The position numbers and the translations under genes were made by a program. Below, piece by piece: positions 1 to 64,000 of a DNA stretch of 64,000 nucleotides. The notes beneath the pieces are model-generated. The model made no database searches. It had not been told where the DNA came from and saw only the letters and a list, made by a program, of their open reading frames with translations. This DNA comes from Marinilactibacillus sp. Marseille-P9653 (lineage in GTDB: Bacteria; Bacillota; Bacilli; Lactobacillales; Carnobacteriaceae_A): positions 1,054,001-1,118,000 of the forward strand of contig NZ_CAKAKH010000001.1 of the NCBI RefSeq assembly GCF_916618885.1, read 5' to 3'. Position 1 is the stretch's first letter. Every line of letters begins with the position of its first letter.

Positions 1-324
1 GATTACGTTAGAATTGGCATTTCGGATTACGCTGTAGAGCAATTGGGTGATGTTGTTTTTGTAGAATTACCTGTACTCAACGATCAAATGGAAAGTGAAG
101 CAGCTTTCTCGACAGTAGAATCAGTTAAATCTTCTTCAGAAATCTATGCACCCGTTCAAGGCACTATTACAAAGGTTAACGACAAACTAGAAGATGAACC
201 TGAAAAATTAAATGATTCTCCTTACGGTGAAGGTTGGATTGTTGAAGTTCAAGTATCTGATAAATTGAATACAAGTGACTGGATGGATGCTAAAACTTAC
301 GACCAGTACGTTAGCGAACTGTAA
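1..324 (+). CDS. gcvH: Glycine cleavage system H protein (5' end outside window)
   Basis: The lipoyl carrier protein of the glycine cleavage system shuttles the aminomethyl group from glycine dehydrogenase (P) to the T protein. The reading frame is open from base 1: the first 14 codons read DYVRIGISDYAVEQ and run into LGDVVFVELP, the conserved H-protein core, so the gene is cut by the window edge and the TTG at 43 is not its start. The lipoylated lysine is in ESVKSSSE, codon 127-129. About 20 N-terminal residues are missing. It lies upstream of both P subunits, so gcvT is probably just outside the window. Family assignment is secure. Confidence 0.95.
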   Translation, partial: DYVRIGISDYAVEQLGDVVFVELPVLNDQMESEAAFSTVESVKSSSEIYAPVQGTITKVNDKLEDEPEKLNDSPYGEGWIVEVQVSDKLNTSDWMDAKTYDQYVSEL

Positions 325-343
325 AAGAATTTATTTGAATAGC

Positions 344-395
344 AGAGAAACCACAGAGGAGATTTCTCATTGAAAGATGAGGAGGCTTCTCTTTT
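344..395 (+). terminator. Imperfect hairpin between gcvH and gcvPA
   Basis: AGAGAAACC (344-352) can pair with GGCTTCTCT (384-392), with one mismatch and further internal pairing, and is followed by TTTTCTGTTT. It may be a partial terminator or processing hairpin that sets the ratio of gcvH to gcvP transcripts. It is weaker than the other terminators in the window. Confidence 0.45.
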
Positions 396-439
396 CTGTT
401 TATTCTAGCTTAAATGTTATCTATAAGGAGTGAGCCATC

Positions 440-1795
440 ATGACAACGCAACATAGATATTTACCGACAACTCAAAAAGATCAAGAAGATATGTTAGCTG
501 TAATAGGTGTGGAGAGTATCAACGACTTGTTTTCAGACATTCCCATGTCCACTCGAGCAACAAAAGAAAAGGCGATTGATCTTCCAGAACCCTTAAGTGA
601 ATATGAATTAACGAAACATATGAAAGCATTAGCGCAACAAAATAAAACGGCTACTGATTATCCTTTCTTTTTAGGTGCAGGTACTTATGATCATTTTATT
701 CCAAGCGTCGTCAATCACGTTACATTGAAATCAGAATTTATGACGGCTTATACACCTTATCAACCAGAAGCCAGTCAAGGAGAGTTACAGGCTCTTTTTG
801 AATTCCAAACGATGATTTGTGAACTAACTGGGATGGACGTTTCTAATTCCAGTCTTTATGATGGCTTCACATCTTTAGGAGAAGCTTGCAATTTGGCAAC
901 AGCGGTTACGAAAAAGCAGAAGGTTCTCTTATCCGGTGCCATCCACCCTCAAGCCAAAGAAGTGGTGCATACGTATGCATATGGAATGGAATACAAAGTA
1001 GAAGAGCTGGAACTGAAAAAAGACATCACAGATCTTCAAAAATTGAAAGCTTCATTAACAGAAGATACAGCAGCAGTCGTTGTACAATATCCAAACTTTT
1101 TCGGATCAATTGAAGATCTTTTAGAAATCAAGGAAATACTGAAAGAAACGAAAGTGTTACTGATCGTTATGGCTAATCCACTAGCGCTAGCGAAACTGGA
1201 AGCTCCTGGTAAATTAGGTGCGGATATTGTTGTAGGAGATATGCAACCGCTTGGTCTTTCGATGTCTTATGGCGGACCTCATTGTGGTTATTTCACTGTG
1301 AAGAGTCAGTATATGAGAAAAGTTCCAAGCCGAATCGTTGGAGAAACGGTTGATATCGAAGGCAAACGAGGCTTTGTAATGACGCTTCAGACAAGAGAAC
1401 AGCATATTAGAAGAGAGAAAGCGACATCGAATATGAGCTCCAACCAAGCTTTGAACGCTTTAGCAAGCTCAGTATTTATGTCCGCAATGGGTAAAGCAGG
1501 TATTCAGGAAATGGCACAACAAAATATCGACAAAGCTTATTATCTTGCGCAACAGTTAAAGGAGTCGGGCCTAACAATTTTAAATGACGCTCCTTTCTTT
1601 AATGAATTTGCAGTTGAACTGTCTAAACCGATCGCGGAAATCAACAAAAGGTTACTAGAAAAAGGCTTCATTGGTGGATATGACGTATCAGAAAGTTTAG
1701 ACAATGATCAAGCTATGTTACTTTGTGCAACTGAAAAAAGAACACGCAAAGAAATTGATGCATTTGTAGAAGCATTAGTGGAGGTGAATGGTTAA
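440..1795 (+). CDS. gcvPA: Glycine dehydrogenase (decarboxylating) subunit 1
   Basis: This is the N-terminal half of the split P protein, which decarboxylates glycine and passes the aminomethyl group to GcvH. At 451 residues it has the usual length for the separate subunit in Firmicutes. Family hallmarks are the stretches around PFFLGAGTYDHFIPSVV and TAYTPYQPEASQGELQALFE, and QPLGLSMSYGGPHCGYF. The start is the ATG after GGAGTGAGCC. Its stop codon directly abuts the ATG of gcvPB, so the two subunits are translationally coupled, as expected for an obligate heteromer. The lysine that binds PLP is on the partner subunit. Confidence 0.95.
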   Translation: MTTQHRYLPTTQKDQEDMLAVIGVESINDLFSDIPMSTRATKEKAIDLPEPLSEYELTKHMKALAQQNKTATDYPFFLGAGTYDHFIPSVVNHVTLKSEFMTAYTPYQPEASQGELQALFEFQTMICELTGMDVSNSSLYDGFTSLGEACNLATAVTKKQKVLLSGAIHPQAKEVVHTYAYGMEYKVEELELKKDITDLQKLKASLTEDTAAVVVQYPNFFGSIEDLLEIKEILKETKVLLIVMANPLALAKLEAPGKLGADIVVGDMQPLGLSMSYGGPHCGYFTVKSQYMRKVPSRIVGETVDIEGKRGFVMTLQTREQHIRREKATSNMSSNQALNALASSVFMSAMGKAGIQEMAQQNIDKAYYLAQQLKESGLTILNDAPFFNEFAVELSKPIAEINKRLLEKGFIGGYDVSESLDNDQAMLLCATEKRTRKEIDAFVEALVEVNG

Positions 1796-3256
1796 ATGAT
1801 AGAAGCACAGACAAAACTGATTTTCGAACAGTCAAAACCAGGACGTAGAGCTTACAGTTTACCGGAAAATGATGTAGAATCTTTTGACTTATCCGAACAG
1901 TTACCAGAGCATTTAACTAGAAAAGAGGCAGCTGAACTACCAGAAGTCTCTGAACTACAATTAATGCGTCACTACACTGCATTGGCAAATAAAAACTTTG
2001 GAATCGAAACGGGCTTCTATCCACTCGGTTCTTGTACAATGAAATATAATCCAAAAATCAATGAAGATGTAGCCCGTTATGAAGGGTTTACGGCTATTCA
2101 TCCTTTACAAGATCCTGCTACAACTCAAGGGGCTCTTCAGTTAATGTACGAATTGCAAGAAGATTTAAAGCAAGTCACAGGCATGGATGAAATCTGTCTT
2201 CAACCAGCAGCTGGAGCTCAAGGGGAATGGGCAGGCTTATTGGTTTTTAAAGCCTATCACCAGTCCAAAGGTGAAGGTGATCAAAGAAGAAAGATTCTCG
2301 TTCCAGATTCAGCACATGGTACAAATCCGGCAAGTGCAGCAGTAGCCGGCTATGATGTAGTGGAAATCAAGTCCAGTGAAAAAGGGACAGTAGGTGTTGA
2401 AGCGCTTAAGTCTGCACTAGGACCGGATACAGCTGGATTAATGCTAACAAACCCTAATACACTAGGATTATTTGAAGTGGACATTGTCGAAATCGCAAAA
2501 ATCGTGCATGAGGCGGGAGGCCTGCTTTATTACGATGGGGCTAACGCAAATGCGATACTTGGGAAATCGACTCCTGGAGAAATGGGCTTTGATGTGGTTC
2601 ACTTGAATTTGCATAAATCCTTCAGTACACCTCATGGTGGCGGTGGACCAGGATCAGGACCAATCGGTGTTAAAGCGGCTCTTTCACCATTTTTACCAAA
2701 TCCTAGAATTGAAAAAGAAGCGAATCAATATATTTTAAACACAAATTATCCAGATTCTATCGGTCGAGTAAAAGGCTACTTCGGTAACTTTGGTGTTAAC
2801 GTGAGAGCGTATGCTTATATCCGTTCTATGGGCGCACAGGGTCTTCAGAAAGTATCAGAAGATGCCGTGCTTCATGCGAACTATTTGAAAGCTAGACTTG
2901 CAGATCATTACGACACACCGTTCAAGCAGCACTGCAAGCATGAATTTGTTTTAAGTGGCTTGCGTCAGAAAAAACAAGGTGTTAGAACATTAGATATTGC
3001 CAAAAGATTATTGGATTATGGTTTTTATGCCCCCACTGTTTATTTCCCGCTGATTGTTGAAGAGTGCATTATGATTGAACCAACGGATACAGAAGCGAAA
3101 GAGACGTTGGATGAATTTGCAGATGCGATGATTGCCATTGCAAAAGAAGTTGAAGAACAACCAGAATTACTTCATGAAGCACCCACTACAAAAGCTGTCA
3201 GAAGATTAGACGAAGTGCTTGCTGCTAGAAAACCAAAAGTCGTTTACCAGAAATAA
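1796..3256 (+). CDS. gcvPB: Glycine dehydrogenase (decarboxylating) subunit 2
   Basis: This is the PLP-binding half of the split glycine dehydrogenase, 486 residues and full length. The PLP lysine is about residue 274 in [16 protein letters not shown], followed by the family's glycine-rich loop. [12 protein letters not shown] near the N-terminus is another signature. The ATG follows the gcvPA stop with no gap; its ribosome site GGAGGTGAA lies inside the end of gcvPA. With gcvH and gcvPA it makes the glycine cleavage P and H components. No frameshift or missing motif is seen. Confidence 0.96.
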
Positions 3257-3312
3257 ACTTTCGTCTATACTGAAGGGAGTAAATAAAAATGGTAATGGAG
3301 GAGATTAGGCAA

Positions 3313-4098
3313 ATGGATATGAAGCTTACTGGGAAAACAGCACTTGTTCTGGCTTCTAGTTCAGGACTTGGAAAAGCGATTGCGACAGAATTAGTCAAAG
3401 AAGGGGCTAATGTCATGTTGACAAGTAGAAGTGCGGATAAACTAGAAGAAGCGAAAAAAGATATTCTCAAAACAGCTACAGGTAAAGTAGATTACACAGT
3501 AGCGGATATTACGGATGCAGAAAGCATCAAGAATCTAGTTGAATCTACACGTAATACGTTTGGACCGATTTCTATCCTTGTCAATAATGCCGGTGGCCCA
3601 CCAAGTGGAACATTTGAAGACTTCGATGACGCAGACTGGCAGAAAGCATTCGACCTCACACTGTTCAGTTTTATCCGAACCATCAGAGCAGTACTACCAG
3701 ATCTGAAAGAAACAGGCGGCCATATTCTGAACAATGCTTCCTCATCCATCAAACAACCAATCGATGGGTTAACGTTATCGAACGTATTTAGAATGGGCAT
3801 ATCAGGATTATCTAAAAGTTTGTCTCAAGAATTAGCACCTCATCATATCCTGGTCAACACGATCGGTGCGGGTCGTATAGAAACAGAAAGACTTGTTCAG
3901 CTAGACGCTGCAAAAGCAGAAAAACAAGGGAAAACACAACAAGAAGTTACGGATCAAATCGAGCAGTCGATTCCTTTAGGACGTTATGGACAACCAGAGG
4001 AGTTTGCTAAGACAGCTGTATTTTTAGTCTCTGGTGCAAATACCTATCTAACTGGTCAAAACATTCTGATTGATGGCGGTATGGTCAAATCTTATTAA
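3313..4098 (+). CDS. SDR-family oxidoreductase lacking the usual Tyr/Lys active site
   Basis: This short-chain dehydrogenase has a Rossmann fold: the nucleotide motif ASSSGLGKA is about residues 14-22 and NNAGG is about residue 95. I chose ATG 3313 (261 residues, MDMKLTGKTALV) because GGAGGAG at 3297-3303 lies 9 bases upstream; the frame is also open from ATG 3289. The classical YxxxK is replaced: the aligned segment reads LSNVFRMGISGLSK, so both catalytic Tyr and Lys are absent although the preceding NASSS serines remain. This is known for one divergent SDR branch. The substrate is unknown. It follows gcvPB closely and ends at a strong terminator, so it may be cotranscribed with the gcv genes. 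Confidence 0.85.
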   Translation: MDMKLTGKTALVLASSSGLGKAIATELVKEGANVMLTSRSADKLEEAKKDILKTATGKVDYTVADITDAESIKNLVESTRNTFGPISILVNNAGGPPSGTFEDFDDADWQKAFDLTLFSFIRTIRAVLPDLKETGGHILNNASSSIKQPIDGLTLSNVFRMGISGLSKSLSQELAPHHILVNTIGAGRIETERLVQLDAAKAEKQGKTQQEVTDQIEQSIPLGRYGQPEEFAKTAVFLVSGANTYLTGQNILIDGGMVKSY

Positions 4099-4106
4099 CA
4101 AGTAGA

Positions 4107-4146
4107 GCTATGGAACGTCTAATCAGAGACGCTCCATAGCTTTTTT
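4107..4146 (+). terminator. Intrinsic terminator of the gcv/SDR operon
   Basis: GCTATGGAACGTCT pairs with AGAGACGCTCCATAGC (a bulge near the loop), followed by six T. The group II intron starts two bases after the T-run, an insertion context typical of introns that home to terminators. Confidence 0.92.
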
Positions 4147-4147
4147 A

Positions 4148-5386
4148 GTGCGCCCGGCATGGGCGACAACTTGGTGGTGAAAGTCCACTACAGGCTTGGC
4201 AGTAGGAACTGTTAGCGAAAGACAAGGGTGTCCGCCGTGAGGCGGAATCTGAAGGAAGTCGGACGCAAATGCTCGCACTGACGAACAGAAACTTCATATC
4301 AAGGCTGAATCAGGACGGACGAGCTTGCTAAACAAAGTAAAGTCTAATACTGCACGAATCCTGTACAGTAAATGAAGCAGTGACATGAGCGGAAGGTTGT
4401 CGTTCTTACCCGGGGAGGTCTGTCTAGCGACCGTTCGGTCGTAGTAACAACGAATAGGCAGAAGTCAGCCGAGGTCATAGTAGGGAAAATGTACTGAAGG
4501 ACCAAACAATATCAAATACAAAGTATAGATTGGAGGTTAGAAGGGACGTTTACTGCAGAAAACAACCGAATGGTTGGCAATCTACAGAGGGATAAGGTGG
4601 AACCGAAAGAGTATGTAGATGTGTAGAGTACCCTTCTCAGCAATGTTTACTTACATGAACTGGACAAAGAACTAGACCGTCGTGGTCATCGATTTGTTCG
4701 TTACGCGGATGACTTCGTCATCTATGTGAAATCTAAACGAGCAGGTGAACGTGTGATACAAAGTGTGACACAATTCATCGAGAAAGATTTGAAACTAATC
4801 GTTAACAAAGATAAGAGTAAAGTCGGGTCTCCTACTCGTTTAAAGTTCTTGAGCTGTCTGATAAGGAAAGTGAATGGAACCTGTCGTTTTATCCCTACAA
4901 AATCAGCCAAACAGAAATTTAAACGAACACTCAAACGACTAACGAGTCGTAAACGTTCCGGAACCTTTGAAGTTATTATAAAGGAAATCAATCAAGTGAC
5001 TCGAGGGTGGATTGGCTATTTTGGTCTTGGATTTATCAAAATGTTCATAAAACGGATAGAACAATGGTTACAACATAGAATCAGACAGCTGATACTCAAA
5101 AGATGGAAGAAAAGCAAAACGAAAATAACGAAGTTATTCAGCTATGGATTGGATATGGATAGTGCTAGAAGAATCGGATTTTCCCGCAAGAAGTACTGGA
5201 GGCTATCCATGACGCCTGAAGTTCATCAGGCACTTACAACGAAAAGACTCCACCATTGGGGCTTAGTCTCTTTAAGCTCCTTGGTAGAGTCAGCTTACGC
5301 AAGGTATTGAACCGCCGTGTACGGAACCGTACGCACGGTGGTGTGAGAGGACGGTAAATCAATTAATGATTTACCTCCTACTCGAT
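4148..5386 (+). mobile_element. Group II intron, internally deleted
   Basis: The 5' end is GTGCGCCCGGCATGGGCG, the canonical GUGCG start of bacterial group II introns. Domains I-III fill about 4148-4500. The 3' part has a domain V hairpin (CCGCCGTGTACGG, AACC loop, CGTACGCACGG, near 5312-5340) and a domain VI stem (GGTAAATCA paired with TGATTTACC), ending in CTCGAT with the required AY. The length is only 1.24 kb; intact relatives of this kind are about 1.8-2 kb because they hold a full reverse transcriptase. The insertion is right behind a terminator U-run and 12 bases before the -35 box of the lysine riboswitch promoter, so neither neighbour is broken. The exact 3' end is my estimate. Confidence 0.88.
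4501..5310 (+). pseudogene. Remnant of group II intron-encoded reverse transcriptase/maturase
   Basis: An N-terminal piece, DWRLEGTFTAENNRMVG onward to EYVDV, ends at an in-frame TAG (4624-4626). In the same frame the protein resumes as TLLSNVYLHELDKEL, then RYADDFVIY (the RT catalytic YADD) and the maturase/thumb region with GWIGYF, ending at 5310. Motifs RT0 to RT4, roughly 200 residues, are missing, so the gene suffered an in-frame internal deletion with a stop at the junction. No HNH endonuclease domain is seen at the C-terminus. A protein could start inside the downstream part (ATG 4726), but it would lack YADD, so reverse transcription is not expected. The intron could at most move with a maturase supplied in trans. 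Confidence 0.85.
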
Positions 5387-5398
5387 TAGAAAAGGACC

Positions 5399-5427
5399 TT
5401 GCAATCCAACCAGATTCCTTGTACACT
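5399..5427 (+). promoter_or_regulatory. Sigma-A promoter of the lysine riboswitch transcript
   Basis: TTGCAA (5399-5404), a 17-base spacer and TACACT (5422-5427) lie about 20 bases before the aptamer. The preceding intron ends 12 bases upstream of the -35 box. Confidence 0.75.
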
Positions 5428-5445
5428 AATAATCGTTGAAATTAA

Positions 5446-5617
5446 ATAGAGATAGAGGCGCGAAGAAAATCAGTATGATTCAGTAGGGTGACTCCCATTG
5501 ATCGAATCAGAAAGGGTTCTTTGCCGAAGTGGATAGAGATAGTCAATCTCTTTTTGCTGGAGTTCCGCTTAAAAAGCGGATCACTGTCACGATGTTTTCG
5601 TGGAGCACTATCAGGCT
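5446..5617 (+). promoter_or_regulatory. Lysine riboswitch (L box) aptamer
   Basis: The conserved L-box blocks occur in order: AGATAGAGGCGCG (P1/P2 start), an AGTA element, GAAAGGGTTCTTTGCCGAAGTG, TTTTTGCTGG, then a CACTGTCACGA...TCGTGGAGCACTATC closing part. They match the layout I recall for the Bacillus lysC leader (AGATAGAGGTGCG, GCCGAAGC, TTGCTGG, CTTGGAGGGCTATC). Lysine binding should favour the downstream terminator and so shut off the NhaC-family transporter when lysine is plentiful. The 3' arm of P1 overlaps the start of the terminator stem, giving the usual mutual exclusion. Confidence 0.93.
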
Positions 5618-5670
5618 AATTGCGAATTGTAAAGCATTTAGGGTGATCGTGCCTTGAGTGCTATTTTTTT
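5604..5670 (+). terminator. Expression-platform terminator of the lysine riboswitch
   Basis: AGCACT (5604-5609) and GGC pair with GCC and AGTGCT (5651-5662), followed by A and seven T. An alternative pairing of GATCAC (about 5579-5584) with GTGATC (about 5643-5648) would prevent it, offering a read-through state. Confidence 0.8.
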
Positions 5671-5747
5671 ATGGAAAAATAAGGATAATCTGCACCTCTA
5701 TGCAGTCTTTTTCAACAAAATAAAGCGAAAATGGAGACTGAAGACTA

Positions 5748-7463
5748 ATGAAAAAGAAAGTAACATGGAGTTTGATACTCACAACCCTCTTTTTGTTTTT
5801 ACCTCAAACGGTACATGCAGAAGAAGTGCAATCAAGTTTAGCCAATTCGATAGGCTGGATGACGTTGATTCCACCAGTGATTGCAATCATACTTGCGTTT
5901 GTAACTAAGAATGTTGTTTTGTCATTATTTGTAGGAATTTTTTCTGGAACAATTATTATGCAATTCTACAATGATACCAATATTTTAATGGCGATTTTTA
6001 ACGGCTTTATGGATATTGTGGATTATATTCTGAATTCACTAGCAGATCCTTGGAATGCTGGGATTATTTTACAAGTTATGACGATTGGTGGACTAATCGC
6101 CTTGATCACCAGTATGGGTGGTGCACAGGCGGTAGCGGAGAGTCTGGCAAAGAAAGCCAAAGGCCCAATCAGCGCGCAGATGATCACATGGGCACTAGGG
6201 ATTTTGATTTTCTTTGATGATTACGCAAATGCGCTGATTGTTGGACCAATCATGAGACCAGTATCTGATAAAATGAACATTTCAAGAGAAAGGCTCGCTT
6301 TTGTTATTGATGCTACTGCTGCTCCAATAGCTGGAATTGTACTTGTTTCGACTTGGATAGGGTATGAAGTTGGTCTGATCAATGATGCCTATCAGTCTAT
6401 TGGTCAAGAAGTGAATGCATACGGCATATTTCTTCAAACGATTCCTTACCGTTTCTACAATATTTTAATGCTACTTTTCGTGTTCGTGACCTCTCTAACA
6501 CTTAGAGAATTCGGTCCAATGAAAAAAGCACAAGAAAGAGCCAGAGACACGGGGTTACTTGTAGATGAAGCTTCTGAAATCGAAACAGGAGATGAAGAAC
6601 AAGAAGTTTTAGATAAAGAAAAAGCGTCAATCTGGAATGCACTGATCCCAATTGGAAGTCTGATTGTTTTTAGTTTCCTAGGATTCTACTTGAATGGTCG
6701 TTCAGAAATTCTTAGTGGAGACAATAATATACTTGCGCAAACCATTACAAACTCTCCACTTTCTTTTGAAACGATCAGAGAAACATTCGGAGCTTCTGAT
6801 GCGTCCATTGTACTGTTTCAGGCAGCCTTGATCTCAAGTATTATTGCTTTAGTTATGGGTGTTTCACAAGATTTATTCAATTTCAGTAAAGGGATTGAAA
6901 TTTGGGTAAATGGGATGAAGACATTGATGATTACGGGCGTTGTTTTGTTACTTGCTTGGTCATTATCAAGTGTTATGAACGAATTGGGAACAGCTGATTA
7001 CCTTGTTTCTTTATTAGGCGATACGCTGCCGCCTGTTTTACTGCCTTCAGTGATCTTCATTTTAGGTGCAATCATATCGTTTTCAACAGGAACTTCTTAT
7101 GGAACAATGGGTATCCTGATGCCACTTGCTATACCACTAGCAACGGCCTTACAACCTGGAAATCCAGACTTCGTCATCATGTCTGCAGGTGCTGTATTAA
7201 CGGGGGCGATATTTGGAGATCATAGTTCACCAATCTCTGATACAACGATTTTGTCTTCTATGGGTGCAGGATCTAACTTGATCGATCACGTGAAGACGCA
7301 ATTACCTTATGCACTAGCAGTTGGGATAATTTCAATCGTGTTTGGATACCTTCCATCCGCAATGGGACTGAACATTTGGATCATACTACCGATTACTTTT
7401 GTCGCAACAATCGCAATGGTATTCATTCTTGGTAGGAAAGTGGATACAACAGAGCGGAGTTAA
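5748..7463 (+). CDS. NhaC-family transporter, probable lysine transporter (LysW type)
   Basis: This 571-residue polytopic membrane protein of the Na+/H+ antiporter NhaC superfamily has a cleavable-looking signal (MKKKVTWSLILTTLFLFL, QTVHAEE) before the first core helix. Family motifs include FFDDYANALIVGP near residue 160 and FSTGTSYGTMGILMPLAIPLA near residue 445. The start follows GGAGACTGAAGACTA. NhaC homologues under L-box control are predicted lysine importers, which fits here better than a pure sodium antiporter; transport itself is not shown. A loop of charged residues (EIETGDEEQEV) lies mid-protein. The gene is monocistronic, with its own terminator. Confidence 0.85.
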   Translation: MKKKVTWSLILTTLFLFLPQTVHAEEVQSSLANSIGWMTLIPPVIAIILAFVTKNVVLSLFVGIFSGTIIMQFYNDTNILMAIFNGFMDIVDYILNSLADPWNAGIILQVMTIGGLIALITSMGGAQAVAESLAKKAKGPISAQMITWALGILIFFDDYANALIVGPIMRPVSDKMNISRERLAFVIDATAAPIAGIVLVSTWIGYEVGLINDAYQSIGQEVNAYGIFLQTIPYRFYNILMLLFVFVTSLTLREFGPMKKAQERARDTGLLVDEASEIETGDEEQEVLDKEKASIWNALIPIGSLIVFSFLGFYLNGRSEILSGDNNILAQTITNSPLSFETIRETFGASDASIVLFQAALISSIIALVMGVSQDLFNFSKGIEIWVNGMKTLMITGVVLLLAWSLSSVMNELGTADYLVSLLGDTLPPVLLPSVIFILGAIISFSTGTSYGTMGILMPLAIPLATALQPGNPDFVIMSAGAVLTGAIFGDHSSPISDTTILSSMGAGSNLIDHVKTQLPYALAVGIISIVFGYLPSAMGLNIWIILPITFVATIAMVFILGRKVDTTERS

Positions 7464-7482
7464 TTTGTTAAATTGAATACCT

Positions 7483-7515
7483 AAAAGCTTAGCCTTCCGT
7501 GGCTAAGCTTTTTTA
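7483..7515 (+). terminator. Intrinsic terminator after the NhaC gene
   Basis: AAAAGCTTAGCC and GGCTAAGCTTTT pair perfectly around TTCCGT and end in a T-run. Confidence 0.92.
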
Positions 7516-7578
7516 TTTGCGCAAGGGTGATATTGGGATTAGGATAAATGAATAGACCTAATAAGAGGAGGGCATATC

Positions 7579-8088
7579 ATGAATGGAACAATAAAAGTAT
7601 GGCGTGGAGATATTACAACACTGAATGTCGATGCCATTGTCAACGCAGCAAACTCTTCACTTTTAGGTGGAGGAGGAGTGGACGGTGCGATTCACAGAGC
7701 TGCAGGACCAGGGCTGTTGGAAGCCTGCAAAAAACTAAATGGAGCTAAAACGGGTGAGGCTAAATGGACAAAAGGATTCAACCTTCCATCAAATTATGTG
7801 ATTCATACAGTCGGTCCAGTCTATAAAAACGGCTCTAGTGAAGTAAAAAAGCAACTAGCAAATTGTTACGAGAATGCTCTTGAGATCGCAGAAAAACAAA
7901 GGATTCACTCCATTGCTTTTCCTGCAATTAGTACAGGGATATACGGGTATCCAGCAGAAGAAGCAGCGGAAATAGCTGTTGAAACGATCAGGCGAAAACT
8001 AGAACAATCTCCTATAGAGATTGAAGTCACACTCGTTGCTTTTGACGAGAAAACAGAACAGTTATACAAAAAGAATTTAGAAGGGTAA
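7579..8088 (+). CDS. Macro-domain ADP-ribose hydrolase
   Basis: This single macrodomain (169 residues) is of the YmdB/MacroD type that removes O-acetyl groups from ADP-ribose or mono-ADP-ribose from proteins. It shows the ligand motifs GDITTLNVDAIVNAANSSLLGGGGVDGAIHRAAG (residues about 10-43) and STGIYGYP near residue 115. The Asn-Ala-Ala-Asn and GGGGVDGAI elements are intact, as needed for catalysis. The start is the ATG after AGGAGGGCATATC. It overlaps the ribosome site of the downstream DUF305 gene, so the three genes 7579-8848 probably form one operon. No Sir2 or DraG partner is next to it. Confidence 0.93.
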   Translation: MNGTIKVWRGDITTLNVDAIVNAANSSLLGGGGVDGAIHRAAGPGLLEACKKLNGAKTGEAKWTKGFNLPSNYVIHTVGPVYKNGSSEVKKQLANCYENALEIAEKQRIHSIAFPAISTGIYGYPAEEAAEIAVETIRRKLEQSPIEIEVTLVAFDEKTEQLYKKNLEG

Positions 8089-8104
8089 AGTGAGGAGAGT
8101 AACT

Positions 8105-8653
8105 ATGAGACAGTACTTAAAATTTGGACTGATGATTTTGACATCTACAGTCGTTATGTATATCATGATGTTTTTGAACGTATTTGAATTCGATCATGTA
8201 AGATTCAGTCAAACCAGACTCTTTATGGCTATTATGATGGGGTCCGTTATGGCCTTTATTATGATGCTGTTTATGTGGAAAATGTATAAAAACAAGAAAC
8301 TGAATAAAATTATTCTAGCGGCTTCAGTTTGTTGTTTTGGTATTTCGTTGTGGCTTGTAAGAAGCCAGCAAACTGTGGATGACACTTCATGGATGAAAGC
8401 CATGATTCCGCATCATTCGATTGCAATCCTAACAAGTGAACGTGCACAAATAACTGACCCTAGAGTTCGAGAGCTTGCAGATGGTATAATAGAAACGCAA
8501 AGAGAAGAAATACAGCAAATGAATCAATTGATCAAGTCTTTAGAAGAACAAGAAGATGAAGAAGAACGTTCATCAAATCCGCAAAAGTCAACTGATTTTA
8601 CGGATCAAGCTGTAATGGACTCAACAATATTAAATAAGAATGGAATGGATTAA
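8105..8653 (+). CDS. DUF305 membrane protein
   Basis: I placed the start at ATG 8105 because GAGGAG (8093-8098) lies just before it; an upstream GTG at 8090 lacks a ribosome site. The 182-residue protein has three predicted membrane helices (about residues 5-25, 38-58 and 68-86) and then a DUF305 domain starting at MIPHHSIAILTSERA. DUF305 is a ferritin-like helical fold often found beside metal homeostasis genes; its histidine pair is retained. The C-terminus is acidic and disordered (EEQEDEEERSS). Function is unknown. Confidence 0.85.
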   Translation: MRQYLKFGLMILTSTVVMYIMMFLNVFEFDHVRFSQTRLFMAIMMGSVMAFIMMLFMWKMYKNKKLNKIILAASVCCFGISLWLVRSQQTVDDTSWMKAMIPHHSIAILTSERAQITDPRVRELADGIIETQREEIQQMNQLIKSLEEQEDEEERSSNPQKSTDFTDQAVMDSTILNKNGMD

Positions 8654-8848
8654 ATGGACGGAAAGAAAAGAGATACGATTAAAATCGGCGCATTAGTGGA
8701 TATTGTTTTAAAAAAAGATCAAAGATCAGGCAAGCTGACGAGAGGTCACGTCAAAAGAATATTGACGAACAGTCCGCAGCATCCTCACGGAATTAAAGTG
8801 ATGCTGGAAGAGCAAGATCAAGTCGGAAGAGTACAAGCTATTCTATAA
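8654..8848 (+). CDS. YwbE-family small protein
   Basis: This 64-residue protein belongs to the YwbE family of unknown function: KIGALVDIVLKKDQRSGKLT, then GHVKRILTNSP and HPHGIKVMLEEQDQVGRVQ cover nearly the whole chain and fit the family's usual length. The fold is probably an SH3-like barrel. The ATG follows the stop codon of the DUF305 gene directly, so the two are translationally coupled. Confidence 0.9.
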   Translation: MDGKKRDTIKIGALVDIVLKKDQRSGKLTRGHVKRILTNSPQHPHGIKVMLEEQDQVGRVQAIL

Positions 8849-8851
8849 AAA

Positions 8852-8911
8852 AACACTTGCGGGAACCGAGAATCAGTAAGATTCATATCGGTACCCGGCA
8901 AGTGTCTTTTT
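8852..8911. terminator. Bidirectional terminator between convergent genes
   Basis: A long hairpin: ACACTTGC GGGAACCGA pairs with TCGGTACCCGGCAAGTGT, with A-run before and T-run after. It serves ywbE on the plus strand and the DUF368 gene on the minus strand. Confidence 0.9.
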
Positions 8912-9814
8912 TTATTCTGAAGTATCTTCTGTATTCCCTAAAGCGAAGGTTAACAAGAAACATCCGATTCCTAAAACAACGGTTAGTAGATAATACCAGA
9001 TAGATCTACCCGATTGTAAGTCTGGAATTGCGCTCGTATTTGTTAAAATCGCGATTGGAGAAGCAACGACTAACCCTAAAATACTCGCATACGTATAGGT
9101 TGGTTTCGTTTTGAAAAAGTAATCAATCGCTTTACTGATCAAAATAATACCAATCAACATTCCTAAGGCATATGTACCTAATAGAATCCCGAATGGAATC
9201 AAAGTAATCATATCAAATGAAGAGAGAGCTCCAGTGAACTGATTGATTGTATAAATCACCGCATAGTAGTAACCAAGGATCAGCATCAGCAAAGATCCAC
9301 TTACGCCAGGGATAACCATGGCAGCCGCTGAAACGACGCCTACTAAAAAGAGTGCAAGCAAGTGATTGAAAGTCAGGGAAATTGTTTGTCCAGTTGCACC
9401 GCCAGTTTCAGCAAAGGCCATCCATGCAACGATTCCGAAAAAGATTAAGAAGAAAAGAAGATGGAGGAAATTCATCGATTGTTTTTCCTGGACCATACTT
9501 TTCTGGAAAGATCTCCATAAAATCGGTAAACCACCAAGAATCAGACCAATAAACGCGACTGCTGTAGCAAGAGTGTATTTTACGAGTAGCAATTCAATGA
9601 AATAGGAAAAACCTGATATTCCAAGGATAGCTCCAATAATCAGTGGACCAATGATTCGTGCACTTTTTTTGAACTCGCTTTTTAAATGCGTTACGGCATG
9701 TATAACATCGTCATATATCCCAAAAGAAACGGCCATTGTACCACCTGAAACGCCTGGTATCACATTTGTGATCCCAATAATCATACCTTTAATTATCATC
9801 CATAAGTATTGCAT
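8912..9814 (-). CDS. popT: DUF368 undecaprenyl-phosphate translocase (PopT type)
   Basis: This 300-residue membrane protein begins with the family signature GMIIGITNVIPGVSGGTMAVSFGIYD and repeats it in the second half as VSAAAMVIPGVSGSLLMLILGYYY, the inverted-repeat glycine/proline loops of DUF368. DUF368 proteins (PopT) recycle undecaprenyl phosphate across the membrane for cell wall synthesis, complementing DedA-type UptA. About nine membrane segments are visible. The symbol is by family only. It is transcribed alone toward a shared terminator. Confidence 0.85.
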   Translation of the reverse strand: MQYLWMIIKGMIIGITNVIPGVSGGTMAVSFGIYDDVIHAVTHLKSEFKKSARIIGPLIIGAILGISGFSYFIELLLVKYTLATAVAFIGLILGGLPILWRSFQKSMVQEKQSMNFLHLLFFLIFFGIVAWMAFAETGGATGQTISLTFNHLLALFLVGVVSAAAMVIPGVSGSLLMLILGYYYAVIYTINQFTGALSSFDMITLIPFGILLGTYALGMLIGIILISKAIDYFFKTKPTYTYASILGLVVASPIAILTNTSAIPDLQSGRSIWYYLLTVVLGIGCFLLTFALGNTEDTSE

Positions 9815-9921
9815 AAAGATCTCCTTTTTTGTTTAAATACGATATTCGAATATCCTAATACATTCTAGCATATTTTATAGGTTAAAGTTCAAAGAAATCA
9901 TAAACTTTATAAACGAATGAA

Positions 9922-9959
9922 AGACGATAGGATCTCTGGCTTAAGAAATCCTATCGTCT
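9922..9959 (-). terminator. Hairpin at the end of the ClC gene
   Basis: AGACGATAGGAT and ATCCTATCGTCT form a perfect 12-bp stem that overlaps the ClC stop codon. On the minus strand it is followed by TTTCATT, a weak T-run. Confidence 0.75.
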
Positions 9960-11496
9960 AATTGTGTTTGAGTAAATAGTTTCTAAGACTAGGAACCAAG
10001 CCGCTATCGCACTGGATAATCAGTTCGTCATTAGCTTGAAGTACCGTATCTTCTCTTGGAGTAAAGGTTTCTTTGTATCTAACAATTTCAACGAGTTGTG
10101 CGTGTTCCGGTAAATCTAGATCCTTATAAACTAATCCATCAAAAAATTGATCGGCTCCTACAATTAAGGTTACATCCACTTCTTCACCATTTGGTTTCGA
10201 TTCTAGTTGTTTTGTAGCATTTTCCATTAAGCGTTCGTATAAAGATTTTGAGCCTAAAAAGTTTGCTACGACATACGTACAAAGACAAACCAAGCTCAAA
10301 GGCATCAATTGACTTTCAGTTCCAGTGATTTCAGCAATCAAGATAATTGATGTCAAAGGTGCTTTGATCACGGCAGTCATCAGACCACCCGTTGCGTACA
10401 TAATAAAGTTTTTGTAATAAATCGCGTCGATACTAGAATGATCCAAGGCAAGATTGCCATAAATAGCGCCCATTAAGGCACCTAGACAGAGAACTGGAAA
10501 AAAGATTCCTCCTGGCAGTTCAGAAGAATAAGAGATCAGGGAAAAGATGAAACGGAATAAAAAGATTCCTATCAATAATAAAGTTGACAAACGATTCATG
10601 TCGATAATATCTATGATATCTGTTCCGCCCCCAAGCATGGTCGGCAAATATAAACCAACTTGGATAACAAGTGAAAACGGGATTAGGGCATGATAATGAG
10701 AAGGAAAGGGTAACTTGCTATATAAAGTGGGTAAATGAATCAGAAACTCTTGATAGATTCTACCGACAATAGCTAATGCACTTCCTAAAATGACTAAGTG
10801 TAAATACTGCTCGACCGGGAATCGAATGGCCGTCCCAAGACTTATAGCAGGTTCGATTCCAAAAATACGCAGTGCAACAAAGTTTGCAACAATAGAAGAT
10901 GTAAAAGCCGATAAAAGTAACGTGCCGGAAAACTTATGGTGTACATCTTCAAGGATGAACATCACTCCTGAAAGGGGTGCATTGAAGGCAGCTGATAAAC
11001 CTGCACTTACACCTGAAGAAATTAAAATATTTTCCTGCGAACGATTTCCTTTGAAAAAGCGGTTAATGCCTTTACCAATGACAGCACCTAGATGAACAGA
11101 GGGACCGCCGCGACCTAATGCAAGTCCAGATCCAATCGATAAACTAGCACCTATCAATTTTCTCCAAAAAATAGAAAACCAGTTTATATCACTGATACCG
11201 TAAAGTTGGCTTTCGAGGTTACGGATACCAGCTCCCTTGATATCTGGTTCATCACGCATGAGTCTAGCGATAATTAGTGCTACAACTAAGGAAAAGAGGA
11301 TCCAAGCAACAATCCAGGTGGGGTTTAATCGCATAAAATCATAGGCATCTCGCGTATAGGTTACTAAGAGGCCAATCGTAAAACGAAATAAACTAACAAA
11401 AATACCCACGACCGTGCCCACGGCTACACCTTTGGCAACGAAGGAGATTTTGTTTAAGTCAAAAGATGGATGAATTTTCTTAAAAAGCTCCTTCAA
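9958..11496 (-). CDS. ClC-family chloride channel/transporter with TrkA-C domain
   Basis: This 512-residue protein has a ClC membrane core (about residues 20-420) and a C-terminal TrkA-C regulatory domain (about 435-512, ending in ELIIQCDSGLVPSL). The selectivity motifs are present in altered form: GAGIRN in place of GSGIP and GRGGPSVHLGA in place of GREGP. The codons at 11100-11115 read Gly-Arg-Gly-Gly-Pro, so the external gating glutamate is a glycine. The internal proton-glutamate region reads FILEDVHHKF, with Asp at the second acidic position. Loss of the gate suggests a channel or a non-proton-coupled transporter. The frame starts at TTG 11496 with no clear ribosome site upstream, so the N-terminus is uncertain. 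Confidence 0.85.
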   Translation of the reverse strand: MKELFKKIHPSFDLNKISFVAKGVAVGTVVGIFVSLFRFTIGLLVTYTRDAYDFMRLNPTWIVAWILFSLVVALIIARLMRDEPDIKGAGIRNLESQLYGISDINWFSIFWRKLIGASLSIGSGLALGRGGPSVHLGAVIGKGINRFFKGNRSQENILISSGVSAGLSAAFNAPLSGVMFILEDVHHKFSGTLLLSAFTSSIVANFVALRIFGIEPAISLGTAIRFPVEQYLHLVILGSALAIVGRIYQEFLIHLPTLYSKLPFPSHYHALIPFSLVIQVGLYLPTMLGGGTDIIDIIDMNRLSTLLLIGIFLFRFIFSLISYSSELPGGIFFPVLCLGALMGAIYGNLALDHSSIDAIYYKNFIMYATGGLMTAVIKAPLTSIILIAEITGTESQLMPLSLVCLCTYVVANFLGSKSLYERLMENATKQLESKPNGEEVDVTLIVGADQFFDGLVYKDLDLPEHAQLVEIVRYKETFTPREDTVLQANDELIIQCDSGLVPSLRNYLLKHN

Positions 11497-11497
11497 A

Positions 11498-11521
11498 TAA
11501 TATAGGTACTAATATAGGTAC
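11498..11521. repeat. 12-bp perfect tandem repeat upstream of the ClC gene
   Basis: TAATATAGGTAC occurs twice head to tail directly before the ClC start codon, with a partial third unit (TATAG). It could be an operator or a slippage tract that alters spacing in the leader. Confidence 0.8.
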
Positions 11522-11725
11522 TATAGAAGATACTGAATTTAACCTTGAATATCAAGTTATTCATTTTACAAGAATGAACAAAGCAAGGTAAAGAAAATAC
11601 ACTGGTAAAAGCTAGACTGAATTTTATTAGAATAAAAGAATGTGGTATGATAGTATAGATGGAACATTTTACCTAAAAGCTGCTGTTAGATAATATAAAA
11701 TGACAATTTAAGAGGTGAAGGACAA

Positions 11726-12007
11726 ATGAAGTTGATGGGAATCGAACTGACCATTCTGATTTATGATGCTTACTCTCTTAAAGATAAACGGAGTGTCATT
11801 AAAAGTATATTGAAAAAGGTATCCAATCAGTTTAATGTAAGTGTAGCAGAAATGGATGAATTAGATACGCAAAACAGAGCGGTCATTGGGGTTGGAATCG
11901 TAGGCAATAGTAGTGTGCTTTGTGAAAAAATTCTGAACCAAGTTATACAGTATATAGAAGCTAACTACGAAGTGGAAATCACAGATATTGATCGATTTGT
12001 TTACTAG
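11726..12007 (+). CDS. ylxP: YlxP-family protein (DUF503)
   Basis: This 93-residue DUF503 protein has the typical start MGIELTILIYDAYSLKDKRSVIKSILKKV and the conserved VSVAEMDELDTQNRAVIGVGIVGN. In Bacillus ylxP sits beside infB/rbfA/truB in the nusA operon; here it stands alone, before a hypothetical gene and degV. It is suspected to act with ribosome maturation factors but has no firm function. The ATG follows AGAGGTGAAGGACAA. A possible -10 box TATGAT lies near 11646. Confidence 0.9.
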   Translation: MKLMGIELTILIYDAYSLKDKRSVIKSILKKVSNQFNVSVAEMDELDTQNRAVIGVGIVGNSSVLCEKILNQVIQYIEANYEVEITDIDRFVY

Positions 12008-12030
12008 TAAAAACAATCCAGGCTAAATGA

Positions 12031-12663
12031 ATGGAAGCAGAGGATGAAGTAAAAGTGAATAAGCATACAGCATTTCCAATAATCAAAAAAACCGTTCGTT
12101 CTACTTTGAGTGAGAATCTGAACAACTATACAAAAGCACAAAGTTTAACGCTAGCCAGTGAACTAAAAGTAGAAACCAGAAAGAGCTGGAAAAAAGATCA
12201 ATTAACTCAAGTATTGGCTGAATCTATCCAGAAACAATTTAGTCAGTTTTATAAACCAGTTGTTGAAGATTTACTGAGCCAATTTGGTGATCAAGTAGAA
12301 CAAGCATTAGCTTTTCAAAATGTAGAACAAATAGAAGTTCTTGCACCACTGATCAATAAAGGATTTTTATTTGTCTATCAGCAACAAGATAGGCTCATAC
12401 TCGTCATTCCAGATGAAATCTGGACGGATTTATGGCATGACGAAGAAGTAGAAGAAGTCAGTTTCGAAATTGACAGTAGCTTATTGGTCGAAGCACAAGC
12501 AGAAAAAGAAAAATCATCAGACTATAAAATCTTGAAAAAATGGAAAGAAAATGCGATGCGTATCTACGGTCATGCATCATCAGTTTATTTCTCTACCATT
12601 TGGAACAAGTACTACGATGAAAAGTTAACTTCTGAACAAATTGAAGATATATTAAACCGATAA
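12031..12663 (+). CDS. Hypothetical protein with Rho-N/SAP-like N-terminus
   Basis: I do not recognise the family. The 210-residue soluble protein has an N-terminal segment NYTKAQSLTLASELKVETRKSWKKDQLTQVLAESI that looks like the helical LEM/SAP or Rho N-terminal repeat, followed by acidic helices and WTDLWHDEEVEEVSFEID. The start is uncertain: ATG 12031 has only AGG upstream, while GTG 12055 has AGAGGA ten bases before it and would give 202 residues. It is 23 bases after ylxP and 30 before degV, so it is probably cotranscribed. Confidence 0.65.
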   Translation: MEAEDEVKVNKHTAFPIIKKTVRSTLSENLNNYTKAQSLTLASELKVETRKSWKKDQLTQVLAESIQKQFSQFYKPVVEDLLSQFGDQVEQALAFQNVEQIEVLAPLINKGFLFVYQQQDRLILVIPDEIWTDLWHDEEVEEVSFEIDSSLLVEAQAEKEKSSDYKILKKWKENAMRIYGHASSVYFSTIWNKYYDEKLTSEQIEDILNR

Positions 12664-12693
12664 ACAATTATTTAAAAGAAAGGTGTGAGATCA

Positions 12694-13575
12694 ATGATAA
12701 AAGTTATTATTGATTCTGGTATCGATCAGAATGCATTTATGAAGCGAGAATATGCATATGAATTTTTGCCCCTCAGTGTCATCATTGAAGATAAAGATTA
12801 TTTAGATCAGAAAGAGATTTCGTTGGAGAAAGTCCACGAACATATGAGTAAAGGGATTTTACCAAAAACCTCTCAAATCACGCCTCAATCTTTATTGGAG
12901 TTGCTAGATGAAGCGCGAAGAAATCGAGATGATGTTTTGTACTTGTGTATTTATAGTCAGTTCTCAGGAACCTTTCAAGTTGCTCATTCACTCATTAATG
13001 AATACAAAGTGAATCACCCTGAAATGAATGTTGAATTAATAGACTCTTTAGGAGGATCAGGTGGAGGCGCTTTGCTAGCCTTTCAAGCTATGGAAATGGT
13101 CAAAAGTGGCATGCAGTTCGAAAACATTGTAGATCAAACGCGTAAAAATACCAAGCACGTAAAGTATCATTTCACCTTGAATGACTTGAATTGGTTAGTA
13201 AAAGGCGGCCGACTATCTAAAGTTGCAGGTGTAGCAGGGACCGCTTTGAATATAAAACCGTATTTAACAGTGGATCATAGGGGAATCATTGTTAAAAAGC
13301 TGGTGCGTGGTAAAGAAAGAATCTATAAGCGGATTATTAATGATGTAAAAGAAGGTGTCGGGACATTTGATGATCAATTAGTGACAATCAGTCATGTAAA
13401 TGATATCGAAGCGGCTAAAAAGCTAGAAACTATGGTTAAAACAACTTTACCTAACGTCACTACACAAATTTTAGATATTGGAGCTGTACTGGCAGCGCAC
13501 TTAGGTATTGGTGGAGTTGGCGTATTCTACTTTGATGAAAAACCAGAACATTATCAATATATCAATAAAACATAA
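12694..13575 (+). CDS. DegV-family fatty-acid-binding protein
   Basis: The DegV (FakB-like) fold binds one fatty acid and presents it to a kinase such as FakA. The 293-residue chain from ATG 12694 has the family signatures DSGIDQN at the start, YSQFSGTFQVA near residue 90, IDSLGGSGGGALLA near residue 118 and LKGGRLSK-like LVKGGRLSKVAG near residue 168. A GTG at 12685 in the same frame overlaps the ribosome site GAAAGG, so I prefer the ATG. The usual length is 280-290. No fakA is adjacent. Confidence 0.93.
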   Translation: MIKVIIDSGIDQNAFMKREYAYEFLPLSVIIEDKDYLDQKEISLEKVHEHMSKGILPKTSQITPQSLLELLDEARRNRDDVLYLCIYSQFSGTFQVAHSLINEYKVNHPEMNVELIDSLGGSGGGALLAFQAMEMVKSGMQFENIVDQTRKNTKHVKYHFTLNDLNWLVKGGRLSKVAGVAGTALNIKPYLTVDHRGIIVKKLVRGKERIYKRIINDVKEGVGTFDDQLVTISHVNDIEAAKKLETMVKTTLPNVTTQILDIGAVLAAHLGIGGVGVFYFDEKPEHYQYINKT

Positions 13576-13588
13576 GAAATTAATAAGA

Positions 13589-13624
13589 GTCGGTCAGCTG
13601 AAAACTAAAGCTGATTGGCTTTTT
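13589..13624 (+). terminator. Intrinsic terminator after degV
   Basis: GTCGGTCAGCT and AGCTGATTGGC pair around GAAAACTAA and end in five T. Confidence 0.9.
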
Positions 13625-13718
13625 AATATACAGTAGAAATGCATATTGTTTGTCAAAAAACCAATCCCTATATATACTTGGTATTAGTAATCAAATAAAA
13701 AGCAAAGGGGATATAATT

Positions 13719-14990
13719 ATGAACAACATGACGAACACCGTTCAAGATGGCTTCAACACATTTTTGAACTTCTTGCCACAATTGCTACTAGGTATAGTAC
13801 TTATTATTGCTGCATGGATTGTAGCGACACTTGTAAGCAAAGCAATTTCTAAAGGGTTAAAAGCAATCGGAATCCAGAAACACTTCCAGAAATGGGGTGC
13901 GACAAATACAGAAGAGCAATCAAATACTTTGATTGATACGATCAGTAAAATTGCCTATTATCTTGTATGGGTCTTATTCTTGCCAGGTATATTCTCAACT
14001 TTCGGTTTAGAATCAATTGGTCAGCCAATCATGAATATGATTGATACGGTATTGAGCTTCATTCCAAATATCATTGCCGCAGCTATTGTATTGATTTTAG
14101 GCGTATTTGCAGCTCGATTTGTTAAGAATCTTGTCTATAATTTAGGACTTGCAGCAAATATCGACAAACACCTTTCTAAGTTGACTGGAAACAATACAGA
14201 CGAAGCAGAAATTGAGAAAAATAAAGGGACACTAGCATCTGTTCTAGGTAACATTGTTTTCTTCTTGATTTTAATTCCAATTATTTTAGTAGCACTTGAA
14301 GTGTTGAATATTAATACAATTGCTGAACCAATCAGTGCAGTATTAAATACAATTCTAGCGTCTATTCCAAACATTCTGGTGGCAATCGTCTTAATGATTG
14401 TTGGATTTGCTCTAGCAAAATTCGCTGGAATGATTTTGACAGATTTATTGAAAACTACTGGAATCAATAAATATTCAACTTATCTTAAAAAATCTAGTAA
14501 CGTGAACATTGACCTTGCAAAAATCATTGGACAAACAGTTGCTGTACTAATTGGATTGTTCTTCTTAGTAGAAGCATTGAATGCCTTGAATCTTGTAATG
14601 TTAAATGCGATTTTAAGCGTAGTTATCGGATATTTACCAAACGTACTGTTCGCTGCGATTATTATCGGTCTTGGTTTTATTGGTGGACAATTACTTTCAT
14701 CAGGAATCAAGAGTGCAACTGGAAGCTTACTAGCTGGTCTATTAACTAAATACATTTTGATTGTATTCTCGATCTTTATGGCTTTAGACCAACTGAACTT
14801 TGCTTCTGATATTGTTCAAGCTGCCTTCATCTTTATCATTGGTGGATTAGCTGTAGCTTTTGCTTTATCATTTGGTCTTGGAGGACGCGAGTTTGCGAAA
14901 AAACAACTTGCCCGTCTTGACAGCAAAATTGATGAAGAAGCAAATAAATCAGGTAATGAAAACACTAAAAATCCAACAGATTCACTATAA
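13719..14990 (+). CDS. Mechanosensitive-channel-like protein (conserved TM helix repeats)
   Basis: From ATG 13719 (ribosome site AAAGGGG) the protein has 423 residues; the frame is open 23 codons further upstream, but without a ribosome site. It consists of repeated units of a membrane helix ending in IPNIIAAAIVLILGVF or IPNILVAIVLMIVGFALA, the conserved-TM-helix repeat (PF05552) found in CmpX/MscS relatives. Four such units are visible at about residues 20, 115, 225 and 300. No MscS beta-domain is present, so gating or ion selectivity cannot be inferred. The C-terminus is charged and cytoplasmic. Confidence 0.82.
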   Translation: MNNMTNTVQDGFNTFLNFLPQLLLGIVLIIAAWIVATLVSKAISKGLKAIGIQKHFQKWGATNTEEQSNTLIDTISKIAYYLVWVLFLPGIFSTFGLESIGQPIMNMIDTVLSFIPNIIAAAIVLILGVFAARFVKNLVYNLGLAANIDKHLSKLTGNNTDEAEIEKNKGTLASVLGNIVFFLILIPIILVALEVLNINTIAEPISAVLNTILASIPNILVAIVLMIVGFALAKFAGMILTDLLKTTGINKYSTYLKKSSNVNIDLAKIIGQTVAVLIGLFFLVEALNALNLVMLNAILSVVIGYLPNVLFAAIIIGLGFIGGQLLSSGIKSATGSLLAGLLTKYILIVFSIFMALDQLNFASDIVQAAFIFIIGGLAVAFALSFGLGGREFAKKQLARLDSKIDEEANKSGNENTKNPTDSL

Positions 14991-15000
14991 AAAGTAAAAC

Positions 15001-15042
15001 AAAAAGGCTGACCACATTGTGATATGTGATCAGCCTTTTTTT
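15001..15042. terminator. Bidirectional terminator
   Basis: AAAAAGGCTGACCACAT and ATGTGATCAGCCTTTTT pair around TGTGAT. It serves the MscS-like gene and the converging NSS symporter gene. Confidence 0.92.
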
Positions 15043-15058
15043 CTGTCTAATAGTTTAA

Positions 15059-16387
15059 TTACCAGTTTAACATTCCAAATACTAAAATGACTAAAATAGC
15101 GATTGGGGCAACATACTTAGCAAAGAAGAGGATTGCCGGAGCAATTGCAGTACCTTTTAAATCTGTCTGCTCTAATAATTCATCTGATTTCCAAGACCAA
15201 GTTCCATAAAGCGCAATGATCAAGCCACCAAGTGGTAATAAAAGGTTACCAGAAAATTTATCCATGAAATCAAGGAATGAATCTCCGAATACTTCAATAG
15301 ATACAAAACCTTGGCTTAATGAAGAAGGAATACCTACTAGGAAAATCACAAATCCGATTCCCAAGGTAGCAATCTTACGAGAAACACCAAGCCTACGGAT
15401 CAGGTAAGCAACTACAACTTCTAAAAGTGAAATGGCTGAAGATAAAGCAGCTAATGCCAATAAGACGAAGAAAGCGACACCTACAATAGCTCCAATACCA
15501 CTAATGTTTTGGAAAATAGTCGGTAAAACAACGAATACTAAACCAGCACCTTGGGTAGGGTCTAAGTCGAAAGCGAATAGTGCAGGGAATACAACCAGAC
15601 CCGCGATAATCGCAAATAAAGTATCGAGTATGATAATATAAGCAGCTGAAGAAGTGAGTTTCTCTTTAGGGCTTAAATAACTACCATAAGTCAGCATGAT
15701 TCCCATACCTAGACTCAATGTGAAAAAGGCTTGGCCAACGGCTGCAAAATACACACTGGGATCCCCAAAAGCAGACCAGTCCGGATGGAACATGAACGTC
15801 AACGCCTCACTAGCTCCACCGAGCGTTAAGCTGTATCCTGCTAGTAGAATTAAAAGAATACTTAAAATTGGCATCATCCATTTTGAGGAAGTTTCAATAC
15901 CTTTTTGAACACCTAACATAACGATTGCAACAGTGACACCCATAAATAGGAACTGCCATCCAATCGGTTCGATAGGTGAACCGACGAATGCTTTGAAATA
16001 GCCTCCAGTGTCTCCCACAACGCCACCAGTAAGGTAAGAGAAAATATACTTAAAGGACCAACCACCAATAACTCCGTAGAAGGAAAGGATGACGAAAGCC
16101 GCAAGCACACCCATTCCTCCAGCAACAACCCAGAAAGACTTAGGCGCTAATTTCTTGAAAGCATCAATGGCATCTGTTTGAGCACGACGTCCAATGGCAA
16201 ATTCAATCAACATAACAGGGAAACCAATAATCAATACACTGAGTAGATAGATGATTAAGAAAGTAGAACCTCCACCTGCACCCATTGCATAGGAGAATCT
16301 CCAGATATTTCCTAACCCAACAGCCGAACCCATCGCTGCTAAGATAAATCCCCAACGGGATCCCCATTGTTCACGTTCTTTTTTCAT
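15059..16387 (-). CDS. Neurotransmitter:sodium symporter (NSS/SNF family)
   Basis: This 442-residue sodium-coupled amino acid or amine transporter has the LeuT-type fold. TM1 carries GFILAAMGSAVGLGNIWRFSYAMG, including the unwound sodium and substrate site; about eleven to twelve helices follow. Bacterial NSS members import small amino acids or tryptophan/tyrosine; the substrate is not predictable here. The ATG follows AAGGAGATTAACT on the minus strand. The gene is flanked by a shared terminator and a long AT-rich upstream region. Confidence 0.93.
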   Translation of the reverse strand: MKKEREQWGSRWGFILAAMGSAVGLGNIWRFSYAMGAGGGSTFLIIYLLSVLIIGFPVMLIEFAIGRRAQTDAIDAFKKLAPKSFWVVAGGMGVLAAFVILSFYGVIGGWSFKYIFSYLTGGVVGDTGGYFKAFVGSPIEPIGWQFLFMGVTVAIVMLGVQKGIETSSKWMMPILSILLILLAGYSLTLGGASEALTFMFHPDWSAFGDPSVYFAAVGQAFFTLSLGMGIMLTYGSYLSPKEKLTSSAAYIIILDTLFAIIAGLVVFPALFAFDLDPTQGAGLVFVVLPTIFQNISGIGAIVGVAFFVLLALAALSSAISLLEVVVAYLIRRLGVSRKIATLGIGFVIFLVGIPSSLSQGFVSIEVFGDSFLDFMDKFSGNLLLPLGGLIIALYGTWSWKSDELLEQTDLKGTAIAPAILFFAKYVAPIAILVILVFGMLNW

Positions 16388-16943
16388 AGTTAATCTCCTT
16401 ATAAATGAATTAAATCAGTTACCAAATGACAGTAAAGTCCGTAAAGAATAATTATTATAAAATAATGGCAATAAGGTAAACCGATTTCTCATTAGTCTAC
16501 GTTATAAAATGAGAGAAATCAATATCATTTTCTAATAAATATCATAACTATTTATATTTAAATGATGAAGGCGTTTTATCCTTGTGGAGTTTCGCAAGAC
16601 TATTAATATACTTAAGTAAATGAACTTTAAAAGCATTTCACTTAAGAAAAGTAACTACTGAAATCCTCCATATAGATTAAATTGTTATGAATATTTGTAA
16701 TTACCTATCTATTGACAATTACTTTATATGAAATTCTCATTTTTTATTAATGTTTATTAAATCATAAATTAGACAGAAATTTGACGAATGCTATTTAAAA
16801 TAGTTGAGTTCTTAATTTTGACACAGACAGATGAAAAAGGTTGCGGTATAATCTTTTAATATCATAACTATTGTTCTTGAAATTTTGAAATATTAAACAG
16901 TTAATAGTAAATGATTATTATCATGGAGGAAGGTAATCTCACT
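16388..16943. other. AT-rich intergenic stretch without a gene
   Basis: It holds the divergent upstream regions of the NSS symporter (minus) and a small hypothetical gene (plus). A TTGACA (16818-16823) and a TATAAT (16847-16852) are present, but their 23-base spacing is too long for a standard promoter, so one of the two is probably used with a degenerate partner. I see no RNA structure or open frame with a ribosome site. Confidence 0.6.
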
Positions 16944-17207
16944 ATGCAAAAACAACAGAGAAAATTTATATATGTACTGGAATCCGTGTCAGAATCAAGA
17001 GAACTATGTATTGAGGATTGCGAAGTTCTTGAAAATGCAGACGGTGAGATTGATGTTCCCCTAGATTCAGTGCTTAAGAAACATCATATGAAAATGGAAG
17101 ACTTGTTTGAAATGAAAGTAGATAAAGTTTCGTTGATCGAACAGGCTTGTTCAGATCGTAAACTGATCAGAAGTATTTCTTTTGAATTTCTTAGATTGAA
17201 TAAATAA
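16944..17207 (+). CDS. Small hypothetical protein
   Basis: I do not recognise this 87-residue soluble protein. The start at ATG 16944 is set by GGAGGAAGG (16925-16933) ten bases upstream; an earlier in-frame ATG at 16911 has none. It is rich in charged residues and holds three cysteines (ELCIEDCE and QACSDRK), without a clear metal motif. It stands alone, with its own terminator. Confidence 0.7.
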   Translation: MQKQQRKFIYVLESVSESRELCIEDCEVLENADGEIDVPLDSVLKKHHMKMEDLFEMKVDKVSLIEQACSDRKLIRSISFEFLRLNK

Positions 17208-17233
17208 CACTTTTAAAACTCGATCTAAATAAA

Positions 17234-17278
17234 CCTAGACCATACCTATTTGAAAGCAGAGGGGTTTGGTCTTTTTAT
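17234..17278 (+). terminator. Intrinsic terminator
   Basis: AGACCATACCT and AGGGGTTTGGTCT pair imperfectly and are followed by TTTTTATTTT. Confidence 0.8.
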
Positions 17279-17469
17279 TTTAAAAAGGATGAATTCAGCC
17301 TAGTTAAGAAGATTCTGATTACGAGTTCTGAACCGATGGCCTTTAGCTTTTATGGTATAATAAGAGCAACGTCAGAGCTGAAAAAGATTCAGTAAGCTGT
17401 CGAAAGACGTTTCTCTTCAATTTAAAAGATGATAAGATGAAACGAAGATAGCGTAGGAGGAAAAGATGG

Positions 17470-18321
17470 ATGGAATGGTTGTTAATATTGATCGCGCTGG
17501 TTTTTGGTCTGATAGTTTATCTTTATCTACAGAACTATTATTTGGATATTGATGAGTATACAGTAACCATACCGAAGCTACATAATAATATTAAAGGAAA
17601 GAAAATCGTGCAGATATCGGATACACATTTAAAACAGAGATATAACAATGGATATATTGATCAGTTACTTCAGAAAATAAAAGCACAAGATCCAGATATC
17701 ATTGTAATTGTAGGAGATTTAGTTCAGGCTAGCCTACCTGACTTAGTTGATGTACCGATTCGTAAGTTATGTGAAGGGCTGAGTGCCGTTGCGCCCACTT
17801 ATATGGTAACCGGTAACCATGACATCCAAACACCTAATTTCGAAGATTTAACACACGTACTGAATAGTTCTAAAGTAAGATTATTACTGGATGAAGCAGA
17901 ATGGGTTGATTTTGGAGAAGAAGAAGGTGGAATTGTTCTAATGGGATTAGCAGAACGTCCTAAAGATGAAGAAATTCCTAAACCCATATTAAAATATATA
18001 GAATTGACAGCTGAAATGAGTAGACAACCTAAAATTTTACTTGCACACCGCCCAGAACGCTTCAAAGAATATCTAGATGATAAAACAAAAGCACCAAGTC
18101 TAACCCTATCTGGTCATACGCATGCTGGACAGATGAGAATACCATTCATCGGAGGTGCTATTGCTCCAGGACAAGGTTTATTTCCAAAATATGATTATGG
18201 CATCTTTTCAGATGAAGAAGATCAGTCCAAAAGAATGATCATTAGTAGAGGCATTGGTAATTCTAGTTTTCCTTTCAGAATCAACAATCGTCCAGAAATC
18301 GTCGTAATCACTTTAAATTAA
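17470..18321 (+). CDS. Membrane-anchored metallophosphoesterase (YkuE/YaeI type)
   Basis: An N-terminal membrane anchor (about residues 3-22) leads to a calcineurin-like phosphoesterase domain with all five metal motifs: SDTHL (about residue 50), GDLVQ (about 80), GNHD (about 116), AHRPE (about 192) and SGHTHAGQ (about 215). At 283 residues it has the usual length. Relatives of this type hydrolyse UDP-sugars or phospholipid headgroups at the membrane; the substrate here is unknown. The ATG at 17470 follows TAGGAGG with 9 bases between. Confidence 0.92.
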   Translation: MEWLLILIALVFGLIVYLYLQNYYLDIDEYTVTIPKLHNNIKGKKIVQISDTHLKQRYNNGYIDQLLQKIKAQDPDIIVIVGDLVQASLPDLVDVPIRKLCEGLSAVAPTYMVTGNHDIQTPNFEDLTHVLNSSKVRLLLDEAEWVDFGEEEGGIVLMGLAERPKDEEIPKPILKYIELTAEMSRQPKILLAHRPERFKEYLDDKTKAPSLTLSGHTHAGQMRIPFIGGAIAPGQGLFPKYDYGIFSDEEDQSKRMIISRGIGNSSFPFRINNRPEIVVITLN

Positions 18322-18341
18322 AAAGAAAAGGGATGAATGGG

Positions 18342-19349
18342 ATGTCTAAATTACAACTTGGTATTATTGGAACGAGTCATATCAGTGAAGTATTTGTTGA
18401 AGCAGCATTAGAAACTGGAGAATATGAACTGCATGCAGTTTACTCAAGGTCTCTAGATAAAGCAGAAACATTTGGGAAACCTTATCACTCTCAAGAAGCC
18501 ATGGACGATTACGATGCATTCATTCAGCACCAAGATATCGAAGTGTTATACATTGCATCCCCTAATAGCTTACACTATAAACAAACGATTGACGGTCTGA
18601 AGGCGGGTAAGCATGTTATTGTCGAGAAACCAGCCTTCGCAAATCCCGACCAATGGGAAGAAGCAAGCCGACTTGCAGAAGAACAAGGTGTTGTTTTAGT
18701 TGAGGCGGCAAGACATATTCATGAAGAAAACTTCAAAAAAGTTAAAGAAGAAATCCAGAATCTAAAAACTCTTCACGGCGCAACATTGACCTATATGAAA
18801 TATTCTTCGAGATATGATTTGGTGCTTGAGGGGGAAGAACCAAATATCTTTTCAATTAAGTTTGCAGGTGGAGCCTTAATGGATTTAGGTATTTACACAG
18901 TGTACGCAGCAGTAAGCTGGTTTGGTGAGCCAAAAGAAGTCCACTATTTTGCTCAGAAAGTCAGAACAGGTGTGGATGGGAAGGGGACAGCGATACTTAG
19001 ATATGCTGATTTTGATGTTACCTTATTATTTGGAAAAATCGCTACTTCTATGTTACCAACAGAAATTTATAGTGTCGAGAAGACGTTAAGAGTCAATTCA
19101 GTCGTGGGTATTGATAAACTAGAAGAAATAAGTACAAAAGATTCAAGTGTAAAAGAAATGAAGATTCATCCTGCTGCGAAAAACACCTTGTTTGAAGAAG
19201 CAAGAATCTTCGCAGACGTCATTCAAAGAATAGAAGAGCCTGAAACAAAAGAATGCCTTAAAAACTGGACGGAACTTGGAAAAGCTGTTAACCGGACACT
19301 CTTCAAACTTAGAAAAAGTGCTGATTTATCTTTTGATGATGAAAAGTAA
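18342..19349 (+). CDS. Gfo/Idh/MocA-family oxidoreductase
   Basis: This NAD(P)-dependent dehydrogenase has the N-terminal Rossmann motif GIIGTSHIS (about residues 7-15) and the family signature EKPAFANPDQW (about residues 93-103), where the lysine is catalytic. I placed the start at ATG 18342 (335 residues) with AAAGGG nine bases upstream; ATG 18333 in the same frame abuts the ribosome site. Substrates of such enzymes are usually sugars, inositols or their derivatives. It follows the phosphoesterase gene by 20 bases and is probably in the same operon. Confidence 0.9.
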   Translation: MSKLQLGIIGTSHISEVFVEAALETGEYELHAVYSRSLDKAETFGKPYHSQEAMDDYDAFIQHQDIEVLYIASPNSLHYKQTIDGLKAGKHVIVEKPAFANPDQWEEASRLAEEQGVVLVEAARHIHEENFKKVKEEIQNLKTLHGATLTYMKYSSRYDLVLEGEEPNIFSIKFAGGALMDLGIYTVYAAVSWFGEPKEVHYFAQKVRTGVDGKGTAILRYADFDVTLLFGKIATSMLPTEIYSVEKTLRVNSVVGIDKLEEISTKDSSVKEMKIHPAAKNTLFEEARIFADVIQRIEEPETKECLKNWTELGKAVNRTLFKLRKSADLSFDDEK

Positions 19350-19430
19350 GTCGAGTGATTGATGAAAAGTGGTTTGTTCTAAACAAATCTGACACTTAAT
19401 TAATCGAGGAGATTTAAGGAGGGGTCAAGT

Positions 19431-19751
19431 ATGAAAAAACTATCCATCTTAATCATATGTGCGACAGGAATGAGCACAACTATGCTCGTTTCAAAAATGA
19501 AGAGAGCTGCCAAAGAGCAAGACCTAGAGGTATCCATCCTGGCAGTATCTGCAAACGAAGCAGCGACGCAATTTGGCTCTAGAGAATTAGACGTTGTACT
19601 GTTAGGACCACAAGTTCGTTATATGAAATCTAAAGTGCGCAAGCAGCTTCAAGGATCAAATGTAGCTGTAGAAGTCATAGACATTAAAGATTACGGTAAG
19701 ATGAATGGTGAGAAAATTTTATCTGACGCTTTGAGCTTAGTTAATCCGTGA
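19431..19751 (+). CDS. Stand-alone PTS lactose/cellobiose-type EIIB
   Basis: This 106-residue EIIB subunit has the phosphocysteine in IICATGMSTTMLVSKMK (Cys about residue 10), which accepts phosphate from EIIA and passes it to the sugar. The P-loop-like fold and length are typical of the Lac/Cel family. No EIIA or EIIC gene lies within the window, so it is an orphan: it may serve a permease elsewhere or act in regulation. It follows the oxidoreductase gene by 81 bases and ends at a strong terminator. The ribosome site GGAGGGG is good. Confidence 0.9.
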   Translation: MKKLSILIICATGMSTTMLVSKMKRAAKEQDLEVSILAVSANEAATQFGSRELDVVLLGPQVRYMKSKVRKQLQGSNVAVEVIDIKDYGKMNGEKILSDALSLVNP

Positions 19752-19767
19752 TAAGATGATTTTGAAT

Positions 19768-19824
19768 ATAATAACCCCCTTACTTACTGATAATTTAGAC
19801 TTTAGTAAGTAAGGGTTATTTTAT
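19768..19824 (+). terminator. Intrinsic terminator after EIIB
   Basis: AATAACCCCCTTACTTACT pairs with AGTAAGTAAGGGTTATT, followed by TTAT. Confidence 0.9.
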
Positions 19825-19928
19825 AGATACAAACTATAACTAATTGTAAAAAGAGACGATTTTAACTTTTTTCAAAAAAGATTAGAATTAAGGGTTGTAT
19901 TTGATTTTAAATTTGTGTATAGTAATTT

Positions 19929-19962
19929 TTGACAAGAGATTTATTTAAACATACTAGTATGT
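19929..19962 (+). promoter_or_regulatory. Promoter and 14-bp palindrome before the multidrug ABC operon
   Basis: TTGACA (19929-19934), 17 bases, then TACTAG (19952-19957) form a good promoter. The -10 box lies in the perfect palindrome ACATACTAGTATGT (19949-19962), a possible repressor operator in addition to the attenuator downstream. Confidence 0.75.
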
Positions 19963-20010
19963 CAACATTTATCTCGAATTCACATTACATAGAAAAGGAG
20001 GGGCTGTACG

Positions 20011-20109
20011 ATGAAAAATTTAATTATAGATCAAGTACAGCAAAGTCAAATGACATTATACGTTAATATATTACGACCAAAAACCTCCTTTTTCAAAGTA
20101 GAATGGTAA
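20011..20109 (+). CDS. Leader peptide of the ABC exporter attenuator (BmrB-like)
   Basis: A 32-codon ORF, MKNLIIDQVQQSQMTLYVNI then LRPKTSFFKVEW, starts at ATG 20011 behind the near-perfect ribosome site AAGGAGGGG (19995-20003). It lies between the promoter and a strong terminator, and is followed by two genes resembling bmrC and bmrD. In Bacillus subtilis the bmrCD genes are induced by ribosome-targeting antibiotics through translation of the upstream leader bmrB. The same arrangement is inferred here; I see no sequence likeness to BmrB that I could assert. Confidence 0.75.
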   Translation: MKNLIIDQVQQSQMTLYVNILRPKTSFFKVEW

Positions 20110-20124
20110 ATGATTCTTGTAGAT

Positions 20125-20182
20125 TAGATTGTCAGTGTGCAATCTAGTGATCTCAAGAAACACACATAGTTGCCACAGTCTA
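20125..20182 (+). promoter_or_regulatory. Candidate antiterminator / anti-antiterminator
   Basis: TAGATTGT (20125-20132) can pair with ACAGTCTA (20175-20182), the 5' arm of the terminator, with one G-U pair. A competing hairpin AGATTG (20126-20131) with CAATCT (20140-20145) uses the same left strand. The two are mutually exclusive, as in translation-controlled attenuators. The leader stop codon is 16 bases upstream. Confidence 0.6.
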
Positions 20183-20215
20183 TTTCTCATGGTGAGGGGT
20201 AGACTGTGTTTTTTT
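20174..20215 (+). terminator. Attenuator terminator before the ABC exporter genes
   Basis: CACAGTCTATTTCTC pairs with GAGGGGTAGACTGTG (nine perfect pairs, then wobble) around ATGGT, followed by seven T. It lies between the leader ORF and the first structural gene, so it must be read through for expression. Confidence 0.92.
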
Positions 20216-20347
20216 ATGCGTAATAAAACGCTTTCGCACTTATAACATTCAGAAATCAGGAGTTATAATTTATAGAGTTGGTACACCACCATTCGTATAA
20301 AAAGACAAGGCCATTCATAATTTGAAAAAGGACGAAAGGATGAATTT

Positions 20348-22111
20348 ATGTTTGATGTAATAAAGAAATTGAAATTTTTCTTCAAAGAAAATGCCTTGCA
20401 ATACACGTTATCGTTTATTGCTTTAGGGTTAGGAAATTTATGTGCCGTTCTCATTCCTAATATTGTTGGGAGAATGATCGATGATATCGTAACGAATGTT
20501 ATGGATATGCAAAGACTTCAGTTTTATGTGATCAGCTTTATCGCTTTGATCATATTGACTTATTTACTCGATTTTTCATGGGTATATGGACTATTCTCTG
20601 GAGCGTACAAGTTACAGAATCAGATGCGTAGTAAAATGATGCGCCATTTGTTGAGAATGAGAGCCCCTTACTTTGAAAAGTTCAGAACAGGGGATTTGAT
20701 GGCAAGGGGAACTCAGGATATCCGATCTCTAGCAGACACTGCTGGTTACGGGATGGAGGTGTTAATGACTTCTACCGTATACTTGAGTATCTTAATTACG
20801 ATGATGGGTGTATCGGTGAGTTGGGCATTGACCGCAGCAACGATCTTACCTATGTTGCCAATGATTATTGTGTTTAGAAAAAAAGGTGCTGAAATCGATG
20901 AACGATATGAAACCGCACAAAAGTCTTTTTCTAAAGTGAATGAAGATGTTCTGGAAATGGTAGATGGCACAAGAGTGATTAGAGCTTATGTCAAAGAAGA
21001 GGACTTTATCCAGAAATTCAGAAAACAGACAGAAGATTTATACAATAAGAATAATCGCGTTGCCAAAACTGGTGCGATATTTGGTCCAACGGTCAAATTC
21101 TTTGAAGCACTCAGTGTTGTGATTGCGCTAAGTTACGGTGCATATCTTGTTGCTTCAGGTGTATTGACGCTTGGAAATATGATCGCTTTCCAATTATACC
21201 TAGGCATGACGATTTGGCCATTGATTGCTGTGTCGGAATTGATTTTGATCCTTAGACAAGGGAGTGCTTCCATGCGCCGTGTCGAAGAAATTTTGGACGC
21301 AACGGATGGACTCGACTTAAGAGGAGAAGCAACGATCTCAGAAGTAGAAGATATCAAGTTCAATCAATTTGACTTCCGTTACACTTCAAGTGAGTCCATC
21401 AACTTGGAAAAGTTGGACTTGGACTTAACTAAAGGGAAGATGTTAGGGATTGTTGGGAAAACAGGGTCTGGTAAAACGACGCTGATTCGTCAGTTATTGA
21501 ATCAATATCCAGCAGGAACAGGGTCATTTGAAATGGGTGAACATGCTTATGCGCATTATCAAGATCCTGAACTTAGAAGAATGATTGGATACGTTCCGCA
21601 AGATCACGTACTGTTCAGTAGAAGTGTAAGAGAAAATATCGCCTTTGGTAAAAAAGGGGCGAACGATGAAGAAATCATGAAAAGTATCCGTGATGCTTCG
21701 TTTGAAGAAGATTTAAACAAAATGGAACATGGGTTAGATACCATGATTGGTGAAAAAGGGATGTCGATTTCTGGTGGTCAGAAACAAAGAATTTCTATCG
21801 CCCGTGCCTTGATCAAGGATCCGCAAATTTTAATCTTAGATGATTCACTTTCAGCAGTCGATGCAAAGACAGAGCAGAATATCATCTCAAATATTCAACA
21901 AGTAAGAGCAAATAAAACGACGATTATCACAACGCATAGACTTTCAGCAGTCAAACAAGCGGATGAAATTATTGTGATGGATAATGGTCGTATCGCAGAA
22001 CGAGGTACACACGAAGAATTGATTCAGCAAAAAGGCTGGTATTACGAACAGTTCTTGCGCCAAGAAGTGAAATCAAAAGAAGCTATAAATGAGGAAGGAG
22101 AGGTGAAATAA
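20348..22111 (+). CDS. Heterodimeric multidrug ABC exporter, degenerate-site subunit (BmrC-like)
   Basis: This is a half-transporter of 587 residues: six membrane helices in an exporter domain (about residues 15-310), then a nucleotide-binding domain. Walker A is GKTGSGKTT (about 369-377), the signature is SISGGQKQR (about 473) and Walker B is ILILDD (about 496) with Asp in place of the catalytic Glu. The histidine switch TTHRLS is intact. An Asp at this place is the hallmark of the catalytically weak site in BmrCD/TM287-288-type heterodimers. The start codon of the partner overlaps its stop. A TA-rich leader with an attenuator precedes it. Substrates are probably hydrophobic drugs. Confidence 0.93.
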   Translation: MFDVIKKLKFFFKENALQYTLSFIALGLGNLCAVLIPNIVGRMIDDIVTNVMDMQRLQFYVISFIALIILTYLLDFSWVYGLFSGAYKLQNQMRSKMMRHLLRMRAPYFEKFRTGDLMARGTQDIRSLADTAGYGMEVLMTSTVYLSILITMMGVSVSWALTAATILPMLPMIIVFRKKGAEIDERYETAQKSFSKVNEDVLEMVDGTRVIRAYVKEEDFIQKFRKQTEDLYNKNNRVAKTGAIFGPTVKFFEALSVVIALSYGAYLVASGVLTLGNMIAFQLYLGMTIWPLIAVSELILILRQGSASMRRVEEILDATDGLDLRGEATISEVEDIKFNQFDFRYTSSESINLEKLDLDLTKGKMLGIVGKTGSGKTTLIRQLLNQYPAGTGSFEMGEHAYAHYQDPELRRMIGYVPQDHVLFSRSVRENIAFGKKGANDEEIMKSIRDASFEEDLNKMEHGLDTMIGEKGMSISGGQKQRISIARALIKDPQILILDDSLSAVDAKTEQNIISNIQQVRANKTTIITTHRLSAVKQADEIIVMDNGRIAERGTHEELIQQKGWYYEQFLRQEVKSKEAINEEGEVK

Positions 22112-23868
22112 TGAAGACAGTTAAAAGACTCCTCTCATATATGAAGTATTTTAAATGGCAATTTGGTATCGGAATTTCTTTATTACTATTTTCAACTATT
22201 ACAGATTTAGGTGCACCAATCATTGCACAAAGAATTATTGATAATGTCATTACGCCTGCCGCAGAAACAGGAGAAGCCTTTGGAGATACGCTACTGCAAT
22301 TGGTTTTGATCTATGCAGCATTAATGCTTTCGACAGCTGCTTTCCGTTATTTTAGTCAAATTATTCGGATGAAAGCTGCAAACGGGTCAGTGAAGATGAT
22401 CCGAGATCAAGTTTACGAAAAAGTACAAAAGCTACCTGTTCAGTATTTTGATAATCTACCGGCAGGAAAAGTTGTAGCAAGAATCACAAATGATACAGAA
22501 TCATTGCGTCAACAATTTTACGTAACGGCAATTGGTCAGGTCTTAATGAATGTTATGTATGTCATTGGAACATTTATTGCAATTACTTTGTTTAACAGAA
22601 TATTGGGTTTGATCCTACTGGTCTTGATTCCTATCATGTATTTCTGGGCTAAGTTTTATAGTAAATTTGCAGGAGAATTTAACCGTAGAGAACGTGACTT
22701 GAATTCAGAAGTGAATGCAAAATTCAACGAATCAATTCAAGGAATGTCAATCATTCAAGCTTTTGAGCAAGAAGAGAAAACGGATAAAGAATTCTCTAAA
22801 ATCAATGATGAATGGTACGACGTCATGAAGAAATATGTCATCTTAGATGCAAGTTCTCAATTTACCATTGCGGATTTTTTACGAAGAATTACTTTACTGA
22901 CTTTAATGGTTTACTTTAGTACGCAATACATCAACGGAACACTCGGAATCTCTGTTGGTATGCTTTACCTCTTCAGTGATTATATCTCTAGACTTTATGA
23001 GCCAATCAAAGGAACGATTCAACAAATGACGTTTATCCAACAAGCAGTTGCTGCGGGTGAGCGAGTTTTTGAATTGATGGATAAAGAGCCAGAAGAGAAT
23101 GCTACGGAAAAAATGGAAATGAGTAATGGGCGCGTTAAGTTTTCAAATGTAGGCTTTGGTTACAGTGATGAGAAGAAAGTTTTGAAAAACATTCAATTCA
23201 CTGCTGAACCAGGAGAAACGGTTGCTTTAGTTGGACATACGGGTTCTGGTAAAAGCTCGATTATGAACTTATTATTCAGATTCTATGATCCTCAAGAAGG
23301 AACGATTGAGATCGACGGACAGAATACCAAGCTTTTTTCAAGACAGTCCGTTAGAGAACAAATGGGCATCGTGCTTCAGGATCCATTCTTGTTTACAGGA
23401 ACCATCTTATCCAATATCACGTTAGACAATCCTGCTATCTCAAGAGAAACGGCATTGAAAGCTTTACAAGATGTCGGCGGAGACGATATGCTGAGCAAGT
23501 TTGAAAAAGGACTAGATGAACCCGTTGTAGAAAAAGGGAGCACCTTAAGTTCTGGACAACGTCAGTTGATTTCCTTCGCAAGAGCGTTAGCCTTTAATCC
23601 CAAAATTCTGATTTTAGATGAAGCAACATCTTCTATTGATACAGAAACAGAAGATATTATTCAACACGCTATGGACGTATTGAAAGAAGGTAGAACGACT
23701 TTTATTATCGCTCACCGTCTATCAACGATTCAACATGCAAATCAGATTCTAGTGTTGGATCAAGGTGAAATCATCGAACAAGGAAATCATGACTCACTTC
23801 TTGAACAAGACGGTTCATACGCTGAAATGTACAAAATGCAGAAAAAAGGCCAGAAAATGGTATCGTAA
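22111..23868 (+). CDS. Heterodimeric multidrug ABC exporter, catalytic-site subunit (BmrD-like)
   Basis: This partner half-transporter of 585 residues has Walker A GHTGSGKSS (about 374), Walker B ILILDEATSSID with the catalytic Glu (about 505) and switch IAHRLS. Its signature motif reads TLSSGQRQL, not LSGGQ, the complementary defect to the Asp in the first subunit. Together they give one active site (Walker A/B of this chain with the intact SGGQ of the partner) and one degenerate site. The ATG overlaps the upstream stop by one base (taATGa), so both chains are made in equal amounts. A terminator follows. Confidence 0.94.
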   Translation: MKTVKRLLSYMKYFKWQFGIGISLLLFSTITDLGAPIIAQRIIDNVITPAAETGEAFGDTLLQLVLIYAALMLSTAAFRYFSQIIRMKAANGSVKMIRDQVYEKVQKLPVQYFDNLPAGKVVARITNDTESLRQQFYVTAIGQVLMNVMYVIGTFIAITLFNRILGLILLVLIPIMYFWAKFYSKFAGEFNRRERDLNSEVNAKFNESIQGMSIIQAFEQEEKTDKEFSKINDEWYDVMKKYVILDASSQFTIADFLRRITLLTLMVYFSTQYINGTLGISVGMLYLFSDYISRLYEPIKGTIQQMTFIQQAVAAGERVFELMDKEPEENATEKMEMSNGRVKFSNVGFGYSDEKKVLKNIQFTAEPGETVALVGHTGSGKSSIMNLLFRFYDPQEGTIEIDGQNTKLFSRQSVREQMGIVLQDPFLFTGTILSNITLDNPAISRETALKALQDVGGDDMLSKFEKGLDEPVVEKGSTLSSGQRQLISFARALAFNPKILILDEATSSIDTETEDIIQHAMDVLKEGRTTFIIAHRLSTIQHANQILVLDQGEIIEQGNHDSLLEQDGSYAEMYKMQKKGQKMVS

Positions 23869-23904
23869 GCAAAAAGAGGTGGGATAAAAGTCTCATTGAA
23901 ATAA

Positions 23905-23955
23905 TAAGATCCGCTGAAAATCTTAATGAGATTTTTTAGCGGATCTTATTTGTTT
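23905..23955 (+). terminator. Terminator after the ABC exporter
   Basis: AATAAGATCCGCT pairs perfectly with AGCGGATCTTATT around a loop that is itself partly paired; TTG TTT follows. Confidence 0.88.
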
Positions 23956-24116
23956 ATGTGCGCAAAAGTCGCACTCCTTTGATATCATTAAGTCACCACA
24001 ACACATTGCTGTCAAAAAGTACTCAAAGAATCAACGATTGATCAAAGGATAAGGTTTGTATGTATAAAAAAGATGACTATAATAAATAATATAACAATGA
24101 ATGGAGGACATATGAT

Positions 24117-26063
24117 ATGAAAGCAAAAAAATATTTCATATTACTTAGTGCATTGGCTTTATTCGGGTGCAGCGGGAAAGAGTCTCAACCTGAAGAAATA
24201 GAAAACATACAAGAAGACATAGTCGAAAATGAAGCGAACGAAGAAACTGAAGAAGAAACAGAACAAGGGAACAATGAAGAGGGACAAGAAACAGCAGAAG
24301 AAATCGTCATGCCTGATCCTGTGCAATATGAAGTGACTACATACATTGTTGAGATAGAAGAGGAAGTGACAATCACGGTAGAAGCAGGTCCCGTTTTTGT
24401 GGAGGACGACCATGCCATCCTTCCAATTGTGTTAGACAGCGACAATGAGACAGCATTCAGATTTAATCGTGCTCTGCCAGAAGAAATGGTTTTTTATGAT
24501 AATACGAATAATCAGTTTGACATTCGACTAGTGGACCCTGTTGAACGAACAGTCTCTCATATGGGGATTTTTTCGTGGGAACATGATACCTATAATGACG
24601 ATTTATTTACTCCGCTGAGTACGTTTATAAGCGAGGGAGGTAGTACGAAAGACCGAAGTCTTGTAGGAGGAGAGGGATATGCAGTTCATTTATTTACAGT
24701 ATTTGATGCACCTCAGTCAGATGACGTTCATGTGTTCTTGGGCAGATTAGGTCTTGTAGAAAATGTTCCTGTTGTCACTCGTGAGGAAACAACGATTTCA
24801 ACATTAGCAGAAGTTTCAGCAGAATTTGATGACGAAGAAATAGGACCAGAAGAACGAGTAGACTCAAAAGGACATTTTATTTATGGGGTCCCTACACTAT
24901 TAGAAGTGGTTCAACAAACAGTATCCAGTAGTGTAGTCGCAGAAGATCCGGAGGAACACCTTGAATCTATTCAATTCCGTACGATGCCTTTGGAAGTATA
25001 CAGCGAAAGTCTCGAGTCTTCAGTTAGTCGAGTAGATGAGATTGAACATTCAACTATCATTTTATCTAGTGATGTGCTCTTTGACTTCGATGACTCGACT
25101 TTAACTGAAGAAGCAGATGTAGAATTAGAAGCAGCCATAGCCGAGTTGGAGGGTGTAGATGGTGGAGAACTTCAGATTGTGGGGCATACGGATAATGAAC
25201 ACACAGAAGAATACAATCAAGGGTTATCAGAAGATAGAGCAGAAGCTGTTCACAATCGATTAAATGAATTGATGAGCTTGGAATTATTTGATGAAGTGAC
25301 TACTCGAGGAGATTCTTTCAGAGAACCGATTGCCGATAATGATAGTGCTGAAGGTCGTGCGCGAAATAGACGAGTAGAACTGCATTTCACACCACCGACA
25401 GAACCGATTGTTGTAGAATCAGAGACTGAAATACCAGAAACTGAAGGAGTAGAAGTAACCTATCCAGAACACGCAGATACACAGTATGGATCAGTGGAAA
25501 TTGAATCGGTCAAACGAGTGGATGATCTCTTTGTGGGGAGAATAAAAGTAAACAGAAAAGATGGAATGATAGACAGGGAAGCACTCCAACAAAGAATGGA
25601 CGGCGAGGTCTATGGAGCAAGAGGAATGACTCAGGGAGATCATGGATATGAAACGAGAAGAGTAGATGGCGTAACCTTATTGAATAATGGACGCCGTTAC
25701 TATCCGATTGATTATTACGTTGAAACGTTAGAAGGAACAGAAGGAGAATCTTTTGAAGAACGACAGGAAGGAAGAGAAGTAGAAAGAGAATATATCCTTC
25801 CGCTTTCTGATCGTTTTCTTGCTGATTCGGGAGAGTACTTTTATGCAACGGTAGTTTGGCCAGCTCTCGCTACAGATTCTGTAATCATTGATTTAGAATT
25901 TCCAGAAATGAGCGGGGATGAAGAAAGAAGAGCAGACCAAGTCGAACGCTTAGCACCCTGGCGAATTCTCGATGTGCCAGTTGAAGGCAATGATTATGCT
26001 GGAAGTGTAGATACAGCTGAAGATTCTGAAGAAGATGAAGTTGACGAAGAGAATGATGAATAA
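24117..26063 (+). CDS. Large acidic lipoprotein with an OmpA-like domain
   Basis: The signal peptide ends in the lipobox ALFGC (about residues 15-19), so the 648-residue protein is probably attached to the membrane. A very acidic Glu-rich linker (about 22-65) follows, then a beta-rich region without a name (about 70-310). An OmpA-C domain spans about 318-440: LFDFDDSTLTEEADVELE, then IVGHTDNEHTEEYNQGLSEDRAEAV and GRARNRRVEL. OmpA-C domains bind peptidoglycan peptides; the Asp and Arg needed for diaminopimelate contact are visible. The C-terminal part is again acidic. A peptidoglycan-binding OmpA domain on a Gram-positive lipoprotein is uncommon. It is monocistronic. Confidence 0.85.
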   Translation: MKAKKYFILLSALALFGCSGKESQPEEIENIQEDIVENEANEETEEETEQGNNEEGQETAEEIVMPDPVQYEVTTYIVEIEEEVTITVEAGPVFVEDDHAILPIVLDSDNETAFRFNRALPEEMVFYDNTNNQFDIRLVDPVERTVSHMGIFSWEHDTYNDDLFTPLSTFISEGGSTKDRSLVGGEGYAVHLFTVFDAPQSDDVHVFLGRLGLVENVPVVTREETTISTLAEVSAEFDDEEIGPEERVDSKGHFIYGVPTLLEVVQQTVSSSVVAEDPEEHLESIQFRTMPLEVYSESLESSVSRVDEIEHSTIILSSDVLFDFDDSTLTEEADVELEAAIAELEGVDGGELQIVGHTDNEHTEEYNQGLSEDRAEAVHNRLNELMSLELFDEVTTRGDSFREPIADNDSAEGRARNRRVELHFTPPTEPIVVESETEIPETEGVEVTYPEHADTQYGSVEIESVKRVDDLFVGRIKVNRKDGMIDREALQQRMDGEVYGARGMTQGDHGYETRRVDGVTLLNNGRRYYPIDYYVETLEGTEGESFEERQEGREVEREYILPLSDRFLADSGEYFYATVVWPALATDSVIIDLEFPEMSGDEERRADQVERLAPWRILDVPVEGNDYAGSVDTAEDSEEDEVDEENDE

Positions 26064-26073
26064 TATATAAAGA

Positions 26074-26107
26074 AAATTCTATCTCAATTAACTGAGGTAG
26101 GATTTTT
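26074..26107 (+). terminator. Terminator after the OmpA-domain lipoprotein
   Basis: AAATTCTATCTCA and TGAGGTAGGATTT pair around ATTAAC and end in TTTTTT. Confidence 0.88.
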
Positions 26108-26279
26108 TATTTTATGAGCCTGGAATTATTAAATAGTCTCCATGTAATTAGATATCATATGCAACTTCTTGTGAAACTACATAAACAGAACTTGGATGTT
26201 TCTTTTGCAATTTTAAAAAGCGAATTTGAGCCATCGGAAAATTACTGTTAAACTGATTAAAATGTATAAAGGAGAACAT

Positions 26280-26630
26280 ATGTTGATACTACTGAGTGTA
26301 TTTCTACTATTGGCCGCAGCCATACTATTTTGGATAGGTTACCAGTATAAAGATGATCCAAAAGGTACAAGACCAAATGGTAGCGTGACACCGCTTGGGA
26401 AAATTAAGGATAGAGAAAACTATCAAAAGTGGGAAGGTCGTTTTTATTTTATTTATGGAGCCTACTTGTTTCTTGTTGTTCTTTCAGTGGGAATGACATC
26501 TGTTTTTGACTGGAATCCTATTTGGCTAAGGTTTTGGATCGTTTTGATGGTTGTTCTATCTATTATTAGAATAATAATCATGTCCAAATTCATCGAATTT
26601 AGATGGAAAACGAAAAATAAAGACAATTAA
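26280..26630 (+). CDS. Small membrane protein of unknown function
   Basis: From ATG 26280, behind AAAGGAG, it encodes 116 residues; a longer frame from TTG 26226 has no ribosome site. Three membrane helices are visible (about 2-20, 58-76 and 85-105), with a conserved-looking polar loop (DDPKGTRPNGSVTPLGK) between the first two. I do not recognise the family. Confidence 0.7.
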   Translation: MLILLSVFLLLAAAILFWIGYQYKDDPKGTRPNGSVTPLGKIKDRENYQKWEGRFYFIYGAYLFLVVLSVGMTSVFDWNPIWLRFWIVLMVVLSIIRIIIMSKFIEFRWKTKNKDN

Positions 26631-26635
26631 TTATA

Positions 26636-26710
26636 TGACCCTAGAGGGAATCGAACCCACGACCTAGTGCTTAGGAGGCACTTGCTCTATCCTACTGAGC
26701 TATAGAGTCA
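26636..26710 (-). tRNA. tRNA-Arg (anticodon CCT)
   Basis: Read on the minus strand, the 75 bases fold as a cloverleaf: acceptor TGACTCT with AGGGTCA, D-arm GCTC...GAGC, anticodon arm AGTGC CTCCTAA GCACT (anticodon CCT, decoding AGG) and T-arm loop TTCGATT. One T-T mismatch lies in the T-stem. CCA is not encoded. The first 32 bases of the tRNA (26679-26710) are the attL copy of the integrated element, so the 5' half and the upstream region now come from the element. Confidence 0.95.
26679..26710. repeat. attL (32-bp core, inside tRNA-Arg)
   Basis: It is identical to 38864-38895 and differs at the base on either side, so the shared core is exactly 32 bp. It comprises the 5' half of tRNA-Arg(CCT) down to the start of the anticodon stem. 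Confidence 0.95.
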
Positions 26711-26714
26711 GGAG

Positions 26715-26744
26715 AAGAACGCTGTTAAATCAACGTTCTTTTTT
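26715..26744 (+). terminator. Terminator at the element's left edge
   Basis: AAGAACG and CGTTCTT pair around a 12-base loop and are followed by four more T on the plus strand. It faces into the element and would stop transcripts antisense to the tRNA. Confidence 0.65.
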
Positions 26745-26778
26745 AATTTGTAGATTAATTCTTTTTAGCTTGTGTCGC

Positions 26779-26791
26779 TTCTTGTGTCTAT
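26779..26791. repeat. Probable integrase arm-site repeat, left end
   Basis: TTCTTGTGTCTAT is identical to 38747-38759 near the right end; a related CTTGTGTCGC is 10 bases to its left. Short direct repeats placed just inside both att sites are typical arm-type binding sites of Tn916/phage-type integrases. Confidence 0.65.
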
Positions 26792-26794
26792 TTC

Positions 26795-27979
26795 TTATTT
26801 TTGCATGTAATCCAGGAACAATTTTGCTGTTTCTTCTTCCTTATCTTTCGTTACATGAGCATAGACATCCATGGTCGTCTTTACATCATTATGGCCAAGT
26901 CGAACTTGAACTTGTTTGATAGATGCATTTGCTTCAAATAGCAAGCTGCAATGAGAATGACGTAGACCATGTGGAGTGACATGTTTCAAGCTAAACTTTT
27001 TAGTCAACCTAGACATTGTACTATGGACAACGTTAGGAGACAACCACGTATTGATTTCGTTAGAGAAAACGAGTTGATCAACATTCAAAGTATTGTATCC
27101 TAGCTTCAGATAGTCCTTTGCCTGTTGCGCTTTCCATTTCTTCATCTTACGAGTAGTTAGCGGGTCGAGAGCAATCGTTCTATGCTCACCATTCTTTGTA
27201 GTGTCATGCTCAACAAGAGTAGTGTTACCCTCATCATTCCACGCTGTAGCTAAGGTTTTACTTAACGTTACCTCGCTAGCATTCATATCTATATCTGACC
27301 ATCTCAAAGCACAAGCTTCTCCAACACGACAGCCGGTATAAGCCATAAAATGGAATAACGATCCCCACTTAGCACCATAACCATACTTATAAGCACATTC
27401 AACGAATTCATGCAGCTCATTCTTATCGAAGAAGGGCGTTTCTTTCTTTTGCTTACGTTTAGGTTTTGGGATATAGGTTTTAATCATAGGATTCTCTTTT
27501 ATTAATTCACTATGCAATGCGAAGTCGAAAACCTTACCTACATAATTCATGAACAATTCGTATTTGCTTAATCCTTTATCAATCAATCGCTGCGCAAGCT
27601 TCTCTAACTGATACTTGGAGATTTTATCAATGCTTAGTGGTCCAATCTCCGGAAGAATATGGTTAGTGAATAATTCTTTCGTTTTACGTAAAGTAGAGTC
27701 CTTAACGGTATCGCTGTAACGATTATCTATCCATTCAATGTATACAGACTCAAAAGTTTGATTGCTAGGCTTCATGTAGTTTCCGTGATCAAACTGTATC
27801 TTCAATCGAGAAGCTTCAAGAGTAGCTTGTTTCTTTGTAGTGAATAGTTTACCTTGGTCATCACGTCTCCTGTGAACTCTAACGGGTTTAGAGGTGAGGG
27901 GATCTGATCCTAGGTAAGCATTGAATGCCCAATATTCTTTCTTATCTTTCTTGCTGGTGTACTTATAATATCTTGCCAT
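26795..27979 (-). CDS. int: Tyrosine recombinase / integrase
   Basis: This 394-residue integrase has an N-terminal arm-binding domain (about 1-60, YKYTSKKDKKEYWAFNAYLG), a SAM-like core-binding domain (about 65-165) and a catalytic domain with Arg in GCRVGEACAL (about 217), His-x-x-Arg in HGLRHSHCSL (about 337), His in LGHND and the nucleophile Tyr in MDVYAHVT (about 375). All catalytic residues are present, so it should be active. It lies 85 bases from attL and reads toward it. It should recombine the 32-bp tRNA core. Confidence 0.96.
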   Translation of the reverse strand: MARYYKYTSKKDKKEYWAFNAYLGSDPLTSKPVRVHRRRDDQGKLFTTKKQATLEASRLKIQFDHGNYMKPSNQTFESVYIEWIDNRYSDTVKDSTLRKTKELFTNHILPEIGPLSIDKISKYQLEKLAQRLIDKGLSKYELFMNYVGKVFDFALHSELIKENPMIKTYIPKPKRKQKKETPFFDKNELHEFVECAYKYGYGAKWGSLFHFMAYTGCRVGEACALRWSDIDMNASEVTLSKTLATAWNDEGNTTLVEHDTTKNGEHRTIALDPLTTRKMKKWKAQQAKDYLKLGYNTLNVDQLVFSNEINTWLSPNVVHSTMSRLTKKFSLKHVTPHGLRHSHCSLLFEANASIKQVQVRLGHNDVKTTMDVYAHVTKDKEEETAKLFLDYMQK

Positions 27980-27999
27980 GATTATATTTCCCTTCCATA

Positions 28000-28012
28000 C
28001 TCAATCGGCGTA
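28000..28012. repeat. 13-bp intergenic repeat, copy 1
   Basis: CTCAATCGGCGTA, just upstream of the integrase start, recurs exactly at 30004-30016 in another intergenic gap of the element. A shorter inverted form (GGCGTACGATTGATC on the minus strand) lies near 38689-38703. Purpose unknown. Confidence 0.7.
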
Positions 28013-28082
28013 CGGTATGTAAGAAGAGGTATTTTCATATAGTTATTATTTTTGAGGCTGAAGTAAAAAAATGTAAATTGAT

Positions 28083-28955
28083 TTAGTTTTTTAAGACATC
28101 AATTAAATACTTATAATATTTTAAATTTTTTTCAAAATAACTTTCTAATTTTGGATTTTGTTTATAAAGATCGTTAAATTGAGATATTGTATAATCTAAA
28201 TAATCAATGTAACTATTTTTATTATTAATACGAATGTCGCTTGTGTCGTCGTAAAATTGTTCGTTTTGAGTATATATAAATATAATTTCTCTATCTTCAA
28301 TTTCAATGGATATATCATTAAGCGTATTAATGGTATCCTCTAAAGCCTTTTTATTTAAATTTTTACTACTATTGCTGTAACTATCGTCACGATATATCCA
28401 GTCATAAATGACATTAGTAACTTTTTCCATTGGAGGAATAGAACTTTCCGAATAGAAGCCAGAAGTTCTAAGCATATTCACTTTAATACTAAACTCGTTC
28501 GGTGAATCACCAAATGGTAAAGAGCTTCCTAACCTATAATGATAAAAACTTCTTATATCATTTTCATGAAAAATTTGAATTTTGCTAATATCTTCAAAAG
28601 TATTCTCTCTAAAATCATCTATATTATCGAAAAATTCACTAAATTTATTATCAGAAGAAAGTAGTGGATAATTACTAATTAGCTCTTTCTCAACATCTTT
28701 AAAAATATTATATACTTTCGCTTTGTATTCACCATAAAGTAAATCATTGACGGAAAGCTCACCTAACTCGGCAATACGTTTAAGCCGTTCATTATTAGGT
28801 AGACTCATACCCTTTTCCCACTTAGATACTAAGCTTTTATGAGCAGGAGCTTCATTATCAAGCTCTTCTCCAAAAGCTTGTTGGCTGAGTCCCATTTTTT
28901 GACGTATATTTTTAATCCTATTACCTACAGATTCCTTGTCTACACCTCTATGCAT
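28083..28955 (-). CDS. Xre-type master repressor (Stl/CI role)
   Basis: This 290-residue protein has an N-terminal HTH (about 8-65: GNRIKNIRQKMGLSQQAFGEEL, then HKSLVSKWEKGMSLPNNERLKRIAELG) and a long C-terminal domain that I do not recognise. In this position, divergent from a Cro-like gene and adjacent to int, it is probably the element's lysogeny repressor. Satellite repressors (Stl) are relieved by binding a helper-phage protein through a C-terminal domain, which would fit the large unknown part here. It lacks the Ser/Lys autocleavage domain of LexA/CI types as far as I can see, so SOS induction is not indicated. Confidence 0.85.
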   Translation of the reverse strand: MHRGVDKESVGNRIKNIRQKMGLSQQAFGEELDNEAPAHKSLVSKWEKGMSLPNNERLKRIAELGELSVNDLLYGEYKAKVYNIFKDVEKELISNYPLLSSDNKFSEFFDNIDDFRENTFEDISKIQIFHENDIRSFYHYRLGSSLPFGDSPNEFSIKVNMLRTSGFYSESSIPPMEKVTNVIYDWIYRDDSYSNSSKNLNKKALEDTINTLNDISIEIEDREIIFIYTQNEQFYDDTSDIRINNKNSYIDYLDYTISQFNDLYKQNPKLESYFEKNLKYYKYLIDVLKN

Positions 28956-28987
28956 TATCTTACCTTCTTTCTAATGAATATATATGT

Positions 28988-29016
28988 ATTGTAAACTATG
29001 TAGCAAAAAGTTTCAA
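28988..29016 (-). promoter_or_regulatory. Repressor promoter with operator in the spacer
   Basis: On the minus strand TTGAAA (29016-29011), 17 bases, and TACAAT (28993-28988). The spacer contains GTAGCAAAAAG (29000-29010 on the plus strand), the first of four GTAGCAAA elements in the control region. Confidence 0.8.
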
Positions 29017-29023
29017 GATGTGG

Positions 29024-29052
29024 TTGACACATGTTATCGAAAATGGTACTTT
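29024..29052 (+). promoter_or_regulatory. Rightward lytic promoter of the element
   Basis: TTGACA (29024-29029), 17 bases, then TACTTT (29047-29052). It is divergent from the repressor promoter, 8 bases away, and is followed at 29063 by an operator-like GTAGCAAAAAATAGCAAA. Confidence 0.8.
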
Positions 29053-29062
29053 ATATTTAGAA

Positions 29063-29085
29063 GTAGCAAAAAATAGCAAAAGGAG
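29063..29085. repeat. 23-bp repeat, copy 1 (operator plus ribosome site)
   Basis: The 23 bases from GTAGCAAA to AAAAGGAG are identical at 29344-29366. Each copy ends in the ribosome site of a gene (29095 and 29374). Two single GTAGCAAA elements precede at 29000 and 29303. They are probable repressor or Cro operators. Confidence 0.8.
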
Positions 29086-29094
29086 GATTGGATT

Positions 29095-29328
29095 ATGTTT
29101 GCTAATAATGTAAAAGTATATCGAGTAGCAACAAAAAAGAACCAAAGTGAAATGGCTAAATTTTTAGGAATTTCCCGTCAATCATATTCTGCTAAGGAAA
29201 CCGGTCAACGTCCTTTTAACGATTTAGAAAAAAAGAAAATTAAAGAATTATTTTCTGAATTAAAAAAAGATGTAACAATTGATGAAATTTTTTTCAGAGA
29301 TAGTAGCAAATTGTTTCGAATTAAGTAA
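29095..29328 (+). CDS. Cro-like Xre regulator
   Basis: This 77-residue protein is nearly all HTH: NNVKVYRVATKKNQSEMAKFLG then ISRQSYSAKETGQRPFNDLEK. It is divergent from the large repressor and first under the rightward promoter, the place of Cro (or SaPI Str). It ends 12 bases before the next GTAGCAAA repeat. Ribosome site AAAGGAGG. Confidence 0.88.
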   Translation: MFANNVKVYRVATKKNQSEMAKFLGISRQSYSAKETGQRPFNDLEKKKIKELFSELKKDVTIDEIFFRDSSKLFRIK

Positions 29329-29343
29329 TTTTTTTATATTATG

Positions 29344-29366
29344 GTAGCAAAAAATAGCAAAAGGAG
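29344..29366. repeat. 23-bp repeat, copy 2
   Basis: Exact copy of 29063-29085, ending in the ribosome site of the excisionase-like gene. It could let the same regulator act on the second gene at the DNA or mRNA level. Confidence 0.8.
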
Positions 29367-29373
29367 TGATAGT

Positions 29374-29658
29374 ATGACAATGTTAGAAGTCAATTTTAGC
29401 AAGGAACTCCCTAAGGAACTTGAAAAAATCATTATTGAAGAATCAAGAAAGACTGTTCAATTGTTACTGCAACAAGAAACGCCTTGGGCCTGCAAAGACT
29501 GGCTGACGCTCAAAGATGCACAAGCATATCTAGGTATTAGCTGGCAAACGTTAAATCAATGGAGACAACAAGGGTTACGGGTATCTGAAATGTCTCCAAG
29601 AAATATATTTGTTCATAAGGAAGAATTGAACAGATTTATAAAGAGTTATGAGAGGTAG
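29374..29658 (+). CDS. Excisionase-like HTH protein
   Basis: The start at ATG 29374 is set by AAAGGAG; an ATG at 29341 in the same frame lies within the repeat. The 94-residue chain ends in a MerR/excisionase-type winged helix: WLTLKDAQAYLGISWQTLNQW, then RQQGLRVSEMSPRNIFVHKEELNRFIKSY. Such proteins in tyrosine-integrase elements bend att DNA for excision (Xis/AlpA role). It is the second gene of the rightward operon. Confidence 0.82.
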   Translation: MTMLEVNFSKELPKELEKIIIEESRKTVQLLLQQETPWACKDWLTLKDAQAYLGISWQTLNQWRQQGLRVSEMSPRNIFVHKEELNRFIKSYER

Positions 29659-29710
29659 TTTCTAGATACGATACAGGAGTTTGAATCATAAAAAATAGGA
29701 GGAAACATAG

Positions 29711-29947
29711 ATGGAATTAAATGAAAAAGTAAATCAACAATATAAAGTAGTCGTAATGTATAACCTTATAAATGACTCAACAGAATTATTTACTAGTGAG
29801 TTAGAAGATTTATTAGAAGAATTTAAAAACGGGAAACGTGATTCAATTGCTGTAGTGAACGAAATGAAAAAAGTTGTTGAGCATTTATATGTAGAAGAGC
29901 ATGAAAAAGAAACGCTATGCAAAGTAATTAAAAGTATGGGGGAGTAA
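29711..29947 (+). CDS. Small hypothetical satellite protein
   Basis: This 78-residue acidic protein (ELFTSELEDLLEEFKNGKRDS) is predicted to be helical. It has a strong ribosome site AGGAGGAAACATAG. I do not recognise it. Confidence 0.65.
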   Translation: MELNEKVNQQYKVVVMYNLINDSTELFTSELEDLLEEFKNGKRDSIAVVNEMKKVVEHLYVEEHEKETLCKVIKSMGE

Positions 29948-30003
29948 TAAGGAAAGCACTTGTTTAATAATCCATTTTAGAGACAAGCACACATATTAAA
30001 AAT

Positions 30004-30016
30004 CTCAATCGGCGTA
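30004..30016. repeat. 13-bp intergenic repeat, copy 2
   Basis: CTCAATCGGCGTA, identical to 28000-28012, here between two small genes. Confidence 0.7.
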
Positions 30017-30099
30017 TTGTATTAATTTGCTAGTCTCTAAAGCTTCTGATTATTCCAATAACAGTAACAACACAATAAATGGGAGGAGGATTCATAAAA

Positions 30100-30225
30100 A
30101 TGATAAGTACAGCAATAGCCATTTCATTAGTAATAGGATGGTTGATAGGTTTCGTAACGTACTTCGGAATAAAAACTGGGTACAAGTTATTATTTGAAGT
30201 TTTAGAAGAAAAAAATAGCCTATGA
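30100..30225 (+). CDS. 41-residue single-span membrane protein
   Basis: ATG 30100 follows the very strong site GGGAGGAGGA. The peptide MISTAIAISLVIGWLIGFVT is a membrane helix, followed by YFGIKTGYKLLFEVLEEKNSL. It is too short for standard gene calling. A small toxic or phage-interfering membrane peptide, or a stress sensor, is possible; nothing shows which. Confidence 0.6.
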   Translation: MISTAIAISLVIGWLIGFVTYFGIKTGYKLLFEVLEEKNSL

Positions 30226-30340
30226 GCAGCAACTCATACGCTAAAAGGTTTGGGCGGAAACCCTTGATATGTGATATTCACTGTACTCATATTATATATC
30301 AAAAACTCCTCCTAATACAATATAAAAAGGAGTAAAAAAA

Positions 30341-30631
30341 ATGAATAAAAAAGAAATAATCAGTCTTTTATCCCTGGATGAATTAGAGTTCGCATCAACT
30401 TTAACAGAACAACTGCAAGATAATATGGATTATCTAACAGTCGAATCAAAAAGTGCACGAAACTCTAAAGGAACTACAGATTTGGTGATGTTAGCTTATG
30501 AAACTGAGCGCCTAAATAATAGAAATGAGATTTTATTAAACCTTCTCAGCAAGCAAATTGAATCAACTAATGAAAAGATTGAGAAAGCTATTACGGAGCT
30601 ATTCGACCTAAAAGAGGTGGATAATGATTGA
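30341..30631 (+). CDS. Small hypothetical protein upstream of primase
   Basis: This 96-residue, helical, charged protein (LSLDELEFASTLTEQLQDNMDYL) has ribosome site AAAGGAGT. Its stop (TGA) overlaps the TTG start of the primase, so the two are coupled. It may be a replication accessory protein; not recognised. Confidence 0.65.
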   Translation: MNKKEIISLLSLDELEFASTLTEQLQDNMDYLTVESKSARNSKGTTDLVMLAYETERLNNRNEILLNLLSKQIESTNEKIEKAITELFDLKEVDND

Positions 30632-31506
30632 TCTATTTATCCAAAGGATTTAACACTAATAGGCTGAAAGTAATTGAATCAGAGAATGATTTCATGACGA
30701 TCGTCAATAGTAAAGTAACTCTGTTTGATTCTAATGATGATATAGACAAAATCAAGCGTAATCAAGCTTATTATTTCATTGCTGGAGAGCTTTCTGAACC
30801 GATAAGGAATAATAATACTTTATTGAGTAGATCACTTGTAACGTTAGATTATGACGATTTAAAGCTTACGGAAGAAGAGTTCAGATCTCACTTATTAAAG
30901 AAGATTAACGCATTGAAATTTTATGCTTATCCTTCGATCAGTAATGGATTAAAAGGTACAAGATTTAGAGTAATTATCCCAACAGATCGACCGTATACAC
31001 AAAATGAAAGCTCAACAGTAATTCGATTCATAACCAACCATATTGATTTACCGTATGATGCTGCAAGTGAAACATGGAGTCAATTGATGAGCTTAAAATG
31101 TACCTTCGAGAGTGAAGAAGCGTTCAATGATAAATGTATCTACAACGAAGGTAGATCGGTTTTGAAAATAGATAACGCTCTTATAAAGATGGAAGAACAA
31201 AAAGGTGTAAAAGAAAAGAACAATATTAGTTTAAAAGCTGATTATAATAATTTGAAAAAGTATACCGCTTCTTTTATGGAAGAACTATTAGCCGGTGTGG
31301 ATGAAGGTAATAGAGATAATTGGGTTACTAAACAGTTTGGACGGATGTTAAGTTTAGGATTTGACTATACGACTGCTTATGAGTGGATAGAGTTGGTTAA
31401 TCGAGAATTTGTTCGACCTCCTCTGAGTGACAACAATATTAATCGAATAGTATTAAGTATAGCAAATAAAGAAAAAAGAAAGTTAGAAAAAGCTAGAGAG
31501 GGGTGA
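30628..31506 (+). CDS. Primase-like protein with PriCT domain (satellite Pri)
   Basis: The only start in frame near the ribosome site AGAGGTGG is TTG 30628, overlapping the previous stop. The 292-residue protein has an N-terminal region resembling the virulence/primase catalytic fold (SLVTLDYDDLKL about residue 70, and YPSISNGLKGTRFRVIIPTDRP about residues 98-120) and a C-terminal PriCT-type helical domain (GNRDNWVTKQFGRMLSLGFDY... DNNINRIV, about 225-280). In satellites the primase starts replication with the adjacent ATPase. Overlap with its neighbour and position before rep support this role. Confidence 0.78.
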   Translation: MIYLSKGFNTNRLKVIESENDFMTIVNSKVTLFDSNDDIDKIKRNQAYYFIAGELSEPIRNNNTLLSRSLVTLDYDDLKLTEEEFRSHLLKKINALKFYAYPSISNGLKGTRFRVIIPTDRPYTQNESSTVIRFITNHIDLPYDAASETWSQLMSLKCTFESEEAFNDKCIYNEGRSVLKIDNALIKMEEQKGVKEKNNISLKADYNNLKKYTASFMEELLAGVDEGNRDNWVTKQFGRMLSLGFDYTTAYEWIELVNREFVRPPLSDNNINRIVLSIANKEKRKLEKAREG

Positions 31507-31511
31507 TTTAA

Positions 31512-33047
31512 ATAGAAAAAGGTAAAGAAAAAGTAATCGAACTATTAAAAAACTTAGATGAAGATCGCATTAATTCTGATGATTATACGAACACTTCAGA
31601 AGCCAGCGGACGAATGGCTAAGGCAACGAAAGCTAAATTAGCAGCAGTGAACAATATTGTAAATTTATACAATGCTAGCGACGGCAGAATATATGCTGAA
31701 ATTAAGTTTGGGAAACATAATGAATTAATAGCAACTGATTCTGAAGTATTTAAGTATTGGCTTATCTATCTATTTGAACACACTTCTCAAGGCCAAATGT
31801 TAAGTAAGGCTGATATAAATACGGTAATCTCTTCGGTTAACTCCCTAGGTTATTTTAAAGGAAAAAAAGTGAACGTTTATCTCCGTATTGCAGAAGTTGA
31901 AGATAAAATTTACGTAGATTTGTGTAACGACAAAAGGCAAGTATTGGAGATAGATAAATCAGGTTTTAGAGTATTGTCTGAATCTCCAGTGTTGTTCAAA
32001 AGAACGGAAGATATGGAGGAGCTTCCTATTCCAAAATTGAATAAAAACTTAGACTATCTGAAACTAGGAGACTATTTAAACGTGAAAACATTAGATGATT
32101 TGAATATGATCGTATCCTTTATATTAGCCTCGTTTAGACCAAATATACCTAAACCAATATTAAACCTTACTGGAGAGGCTGGGACAGGGAAATCTATGAA
32201 TACAAGGCTTATAAGAAGTTTTATTGATCCAGCTAAACAAAAGGACTTGTTAAAAAAAGAAATCGATTCAAACGAATTACCTGTTGCAGCTAATGGTCAA
32301 TATCTTTTAGCATTTGATAACTTAAGCGGTATTTCAAAAGAAGGATCAGACTTATTATGTGTGGTAAGTACTGGAGGAGCAATGACGAAGAAAAAACTTT
32401 ATACCGATACTGACGAAATCATCATAGATATGAAAAAAACAGTAATTCTAAATGGTATAGATGATATTTCGAAAAGACAAGATTTAGTTTCAAGAACAGT
32501 ATTCATTGAAACACCTAAACTTAATCCATCTAAGAAAAAACCAGAGTCAGAAATATGGAAAGACTTTAATAAGGATTTTCCGTATATATTGGGTTCTTTA
32601 GTCAATGCAGTAAGCGTAGGTCTGAAAAACAAAGGTACAGATAATACACCCTATGCTCGTATGCAAGATTACGGGCGGTATATAGCTGAGTGTTCTGAAG
32701 TGCTGGGTTGGAAGACTGGTTATTGGCAAAAAATATATCCAGAAAACCAAGGGCAAGGCATAGAACAATCTATAAATAGTGATCCATTCGCTTTTTCTTT
32801 GGTAGATATGATGGAACGTTTAAAACAAGATGAAATATTTACATGGACAGGAATAGCAAGCGAATTGTTAGAGGCTTTATCGAAGGATTTACCATCAGAA
32901 GAAACAGCTTATAACAAAGCATGGCCTAAATATAATCAAGTTAAAAGTAGGTTAAGAAGAATTGCACCTTTGCTTAGTAATAGAGGGATTAACTGGGAAG
33001 ATATTCGTTCTAATGGAAAGAATTTAATAATTGTTACTATTGATTAA
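31512..33047 (+). CDS. Satellite replication initiator ATPase (Rep), probable ATA start
   Basis: An AAA+/P-loop ATPase: Walker A GEAGTGKS (near 32175-32200), Walker B-like YLLAFDNLSG, and sensor region TVILNGIDDI. It probably opens the iteron origin that begins right after its stop. The first ATG (31614, 477 residues) has no ribosome site. In the same frame 34 more codons (IEKGKEKVIELLKNLDEDRI...) begin at ATA 31512, exactly 8 bases after GAGAGGGG, and encode a sensible charged helix. I therefore propose ATA 31512 as start (511 residues). If ATA is not used, the gene starts at 31614. Confidence 0.8.
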   Translation: MEKGKEKVIELLKNLDEDRINSDDYTNTSEASGRMAKATKAKLAAVNNIVNLYNASDGRIYAEIKFGKHNELIATDSEVFKYWLIYLFEHTSQGQMLSKADINTVISSVNSLGYFKGKKVNVYLRIAEVEDKIYVDLCNDKRQVLEIDKSGFRVLSESPVLFKRTEDMEELPIPKLNKNLDYLKLGDYLNVKTLDDLNMIVSFILASFRPNIPKPILNLTGEAGTGKSMNTRLIRSFIDPAKQKDLLKKEIDSNELPVAANGQYLLAFDNLSGISKEGSDLLCVVSTGGAMTKKKLYTDTDEIIIDMKKTVILNGIDDISKRQDLVSRTVFIETPKLNPSKKKPESEIWKDFNKDFPYILGSLVNAVSVGLKNKGTDNTPYARMQDYGRYIAECSEVLGWKTGYWQKIYPENQGQGIEQSINSDPFAFSLVDMMERLKQDEIFTWTGIASELLEALSKDLPSEETAYNKAWPKYNQVKSRLRRIAPLLSNRGINWEDIRSNGKNLIIVTID

Positions 33048-33048
33048 C

Positions 33049-33317
33049 AGTGTAAGCAGTGTAGGTAAAGTGTAGGTTTGAAATTCATACCTACACTTGA
33101 AAAAAACTAGTGATATCAGTGGTTTAGAATGCATTAGTGTAGGTAGTGTAGGTATTTTTACTATAAAAATATATAGATTGATATATATAGATATAAAAGT
33201 ATACACCAAAAAACATACACTACTTACACTATTTGGAATCAAACGCCAGTATAGCAATGGTTAAACTAGTGTAGGTTTTGGAAATGCACCTACACTAATA
33301 GTGTAGACAGTGTAGGT
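33049..33317. other. Replication origin with iterons flanking an AT-rich core
   Basis: AGTGTAGGT-type 9-mers occur at 33049, 33058, 33069, 33136, 33145, 33268, 33300 and 33309 on the plus strand, and inverted at 33089, 33213, 33222 and 33288. Two groups flank the AT-rich stretch 33154-33212 (almost no G or C). The block lies directly behind the Rep stop codon. This is the layout of SaPI/PICI origins, where Rep binds iterons around the melting region. Confidence 0.88.
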
Positions 33318-33367
33318 AGGGAAAAAAGAGGTATTTAACCGAAACTTTATAAAAGAGGAGCAAATTA

Positions 33368-33676
33368 ATGAAAAAGAAAAAACTATCCATCATACAAGAA
33401 GCAGTTTTGGCACAAATACCTAAAGGGCTAGAGAGTCCAGTTCGCTCGCAGGATATTGCAGAAAGAACAGGATTGTCCACTCGGGAGGTAATGGCTGTTA
33501 TTAGTGCGTTAATTATTGATCATGGTATTCCAGTTGGTGGAGGACGGACAGAGAATAGAAAGGGATATTTTATTGTTACCAATGAAGCTGAACGACAACA
33601 AGCTACTACACCGCTAAAGAAAACGATAGTCAATATGCAGCAACGGATTGATCATTTAGAAAAAATTGAATTATAA
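33368..33676 (+). CDS. Winged-helix DNA-binding protein
   Basis: This 102-residue protein has an N-terminal winged helix (about 5-70): LSIIQEAVLAQIPKGLESPV, RSQDIAERTGLSTREVMAVISAL and GIPVGGGRTENRKGYFIVTNEAE. The C-terminal coil (IVNMQQRIDHLEKIEL) could mediate dimers. Such proteins follow replication genes in phages and satellites. It is the first gene after the origin, with ribosome site AGAGGAG. Confidence 0.75.
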   Translation: MKKKKLSIIQEAVLAQIPKGLESPVRSQDIAERTGLSTREVMAVISALIIDHGIPVGGGRTENRKGYFIVTNEAERQQATTPLKKTIVNMQQRIDHLEKIEL

Positions 33677-33699
33677 GGTATACCCGAGATCGCAACTAG

Positions 33700-34200
33700 G
33701 TGGTGAGGATAATAGAAGATGAAAAAAACGACTTAATCAATAAATATTTCAGACTAGATCAAAAAATTAATCGAGATCTCCAGCTGCTTAATAAAGTAAA
33801 AAAGCAGTACCACAGCAAATCATATCATACACGAATGGAAGCTGCTGGAGGAATTGAAGTGAGAACGAGAGCTTTTAGAATTGAAGATGAGGTTTGCGAT
33901 TACCTGGATCATGTTGCTTTAATTGAAAAAAGAATGAATAAAAAAGAGCGAAAGAAATACTACTTCATTAATTATCTCAATAAGCTCCCACCAATAGAGC
34001 GAAAATATCTATATGATCGATTTGTTCATCAATCGAATGTAATGGTGAATGAAAAAATTGAACGGGCTGTGACTGAAGAAATATACGAAATAGAGGACGC
34101 TGTAAGTTACATGAATGGAGAGGTGCCGGATAAATTGTTAAGACTTGACGATGTTACAGGATTAGATTTTGAAAATTTGCTAGAGGTGTTAGATCTATGA
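33700..34200 (+). CDS. Phage-type hypothetical protein upstream of the ArpU-like gene
   Basis: A charged helical protein of up to 166 residues, resembling the variable phage proteins that precede ArpU/RinA regulators (NKLPPIERKYLYDRFV). The start is unclear: GTG 33700 or 33703 have no ribosome site, while AGGTGG (33698-33703) lies 8 bases before an ATA at 33712. Its last bases overlap the next start codon. Confidence 0.62.
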   Translation: MVRIIEDEKNDLINKYFRLDQKINRDLQLLNKVKKQYHSKSYHTRMEAAGGIEVRTRAFRIEDEVCDYLDHVALIEKRMNKKERKKYYFINYLNKLPPIERKYLYDRFVHQSNVMVNEKIERAVTEEIYEIEDAVSYMNGEVPDKLLRLDDVTGLDFENLLEVLDL

Positions 34201-34571
34201 GTGAGCATATACTAGAAGAGATTGAAGAAATGATTCGAAAAAATGAAATAGAAGTGCGCGGGCAAGTAAGAGCAGTGTATCTATTGAATAATTGGTACCG
34301 ATATAAAACGAATATCAAAGAACTGGATAATATTGAAATGGAATATTTTAAAACTCTTCTTAGAGGGTTGAAAGAATTACCACCAGCGGATAGAGAGCTA
34401 TTGACAATCAAGTTTGATAAAGGCTTAAAAAGACCGACTGATAAAGAAGTTGCAACAGAACTAGGTCTAAGCAAGAAAGTTTATGCAACGAAAAAACGAT
34501 CTGTACAACGAGACCTGGAACGAATAATCATAGAGCAGAAATCTAAATTATTAAAAGGAGAACAAAGATGA
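34197..34571 (+). CDS. ArpU/RinA-like late transcription regulator
   Basis: This 124-residue protein resembles ArpU-family phage regulators of late genes: LRGLKELPPADRELLTIKFDKGLKRPTDKEVATELGLSKKVYATKKRSVQRDLERI includes a sigma-region-4-like HTH (about 80-112). In a phage it would switch on packaging and head genes; in this satellite it may drive the downstream coiled-coil and prohead protease genes, or act on the helper. It overlaps the preceding gene by four bases. Confidence 0.75.
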   Translation: MSEHILEEIEEMIRKNEIEVRGQVRAVYLLNNWYRYKTNIKELDNIEMEYFKTLLRGLKELPPADRELLTIKFDKGLKRPTDKEVATELGLSKKVYATKKRSVQRDLERIIIEQKSKLLKGEQR

Positions 34572-34624
34572 ATGAAGCAAAATTAAAAGGAATGTTTCTA
34601 AAAGAATTATATAAAGGCCGGTAA
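34568..34624 (+). CDS. Possible 18-residue peptide
   Basis: ATG 34568 follows AAAGGAGAACAAAG at ideal spacing and overlaps the end of the ArpU-like gene; the peptide is MNEAKLKGMFLKELYKGR. It may be a real micro-ORF or a shortened relic of a longer gene. Confidence 0.35.
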   Translation: MNEAKLKGMFLKELYKGR

Positions 34625-34702
34625 AGTAATTTACAGCAACCGAATTACAGTAGTAAGTATCGAACCACTAAAACAAACTAAAACAAAAGGGGATAAATAA
34701 AA

Positions 34703-35299
34703 ATGACAAACTACTATACAAAAGAATTAAACACTGACAACCAGAAAAAGAGCTTTAAGTTTGCTGAAGAAGTCCAGAAGATTAAAACAGACGCTGCTCA
34801 GTTAACAGCACAGAAAGAGAAAGCTAACCAACGCATACCAGAGATAAAGACAGAGCTATCTCAATTAGTAACAGACGTGGACGTTATCACGAACGACAGC
34901 AAGCGGAAGAAAGTCCTTAAAGATAAGGCAATCCTTCAAGAAGAACTGAACGAGTTGGAACTGTATTCGGTCATGGATATAGAACGCTATAAGCAGAAGA
35001 GACTTAAAGGCTTGTATTCACTAGGAGAACAGGCGCAACAAGAGTACCGGGCGTACGATGAACAAGCTACGGAACTACTACGAGTAGCACGCGCAGAGCT
35101 TCAGGAGAAAGAGCAAGAGATCATATCGGCAAAGAATAGATTTCATCCGTTCATCAAGTATGAAGCAACGTTTAATAGTCTGCTACAAGAAGAACGAAGA
35201 GAACAAGCAATCAAAGAAAAAGAAAATAAAAATAAAAAAACTATTCATGTAGACAGTGCAGGCAATGAAGTGATCGGCACGTTTAACTGGAAGAAGTAG
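34703..35299 (+). CDS. Coiled-coil protein of unknown function
   Basis: This 198-residue highly charged protein is predicted to be almost fully helical coiled coil (about 20-180), ending in KKTIHVDSAGNEVIGTFNWKK. It could be a scaffold-like or packaging-interference protein, given its place before the prohead protease, but I do not recognise the family. Ribosome site AAAAGGGG. Confidence 0.6.
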   Translation: MTNYYTKELNTDNQKKSFKFAEEVQKIKTDAAQLTAQKEKANQRIPEIKTELSQLVTDVDVITNDSKRKKVLKDKAILQEELNELELYSVMDIERYKQKRLKGLYSLGEQAQQEYRAYDEQATELLRVARAELQEKEQEIISAKNRFHPFIKYEATFNSLLQEERREQAIKEKENKNKKTIHVDSAGNEVIGTFNWKK

Positions 35300-35335
35300 A
35301 CCAGGCATAGCCCCTATATTTATTTTAAACAAAGA

Positions 35336-35402
35336 AGTACAAAGGGCCGGCGGGGGAGTTTAAAAGAACGCACAAGCCGTTTTGCAGCCCCCCCTCCCCT
35401 TA
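35336..35402. other. GC-rich candidate packaging (cos) site
   Basis: Within a very AT-rich element, GGGCCGGCGGGGGAG (35344-35358) and CAGCCCCCCCTCCCC (35385-35399) face each other 26 bases apart, upstream of the prohead protease gene. GC-rich tracts of this kind are common at cos sites of Firmicutes siphophages (from memory, not verified against any phage). It is not coding: no frame with a ribosome site covers it. Confidence 0.45.
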
Positions 35403-35508
35403 AGCTTTTAAAAAGTAATTTTTAAGCTGATTTGTAAAGATTTATCAAAAGAAAGATAAATTTAAAAATAATAAAGAATAGTTACTAAATTTTATCAAAA
35501 CTTAAGGA

Positions 35509-36105
35509 GTGACAAAACTGGAAGCAGCAAACAAGCAAGAGTATAGAAGCGTAGCGTTATTGGGAACAACAAAAGAATCAGAGGGAGTATATAAAGTTGA
35601 GGGGTATGCAACCACGTTTAATCGATATGAGCTATTCGAAAGCGACGGGATTAAATACTACGAACAAATAGATAGAAATGCGTTTGTTGGCGCTGATATG
35701 TCGGACGTGATCATGCAATACGATCATGAAGGAAGAGTGTTAGCAAGAAAAACAAACGGCACGTTAACCATTACACCTAATCAGTATGGTTTGTTTATAA
35801 AAGCAGATTTAAGTAAGAGCAGCGCTGGGAAAGAACTTCATAAAGATATAACGAGTGGCCTTGTTACTAAGATGTCTTGGGCGTTTACAGTGGCTGAGGA
35901 TAGTTATGACAAAGACACACGCACACGAATTATTAAGCGGATAAAAAAAGTGTACGATGTATCTGCCGTATCTATACCAGCCAACGATCAAACATCAATA
36001 AGTGTTGAATCACATCTTGACGGAGAAACACGAAAAAGAGCTAATGAAAGAAGAAGAACCAGGCTCCGATTACAAGTCAAACTTCTTGAAATGGAATTTA
36101 TGTAA
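35509..36105 (+). CDS. HK97-family prohead protease
   Basis: This is a peptidase U35-type head maturation protease of about 198 residues. Landmarks: VEGYATTFNRYE (about 29), the catalytic His in IMQYDHEGRVLARKTNGTL (about 72) and the catalytic Ser in TSGLVTKMSWAFTV (about 123), then VYDVSAVSIPANDQ. It is apparently intact. In phages it cleaves scaffold and capsid during head maturation and stands next to portal and capsid genes; here both are missing. The GTG at 35509 overlaps the ribosome site AAGGAG (35504-35509); CTG 35518, eight bases after it, is the better-placed start. Confidence 0.88.
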   Translation: MTKLEAANKQEYRSVALLGTTKESEGVYKVEGYATTFNRYELFESDGIKYYEQIDRNAFVGADMSDVIMQYDHEGRVLARKTNGTLTITPNQYGLFIKADLSKSSAGKELHKDITSGLVTKMSWAFTVAEDSYDKDTRTRIIKRIKKVYDVSAVSIPANDQTSISVESHLDGETRKRANERRRTRLRLQVKLLEMEFM

Positions 36106-36141
36106 TCAAGAAATAAAATAACAATGAAAGGAGGTGTTTAA

Positions 36142-36336
36142 ATGCATAAGGAAATTAGATTGCGTAACAAACTAACCACTGAAGATATTACGAATGATGA
36201 ATTTGTTATACGTATGCAGAAACGTTTTTTAAAAAGTGGGAAGTCTTCTTTAAGTGAAACAGAACAACGTGAGCTTAGAAAAGAGATCATGAGTAACGAA
36301 ATAAACGCAGAATTAAACAATATATACGTACAGTAA
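36142..36336 (+). CDS. Small hypothetical protein
   Basis: This 64-residue charged helical protein (FVIRMQKRFLKSGKSSLSETEQRELRKEIM) has ribosome site AAAGGAGGTG. It is the last gene of the rightward operon before a terminator. It is not recognised. Confidence 0.65.
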   Translation: MHKEIRLRNKLTTEDITNDEFVIRMQKRFLKSGKSSLSETEQRELRKEIMSNEINAELNNIYVQ

Positions 36337-36440
36337 GATAAACATACCAGAAGAAATTAAGGGGCTCAGACACGCTTATTTTATCGTTCAATTACATTTG
36401 TAAATAAATTATAGTTTGAGAAAACGATGAGCAAAATAAT

Positions 36441-36476
36441 AAAGGGAGTTACTAATGAGTAGCTTCCTTTTTTTTA
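36441..36476 (+). terminator. Terminator ending the rightward operon
   Basis: AAGGGAGTTACT and AGTAGCTTCCTT pair around AATG and are followed by eight T. Confidence 0.92.
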
Positions 36477-36556
36477 CTGTATTAGCTCAAAGATTTTTTT
36501 GGTATACTAAAAGTAAAAGGAAACTTGATATTTAATTATATATCGGAGGGATAAAC

Positions 36557-36865
36557 ATGGAAATGGTAAGCATCAAAACCAAAACACAGCAATGGGCCTT
36601 TGCAAAAGATATCGGAAGAATCATGGGATACAAACAACCGTCGTTGCTACTCAAACGTTTCAGAGAGTTTGCTGATCAAAACCCAAATTACTTTGCACCG
36701 CATAAACCATATTTGAAACTTGAGGGTATGGACACGGTGTACGACATCTTATGTTTCGCATTCTACTTCGAGAATCGAGACTTATTAGACGCTGGCACAA
36801 GAAGTTTGAACTTTAAGAAAGACTTGCCACGTCTGAGAGAAGTCTACAAAGAAAATGAGTATTAG
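36557..36865 (+). CDS. Accessory hypothetical protein with its own promoter
   Basis: This 102-residue protein, with ribosome site CGGAGGG, follows a possible -10 box TATACT (36503-36508). The sequence (QWAFAKDIGRIMGYKQPSLLLKRFRE, then NLDLL-like DAGTRSLNFKKDLPRLREV) has a weak look of Bro/antirepressor N-domains, but I cannot confirm a family. It lies beyond the operon terminator in the cargo zone of the satellite. Confidence 0.6.
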   Translation: MEMVSIKTKTQQWAFAKDIGRIMGYKQPSLLLKRFREFADQNPNYFAPHKPYLKLEGMDTVYDILCFAFYFENRDLLDAGTRSLNFKKDLPRLREVYKENEY

Positions 36866-36965
36866 TGGTTAAATACGATAACAGCTCGACAGATCAAAAA
36901 GTCGGCTCAGTAATTGATTAGCTTAAATTTCAAACTAGTCGATTTCGACCAGTTTAGAAGCAACA

Positions 36966-36999
36966 TAATAAAAGACCTCCCCAAATTTGGGGAGGTCTT
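36966..36999 (-). terminator. Strong hairpin, terminator on the minus strand
   Basis: AAGACCTCCCC AAAT TTGGGGAGGTCTT is a perfect stem; on the minus strand it is followed by TTTATTATG. It may also slow transcripts from the accessory gene on the plus strand. Confidence 0.8.
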
Positions 37000-37040
37000 A
37001 GTGATTAAATAAAATAACGCAGTTTAGAAAAAGATAATAA

Positions 37041-37070
37041 AAGCCCCTATTCATTTTTTAGAAAGGGGCC
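37041..37070 (-). terminator. Terminator after the toxin gene
   Basis: On the minus strand GGCCCCT and AGGGGCT pair around a 16-base AT-rich loop, followed by TTTATT. Confidence 0.7.
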
Positions 37071-37222
37071 TAATAAGGACCTTAACTTGAAGGTCAACAA
37101 GATACACAATTTAAACGTTTGAGCTAACCTCGAACCGCTTGTGCTATAAGGCCTACAACTGGGTAGGCAACATAAGTATCATACCATAAGAGGTTTCTAT
37201 GTCAACACTTTTGATAAACAAA

Positions 37223-37660
37223 TTATATCGCAAAAATTGTTTTTAATCTAGCTTTTACCCCTGTCATATCTTCAGTTTTAACAAAACCTATAACATTTTT
37301 CAATCTTACTGTTGAAATACTTTTGACTTGTTCAGTTTTAACACAAGAGTCGAACGTTAAAAAATTATATTTTTCTTTTTTTAAAGTATAATGCGTTCTT
37401 ACATGATCTCTAATGTTTTTTGTTAAAGGTATAACGATTACTTGACCCGCAGAATTGAATTTGCTATCAGAGACTATTAACACCGGTCTACTATTTGAAA
37501 TTTCATAACCAAGATTTTCTCCTAACTCACACATTACAACTTGTCCCTGCCGGAAATATCTATTTTTAGCGTTGTCGCTCAAATCTTCCCAGTTACTGGA
37601 TAGTATTTCTTTTCGAGGACTCCAACTTCTTAATTTTTTTATTTTTAAGTCTTTTCTCAT
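37223..37660 (-). CDS. PemK/MazF-like endoribonuclease toxin
   Basis: The C-terminal part has the PemK/MazF fold: RQGQVVMCELGENLGYEISNSRPVLIVSDSKFN, then GQVIVIPLTKNI and the late FDSCVKTEQVKSISTVRLKN. The Arg in SRPVLIVSD and the Thr/Ser in KTEQVKSIS are the expected catalytic and binding positions. An N-terminal extension of about 50 basic residues precedes it. I start at ATG 37660 behind GAGGAG; the frame also opens at GTG 37687, overlapping the upstream stop. No small antitoxin gene is adjacent; the upstream partner is a DUF3800 protein. Confidence 0.83.
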   Translation of the reverse strand: MRKDLKIKKLRSWSPRKEILSSNWEDLSDNAKNRYFRQGQVVMCELGENLGYEISNSRPVLIVSDSKFNSAGQVIVIPLTKNIRDHVRTHYTLKKEKYNFLTFDSCVKTEQVKSISTVRLKNVIGFVKTEDMTGVKARLKTIFAI

Positions 37661-37683
37661 TTTTTGCTCCTCAAAGTATGATT

Positions 37684-38475
37684 TCACGGGAAAATTTTAA
37701 GCCCTTTTCCATTATAATTAGGATATTTATGAATTTTCTTTTCAACGTACTCAAAATGATCGTCTACTTCTTCAGTTTTCACATATTTATGGATACTATA
37801 AGATATAATATCGCAGAGTTCTAAAGGCCAATACGACAAACTGCCGTCTCTCGTTCTTTTAGGGTTGAAGTAAACTCCTTTTATACAACTAAAATTATGT
37901 TTTTTTCTATATTCGTTACCGTTTCCCAATAAATAATTTATTTTATTAAGGACTTCTAAATTTTCTTTGAATCCTCTAGATTCCAATAAAATAGCCACGG
38001 ATTTTTCTTCCCTCATAATATCTAAGCAAAATCTTTCCAACATAAATTCTACACCTAATTCATAGACAGGAAAAGGAGATGAGTACTGTGAACAGTGCTC
38101 TAACTTGTTTATAGAGGATGAGTAAATTTTAGCATCAATATTATCAATTATAAGATTTAAATCTTGGGTGAATTCTTCTGAGTTTACTAATTTTGGATTG
38201 AAAGGGCCAACTTTTTTTCTTATATCTTTGGAGTGGAGTACGATGCGCTTTCCTTTAAAAAGCCCTTTTTCCCAATATTTATTTTTTAAGTTAATTACTC
38301 TATCTCTCGTTTCTTCAAAATTTTCGAGATTATATAAAACTCCCGTTACCGTGAACCACATGTTTTCTTCATTGAAATTATGTGATAATGTTGAAGTGCC
38401 ATTTTCATCTATAGCAAATAAGTAATTCACATCGCTCAAATTTTCTATGCTTGTTGGATACGTATTCCATGTCAA
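37684..38475 (-). CDS. DUF3800 protein paired with the toxin
   Basis: DUF3800 proteins have an RNase H-like metal-binding core; here LFAIDENGTST (about residue 20), LLLES-like AILLESRGFKEN (about 165) and LELCDIISYSI (about 225) supply the acidic residues. The start is probably TTG 38475 because AAGGAGGTGA lies 7 bases before it; a GTG nine bases upstream falls inside that site. The gene overlaps the longer toxin frame by 4 bases, so the pair is one operon. DUF3800 genes are common in defence islands and on satellites, but no activity is established. Confidence 0.78.
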   Translation of the reverse strand: MTWNTYPTSIENLSDVNYLFAIDENGTSTLSHNFNEENMWFTVTGVLYNLENFEETRDRVINLKNKYWEKGLFKGKRIVLHSKDIRKKVGPFNPKLVNSEEFTQDLNLIIDNIDAKIYSSSINKLEHCSQYSSPFPVYELGVEFMLERFCLDIMREEKSVAILLESRGFKENLEVLNKINYLLGNGNEYRKKHNFSCIKGVYFNPKRTRDGSLSYWPLELCDIISYSIHKYVKTEEVDDHFEYVEKKIHKYPNYNGKGLKIFP

Positions 38476-38664
38476 GTTAATCACCTCCTTAGGTATTGTA
38501 CTAAATTATACTATGGCTAAACTTAATTATAAAGTCTCTATTTCATTGTATTTCAAGGAATTTATCATTATATTGATACATTAGGTTCAAAATGAATAGT
38601 TGAAAATATTTTAAGAAGCATATTTTCAACTATTATGGCAGTAAAACAAGTTCGTTGAATATAA

Positions 38665-38692
38665 AAAGATCCCCTCAATTTTGAGGAGATCA
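38665..38692 (-). terminator. Terminator facing inward from the right end
   Basis: On the minus strand GATCTCCTCA and TGAGGGGATC pair around AAAT, followed by TTTTTAT. It would stop transcripts entering the element from the displaced tRNA promoter. Confidence 0.85.
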
Positions 38693-38746
38693 ATCGTACG
38701 CCTATAAGTATAATTTCGCTTTTACTATGTGATAATTCTTGTGCAT

Positions 38747-38759
38747 TTCTTGTGTCTAT
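38747..38759. repeat. Probable integrase arm-site repeat, right end
   Basis: TTCTTGTGTCTAT, identical to 26779-26791. A partial copy (TTCTTGTGCAT) precedes it and an inverted ACACAAGAAATG follows, as in a multi-site right arm. Confidence 0.65.
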
Positions 38760-38863
38760 CTTGTACACAAGAAATGAAACTACTGAGTTCTTGATAGCTT
38801 GAATAGTCTAAAGAATAGTGCTACAAAGCTATATTGATATTTGCTGATACTGCCTAAAATATA

Positions 38864-38895
38864 CACTTGCTCTATCCTACTGAGCTATAGAGTCA
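38864..38895. repeat. attR (32-bp core)
   Basis: Exact copy of 26679-26710. It is the original 5' end of the tRNA-Arg gene, cut off from its body by the integration. Confidence 0.95.
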
Positions 38896-38914
38896 ATGTT
38901 AAACGAACTCACTT

Positions 38915-38943
38915 ATTGTACTATGGAAGTTTAATTGATACAA
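38915..38943 (-). promoter_or_regulatory. Displaced promoter of tRNA-Arg(CCT)
   Basis: On the minus strand TTGTAT, 17 bases, and TACAAT, with the -10 box 20 bases before the tRNA 5' end kept in attR. Before integration this was probably the tRNA promoter; now it drives only the 32-bp stub and the element edge. Confidence 0.65.
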
Positions 38944-39032
38944 GTTTGCTTAAAAGACAAAGCTGTTTTTCTTGCGAAATTATCATAAGAAAAAGGGCTT
39001 TCTGCTATAATAAAAGAAAAAAGGATGATTAG

Positions 39033-39701
39033 ATGACATTGATGAAACGGTTATTGAGTGCTTCAGCTCTGACAGTATTACTAGTAGGATGCGGAACAGA
39101 TGAGGCCGATGAAACAGAACAAGTAGAACAATCTGCACAAGAAACAGAAGTAGAAACAACTACTGAAGATCAGGCGACTGAGACAGAAGTTGAAGAAGAT
39201 AGTGACGATGAAGGAAGTATCGAAGTAGACAAGGGACTCTTCAGTACAGAGCTGACACTACCGGCAGAATTATCAGAGACTTTTGAACCAGATGAACTCG
39301 CTTTGGAAGAAGCGAACATCACTGAGAATGAGGATGGATCGGTTACAATAAAGATGTCTAGATCTCAACATCAAGACTTGTTGGATGAATTGAAGCAAAC
39401 CATCACTGACTCAGTAGAAGAGTTAATGGCCGATGAAAATTTTCAATCTTTTAAAGATATAGAGTTCAATAACGATTTCAGTGAATTTTCTATTATTGTT
39501 GACAGAGAAGCCTATGAAGCAGGGTTTGATGGTTTTGGTATTTTTGGATTGGCGATATCAGCGCTTTACTATCAAGTGTTTGAAGGGAAAGAACCAGAAA
39601 GTTTAACATCGACATTTGAAATTCAAGACGAAGCTACCGGGGAAGTGTTCAGCACAATCGTTTATCCAGATGACTTGGAAGAGAGTTTAGATCTAGAATA
39701 A
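39033..39701 (+). CDS. Acidic lipoprotein of unknown function
   Basis: The signal peptide ends in lipobox LLVGC (about residues 16-20). A Glu/Thr-rich disordered linker (about 22-65) leads to a globular domain (about 70-222: LFSTELTLPAELSETF, then FKDIEFNNDFSEFSIIVDREAYE). The layout resembles the OmpA-type lipoprotein at 24117 in its linker only. The family is not recognised. Ribosome site AAAGGATGA. It lies just outside the satellite. Confidence 0.75.
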   Translation: MTLMKRLLSASALTVLLVGCGTDEADETEQVEQSAQETEVETTTEDQATETEVEEDSDDEGSIEVDKGLFSTELTLPAELSETFEPDELALEEANITENEDGSVTIKMSRSQHQDLLDELKQTITDSVEELMADENFQSFKDIEFNNDFSEFSIIVDREAYEAGFDGFGIFGLAISALYYQVFEGKEPESLTSTFEIQDEATGEVFSTIVYPDDLEESLDLE

Positions 39702-39776
39702 TTAGGGTATTTCACTATGGAAAAGTAAGTGAATGTGATTTATAATGGAAATAAATTCAAGAGACGGAGGGTATTT

Positions 39777-40199
39777 ATGAAGGTTTCAACGAAATGGGAA
39801 GGTAATCTAGCTTTTACAATGAACAATCATACTGGAAAAGAACTGAAAATGGATGCTGGAGAATCTGCTGGCGGAGAAGGTTCAGGCGTATCTCCAATGG
39901 AAGCTGTTCTTGGTGGCTTGGCAGGTTGTATGGGAATTGACATGTATATGATTCTTAAACCTTATCAAGAAAAATTAGAACGTATTGAAATCGAAACAGA
40001 TGGAGAAAGAAATGAAGAACCACCAAAATACTTTACCAAGATTACTATCATGCTACATGTTGATGGGGATGTCCCAGCCAGTAGAGTTTGGCGCGCCATT
40101 AAACTAAGCGACCAAAAATACTGCTCTGTAGCGAATTCACTTAAAGCTGAGTTAACTTATAAACTAATTTTAAATGGAGAACAAGTAGACCAAAACTAA
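39777..40199 (+). CDS. OsmC-family peroxidase-like protein
   Basis: The 140-residue OsmC/Ohr fold has both redox cysteines: LAGCMGID (about residue 60) and KYCSVANSL (about 120), in the YhfA-like spacing. Such proteins reduce organic hydroperoxides. ATG 39777 follows GGAGGG; an earlier frame start at 39729 has no site. It is monocistronic with a terminator. Confidence 0.9.
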   Translation: MKVSTKWEGNLAFTMNNHTGKELKMDAGESAGGEGSGVSPMEAVLGGLAGCMGIDMYMILKPYQEKLERIEIETDGERNEEPPKYFTKITIMLHVDGDVPASRVWRAIKLSDQKYCSVANSLKAELTYKLILNGEQVDQN

Positions 40200-40212
40200 A
40201 TGAATCCGACAG

Positions 40213-40244
40213 AGAACCACTTATTTAAAAGGTGGTTCTTTTTT
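40213..40244 (+). terminator. Terminator after osmC-like gene
   Basis: AGAACCACTT and AAGGTGGTTCT pair around ATTTAA, with TTTTTT at the end. Confidence 0.92.
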
Positions 40245-40279
40245 CAACTCTATTTAATGATAGGTAGTTGCTATTTTAA

Positions 40280-40295
40280 ATGGAAACGCTTAATA
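40280..40295. promoter_or_regulatory. cre/LacI-type operator before esterase 1
   Basis: ATGGAAACGCTTAATA matches most of the catabolite-responsive consensus TGWAARCGYTWNCW and is a degenerate form of the two palindromes downstream. CcpA, the local LacI regulator, or both could bind. Confidence 0.6.
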
Positions 40296-40330
40296 TATAC
40301 TGAAAGAGTCTTTATTTAGGAGGAAAAGAA

Positions 40331-41089
40331 TTGGCAGTTATTTATGGAACAATACAATCTGAAAGACTGATGCGCAAAGTACCTTTCGCAGCGATTTTAC
40401 CATCAGAAGTAAAAAAGGATGAAACAGTAGAACCATTTAAAACCCTTTATTTACTTCACGGGTGGAATGATGCATCTGATGCCTGGATTAATAATACAAG
40501 AATTGTTGAACTAGCAACGAAACATAATATTGCGGTTATCATGCCATCTGGAGAAAATAGTTTTTATGTTGATCTCAAAAATGGCAGTTACTATGGACAG
40601 TATATCGGTGAAGAACTTGTTCAGATTACTAGAAAAATGTTCAACTTATCTCAAGATTTCGAATCTACATGGATTGCCGGATTGTCAATGGGCGGATACG
40701 GTGCATTGAGAAATGGATTGTATTACAATGAAACTTTTTCGAAAATAGCTGCACTTTCTAGTAGAGTACTTCAATCTCAAGAAAAAGAACATGATCTGTC
40801 AGAGGATAACCGAATGAATCAGGCTATAAAATATATTATAGGTTCAGATACATATAAGGATATGGATAAAGACAAAGATATCTATTCTCTGATTAAAAAA
40901 GAATCCATACCGGAGCTATTCATTGCCTGCGGTACGGAAGACTTTATTTATAAGGATAGTTTAAGTCTGCACAATTATTTAAGTGAACAAAAAATCGATC
41001 ATATTTACAAAGAGTCGCCCGGGGAGCATTCCTGGGATTTCTGGGATCACTATATCGAACAAGTGATTGAATGGATGGTAGGGGGCTAA
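40331..41089 (+). CDS. Alpha/beta-hydrolase esterase 1 (tributyrin/acetyl esterase type)
   Basis: This 252-residue FrmB/EstA-like serine esterase has an early LYLLHGWNDASD oxyanion strand, the nucleophile in AGLSMGGYGALRNGLYY (Ser about 119), the Asp in CGTEDFIYKDS (about 205) and the His in PGEHSWDFWD (about 235). TTG 40331 is the start, 7 bases after AGGAGG. No signal peptide: it acts in the cytoplasm. A paralogue follows at 41229 and both sit before a sophorooligosaccharide importer, suggesting removal of ester groups from imported glucans. Confidence 0.88.
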   Translation: MAVIYGTIQSERLMRKVPFAAILPSEVKKDETVEPFKTLYLLHGWNDASDAWINNTRIVELATKHNIAVIMPSGENSFYVDLKNGSYYGQYIGEELVQITRKMFNLSQDFESTWIAGLSMGGYGALRNGLYYNETFSKIAALSSRVLQSQEKEHDLSEDNRMNQAIKYIIGSDTYKDMDKDKDIYSLIKKESIPELFIACGTEDFIYKDSLSLHNYLSEQKIDHIYKESPGEHSWDFWDHYIEQVIEWMVGG

Positions 41090-41103
41090 AAGAAACTAGC
41101 TCA

Positions 41104-41136
41104 AAAATCCGCAATGAATCAGTTGCGGGTTTTTTA
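41104..41136 (+). terminator. Terminator after esterase 1
   Basis: AAATCCGCAA and TTGCGGGTTT pair around TGAATCAG, followed by a T-run. Esterase 2 is therefore under its own promoter. Confidence 0.85.
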
Positions 41137-41195
41137 TATATTAGATTAAAAGAAAAGGCTTGCAAAACAAATTAGTATTCTATATAATTCATTTA

Positions 41196-41209
41196 TCGAA
41201 ACGTTTCGA
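41196..41209. promoter_or_regulatory. LacI-type operator palindrome before esterase 2
   Basis: TCGAAACGTTTCGA, a perfect 14-bp palindrome of the LacI-family type, 20 bases before the start codon. It is repeated at 41986. Confidence 0.88.
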
Positions 41210-41228
41210 AAGGAAGTGGAAATGATAA

Positions 41229-41972
41229 ATGACTACTGTCGATGCTACGTTCTTTTCAAAAAGTCTAGATAGAAAAGTGACGTATTCAGCTATCATTCCG
41301 AAAATGAATAGAGAAATGAGAATGTTTAAAACCCTTTATTTATTTCATGGATATAGCGGAGACCGAAAGGATTGGTTCTACGCAGGACAAGTTGAACAAC
41401 TAGCAGAGTCATATAATATTGCCATCATTTTACCATCAGGAGAGAATAGCTATTATGTAGATCATCCAAATGGAATGAATTATGGTCAGTTTGTCGGTGA
41501 AGAGCTAATTGAAGAATCAAGAAGTCTGTTTCCTTTATCTTGTAAAAGAGAAGAGACATGGATTGCTGGATTATCAATGGGTGGTTATGGAGCTTTAAGA
41601 AATGGTCTTTACTATAGTGAAACATTTGGAAAAATCGCCGCCTTATCAAGCAGGATTATAACGAAAACATCTGAATTTGAAGAAGATCGTTATCCTGAAC
41701 GAATCATGAAGGTGCTCATTGGAAGCCAGGATATTCAGGATATACCGGATAATATAGATTTATATGAATTGGCTAAACAGTCAATGTCATTACCCAATAT
41801 TTACATGGCTTGCGGAACAAGTGACTTTTTGTACGAAGATAATGTAGCTTTCCACAACGAACTCAAACGCCTTAATATCAAACATGATTATATCGAAGAT
41901 ACAGGCGATCACAATTGGAATTTTTGGAACAAGCATATTATTTTAGCAATAGACTGGTTAACGAAAACATAA
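41229..41972 (+). CDS. Alpha/beta-hydrolase esterase 2
   Basis: Paralogue of the gene before it (same length and motifs): LYLFHGYSGDRKDW, AGLSMGGYGALRNGLYYSE (Ser about 116), ACGTSDFLYEDN and TGDHNWNFW. 247 residues, cytoplasmic. ATG 41229 lies about 9 bases after GGAAGTGG. An operator palindrome just upstream and another just downstream tie it to the sugar regulon. Substrates are not known; acetyl or short acyl esters are typical. Confidence 0.88.
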   Translation: MTTVDATFFSKSLDRKVTYSAIIPKMNREMRMFKTLYLFHGYSGDRKDWFYAGQVEQLAESYNIAIILPSGENSYYVDHPNGMNYGQFVGEELIEESRSLFPLSCKREETWIAGLSMGGYGALRNGLYYSETFGKIAALSSRIITKTSEFEEDRYPERIMKVLIGSQDIQDIPDNIDLYELAKQSMSLPNIYMACGTSDFLYEDNVAFHNELKRLNIKHDYIEDTGDHNWNFWNKHIILAIDWLTKT

Positions 41973-41985
41973 ATTTTATTTAAAA

Positions 41986-42001
41986 GTCGAAACGTTTCGA
42001 C
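41986..42001. promoter_or_regulatory. LacI-type operator palindrome before the binding protein
   Basis: GTCGAAACGTTTCGAC, a perfect 16-bp palindrome that contains the 14-mer found at 41196. It precedes the ABC importer operon. Confidence 0.9.
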
Positions 42002-42047
42002 AAATTCTATTAATTAATAATCAAACAACTAAAATTAGGAGGAAAAA

Positions 42048-43298
42048 ATGATGAAATGGAACAAAATGATTTTAGGTACAACTTCTTTGGTCGCGATGAG
42101 TTTATTGGCTGCTTGTGGTAATAGTGGAAATGGTGACGCAGGTTCAGATGGTTCTGCAGATACATTATCAGTTTGGGTAATGGGAGATGGCGATGAAGTC
42201 ACCCAACCGCTTTTCGATTCTTTCACTGACGAAACAGGCATTGAAGTTAATGCACAAAGTATTCCCTGGTCAGCTGTTCATGACCGTTTACTGACTGCTG
42301 TTGCTTCAGGTGAAGGTCCAGATGTAGTCCAAATGGGATCCACTTACATGGCTGAATTTGTTGACGCGGGTGCATTGATGGATATTACAGAATACGTTGA
42401 ATCCAGCGAAGAAATCAGCCCTGATAACTTTTTCGAAGGGAACGTTGAGACGACAATCTTTGACGACAATTACTATGCTGTTCCTTGGTATACAGAAACT
42501 AGAGCGCTTTACTATAGAACGGATTTATTAGAAGAAGTAGGTTATCCAGAAGGACCGGCGACTTGGGAAGAACTATCTGATGCAGCAATTAAGTTGTCTG
42601 AACGTGGAGATAACTACTATGGCTTTAGTATTCCAATCAATGAGCAGACTTTTGGACCAATGTTCGCAAAACAAAATGGTTCACCGATCATTGATGAAGA
42701 AGGTAAGGCAGTAATGAACGAACCGGAATTTGTTGAAGCAATTGAATACCTAGATGGATTTATAGAATCTGGTGCTTCACCTAGTCAAGACTTAGGAATT
42801 GAAATTTCTCAAAGTTTTGGTGGAGAAGGAATCAATCCAATGTTTATTAGTGGACCGTGGATGATTACTGCAATAAAAGATCAGACAACAGATATCGAAG
42901 GTAAATGGGCCGTTAGAACCTTACCTGAAGGACCTGTAAGTAACGTATCAAATACAGGTGGTGCCAATTTAGCTGTATGGAATAATTCTGACCATGCAGA
43001 AGAAGCCATTCAGTTGATTGAGCACTTGACGAATACAGATAGCATGCTGACATACTATGAAAATTCAAGTTCTCTTCCGGCAAGAATTGCAACATGGGAT
43101 GAAGAACCATTCCAGGACGAAAATGTTGCAGTATTTGGAGAACAACTTGAAAACTCAGAGCACATGCCAGTTATTGAAGAATGGGATAGAGTATCTCAGG
43201 CTTATATCAGTAGCTTCGAACAAATCATCGTTGGTGGTGCAGATGTCCAAGAAACGATGGATAATTTGAATCAAGAAGTACAAACAATTCTAGACTAA
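42048..43298 (+). CDS. Sugar ABC transporter substrate-binding lipoprotein (probable sophorooligosaccharides)
   Basis: Lipobox SLLAAC (about residues 20-25) anchors this 416-residue binding protein of the extracellular sugar family 1. The WVMGDGDEV start, AVPWYTETRALYYRTDLLEEVGYPEGPATWEEL (about 145-177) and the GPWMITAIKDQ region are typical. Order and neighbours match the Listeria innocua operon in which the homologous protein binds beta-1,2-glucooligosaccharides, so the same ligand is inferred. Ribosome site AGGAGG. Confidence 0.9.
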   Translation: MMKWNKMILGTTSLVAMSLLAACGNSGNGDAGSDGSADTLSVWVMGDGDEVTQPLFDSFTDETGIEVNAQSIPWSAVHDRLLTAVASGEGPDVVQMGSTYMAEFVDAGALMDITEYVESSEEISPDNFFEGNVETTIFDDNYYAVPWYTETRALYYRTDLLEEVGYPEGPATWEELSDAAIKLSERGDNYYGFSIPINEQTFGPMFAKQNGSPIIDEEGKAVMNEPEFVEAIEYLDGFIESGASPSQDLGIEISQSFGGEGINPMFISGPWMITAIKDQTTDIEGKWAVRTLPEGPVSNVSNTGGANLAVWNNSDHAEEAIQLIEHLTNTDSMLTYYENSSSLPARIATWDEEPFQDENVAVFGEQLENSEHMPVIEEWDRVSQAYISSFEQIIVGGADVQETMDNLNQEVQTILD

Positions 43299-43307
43299 AA
43301 AGTTAAA

Positions 43308-43352
43308 AATTCAGAGAGTGGAATAAAATCTATTCATTCTCTGAATTTTGAT
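43308..43352 (+). terminator. Intercistronic hairpin between binding protein and permeases
   Basis: AAATTCAGAGA and TCTCTGAATTT form an 11-bp stem, with inner pairing of TGGAATA and TATTCAT. TTGATTTT follows. It probably gives excess of the binding protein over the permeases by partial termination or mRNA protection. Confidence 0.75.
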
Positions 43353-43371
43353 TTTAGAGAGGAACTTATTC

Positions 43372-44250
43372 ATGAAAAGTAAAAAAGCACCGTATTTCTT
43401 TATTGCACCTGCCATCGGCTTATTACTGATGTTTTCTATATTCCCAATTATTTTAGCGTTGATCATTAGTTTTACGGATTTGAGTTTAGCTGGATTAGCG
43501 GATTACTCACGAATCAATTTTACGGGACTACAAAATTATCAAAACATCCTACAAGATAGTGTATTTATGAAATCAATCACTAATACATTATTTTATGTCG
43601 TATTTGGTGTTCCACTGGTCATTTTATTTTCTTTAACGATTGCAATTTTGATTAATATGGGAAAAAGTCGGTACTTCTCTTTTATGCGTGTTGTATTCTA
43701 CTCACCCTCAATCACGAATATCGTCGCAGTAGCAATTGTTTGGGCATTCTTATTTAACCCCAGTCAAAGTATTGGTTTGATCAATCGTGTGATTGGAACG
43801 ATTGGTATTGGTCCAATAGGCTGGCTAACGGATACAAGTGTTTCCAAAATTTCACTGGTAATTTTGGCTGTTTGGAGAAGTATCGGGATTAATATGTTGA
43901 TCTTCTCAGCCGCACTCCAAAATATTCCGCGTACAATGTATGAAGCGGCTGAACTAGATGGTGCGACGAAATGGGGACAGATTCGATTTATTACAGTACC
44001 ACAATTAAAATTCTCAACGTCCTTCGTGACAATCACCACAATTATCGGCTGGTTACAGTTCTTTGAAGAACCCTTTGTTATGACCGAAGGTGGTCCGTTA
44101 AACAGTACAACAAGTGTAGCACTTTTTATTTACCGTAACGGATTCCAAAATAACCAATTCGGTTACGCAGCTGCTGGTTCACTTTTACTGTTTGTTGTCA
44201 TCATATGTGCAACATTAATTCAACTCAGACTACAAAGACGAGCAGATTAA
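43372..44250 (+). CDS. Sugar ABC transporter permease 1
   Basis: MalF-like permease of 292 residues from ATG 43372 (ribosome site GAGAGGAAC); six membrane helices. The EAA loop EAAELDGATKWGQIRFITVPQLK (about 195-217) contacts the ATPase. No ATPase gene is in the operon, so a shared MsmK/MalK-type ATPase must be encoded elsewhere. Confidence 0.93.
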   Translation: MKSKKAPYFFIAPAIGLLLMFSIFPIILALIISFTDLSLAGLADYSRINFTGLQNYQNILQDSVFMKSITNTLFYVVFGVPLVILFSLTIAILINMGKSRYFSFMRVVFYSPSITNIVAVAIVWAFLFNPSQSIGLINRVIGTIGIGPIGWLTDTSVSKISLVILAVWRSIGINMLIFSAALQNIPRTMYEAAELDGATKWGQIRFITVPQLKFSTSFVTITTIIGWLQFFEEPFVMTEGGPLNSTTSVALFIYRNGFQNNQFGYAAAGSLLLFVVIICATLIQLRLQRRAD

Positions 44251-44267
44251 AAAGAGGATGTGTTGGC

Positions 44268-45089
44268 ATGATTAATATTGATAAAAAATTAAAAATTACT
44301 ATTGGTGTTATATTAGGGATTTGGGGACTCATCACAGTCATTCCGTTTGTATGGATGATTCTTTCGGCATTTAAGACGAATCCAGAGATTGTAGCAGCTC
44401 AACCCAGCCTACTACCCAATGAATGGACACTAGATAATTTCAAGGAACTTTTCGAGCGCCTGAACTTCGATGTGTATCTCTTAAATACCGTCATCATTAC
44501 GGTTTTGGGATTTGTCGGATTGCTGCTAAACGCAATGGCTGGATTTGCTTTTGCGCATTATGATTTCAAATTCAAGAACTTCTTATTTATTTTAGTATTA
44601 GCTACGATGATGATACCTGGTCAAGTTACGATGATCCCAGTGTATTTATTACTGAATCAAATGGGCTTGACGAACACCTACTTGGGGATTGTATTACCCG
44701 GCTTGACAGGAGCTTTTGGGATTTTCTTGTTTAGACAGTTTTTCTCAAGTATTTCAGAAGAGTTTTTTGAAGCGGCAAGATTAGATGGTGCAAGTGATTT
44801 CTATGTGTTTTTCAGAGTAGCATTACCGCTCTCTAAACCAATCATAGCAGTTCAAGGTATATTGACCTTTATCGGCGGGTGGAATTCTTTCTTATGGCCA
44901 CTGATTATTGCGAATGACCAAAGATTTTATACTTTATCTGTTGGTCTGCAGTTACTTCAAGGTCAACATGGTACGAATTATGCACTTCAGATGGCTGGGG
45001 CTGCTTTTATGGTCGTTCCAATTTTAATTATATTTGTTATCTTCCAGAAATACATTCTAACGGGTTTCAATATTTCCGGTGGAAAATAA
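44268..45089 (+). CDS. Sugar ABC transporter permease 2
   Basis: MalG-like permease of 273 residues from ATG 44268; the longer frame from 44205 overlaps permease 1 without a ribosome site. The EAA loop reads EAARLDGASDFYVFFRVALPLSKP (about 167-190). Six membrane helices. It forms the heterodimeric pore with permease 1. Confidence 0.93.
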   Translation: MINIDKKLKITIGVILGIWGLITVIPFVWMILSAFKTNPEIVAAQPSLLPNEWTLDNFKELFERLNFDVYLLNTVIITVLGFVGLLLNAMAGFAFAHYDFKFKNFLFILVLATMMIPGQVTMIPVYLLLNQMGLTNTYLGIVLPGLTGAFGIFLFRQFFSSISEEFFEAARLDGASDFYVFFRVALPLSKPIIAVQGILTFIGGWNSFLWPLIIANDQRFYTLSVGLQLLQGQHGTNYALQMAGAAFMVVPILIIFVIFQKYILTGFNISGGK

Positions 45090-45110
45090 GAGAAGAAAAA
45101 GGAGTCACTT

Positions 45111-47261
45111 ATGAAAATTGAAGAACTAAAAGCTTTACTAAAAGAAATGACGATAGAAGAAAAAGTAGGACAGACCATACAATTGTCTGCTGATTTCTTC
45201 TCTGATCAGTCAGAAGACCTTACAGGTCCAATGAATGAAATGGCAATGACAGAAGAGAAAAAGTATCAAGTTGGTTCTGTCTTAGGTATTTCTGGAGCTA
45301 AAGAGACTATTCAACTTCAGAAAAGGTATATGGAAAAGCATCGCTTGCATATACCTTTATTATTTATGGCAGATATCATCCATGGTGATCATACAATCTT
45401 TCCTATCCCCCTAGGATTAGGAGCAACTTGGAATCCAGATACTGTTAAGAAAACAGCTGAAATTTCTGCTAAAGAGGCCGCTGCTCAAGGACTACATGTA
45501 ACGTTTTCTCCAATGGTTGATCTCGTTAGAGATCCCAGATGGGGGAGAGTTATGGAAGCGACTGGAGAAGATAAGTTACTCAACAAGCGTTATGCTAGAG
45601 CTTTTGTAGAAGGGTATCAAGGAACTGATTTAAAACAAGATCTCACAAAACTCGCTGCCTGTGTCAAACATTTTGCAGGCTACGGCGCACCAAGAGGTGG
45701 TAGAGATTACAATTCTGTTGACCTAAATGAAAATACATTGCGAGAACATTATTTACCAGCATATCAAGAAGGCATTGATGCTGGAGCAAAACTAGTTATG
45801 ACTGCCTTCAATACAATTGATAATATACCGGCAACAGGAAATAAACGTCTTATGAGAGATATCTTAAGAGATGAAATGGCTTTTGATGGCGTATTAATTT
45901 CAGACTGGGGTGCAATCGGAGAGCTAGTGCCACATGGTGTAGCAGAAGACAATAAAGCTGCTGCGATACAAGCACTCACGGTGGGCGTTGATATTGAAAT
46001 GATGTCAGCAGCTTACAGTGAGCACTTAATTGATCTAGTGGAACAAGACGAGACATTAAAAGAACTTTTGGATGAATCTGTCTGGAATATCTTAAGATTG
46101 AAAAATGATCTAGGACTCTTTGAAAACCCGTTCCGTGGTGCTGACGAAGAGACCGAAAGCCTTTCTGTTTTTTCAGATGAAAACAAAAAGGCAGCCTTAA
46201 CTACTGCGGAAGAGTCCATCGTTTTACTTGAAAATAACGGCGTGCTGCCACTGAATCAAGAAGAAAAAATTGTCTTGACGGGTCCGTTAAAAGATTCAAA
46301 TGACATTTTAGGTGCCTGGTCTTGGAAGGGGGATAGAGAACAAGCGGCTACACTTGCGGAAATGATGGGTCAGCGCTTAGGGCCAGATTCCTTGAGTATT
46401 GTTGACGAATCACAGTTTTTCGAAGGGCAGAATAGTTTCTTTATGAACGAAATTCATTTGTCGGATACAGTGATTGTCGCGCTCGGCGAGAGTTCTGAGA
46501 TGAGCGGTGAAGCGGCAAGTCGAACCATTATCTCATTGCCAGAATATCAGATGGTCTTGCTCCGAGAGTTAAAGAAATTAAATAAAAAAGTTGTGGCCGT
46601 ATTATTCAATGGACGTCCGTTAGATTTGAGTGGAGTAGTTCCGCTGGTTGACGGGCTTGTTGAAGCTTGGTTCCCTGGTACAATGGGCGCAGAAGCAGTG
46701 ACAAATGTGTTGTTTGGAAAGTTCAATCCATCCGGCAAGCTTCCGATGTCATTCCCGAGATCGGTTGGACAAGTTCCCTTAGCATACAATGAAGACAGTA
46801 CAGGTCGGCCAATGACGGACGAAAAGAGGAATGAAAAATATCTTTCGAGGTATCTCGATTCCGAAAACACTGCACTTTATCCGTTCGGTTTTGGTCGTTC
46901 TTATACTTCTTTTGACTACAGTGAATGCACGCTTTCTAGTCAAGAGATATCTATGGAAACGTCTCTAACGATTTCGATAGAAATTAAAAATACTGGAAAA
47001 ATAAAAGGAATTGAAACGGTTCAAGTCTATGTGAGAGATAAAGTAGGAGAAGTCGTTCGACCAGTTAAAGAATTGATTGACTTCAAAAAAGTCGAATTAG
47101 AGGCTGGTGAATCAATGACTGTTGAATTCGAAATTACGGAAAAACAATTACGTTATACACATGCAGATCACTCAGTGAGAAGTGATGCTGGAGAATTTTC
47201 GATCGGGATCGGGACGGATAGTTCCGCTGAACTGACACACTCATTTTATTTGGAAAAATGA
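45111..47261 (+). CDS. GH3 beta-glucosidase, probably for sophorose and short beta-1,2-glucans
   Basis: A full-length (716 residues) glycoside hydrolase family 3 enzyme without a signal peptide: GH3 N-domain with KHFAGYGAPRGGRDYN (about 185-200) and the nucleophile Asp about 265 in VLISDWGAIGEL; the GH3 C-domain with the acid/base region (about 380-590); and a C-terminal fibronectin-like domain (about 640-700). In the related Listeria operon the GH3 enzyme removes glucose from sophorose and sophorooligosaccharides. Start after AAAGGAGTCACTT. Confidence 0.92.
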   Translation: MKIEELKALLKEMTIEEKVGQTIQLSADFFSDQSEDLTGPMNEMAMTEEKKYQVGSVLGISGAKETIQLQKRYMEKHRLHIPLLFMADIIHGDHTIFPIPLGLGATWNPDTVKKTAEISAKEAAAQGLHVTFSPMVDLVRDPRWGRVMEATGEDKLLNKRYARAFVEGYQGTDLKQDLTKLAACVKHFAGYGAPRGGRDYNSVDLNENTLREHYLPAYQEGIDAGAKLVMTAFNTIDNIPATGNKRLMRDILRDEMAFDGVLISDWGAIGELVPHGVAEDNKAAAIQALTVGVDIEMMSAAYSEHLIDLVEQDETLKELLDESVWNILRLKNDLGLFENPFRGADEETESLSVFSDENKKAALTTAEESIVLLENNGVLPLNQEEKIVLTGPLKDSNDILGAWSWKGDREQAATLAEMMGQRLGPDSLSIVDESQFFEGQNSFFMNEIHLSDTVIVALGESSEMSGEAASRTIISLPEYQMVLLRELKKLNKKVVAVLFNGRPLDLSGVVPLVDGLVEAWFPGTMGAEAVTNVLFGKFNPSGKLPMSFPRSVGQVPLAYNEDSTGRPMTDEKRNEKYLSRYLDSENTALYPFGFGRSYTSFDYSECTLSSQEISMETSLTISIEIKNTGKIKGIETVQVYVRDKVGEVVRPVKELIDFKKVELEAGESMTVEFEITEKQLRYTHADHSVRSDAGEFSIGIGTDSSAELTHSFYLEK

Positions 47262-47324
47262 GTTTACCGGAAAGTAAAAAATGAGAGTTGAAACTAAACT
47301 GTTTAAGAGTTGAGGAGTAGTAGT

Positions 47325-50300
47325 ATGAAATCATTAGTTCAAGCAAAAAAATATATGCATACACTGAAACAAGGACAGACGATTGTTACCTTTTTAAAGT
47401 CGGGTGACCTATACAAAATCAAATATGAAGACATTATGATTAATCAAATTGAAGGAAACATGATTGATGGCGCACTAAATAATATGTATCTGAGACGTTT
47501 TGACGAGAAAGGTACAGTTTTAAATGTTGCGCCACTACTTGGTATCCAGTCAAAAAGTCAGTTTTCAATAGGGAAAACGCAAGCAAGCTGGAAAGGATCA
47601 ATTGAAGAGGTCGATTATACTGTCCGATTTAGCCTAGCTGAAGACAAGATGTGGTTCTGGGAAATCGAGCTGTCGGGTGCTAATGAAACAGTGGATGTCG
47701 TTTACGGGCAAGACCTTGGATTAGCTTCTGAAGCGGCGCTTAAAGCCAATGAAGCTTATGTCGCCCAATACGTTGATCATATGGTTAGCGATACAGACTT
47801 AGGCTACGTTATTAGTTCAAGGCAAAATCAACCTCAATCTGGACTGCATCCCTATCTTCAACAAGGGAGTTTAACAGGTGTAGACGGATTCTTGACTGAT
47901 GGCTTTCAGTTTTTTGGAAAAGCATACAAAGAAACAAACCGGCCAGAAGCCTTAAATCAAATTGCCATGGAAAATAAAAAGAGCCAGTTTGAATTTGACT
48001 ATAGTACATTGAAATCCCGCTCGATTACACTGAGTGCAGATGAGTCATCAAAAGTAATTTTCTACAATCTATTCAAAGAATCTCATCCAAAAGCAGTTGA
48101 AAAGGTAGAAGACCTGGACCGTATTCAGACTGCCTATCAGAAATTGAGATCCGAAGAACTAATAACTTGCGAAACCATTAAGAAACAAGAAACGATAGGT
48201 GAACCATTAGAGACTATCGAAGTCAGTCAAGAAGACTTAAAAAAATACTATCCTAATAGAGTACAAGACGAGATGATTGACGGTCGTATTGTATCTTTTT
48301 TCACGGAAGATCAGGCGCACGTAGTGTTAAAAGAAAAAGAACTGATGCTGGAACGTCCGCATGGGCAAATCCTGTTTACGCATAATAAAACAGTACCTGA
48401 TGAAACCATTATGAGCACAACTTCTTGGATGTATGGAGTCTTTAATGCGCAACTCGTGATGGGAAATACGGATATGAATAAAGCACTGTCCAATACCCGT
48501 AATGCTGTGAATTTTTTCAAAACAAGTGGTCAAAGGATTTATATCAAAGTAGATGAAACCTATCGTTTACTAACTATGCCGTCTTTAATGGAAATCGGAA
48601 TTAATCATGTGAAATGGATCTATCAAACAGAGAACGAAACTTTTACAGTCCTTAATGTCGCTTCTTCTAAAGACTCTTTGATTCAACTATCCGTGAGTAG
48701 TGAAAGTGGAACTGCGTATGAATATCTGATCACAAATCAAATGACGATGAACAGTCGAGAATATCAAACGCCGGTATGGTACGAAGAAAAAGATGGGGCA
48801 GTCTATACAACTTTCGATGAAAAGACCGCTGCACATCAAAAGTTACCTGAGTTAACGTATAAATTCCAAGTTAACCATGCTGAGTCAAAAATTGTCGGCG
48901 AAAGTAGTCTATTGACTGGAGTGGATGAAGGAACTGCTATGTTGCTGAATTTTCAGGTTAGTGCTACGGATCAATTTACGTTTACTATGGAAGGTTCACT
49001 AACTGATCAAACCTTTGAAACGCATGAACTAGATTTCAATCTAGAAAAACAAGCTTTTGCTGAGTTTTTTGATCAGTTAAGTAACGGATTTTCAATGAGT
49101 GGGCCAGAACCACTCACCAATATTTCTGATAAAATGAACCTAACGACTCGTTGGTACACGCACAATATGCTAGTGCATTACCTTGTTCCACATGGTCTGG
49201 AACAGTTTGGCGGAGCGGCCTGGGGCACTAGAGATGTCTCACAAGGACCGGCTGAATATTTACTAGCAATGCAGAAATACGGCAGTACGCGTGAAGTGAT
49301 CGAACGCGTCTACAGTCACCAACATCTCAGCGATGGTAACTGGCCACAATGGTTTATGTTCGATTCCTATGTAGATGTTCAAGCTGACGAAAGCCACGGG
49401 GACGTGATCGTTTGGCCACTAAAAATGCTTGCTGATTACTTGGAAATCACTAACGATTACAGCATACTCGATCAAAGAGTACCTTATTTTGATCAGTCAA
49501 CAAAATCAGATACCGAAACGTCTGAACCCATCAAAGCTCATGTTGCCAAACAGTTAGAGTACATTCAGTCCAACTTTTTATGGGATACAATGCTTTCTTC
49601 TTACGGAGATGGAGATTGGGACGATACTTTACAGCCACATGATCAGAGTTTGAAAAAGAATATGGCCAGCAGTTGGACTATCGCGTTGACCTATCAAACA
49701 TTGAAAAAGTTCGCAGAAGTACTTGAGTCTATTGACCAGGAATGGGCGCAGGCCGTTAAGGAATTAACTGAAAAAATTGAACAAGACTTCAAGAAATATA
49801 TTTCATCTAACGAGGTCGTTCCTGGATTTGTTTATATGCCAAACGAAAAAGAAATCGTTAAAATGATTCACCCAGATGATACAACAACGGGTATCCAATA
49901 TCGGTTGCTACCAATGATCAGGGGCATGATCAGCGAACTGTTTACAAAAGAACAAGCGGAACATCATTTTGAGCTAATCCAAACGTATTTGAATACTCCA
50001 GATGGTGTGCGTCTTATGAATCGTCCGGCAACCTATAAAGGTGGCGTCAGCCGTCAGTTTAAGCGAGCTGAACAAGCAGCCAATTTTGGTCGAGAAATTG
50101 GTTTGATGTATGTACATGCGCACATCCGTTATATTGAAGCGATGGCAAAAATCGGTCAAGCACAAGAAGTCTGGAAGGGTTTGGAAACCATCAACCCTAT
50201 CAATATTTCAGAAGTCGTTAAGAATGCTGAAGTTAGACAAAGCAATACTTATTTCAGTAGTTCCGATGCAGATTTTTCTGATCGTTACGAAGCGCAAGAA

Positions 50301-50687
50301 AACTTCGACCTTGTTAAAAAAGGTGAAGTCAAAGTAAAAGGTGGCTGGAGAATTTATTCCAGTGGGCCTGGAATCTATATGAATCAACTGATTTCCAGCG
50401 CACTCGGTATTCGTGTCCAGTCTAAAAATCTAGTACTCGATCCGGTATTGAAGAAAGAACAAGATGAACTAACTGTGACTTATCAGTACAATGGTTATCC
50501 ATTAAACATTCAATTCCACTATACGAATAATGACCAAGTAAGTGTTCAAGTCAATGGGGAGGAAATCCTGCAACAGACCTTAAAAAATCCATACAGAAAC
50601 GCAGGAGTTAAACTTGATCACAAAACTCTAGAAAAAATTCTCACGCATAAAATAAATACGGTAGATGTATTTTATCCAGTTTATTAA
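47325..50687 (+). CDS. GH94 1,2-beta-oligoglucan phosphorylase
   Basis: A large cytoplasmic phosphorylase that splits beta-1,2-glucooligosaccharides with phosphate to alpha-glucose 1-phosphate. 1120 residues from ATG 47325 (ribosome site GAGGAG), close to the about 1113 of the Listeria enzyme. The (alpha/alpha)6 barrel has WGTRDVSQGPAEYLL (about 637-651) and the catalytic acid in GDGDWDDTLQP (about 762-771), as in GH94. N-terminal beta-sandwich domains span about 1-600. This identity defines the locus as sophorooligosaccharide use. Confidence 0.92.
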   Translation: MKSLVQAKKYMHTLKQGQTIVTFLKSGDLYKIKYEDIMINQIEGNMIDGALNNMYLRRFDEKGTVLNVAPLLGIQSKSQFSIGKTQASWKGSIEEVDYTVRFSLAEDKMWFWEIELSGANETVDVVYGQDLGLASEAALKANEAYVAQYVDHMVSDTDLGYVISSRQNQPQSGLHPYLQQGSLTGVDGFLTDGFQFFGKAYKETNRPEALNQIAMENKKSQFEFDYSTLKSRSITLSADESSKVIFYNLFKESHPKAVEKVEDLDRIQTAYQKLRSEELITCETIKKQETIGEPLETIEVSQEDLKKYYPNRVQDEMIDGRIVSFFTEDQAHVVLKEKELMLERPHGQILFTHNKTVPDETIMSTTSWMYGVFNAQLVMGNTDMNKALSNTRNAVNFFKTSGQRIYIKVDETYRLLTMPSLMEIGINHVKWIYQTENETFTVLNVASSKDSLIQLSVSSESGTAYEYLITNQMTMNSREYQTPVWYEEKDGAVYTTFDEKTAAHQKLPELTYKFQVNHAESKIVGESSLLTGVDEGTAMLLNFQVSATDQFTFTMEGSLTDQTFETHELDFNLEKQAFAEFFDQLSNGFSMSGPEPLTNISDKMNLTTRWYTHNMLVHYLVPHGLEQFGGAAWGTRDVSQGPAEYLLAMQKYGSTREVIERVYSHQHLSDGNWPQWFMFDSYVDVQADESHGDVIVWPLKMLADYLEITNDYSILDQRVPYFDQSTKSDTETSEPIKAHVAKQLEYIQSNFLWDTMLSSYGDGDWDDTLQPHDQSLKKNMASSWTIALTYQTLKKFAEVLESIDQEWAQAVKELTEKIEQDFKKYISSNEVVPGFVYMPNEKEIVKMIHPDDTTTGIQYRLLPMIRGMISELFTKEQAEHHFELIQTYLNTPDGVRLMNRPATYKGGVSRQFKRAEQAANFGREIGLMYVHAHIRYIEAMAKIGQAQEVWKGLETINPINISEVVKNAEVRQSNTYFSSSDADFSDRYEAQENFDLVKKGEVKVKGGWRIYSSGPGIYMNQLISSALGIRVQSKNLVLDPVLKKEQDELTVTYQYNGYPLNIQFHYTNNDQVSVQVNGEEILQQTLKNPYRNAGVKLDHKTLEKILTHKINTVDVFYPVY

Positions 50688-50816
50688 AGATAATATTCTA
50701 ATAAAACAAGCGGATACATGGTAAATTGTATATAATGAATAGACATGCCTCTTTATAAAAAGAGGTAACCGTTCTGAATCAGTTGTACCCATTCGTACTA
50801 GTAAGGAGGTTGGAAT

Positions 50817-51767
50817 ATGACAGGGATAAAAGAAATTGCCAAAAGAGCGAATGTTTCAATTTCAACCGTTTCTTACGCGTTGAATAATAGCCCAAGAGTC
50901 AGCGAAAAAACTAAACAGCGAATTTTAACGATTGCTAAAGAAATGAACTATATTCCTAATCGTGCAGGTCAAAATCTACGTAGAAAGCAGACGGAAATTA
51001 TTGGTGTCCATCTTTCAAGCTATAGCGGAAGTTTTTACGGAGAATTACTAGATGGTATCCAACACATGGCAAAAGAGCTTGGCTTTGATATTATCGCCTG
51101 TTCTGGCGAGAAGTCACGATTATTTCTGCCTCAAGGAATGATTGACGGCATCATCGTGCTCGATCAGTTTTATCCCGACGAGCAACTACTTGAATATGCG
51201 GAAAGCGGCCACGAGATTGTTGTGCTAGACAGACAACTGGAACATGATCATATTCGTAACGTTTTATTGGATAACAAAGAAGGCATCAAACAAGCTGTTC
51301 AGTCACTGGCAGCTTCACCAGTAGAAACCATTGATATCATCAACGGTCCTCAAGGAAACTTTGATAGCTACGAACGTCTAGAAACAGCTACTCAGGAAAT
51401 TAGCAAACTGGGCAAGAAATTCCGAATCTACAAAGGCTGGTTCACAGAAGAATCTGGATATGTCGCTGCACGAGAAATTGCCAGAGAAGTGCAACCCGGA
51501 TCACCGGTTGAAATTCTCGCGCTGAACGACGAAATGGGTATCGGAGCCTATAATTATTTTAAAAAGACGGACTATTTCAAACAAACCCAAATTAATATTA
51601 CTGGTTTTGATGATTTAATGGTCAGTCGATATCTTGATCCCCGAATGAATAGTGTCTCTTATTCCAAAAGAGAATGGGGAGCCGTTAGTATGAATACTCT
51701 TTATAAAATGCTGAACGGTCAAGAAAGCAAAGACAGCTTAATTTCTACTAAATTTCTTTACCGTTAA
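50817..51767 (+). CDS. LacI-family regulator of the beta-1,2-glucan locus
   Basis: 316 residues: N-terminal LacI HTH (KEIAKRANVSISTVSYALNNSPRVSEKTKQRI, residues 5-36), the hinge helix NRAGQNLRRKQTEIIGV and a periplasmic-binding-protein-like effector domain (DKKEGI to TGFDDL). It is last in the gene cluster. It probably binds the palindromes at 41196 and 41986, and perhaps 40280, and is released by an imported glucan or glucose phosphate. Confidence 0.9.
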   Translation: MTGIKEIAKRANVSISTVSYALNNSPRVSEKTKQRILTIAKEMNYIPNRAGQNLRRKQTEIIGVHLSSYSGSFYGELLDGIQHMAKELGFDIIACSGEKSRLFLPQGMIDGIIVLDQFYPDEQLLEYAESGHEIVVLDRQLEHDHIRNVLLDNKEGIKQAVQSLAASPVETIDIINGPQGNFDSYERLETATQEISKLGKKFRIYKGWFTEESGYVAAREIAREVQPGSPVEILALNDEMGIGAYNYFKKTDYFKQTQINITGFDDLMVSRYLDPRMNSVSYSKREWGAVSMNTLYKMLNGQESKDSLISTKFLYR

Positions 51768-51787
51768 CATAAACTAATTAAAACAAA

Positions 51788-51818
51788 GTAAGGCATTGCT
51801 GAAGCGATGCCTTATTTG
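51788..51818 (+). terminator. Terminator after the LacI gene
   Basis: TAAGGCATTGC and GCGATGCCTTA pair around TGAA, followed by TTTG. Confidence 0.85.
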
Positions 51819-51858
51819 TGTTATCCTTTCAAAAAAGGCCTTAAAAGGAGCAGTAAAT

Positions 51859-52317
51859 ATGGAAGAGTTGACCATCAGGACAATCACCGACGAAAACTGG
51901 CGCGCAATCATCGAACTCAAAGTAGAGTCCAATCAATCCAGCTTCATCAGTCCAAATGCCGAGTCCATGCTCGAAGCATTTTACGAGACTCGTTTTAACT
52001 GGACAATTTATGGCCTATATGCCGAAAATCTACCGGTCGGCTTCGCTATGATCGGCGCCTACAATGAGGAGCATCAGTATATCTGGCTCGACCGTTTTAT
52101 GATCGACGCCCAATCCCAAAGCAAAGGCTACGGTAAAATGTTTCTCGAAAAATTGATTGCCTTCATTAGACAGAACTGGTCCGTCAAAGATATCGTGCTG
52201 AGCATCAACGAGCATAATCTAGCGGCCAAGCGCTTATATGAATCTTTCAACTTTAAAGAAACTGGCCGAATCGACGAAGAAAACGGCGAACAAATCATGG
52301 TCTTAAGCGAAAGATAG
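51859..52317 (+). CDS. GNAT-family N-acetyltransferase
   Basis: 152 residues from ATG 51859, behind AAAAGGAG. The acetyl-CoA motif is RFMIDAQSQSKGYGKMFLEKLI (about 78-100); the late NEHNLAAKRLYESFNFKETGR is the second signature. It resembles spermidine or diamine acetyltransferases of the BltD/PaiA type, but the substrate is uncertain. Its base composition is visibly richer in G and C than the neighbours (codons such as GCC, GAC, ATC), hinting at recent transfer. Confidence 0.88.
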   Translation: MEELTIRTITDENWRAIIELKVESNQSSFISPNAESMLEAFYETRFNWTIYGLYAENLPVGFAMIGAYNEEHQYIWLDRFMIDAQSQSKGYGKMFLEKLIAFIRQNWSVKDIVLSINEHNLAAKRLYESFNFKETGRIDEENGEQIMVLSER

Positions 52318-52385
52318 TGAGTCTACGCAAGCAGATAACAGAAGAGACCAGCGGAAGCTGATCTGCGATCAGAAAAGACATTATG

Positions 52386-52475
52386 ATAGTCCCTCTCGCA
52401 AGGTGGTCAAGTCTCGAGAGGGAATGAAACAGCGAGATAGTCCCTCTCGTAAGGCGGTCAGGTGACGAGAGGGAC
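52386..52475. repeat. Two tandem hairpin repeats
   Basis: TAGTCCCTCTCG, about 16 variable bases, CGAGAGGGA occurs twice, starting 51 bases apart (52387 and 52438). The stems are identical; the loops share AAGG and GGTCA with compensating differences. No T-run follows, so they are not simple terminators. It lies in a 268-base gap with no gene. Confidence 0.85.
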
Positions 52476-52535
52476 TATAATACGCAGATACCAAGCTAGT
52501 TTCCAAAATAGGCTGGCTCAAAAAAATTCAAAAAA

Positions 52536-52571
52536 ATAAGGTGCTTCCCGCAAAGGGGAGCACCTTATTAA
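52536..52571. terminator. Bidirectional terminator
   Basis: AATAAGGTGCTTCCC and GGGGAGCACCTTATT pair around GCAAA. It serves the minus-strand aminopeptidase gene and stops transcripts from the GNAT side. Confidence 0.9.
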
Positions 52572-52585
52572 AATAGTCTAGTAAA

Positions 52586-53824
52586 TTAAGCCCATGTACC
52601 TTTACGGAATACTGGAACGCGCGTACCGTCTTCACGGATACCATCAATATCCATTTCATTTGAACCAACCATGAAGTCAACATGGACATCAGAACGGTTC
52701 AAACCAGCAGCTTTCAAGTCTTCTTCAGACATTTCAGTTCCGCCTTTAAGATTGAATGCGTAAGCAGAACCCAAAGCGAAGTGATTAGAAGCATTCTCAT
52801 CAAATAGTGTATTGAAGAATGTCAGACCAGATTGTGAGATAGGAGATTCGTCTGGAACAAGTGCAACTTCACCTAAACGAGCAGATCCTTCATCAGTTTC
52901 AACAAGTTGTTGGATCACATCTTCGCCTTTTTCAGCAGTCACTTTAACGACTTTACCATTTTTGAAGTGGAATTCCATTCCTTCGATAATATTTCCTGCA
53001 TAACTTAACGGTTTAGTGGAAACAACCACACCATCTACACGATTCGCATCAGGGGCAGTGAAGACTTCTTCAGTCGGCATATTTGCCATGAAGCGTTCGC
53101 CACGTACGTTAAAGCTTCCAGCGCCTTCCCATAAATGACCATCAGGTAATCCAACCGTTAAGTCAGTTCCAGGGCCTGTGTAGTGTAAAGCAACGAATTG
53201 CTCTTTATTTAATTCTTCCGCTTTCGCTTCAAGCGTTTTATCTTTTGTTTCCCAAGTTGCAATTGGATTTTCGTCATATAGGTGAACAGCCTTGAAAATG
53301 GCATCCCATAAAGCATCTAATTGATCTTCAGTTGAATTTAAATCAGGGAATACTTTTGCTGCCCATTTTTCACCAGCAGCCGCAGCGACTAACCAGCTGA
53401 CTTTGTTGGACTGAGTCGCTTTTCTCATTGCAGATAAAGCACGACCAGCAGCCGTTTGATAAGCAGCAATCTTAGAGCTGTCTAGTCCTTGTAAAGAATC
53501 TGGATCAGAAGAACGAAGGCTGATGCGACTAGCGCCTTTTTCGATATGATCTAAACTTTCATCAACTTTATATTGCGGAATATCCGTCAAGACTTCTTGA
53601 GAAGCATGTTCAAAAGTTGAACGACTAACGATATCATCCGTCCATTTAACGATCACTTCTTTAGCACCTTTTTGATAAGCAGCTTCAGTCACCAAACGTG
53701 CAAGCGGTGCTTGGTCAACATCAACGCTTAATACTACTGTGTGACTTTCTTGTACGTTAACACCAGTCGTCACGATTAGGTCAGCGTATTTGTTCAATAA
53801 ATTGTCAAAATTTTCTAAGGTCAT
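52586..53824 (-). CDS. M29-family aminopeptidase (AmpS/PepS type)
   Basis: A 412-residue metal aminopeptidase from ATG 53824, behind TAGGAGGAATCATA; the frame is open 17 codons further up without a site. Landmarks: KWTDD near 75, LPDGHLWEGAGSFN (about 240-255), the metal-binding Glu residues in NMPTEEVFTAPD (about 262) and NHFALGSAYAFNL plus HVDFMVG at the end. It cleaves N-terminal residues from peptides in the cytoplasm. Confidence 0.93.
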   Translation of the reverse strand: MTLENFDNLLNKYADLIVTTGVNVQESHTVVLSVDVDQAPLARLVTEAAYQKGAKEVIVKWTDDIVSRSTFEHASQEVLTDIPQYKVDESLDHIEKGASRISLRSSDPDSLQGLDSSKIAAYQTAAGRALSAMRKATQSNKVSWLVAAAAGEKWAAKVFPDLNSTEDQLDALWDAIFKAVHLYDENPIATWETKDKTLEAKAEELNKEQFVALHYTGPGTDLTVGLPDGHLWEGAGSFNVRGERFMANMPTEEVFTAPDANRVDGVVVSTKPLSYAGNIIEGMEFHFKNGKVVKVTAEKGEDVIQQLVETDEGSARLGEVALVPDESPISQSGLTFFNTLFDENASNHFALGSAYAFNLKGGTEMSEEDLKAAGLNRSDVHVDFMVGSNEMDIDGIREDGTRVPVFRKGTWA

Positions 53825-54187
53825 TATGATTCCTCCTAAAATGTTAAAATGCTCACTTAATATAATATCATACAATCGACGTTATCGCGAGAAAGGGGTA
53901 ATGATAACGATTCTTACGTAAGAATTAGGGTATACTTAGCATCGAATTGTAAAATTTTGCTATTATCTAACTATCTGATATTGGTAGTATAATAACATTA
54001 GACTTACTCTTAATTAATAACAAACGTTATAAAAATGCTGAAATAACGGTGTTTTAATAACTTTTGTTTTTTAGTATACTAGATTGTGCAGTATAAATTA
54101 ACTTTTAAATACATGTTAATCGTGTTATACTTATGTGGTTATGTAGCTAAGTAAGGTAGAAAAAAATTTTTGAGGGAGTCAAAGAAG
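53825..54187. promoter_or_regulatory. Divergent control region with palindromes
   Basis: The gap between the aminopeptidase and TetR genes has a perfect 16-bp palindrome ATTCTTACGTAAGAAT (53910-53925), an outer inverted repeat GTTATC...GATAAC (53881-53908) and TAGTATACTA (54071-54080), whose TATACT may be the -10 box of the TetR gene. These are possible operators of TetR or another repressor. No gene is seen. Confidence 0.6.
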
Positions 54188-54736
54188 GTGCCAAGACAAA
54201 GAACGATATTGAGAGAAAACATACTGGATGCTTCTATGGAACTCTTACGATCGAGCGGTTTTAGTCAGTTTACAGCAAGACAAATTGCGATTAAAATGAA
54301 CTCGTCAACGCAGCCGATATATAAAGAGTTTAAAAATATGGATGACTTGAAAGTAGGCTTACTAGAGTATATAAAACAGTATCTTTCTGAAACTGTGTTC
54401 AATAGTGATCATACTACTGATTCACTTGAAGAAGTTTGTAAAAATTATATACTATTTGCCAAAAAAGAACCGACACTCTTTTCAGCAATTTATATGGATA
54501 GAGAGCTGGAAGTCGTCCAGCTTCACAACTACTCTTATGAAATGATTGAAAAGATTTTGAAAGAAACGAATTCAGATTATAATGAGAAAAATATTCTTCC
54601 GTTTCTAAATATTCTTTGGCCTAGTATACTAGGGGTAGCTATGCTAGTAGCACAAGGAAAAATACAATATGATCAAAATCAGATCAATCAGAAAGTTAAG
54701 GATATTCTAAATACCAGCTTAACTTTATTAGCCTAA
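54188..54736 (+). CDS. TetR-family transcriptional regulator
   Basis: 182 residues from GTG 54188, nine bases after GAGGGAG; the frame also opens at TTG 54170, inside the ribosome site. HTH: LLRSSGFSQFTARQIAIKMNSSTQPIYKEFKNMDDL (about 20-55). The C-terminal ligand domain is of the WHG type. Targets are unknown; the palindromes upstream and the old yellow enzyme downstream are candidates. Confidence 0.88.
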   Translation: MPRQRTILRENILDASMELLRSSGFSQFTARQIAIKMNSSTQPIYKEFKNMDDLKVGLLEYIKQYLSETVFNSDHTTDSLEEVCKNYILFAKKEPTLFSAIYMDRELEVVQLHNYSYEMIEKILKETNSDYNEKNILPFLNILWPSILGVAMLVAQGKIQYDQNQINQKVKDILNTSLTLLA

Positions 54737-54745
54737 TCACTTAAA

Positions 54746-54787
54746 AAAAGAAGACAGTCCGTTATTTCGGAATGTCTTCTTTTTTGT
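54746..54787 (+). terminator. Terminator after the TetR gene
   Basis: AAGAAGACAGTCCG and CGGAATGTCTTCTT pair around TTATTT, with six T. Confidence 0.92.
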
Positions 54788-54901
54788 ATTCGTTGAGGTT
54801 AAATGATGATTTGATGAAGACGTGATGATATGCTAACACTTCTGATCGTGAACATGATAAAATAGGTCACGATTGAATTTTTTAACATAGGAGTGTAAAA
54901 A

Positions 54902-55933
54902 ATGGCTAAATTATTCGAACCGATTCAACTGAATCGTTTAACTCTTAAAAATAGAATTGTTATGGCCCCCATGTGCATGTATGCCGTACATAATGAAGAT
55001 GGAGAATTGACCAACTTTCACAACGCGCACTATGCCAGCCGTGCAATCGGTGGGGTCGGACTGATTTTTCTTGAAGCAGCGGCCGTTTCTGAAGAAGGAC
55101 GTATCACAAACCAAGATCTTGGAATCTATAATGACAAACAAACAGTGAAACTAACGAAATTAGTCAACACGATCCATGAACTCGGTAGTAAAGTTGGTAT
55201 CCAAATTGCCCACGCAGGAAGAAAAGCAGAAGATGCACCAAATTCTGTAACACCAAGCGCAATAGCATACAGTGATGCTTACCGGACACCGGATGAACTC
55301 AGTGAAATCGGAATCGAAAAAGTCATCTCTGATTTTAAAGCTGCCGCAAAACGTGCTGAAACAGCAGGCTTTGACGCCATTCAGATCCACGCAGCTCACG
55401 GCTATCTAATTAATCAATTCCTGTCTCCACTAACAAACAAACGAACCGATGCTTACGGCGCTCAGTCACTCGAGAATCGATTCAGAATACTAAAAGAAAT
55501 CATAGAACAGACCAAGACCGTTTATACTGGAAATATCTGGGTACGATTCTCTGCAACAGACTATGATGCAGATAGTACAACACTTGAAGAATATGACCAG
55601 ATCAATCAATGGTTAAAGGAACTGGAAGTAGATGTTGTCGATGTATCGACCGGCGGACTGCTACCTAGAAAACCGGATGCCATTTATCCTGGTTATCAGA
55701 CAAAATATGCGCGTCATTTCAAGGAACACTCAGATCTTTTGATTTCAACAGTGGGTAAACTAGGTGATCCAGAATTAGCAAACTATGTACTGGAATCTGG
55801 TCAAGCGGACTTAGTCTCATTAGGTAGACCATTACTCAGAAATCCAAACTGGGCAGCAGCTGCTGCAAAAGCTCTGCATGAGCAACACTTCGAACCTTTT
55901 AATCCTTCATATGGAAGAGGATTTGACGAATAA
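54902..55933 (+). CDS. namA: NADPH dehydrogenase, old yellow enzyme (YqjM/NamA type)
   Basis: A 343-residue FMN enzyme that reduces activated C=C bonds. YqjM-class hallmarks: Cys in NRIVMAPMCMYAV (about residue 25), the HAAHGYLINQFLSPLTNKRTDAYG segment (about 167-190) with the His pair, and the C-terminal LGRPLLRNPNW with the arginine finger near the end. ATG follows AGGAGTGTAAAAA. Clear full-length member; probable role in stress defence against electrophiles. Confidence 0.94.
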   Translation: MAKLFEPIQLNRLTLKNRIVMAPMCMYAVHNEDGELTNFHNAHYASRAIGGVGLIFLEAAAVSEEGRITNQDLGIYNDKQTVKLTKLVNTIHELGSKVGIQIAHAGRKAEDAPNSVTPSAIAYSDAYRTPDELSEIGIEKVISDFKAAAKRAETAGFDAIQIHAAHGYLINQFLSPLTNKRTDAYGAQSLENRFRILKEIIEQTKTVYTGNIWVRFSATDYDADSTTLEEYDQINQWLKELEVDVVDVSTGGLLPRKPDAIYPGYQTKYARHFKEHSDLLISTVGKLGDPELANYVLESGQADLVSLGRPLLRNPNWAAAAAKALHEQHFEPFNPSYGRGFDE

Positions 55934-55965
55934 ATAAAATGGTAAAACAGAATCGAGGAAACAAC

Positions 55966-56934
55966 ATGAAAACATTGTCCGTCATTATTCCTGCCTACAA
56001 CGAGGAAGAAGTACTTCCCCAGCTGATTGAAAGACTCAATGAAGTCAGTGAAAAATTAGATCGCTATGCGTTTGAATTTCTGTTCGTGAACGACGGAAGT
56101 ACCGATAAGACGTTAACTTTATTAAAAGAACTGAACAAACAAGATCCACGCATGAAGTATGTTGATCTATCAAGAAACTTTGGTAAAGAAACGGCTATGC
56201 TGGCCGGATTTGATTATGCAACTGGAGACGGCATCGTGATTTTGGACGCAGATCTCCAGCACCCACCTGAAATCATGGAAGAAATGATCTATTGGTGGGA
56301 ACAAGGATACGAAGATATCTATGCTGTTAGAAAGAAACGAGAAGGCGAGTCCTTCTTAAAGGAATGGACATCGAAAACCTATTACAAAGTCGTTCAAAAA
56401 ATGACGCCGGAAAAAGTGATTCCGCAAGCAGGAGACTTTCGTTTGCTTGATAAGAAATGTATCGTAGCCTTGAGACAACTAAGAGAACAAGAACGCTATA
56501 CTAAAGGAATGTATGGCTGGATTGGTTTCAAGAAAAAAGAGATTGCTTATTTTGCTGAAGAACGTGCAGCTGGAAAAACAAAATGGAACTACAGCAACCT
56601 TTTCAAACTAGCAATTGATGGAATCACGTCTTATAGTACAGTGCCATTAAAAATGTGGTCATACATTGGCTTTGTGATTTCAGTATTTGCCTTTGTGTTT
56701 CTAGCAGTTGAAATTGTTAAAACAATTATATACGGTACAAACGTCGCCGGATATCCGACACTTTTAGCCGCGATTCTATTTTTAGGTGGAATTCAACTCA
56801 TTTCTTTAGGAGTAATTGGAGAATACCTTGGAAGAGTCTTTGTGGAAACAAAAGGAAGACCGCCTTACTTTATTAGAGAATCGTCCGAGGAAGATGTAGA
56901 AAAGGAAGAACAAGATGATAAACCAAGTGCATGA
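55966..56934 (+). CDS. csbB: Polyprenyl-phosphate glycosyltransferase (CsbB/GtrB type)
   Basis: A GT2 enzyme of the DPM1 family (322 residues from ATG 55966): IIPAYNEEEVLPQLIE (about 6-21), NDGSTDKTL, the DXD motif LDADLQHPPE (about 94-103) and two C-terminal membrane helices (about 235 and 265). It would load a sugar, GlcNAc in CsbB, onto undecaprenyl phosphate at the inner face. The next two genes supply flippase and transferase, as in Bacillus subtilis csbB-gtcA-yfhO function. Confidence 0.9.
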   Translation: MKTLSVIIPAYNEEEVLPQLIERLNEVSEKLDRYAFEFLFVNDGSTDKTLTLLKELNKQDPRMKYVDLSRNFGKETAMLAGFDYATGDGIVILDADLQHPPEIMEEMIYWWEQGYEDIYAVRKKREGESFLKEWTSKTYYKVVQKMTPEKVIPQAGDFRLLDKKCIVALRQLREQERYTKGMYGWIGFKKKEIAYFAEERAAGKTKWNYSNLFKLAIDGITSYSTVPLKMWSYIGFVISVFAFVFLAVEIVKTIIYGTNVAGYPTLLAAILFLGGIQLISLGVIGEYLGRVFVETKGRPPYFIRESSEEDVEKEEQDDKPSA

Positions 56935-57337
56935 GCTTTATAAAAAATACGAAGAAGTGATTAGCTACCTGTTTTTCGGCGTACTCGCAACAATTGTGAA
57001 CATCGCCGTATTTTACCTATTTGATACGGTTTTAGATGTACCGTATCTCTATGCGAATGCCATATCTATTGTTGCAGCCATTTTATTCGCATTCGTTACT
57101 AACAAGCTTTATGTCTTTAAATCACAATCAGCAAGCAAAGGAGAAGCCTTCAAGGAGTTCTACCTGTTCGTAGGATTCAGGCTGCTATCTGGAGTGTTTG
57201 ACATGCTTAGCATGTTTATCCTTGTTGATTTCTTGACTATTAATACAAATGTTTCAAAAATAATCACACAATTTATCGTCGTTGTTGTCAACTACGTCTT
57301 CAGTAAGTGGTTTATTTTCAAACAGAAAGAAGGCTAA
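56915..57337 (+). CDS. gtcA: GtrA-family flippase
   Basis: 140 residues with four membrane helices; YLFFGVLATIVNIAVFYLFD start, AFVTNKLYVFKS and NYVFSKWFIFK are the GtrA signatures. It probably moves the lipid-linked sugar across the membrane. It overlaps the glycosyltransferase gene by 20 bases. Confidence 0.92.
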   Translation: MINQVHELYKKYEEVISYLFFGVLATIVNIAVFYLFDTVLDVPYLYANAISIVAAILFAFVTNKLYVFKSQSASKGEAFKEFYLFVGFRLLSGVFDMLSMFILVDFLTINTNVSKIITQFIVVVVNYVFSKWFIFKQKEG

Positions 57338-57338
57338 A

Positions 57339-60059
57339 ATGATTGTAGTAAAACAGTCCTATAAAGAACAAATCACTAAGCATACGCTTTTAATCTACAC
57401 GGTCTTGTTCATCGGAATGATGGCAACAGTTTTTGGCGCCTATTTTCTTTCAGCAGGAGCGTCTTTTATTTGGACGACAGATGGTTATACCCAACATTAC
57501 TTATTATTTCATGATTATCTAGAAAAACTTAGAGCCCTCTTTAGTGGACAAGGATTTGCGATGTGGGACTGGACGATTGGCATGGGGGCCGATGTGATTC
57601 AGTCTTATGGATATTATGTGATCGGAGATCCGTTCGTCTATCTGGGCTTACTATTTCCAGAATCAATGACAGAGTTTGCCTATCATGCACTGATTTTTTT
57701 AAGGATTTGGAGTATTGGTGCGGTATTTTTACTCTACGCTCGAAAAATGCAGTTCTCGCATCAGGCTGGGCTTGTAGGAGCCATTCTCTATGCATTCGCC
57801 AATTACGGCATTTTTAGTATGTCGAGGCATCCGTTCTTTGTATTACCGCTAATCTGGTACGCTTTACTCTGTTTAGGGGTAGAGAAGATTCTTAAAAAAG
57901 AATTTAGTGCAGTTTTTACCCTTGCTGTTACGCTTAGTGCAGTGAGTAATTTCTATTTCTTCTATAAATTGACGATTCTGATTCTATTATATGCAGTGGT
58001 TCGCTACTTTATGATCTATAAGGCAACACAAGCATTCTGGAAAGCTTTCTTGAGAACGACCATTGCTTATATTATTGGGTTGATGATTGCTGCGGTCGTT
58101 TTTATTCCGATCGTTTACGGATTTTTGAACTCTTCAAGAAGTCCTGGTGGAATAGAAATCAATTGGTTTATCTATCCACTAGAGTACTATCTTGCACTAT
58201 TCAAACATGCTATTTCACCAGGAAGCTATTTCTGGACAATTGGTGGATTTTCATTACTTTCATTTGTAGCACTAGTTTCAGTCAAGAAAAATGCAGGATT
58301 CAGTGCTATTAAAATCATTTTGACCGTACTCACTGTGTTTTTACTGTTCCCGTTTTTTGGATCATTTATGAACGGCCTATCCGGTCCGTATAATCGCTTT
58401 TCATTCGTCTTTGCTTTTTTTATGGCTCTAGCAGGAGCCTATCTAATGGATCAAAATGGACGATTCGCGCCGAATGCAAAAATGAAATCCGCTTTGCTTT
58501 TAGCAAGTTATACCTTACTATCTCTATTGGCTTTTGTGTTTCCAGAAGTATTGACTAGCTATATGCTTGTGCCAGTCTTAATTGGCTGGACATTCTGGTG
58601 GGTCATGTTTTCAGCAAAAGTCACTGACAATGTAACAAGGAATCGAATAATTCTAAGTCTGGTCGTTTTGAATATGGGGCTGAATACCGCGGCTTATTAC
58701 TATCCTTTTGGTGGGAATATGATCTCTAATGTACTAGACTATGGGACGGTCGATGATCTCTATGAGCAAGCTTTGGGTGGCTTAGAGCAATCAGAGTCAT
58801 CAGATCTAACGAATCGTGACGGAGAGGTTAACCGAGTCGGTGTGACCTATGCGGACGATCAAATTAAAAATCAATTGATTTATTTGAACACGATGGGGTT
58901 GAATGCTTACCTCTCTATTTCAAATGGGCGCGTGTCTGAGTTTGCAAGAGCAATGGAAATCAGTACGTATCAAACCATTCAACCGCTTAGAAACGGTGTA
59001 GATGACCGAACAGAGTTGAATCAGTTTCTAGGTGTTCAATCTATTATCACTTCAACCGAAAATGAACCTTTACTACCTTATGGATATGAGGTAACTGAAA
59101 CGAATTCAGATGAAACCTTTATTAAAGCGGAGACGGCAAATGCTTACCCATTTGCTTATGCAGTTGATCAAGGCATTACAGAGTCTGAGTTAATGAAAAG
59201 AAATGCACTCGAAAGAGAAGCTTTACTCTTAAAAGGTGTGATCTTAGAAGATGCAGCATTCAAAAAAGCGCAATTAATGCCAATGGATACTGAACCAGTC
59301 ACAGAAGAACTGGCTTATAACTTAACGGTATCTGAAGAAACACCTGTGAAGTTAGAAAATCAGCGTTATACAACGCAAGGAAAAGGAATCAATCTAACCT
59401 TGACCGTTGAAAGACCAGAATTAATGAATAACGCAGAACTCTATGTCAGACTTAATGGATTGAAGTATCATCCTCTAGATGAATCGCCTCTATTAAGGCA
59501 ACAAACCAATTATAGAGTGAATGCATCAAATGGAAAGTCAGAAAAGAGTGTGTATCAAGCGGATCGCTTAAGTTTCAGTTCTTATTTTCATAGAGAATCG
59601 ATGCTGATTAATTTGGGATATGCAGAAGAAAGAACGGACAATCAAGTTCAGATCCAGTTCAATCGACCTGGAGAATACGAAATCGATAATATTGCTCTAT
59701 ATGCTAAACCGATTGATGGCGAGCAGCTTAATCAAGAATCGACTGACCGAAAGGAACGCGCGATGGAGATCTCTACCTTTGAGCAGGGTCGAGTAGAAGG
59801 AACGATTAATAGTTCTGGTTCTGAAATGTTGGTCACAACCACTCCTTATTCAACAGGCTGGCAAGCAACAATCAATGGAGAAGCAGTAGATCCAGTAAAA
59901 GTCAATTTAGGCTTCGTCGGACTGCCGTTGGTTGAAGGGGAGAACGCAGTAACCTTAACGTATCAGACTCCTTTCCTTAAGCTAGGTGCAGTCCTATCAA
60001 TTCTAGGATTACTATTACTAGGAGCCAATCAATTATTTTACAAAAGAAAACAACATTAA
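57339..60059 (+). CDS. yfhO: YfhO-family GT-C glycosyltransferase
   Basis: A 906-residue membrane enzyme from ATG 57339, one base after the gtcA stop. About twelve helices (15-480), with extracytoplasmic loops including the acidic ATDGYTQHYLLFHDYLEKL (about 45-63), typical of GT-C catalytic loops. The C-terminal part (about 500-870) is a large extracellular domain, and a last membrane helix lies near 880-898. YfhO transfers the flipped sugar to lipoteichoic or teichoic acid on the outer face. With csbB and gtcA it completes a three-component system. Confidence 0.92.
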   Translation: MIVVKQSYKEQITKHTLLIYTVLFIGMMATVFGAYFLSAGASFIWTTDGYTQHYLLFHDYLEKLRALFSGQGFAMWDWTIGMGADVIQSYGYYVIGDPFVYLGLLFPESMTEFAYHALIFLRIWSIGAVFLLYARKMQFSHQAGLVGAILYAFANYGIFSMSRHPFFVLPLIWYALLCLGVEKILKKEFSAVFTLAVTLSAVSNFYFFYKLTILILLYAVVRYFMIYKATQAFWKAFLRTTIAYIIGLMIAAVVFIPIVYGFLNSSRSPGGIEINWFIYPLEYYLALFKHAISPGSYFWTIGGFSLLSFVALVSVKKNAGFSAIKIILTVLTVFLLFPFFGSFMNGLSGPYNRFSFVFAFFMALAGAYLMDQNGRFAPNAKMKSALLLASYTLLSLLAFVFPEVLTSYMLVPVLIGWTFWWVMFSAKVTDNVTRNRIILSLVVLNMGLNTAAYYYPFGGNMISNVLDYGTVDDLYEQALGGLEQSESSDLTNRDGEVNRVGVTYADDQIKNQLIYLNTMGLNAYLSISNGRVSEFARAMEISTYQTIQPLRNGVDDRTELNQFLGVQSIITSTENEPLLPYGYEVTETNSDETFIKAETANAYPFAYAVDQGITESELMKRNALEREALLLKGVILEDAAFKKAQLMPMDTEPVTEELAYNLTVSEETPVKLENQRYTTQGKGINLTLTVERPELMNNAELYVRLNGLKYHPLDESPLLRQQTNYRVNASNGKSEKSVYQADRLSFSSYFHRESMLINLGYAEERTDNQVQIQFNRPGEYEIDNIALYAKPIDGEQLNQESTDRKERAMEISTFEQGRVEGTINSSGSEMLVTTTPYSTGWQATINGEAVDPVKVNLGFVGLPLVEGENAVTLTYQTPFLKLGAVLSILGLLLLGANQLFYKRKQH

Positions 60060-60098
60060 AAAAGGAGCATTCTGAGTAAAATCAGAATGCTCCTTTTA
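60058..60098. terminator. Bidirectional terminator
   Basis: AAAAGGAGCATTCTGA and TCAGAATGCTCCTTTT pair around GTAAAA. It serves yfhO and the converging aldo/keto reductase gene. Confidence 0.93.
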
Positions 60099-60111
60099 AG
60101 GTTCAGTTAAA

Positions 60112-60957
60112 TTAGAATGAGACGTTATCTGGATCTGGTGCTTCTCCAGCAGTTCCTTTAAGTCCATCGATTGTTTTCATGTCAGCATCTTCGATTTCAA
60201 AATCAAAGATATTCGCATTTTCATGAATGCGTTCTTCGTGTACAGATTTCGGAAGTGGAAGGAATCCGTGTTGTAAACTCCATTTCAAGACTAACTGAGC
60301 AATAGACTTGTCGTATTTTTCAGCTAGTTCTTTCAATTCGTCTACTTCAAAGATTTTACCTGTTCCGAGTGGGCTGTAAGCTTCAGAAACAATATTATGA
60401 GCTTGGTTGTATTTCACAATTTCTTCTTGCATAGCACTTGGGTTCAGTAAAATCTGGTTTAGAGTAGGTTCGATTTTAGCTGTTTCCATCAAAGCATCGA
60501 TATGGTGAGGGTGGAAGTTAGAAACACCTAATGCGCGGATTTTTCCGGCTTCAACAGCTTCTTCCATTGCACGCCAGCTTTGGGCGTTCGCTTCTTTCCA
60601 GTTGTCTCTGAATTTTTTTGGATTAGGCCAGTGAATGATATACAGGTCAATATAGTTTGTATCCAATTTATCAAGAGAGGCTTGAATGGCTTGTTTCGCT
60701 TCTTCATATCCGTGATCATTGTTTCCTAATTTAGTAGTGACAAAAATATCTTCACGATTTAAGCCGCTTTTTTTAAGGCCGCGACCAACGCCTGCCTCAT
60801 TTTTATAAGCAGAGGCTGTATCGATATGGCGATATCCAGCTTCTAGTGCCCAGATAACAGACTGTTCAGCATCTTCTTCGGAAGATTGCCAAGTACCAAA
60901 ACCAATCACGGGAATTTCTACACCATTTTTTAATTTATACGTATCTATTAATGACAT
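60112..60957 (-). CDS. Aldo/keto reductase
   Basis: 281 residues, NADPH-dependent (beta/alpha)8 barrel. The tetrad is visible: Asp in HIDTASAYKNE (about 46, with Tyr about 51), Lys in TTKLGNND (about 76) and His in IIHWP (about 109). The late LVLKWSLQHGFLPLPKSVHEERI binds NADPH. It resembles YvgN/2,5-diketogluconate reductases that detoxify methylglyoxal. Ribosome site AAAGAGGAATGTGAA. Confidence 0.93.
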   Translation of the reverse strand: MSLIDTYKLKNGVEIPVIGFGTWQSSEEDAEQSVIWALEAGYRHIDTASAYKNEAGVGRGLKKSGLNREDIFVTTKLGNNDHGYEEAKQAIQASLDKLDTNYIDLYIIHWPNPKKFRDNWKEANAQSWRAMEEAVEAGKIRALGVSNFHPHHIDALMETAKIEPTLNQILLNPSAMQEEIVKYNQAHNIVSEAYSPLGTGKIFEVDELKELAEKYDKSIAQLVLKWSLQHGFLPLPKSVHEERIHENANIFDFEIEDADMKTIDGLKGTAGEAPDPDNVSF

Positions 60958-61050
60958 TTCACATTCCTCTTTCCTATCTATTAATAAGTAAAAGTATACA
61001 TCAAGAAAGTCAGGAGCGCGAGTGATTGAAACTCAGATAATGGATGAATT

Positions 61051-61096
61051 AAAAAAAGCATCGATCAAACCTGTTGAGTACAGGTAATCGATGCGG
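61051..61096 (-). terminator. Terminator of the flavodoxin gene
   Basis: On the minus strand GCATCGAT and ATCGATGC pair, with an inner ACCTGT/ACAGGT stem, and are followed by seven T. Confidence 0.92.
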
Positions 61097-61107
61097 ATGA
61101 TTCAGTA

Positions 61108-61566
61108 TTAGGTTTGGCTGTTTTCATAAGATTCAAGGAGCCCTTTGGCGAAAGCTTCAAGCTTTTCTTTATCGGTTTCTTCTGGTTCTAGATCGACTTT
61201 TACACTATCAGCGCCTTTGACTGCACCGGTCTTTTCAAACTGGTCGTCGAAGTCATCTACGGACTGGCAGAATTTATCATAAAAGGTATCTCCTGAACCG
61301 AACGTTCCGTAGATTTTTCCGCTCAAATCTACCTCTTCGAGTTCTTCGTAGAAGTCTACGATTTCGTCAGGTAAATTGGCGTCTGTTCCGTACGTGTAAG
61401 TTCCAACGACTGTGATATCCACGTCTTCAAAGTCCTCAGGATCAGCTGAAAAACTTTCGACAAGTTCAACTTCTGCTCCAAGTTCTTCAAAGGCCGCTTC
61501 GATGATTTCAGCACATTCCTCTGTATTTCCGGTTAGACTAGCGTAGACGATCATCACTTTAGGCAT
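61108..61566 (-). CDS. Flavodoxin
   Basis: 152 residues, FMN-binding electron carrier. The phosphate loop ASLTGNTEECAEII (residues about 9-22) and the aromatic loop GTYTYGTDANLPDE (about 55-68) plus GSGDTFYDKFCQSVDDFD (about 91-108) are typical of long-loop-free flavodoxins. Very acidic (pI low), as usual. Ribosome site GAGAGGATGGACTGAC. Confidence 0.95.
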   Translation of the reverse strand: MPKVMIVYASLTGNTEECAEIIEAAFEELGAEVELVESFSADPEDFEDVDITVVGTYTYGTDANLPDEIVDFYEELEEVDLSGKIYGTFGSGDTFYDKFCQSVDDFDDQFEKTGAVKGADSVKVDLEPEETDKEKLEAFAKGLLESYENSQT

Positions 61567-61665
61567 GTCAGTCCATCCTCTCTCTGTTCTTTCTCATTAA
61601 AACAGTATAGCAAAGAAAGGAGAGGGAAGAAAGTGATGGAATATAAGAATTGTTTCATCTATTTA

Positions 61666-61702
61666 AAAAGAAGAGGCCTACCCATTGGGAGACCTCTTCT
61701 AG
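61666..61702 (-). terminator. Terminator after the quinone oxidoreductase gene
   Basis: On the minus strand AGAAGAGGTCTCCC and GGTAGGCCTCTTCT pair around AATG; TTTTTA follows. Confidence 0.88.
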
Positions 61703-61707
61703 ATAGA

Positions 61708-62643
61708 TTATTTGATGTTAATGACGATTTTACCTTTTGCATGATGCGTTTCACTCAAACGGTGTGCTTCTCTTAAACCTTCTTCAGTGAATGGAAATGT
61801 TTCACCAACAGTAGCTTTAAGTTTTCCGTTAGTCATCAGTTCGCCCAGTTTAGCTAGACGTTTACCATCTGGTTGTAAGAAGAAGTAGCCTGTTTTAATG
61901 CCTTTTTCTTCTGCAAGTTCTTTGTCCGGTTCGTCAGCGATAGAAATCAGTGAACCACCTTTTTTCAAGACATTGAAACTTTTCTTCTGAATGTCGCCAC
62001 CCATAGTATCAAAAACGATGTCGTAGTCTGATAGAAGCGATTCGAAGTCTTCTTCTTTATAATTGATAAACGTATCGACGCCTAGTTCTTTCAAGTAAGC
62101 TTCGTTATCGCCACTAGCAGTAGAGGCAACAGTCGCACCGAATGATTTTGCAACTTGTATCGCTACACTACCAACGCCACCAGCACCTGCGTGGATCAAG
62201 ACTTTATCGCCTTTTTTGATTTCAGCCATTTCGACTAAAGCAGTCCAAGCTGTTTCCCCAACTAATGGGATAGAAGCTGCTTCACCAAAAGAAACGTTTT
62301 TTGGCATGGGTGCAAGCAATTCTTTATCAATCGCAATATATTCTGCATACGTTCCGCGAGGGTTTGTTTCTGGTCTAGAAAAGATTTTGTCTCCAACAGC
62401 GAAATCTTGAACATTTGCGCCAACTTCTTTGATAATGCCTGCTGCGTCCCATCCTAAGATGATTGGGAACTCGAATGGCATCATGCTACTAAGGTAACCT
62501 TCACGCATTTTCCAGTCTACTGGGTTGATGGATGTCGCATGTAATTCAACAAGGACTTGATCTTCCGTGATTTCTGGTTTAGGTACATCTCTTTCGACTA
62601 ATTGATCGGCTGAGCCGTATGATTCGATAACGATGGCTTTCAT
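61708..62643 (-). CDS. Zinc-free NADP-dependent alcohol dehydrogenase / quinone oxidoreductase
   Basis: 311 residues from ATG 62643 (AGAAGGAATAT upstream); six extra in-frame codons from 62661 have no site. MDR fold: N-terminal GroES-like part (ATSINPVDWKMREGY), Rossmann motif HAGAGGVGSVAIQVAKSFGA (about 146-165). No zinc-binding cysteines, so it is of the QOR/NADP-dependent reductase branch. Substrate unknown. Confidence 0.92.
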   Translation of the reverse strand: MKAIVIESYGSADQLVERDVPKPEITEDQVLVELHATSINPVDWKMREGYLSSMMPFEFPIILGWDAAGIIKEVGANVQDFAVGDKIFSRPETNPRGTYAEYIAIDKELLAPMPKNVSFGEAASIPLVGETAWTALVEMAEIKKGDKVLIHAGAGGVGSVAIQVAKSFGATVASTASGDNEAYLKELGVDTFINYKEEDFESLLSDYDIVFDTMGGDIQKKSFNVLKKGGSLISIADEPDKELAEEKGIKTGYFFLQPDGKRLAKLGELMTNGKLKATVGETFPFTEEGLREAHRLSETHHAKGKIVINIK

Positions 62644-62889
62644 ATATATTCCTTCTTTCATTTGGTTTAACTAATGATGGATGTAATCTTATACCATATA
62701 TTTTAGTGAAAATACACAAATCATCAAGTAAAGGATATCTAACTAACCTAGTATACAAATTAAATTGTGCAAAATCAAATAATCGAACTTTCACACAAAG
62801 TTCACTCGCCAAAAGATAGAAAATGGTATGATAGACTGAAAGCGGATAACGATTTTATTAAACCTGTAGAAAAGGAAGATTGAAGAGCA

Positions 62890-63495
62890 ATGGCAAAGAC
62901 ACAAGTGAAGGAAATTTTACAATCGAACGATACAAAAAAAGAAAAGTTTGATTATCTATGGGAATATTATAAATGGCATGTTATCGGGACAATCGCAGCG
63001 ATTTTGTTTGTGATTTATATAATTGTGCAAATGCTGACTCGACCACAAGTTTCTTTTAACATTGGGGTATTAGGACCTGAAACAACCTCCGAACAAGAAC
63101 AAGCACTGAGTTCAGATTTGAAACAGTTAATGGATCCAGAAGATGTAGAAGGCGATATGTTCGTAACTGTGACGCCTGAAGGACAAATGGCAGAACGATT
63201 CTTTGCACAACTAACGGCCGCCGAATATGATTTAATCTTAATGTCAGAAGTGGCTTTTGAGAATTTTGCTTCTGATCAAAGTATGCAGGGAATAGACATT
63301 AACGGTATTGACGAAGGGGACCTACGATATGCTGAGAAAACTGAAAATGTGATTGGCATCTCTACCAATGCAGTGCCATTTTTCAATAATCATGATGCGA
63401 CACAAGATATGATTGTGATGGTTCCACAAAATGCTCGGCATAAAGATCAGACCGTGCGCTTTTTTGAAGCACAAGGAATCGACTTATCTGAATAG
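62890..63495 (+). CDS. Membrane-anchored hypothetical protein
   Basis: 201 residues: a charged cytoplasmic start with YLWEYYKWHVIGTIAAILFVIYIIVQ (membrane helix about 33-50), then an extracellular domain that resembles the beta/alpha pattern of binding proteins (FNIGVLGPETTSEQEQAL, YDLILMSEVAFENFA, VPFFNNHDATQDMIVMVPQNAR). Similar proteins occur in Lactobacillales without a known role. ATG follows GGAAGATTGAAGAGCA. Confidence 0.75.
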   Translation: MAKTQVKEILQSNDTKKEKFDYLWEYYKWHVIGTIAAILFVIYIIVQMLTRPQVSFNIGVLGPETTSEQEQALSSDLKQLMDPEDVEGDMFVTVTPEGQMAERFFAQLTAAEYDLILMSEVAFENFASDQSMQGIDINGIDEGDLRYAEKTENVIGISTNAVPFFNNHDATQDMIVMVPQNARHKDQTVRFFEAQGIDLSE

Positions 63496-63608
63496 CAATG
63501 ACTGTTTAAAAAGCGAACACCACATTAAAGGGTGCTGATAAACAATTAAAAAATGTCTTTCTCCTGATAACCTTTAAAGATAAGGTTCCGAAATGAACAA
63601 ATTTTCGG

Positions 63609-63614
63609 TATAAT
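63609..63614 (+). promoter_or_regulatory. -10 box of the map promoter
   Basis: TATAAT lies 42 bases before the map start; 17 bases upstream of it TTCCGA is a weak -35. Confidence 0.55.
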
Positions 63615-63655
63615 AGTTGGTGACTTTAAGTTTAGACAACAAGGGGACTGATTAT

Positions 63656-64000
63656 GTGATTACATTAAAATCACCTAGAGAAATTGAAGCAATGGACCAG
63701 TCAGGTGCAGTGCTCGCTGATATCCATGAGAAGTTAAGATCTTTTATTAAACCAGGTATTACTGGTAAAGCCATCGACCAGTATGTAGAAAAAATGATTG
63801 AAGAACACGGCGCTTCAGCAGAACAAAAAGGTTTTGAAGGTTACGAGTACGCAACGTGTATCAGTGTGAATGATGAAATTTGTCATGGTTTTCCTAGAAA
63901 TGAGAAACTGAAAAAAGGAGACCTGATCAAAGTAGATATGGTGATCAATTTAAACGGTGCCTTGTCAGATTCTTGCTGGAGCTATGCAGTAGGCGAAGCA
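63656..64000 (+). CDS. map: Type I methionine aminopeptidase (3' end outside window)
   Basis: Starts at GTG 63656 (AAGGGGACTG upstream) and stays open to the window end, 115 codons. MITLKSPREIEAMDQSGAVLADI, then GYATCISVNDEICHG-type YEYATCISVNDEICHGFP, where His is a catalytic residue, and LKKGDLIKVDMVINLNGALSDSCWSY, which carries the first metal Asp. It removes initiator methionine from new proteins. The remaining half, with the other metal ligands, lies outside. Confidence 0.95.
   Translation, partial: MITLKSPREIEAMDQSGAVLADIHEKLRSFIKPGITGKAIDQYVEKMIEEHGASAEQKGFEGYEYATCISVNDEICHGFPRNEKLKKGDLIKVDMVINLNGALSDSCWSYAVGEA

Follow-up and report, generated by a model that had tools for sequence, protein, structure and literature searches.

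Glycine in place of the gating glutamate in a CLC protein of Marinilactibacillus, a probable proton-uncoupled chloride conductor

The CLC gene (clc) of the window, the whole stretch of 64,000 nucleotides from Marinilactibacillus sp. Marseille-P9653 that was analysed here, probably encodes the descendant of an RCK-tailed H+/Cl- exchanger that became a H+-uncoupled passive Cl- conductor, in which the changes of the gate Glu to Gly and of the central-site serine (SerC) to Ala predate the split between the window species and M. kalidii, and whose start codon has decayed in the window strain. In the proposed mechanism, the ancestor would have been an ordinary exchanger, and loss of the external Glu side chain, both gate and proton carrier, would have left the outer end of the pore unclosable by Glu and made proton transfer impossible. 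The retained GGIF motif, inner-gate Tyr and CLC fold would then allow passive Cl- conduction. In the window strain, replacement of ATG by AAG behind an intact ribosome site would have lowered translation or newly abolished it.

The conversion of exchangers into channels is an open question in the CLC family. The genus of the window and its sister hold Glu, Gly, Gln and Arg forms, as well as gene losses, at one conserved place, a natural prokaryotic series that amounts to an evolutionary experiment open to protein-by-protein reconstitution. Searches of the openly accessible literature turned up neither a natural GRGGP CLC nor a natural prokaryotic Gly form.

Table 1. Coordinates of the CLC locus in the window and of related loci in other genomes
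Feature	Position	Strand	Remark
popT-like gene (VCA0040 family)	8912..9814	minus	downstream neighbour, marker of the conserved locus
Inverted repeat over clc stop codon	9922..9959	minus	possible terminator between clc and popT; by eye
CLC open frame	9958..11496	minus	512 codons from TTG; no second CLC gene found in this genome
TrkA_C (RCK-type) domain, C-terminal	9973..10125	minus	residues 458-508; profile match; coordinates from residue numbers
Tyr420	10237..10239	minus	inner-gate tyrosine (ec1 Y445), retained; alignment
Asp184, codon GAT	10945..10947	minus	internal glutamate column (ec1 E203); Glu in M. kalidii; alignment
Gly130, codon GGC	11107..11109	minus	gating glutamate column (ec1 E148); alignment with ec1
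Ala89, codon GCT	11230..11232	minus	central-site serine column (ec1 S107); common to M. kalidii; alignment
AAG codon	11479..11481	minus	opposite M. kalidii ATG start
AAGGAG	11488..11493	minus	Shine-Dalgarno sequence, common to M. kalidii
TTG	11494-11496	minus	start in the original prediction; directly upstream of AAGGAG
12-bp tandem repeat	11498..11523	minus	2.2 copies, lying upstream of AAGGAG; absent in M. kalidii
p93 (93-aa protein)	11726..12007	plus	divergent upstream neighbour, marker of the conserved locus
p93-popT interval without clc	L120 between 4856 and 5209		
p93-popT interval without clc	L121 between 8300 and 8663		
p93-popT interval without clc	L122 between 6736 and 7042		
g3 paralogue copies	L035 6723-8261; L036 9753-11306; L037 6970-8502; L038 7223-8782		
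g3 paralogue copies	L039 6414-7946; L040 3014-4561; L042 5257-6789; L047 6915-8450		

Gate, pore residues and predicted fold

The window protein matches the Pfam family Voltage_CLC (PF00654) over positions 3-345 of 346 (E 2e-80, 271 bits, above the curated cut-off) and stays below the NCBIfam threshold for the ClcA equivalog (267 vs 350 bits). Its AlphaFold model (mean pLDDT 89.8) has a predicted CLC fold, all 50 PDB matches listed being CLC-ec1, the first with a TMt of 0.89. CLC-ec1 (E. coli ClcA, a H+/Cl- exchanger) shares with the window protein this predicted fold (about 28% identity at a Foldseek E of about 1e-22), GGIF, the inner Tyr and the E202 column, but the window protein has Gly at the gate, Ala at SerC, Asp at the internal glutamate in this strain and an extra TrkA_C tail.

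The original prediction that Gly replaces the gating glutamate is confirmed by the alignment, in which GRGGP (residues 128-132) lies opposite GREGP of the E. coli CLC structures, and by the same Gly in M. kalidii. The external glutamate of GREGP that marks a H+/Cl- exchanger of the ClcA type is therefore absent, and the gating Glu is missing as it is in passive CLC channels such as CLC-K. The ED read in place of EE at the inner proton site is also real, but this Asp, which can ionise, is conservative and strain-specific; M. kalidii keeps EE, so the Asp falls outside what the two species share. Phe332 aligns with ec1 F357, and the ec1 F348 column holds Tyr, as it does in 80 of 97 Glu-bearing relatives. 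Residue 326 of the window protein (ec1 G351 column), shortly before GGIF, is Glu, against Gly in M. kalidii and Gly, Ser, Asn or Gln in the other rows.

Published ec1 mutants suggest that the window and M. kalidii proteins would pass Cl- passively. According to the accessible portion of PMC3519907, a nonprotonatable residue at E148 ends H+ transport in ec1 and leaves uncoupled Cl- movement, which by analogy backs H+-uncoupled Cl- movement, and so part of the original proposal of a passive channel or an anion carrier with other coupling. E148A alone is slow (260 vs 1440 per second in a D417C background at 0% cross-link; PMC4769167, in part), and the authors of PMC6019066, in the extract available, reason that an inner kinetic barrier persists in this mutant. 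The inner constriction is formed by S107 and Y445 (PMC7253180, in part). The same extract of PMC6019066 gives S107G a doubled Cl- rate with 3-fold lower H+ coupling, and makes S107G/F348A/E148A about 25 times faster than E148A. The window and M. kalidii proteins join the lost outer gate with Ser to Ala at SerC and are perhaps channel-like conductors, but a fast channel would be an extrapolation, since the literature reports Gly and not Ala at this serine, and the fast mutant is also changed at F348 (Tyr here).

Several known proteins resemble this arrangement. The ec1 mutants E148A, S107A/E148Q/Y445A (2ez0), E148A/Y445A (3det) and S107G/F348A/E148A have lost the outer gate and in some cases SerC too, but they are laboratory-made, whereas the window protein is natural, has Gly at the gate and retains the inner Tyr. 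Vertebrate CLC-K channels lost the gating Glu naturally (Val166; parts of PMC6019066 and PMC5362633), but are distant (E about 1e-9), carry Val and not Gly, need barttin and have SerC present but flipped down. For CLC-0/1/2, exchanger and channel are described as hardly distinguishable from sequence (PMC6019066, in part). Lactobacillus reuteri has four COG0038 genes, of which two carry both glutamates; the authors, in the available section, group antiporters and channels separately and state that channels lose the internal glutamate (PMC6909576).

A fluoride carrier reading is unsupported, as there is no fluoride riboswitch among the five Rfam matches of the window, and the protein reads GAGIR and GRGGPS where the GNNL and GREGT motifs would be. 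These motifs mark a group of distant CLCs that we take to be CLC-F (fluoride exporters), GNNL occurring in 6/16 and GREGT in 5/16 of the further CLC rows.

Conservation, selection and start codon

M. kalidii, the closest named relative, has a single CLC match in its genome, 78% identical to the window protein (78.5% amino-acid identity) and with Gly at the gate. The orthologues in sister genus g3 (copy 1) are RCK-tailed, 50-56% identical and located in the same place between p93 and popT, but the nine intact genes aligned all retain GREGP, SerC and the internal Glu. Gate codons are GGC in the window and GGT in M. kalidii vs GAA or GAG in these nine genes, so that at least two steps separate them. 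Because M. kalidii shares the Gly through another codon, in a frame still intact at saturated synonymous divergence, a sequencing error and a lone or recent mutation are ruled out. Conservation of Gly among homologues, which the original prediction had proposed to examine, holds for the window species and M. kalidii but not for a third species of the genus (G002), which has Arg, nor for g3, which has Glu. A tenth g3 copy 1 (L040 4560-6167, in G013), part of a tandem pair, is broken by TAG just behind the gate motif.

Between the window species and M. kalidii, clc has a pN of 0.130, a pS of 0.717 and a dN/dS of 0.061, which is rough because dS is saturated, vs 0.025-0.156 for eight neighbour genes. 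The substitutions at gate and central site are thus shared by two species between which the Gly form is under purifying selection, and they are accompanied by a burst of change. On a tree fixed by the eight neighbour genes, some of which were not found in every genome, the rate of clc relative to these neighbours is 4.46 on the window-kalidii stem and 2.55 on G002, vs 0.20-1.73 on the remaining 19 of 21 branches, which include the tips of the window (1.14) and M. kalidii (1.00). Of the eight g3 tip rates listed, six (0.27-0.78) are lower than those of both Gly tips and two (1.32 and 1.44) are higher, so constraint on the Gly form may be somewhat relaxed. The high stem rate and ordinary tip rates point to a burst after which constraint returned, though perhaps a little less tightly. 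Among 265 sites invariant in nine g3 genes, 62 are changed in both species.

The strongest competitor of the uncoupled conductor, which we regard as unlikely, is an eroding gene: the exchanger would have become dispensable in the genus, its gate residues changing while loss was under way, and the window copy may be silenced. The gene was found in three of five genomes of the genus (window, M. kalidii and G002), and is missing between adjacent p93 and popT in G001 and G003 and in the sister-genus genome G020. The G002 protein has SRRGP at the gate (Arg codon AGA), carries G146S and lacks the RCK tail. Absence from two of the five genomes, the tail-less G002 protein and the lost start in the window are the counterpoint to an uncoupled conductor and fit erosion too, as do the raised rates on the stem and G002. 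Against erosion stand the purifying selection between the two Gly species and the nearly equal numbers of private changes at the 265 sites (13 in the window alone, 11 in M. kalidii alone). The 507 codons compared between them hold no stop, whereas in simulations with substitutions only, 0.05 neutral changes per site introduced stops in 97% of 200 runs. Any decay of the window copy is thereby limited to a few substitutions per hundred sites.

In the start region, M. kalidii reads AAGGAG-CATTTC-ATG and the window AAGGAG-CTTTTT-AAG, with no ATG, GTG or TTG at proper spacing behind the window AAGGAG and, close behind it, ATT at codon 8 as the only unusual start candidate. The TTG start that had been thought odd is indeed the first ATG, GTG or TTG after a stop in the clc frame, but it has no recognisable ribosome site and is doubtful as a start, given that the M. 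kalidii ATG sits behind AAGGAG. The 12-bp repeat noted directly before it also exists, but is not an oddity of a working start. With ATG changed to AAG behind an intact ribosome site, the window strain probably translates clc less, relying on ATT or TTG, or has newly ceased to do so. Expression in this strain is thus doubtful and may be weak or recently silenced. The inverted repeat over the stop codon was picked up by eye, its 14-base loop exceeding the range of 3-8 in the scan, which did not report this repeat.

A less probable alternative still is that H+ coupling was kept, or another anion is preferred, by means of a different titratable group: the His in the ec1 Q153 column could shuttle protons. 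This column, five residues on from that of the lost Glu in helix F, holds His in the window and M. kalidii proteins vs Gln in all 97 Glu-bearing proteins compared, and Ala at the central-site serine could shift anion choice, but we know of no substitute titratable group for ec1 E148. The end of H+ transport in ec1 with a nonprotonatable E148 (PMC3519907, in part) also speaks against this. That the protein is a non-conducting regulatory or partner subunit of another CLC is very improbable, for although tandem CLC pairs occur in g3, neither the window genome nor that of M. kalidii yielded a second CLC gene.

The tandem partner in g3 is a paralogue that adjoins copy 1 in six of eight genomes. All eight copies retain GREGP, but Asn replaces SerC, Leu replaces F357 and Asp replaces the inner-gate Tyr. 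Judged from these residues, the paralogue is a further case of a naturally remodelled pore.

Loss of the gating glutamate across the order

A DNA pattern for GRGGP matched 5/395 sampled genomes of the order, in 3/80 genera: G000, G004 (of the window's genus), G292, G058 and G147. A pattern for codons with a non-A second base matched 6/395, the sixth match not being a CLC. In the sample of the class, GRGGP or GSGGP matched 3/398 genomes, and only the window's match was a CLC. G002 was missed by these patterns because they require flanking residues. Matches opened and rejected as decoys were GRIGP in G028, G049 and G222, located in a permease-like protein that is presumably OppB, GRIGP in G217, without a CLC match, GRTGP in G003, inside a 23-residue frame, and GSGGP in G515 (a 44-residue frame) and G621 (a 77-residue frame).

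Among 104 CLC proteins compared, 97 have Glu at the gate and seven do not, which is no frequency since rows were selected (39 of the 97 were picked from GREGP matches and 26 via a motif pattern search). On their tree, the fewest changes are five for the gate residue and four for presence or absence of Glu, and the gating Glu was lost in at least four lineages. The GRGGP proteins of family f5 (G292, G058 and G147) and the GRQGP protein of G010 resemble the window protein in lacking the external Glu and occupy separate tree positions, but the f5 proteins are shorter (440-477 codons) and retain SerC. That of G147 (L073 579-1898, 440 codons open) further differs in having Gly at the internal Glu and Cys at the inner Tyr.

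The E203 column holds Glu in 97/97 Glu-bearing rows and lacks it in 2/7 Glu-less rows (Fisher 0.004, kinship ignored). Sixteen further CLCs all keep the gate Glu, but the second internal Glu, read by eye, is missing from 14, which makes the internal Glu the more easily lost one in this group. In one relative outside the set of 104 (L185, 35% identical), the gate Glu is present and the internal Glu absent, and the two losses are thus not tied.

Laboratory work to make ec1 channel-like has altered SerC, I356 and the inner Tyr. Under a broad rule, drawn up after the rows were inspected, these three positions are changed in 6/7 Glu-less vs 11/97 Glu-bearing proteins (Fisher 5e-5), eight of the 11 belonging to one paralogue group; without counting Met, the figures are 4/7 vs 10/97 (Fisher 0.006). 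A fragment row without the motif (L137) was left out, and its inclusion gives 7/8. Among the Glu-less proteins, SerC has become Ala in the window and M. kalidii, I356 has become Gly in G010, and the inner Tyr has become Cys in G147; Met in place of I356, in G292 and G058, is a weaker case. Four kinship-independent pairs gave averages of 2.0 in the same direction, 0.1 opposite and 1.9 without difference, and once kinship is counted in this way the association is not significant. The recurrence of second-site pore changes beside gate loss hints at convergent channel evolution. It is a tentative possibility that exchangers of this order became gateless Cl- channels several times, each with a second pore-residue change, which if true would be a natural repeat of laboratory engineering.

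Elsewhere in the window, a lysine riboswitch (Rfam, 5445-5618) lies ahead of a gene of the Na_H_antiporter family (5748-7463), the product of which may therefore be a lysine transporter. Parts of a group II intron (Rfam) lie at 4231-5386, and the 194-codon open frame inside them (4726-5310) is perhaps a shortened intron protein.
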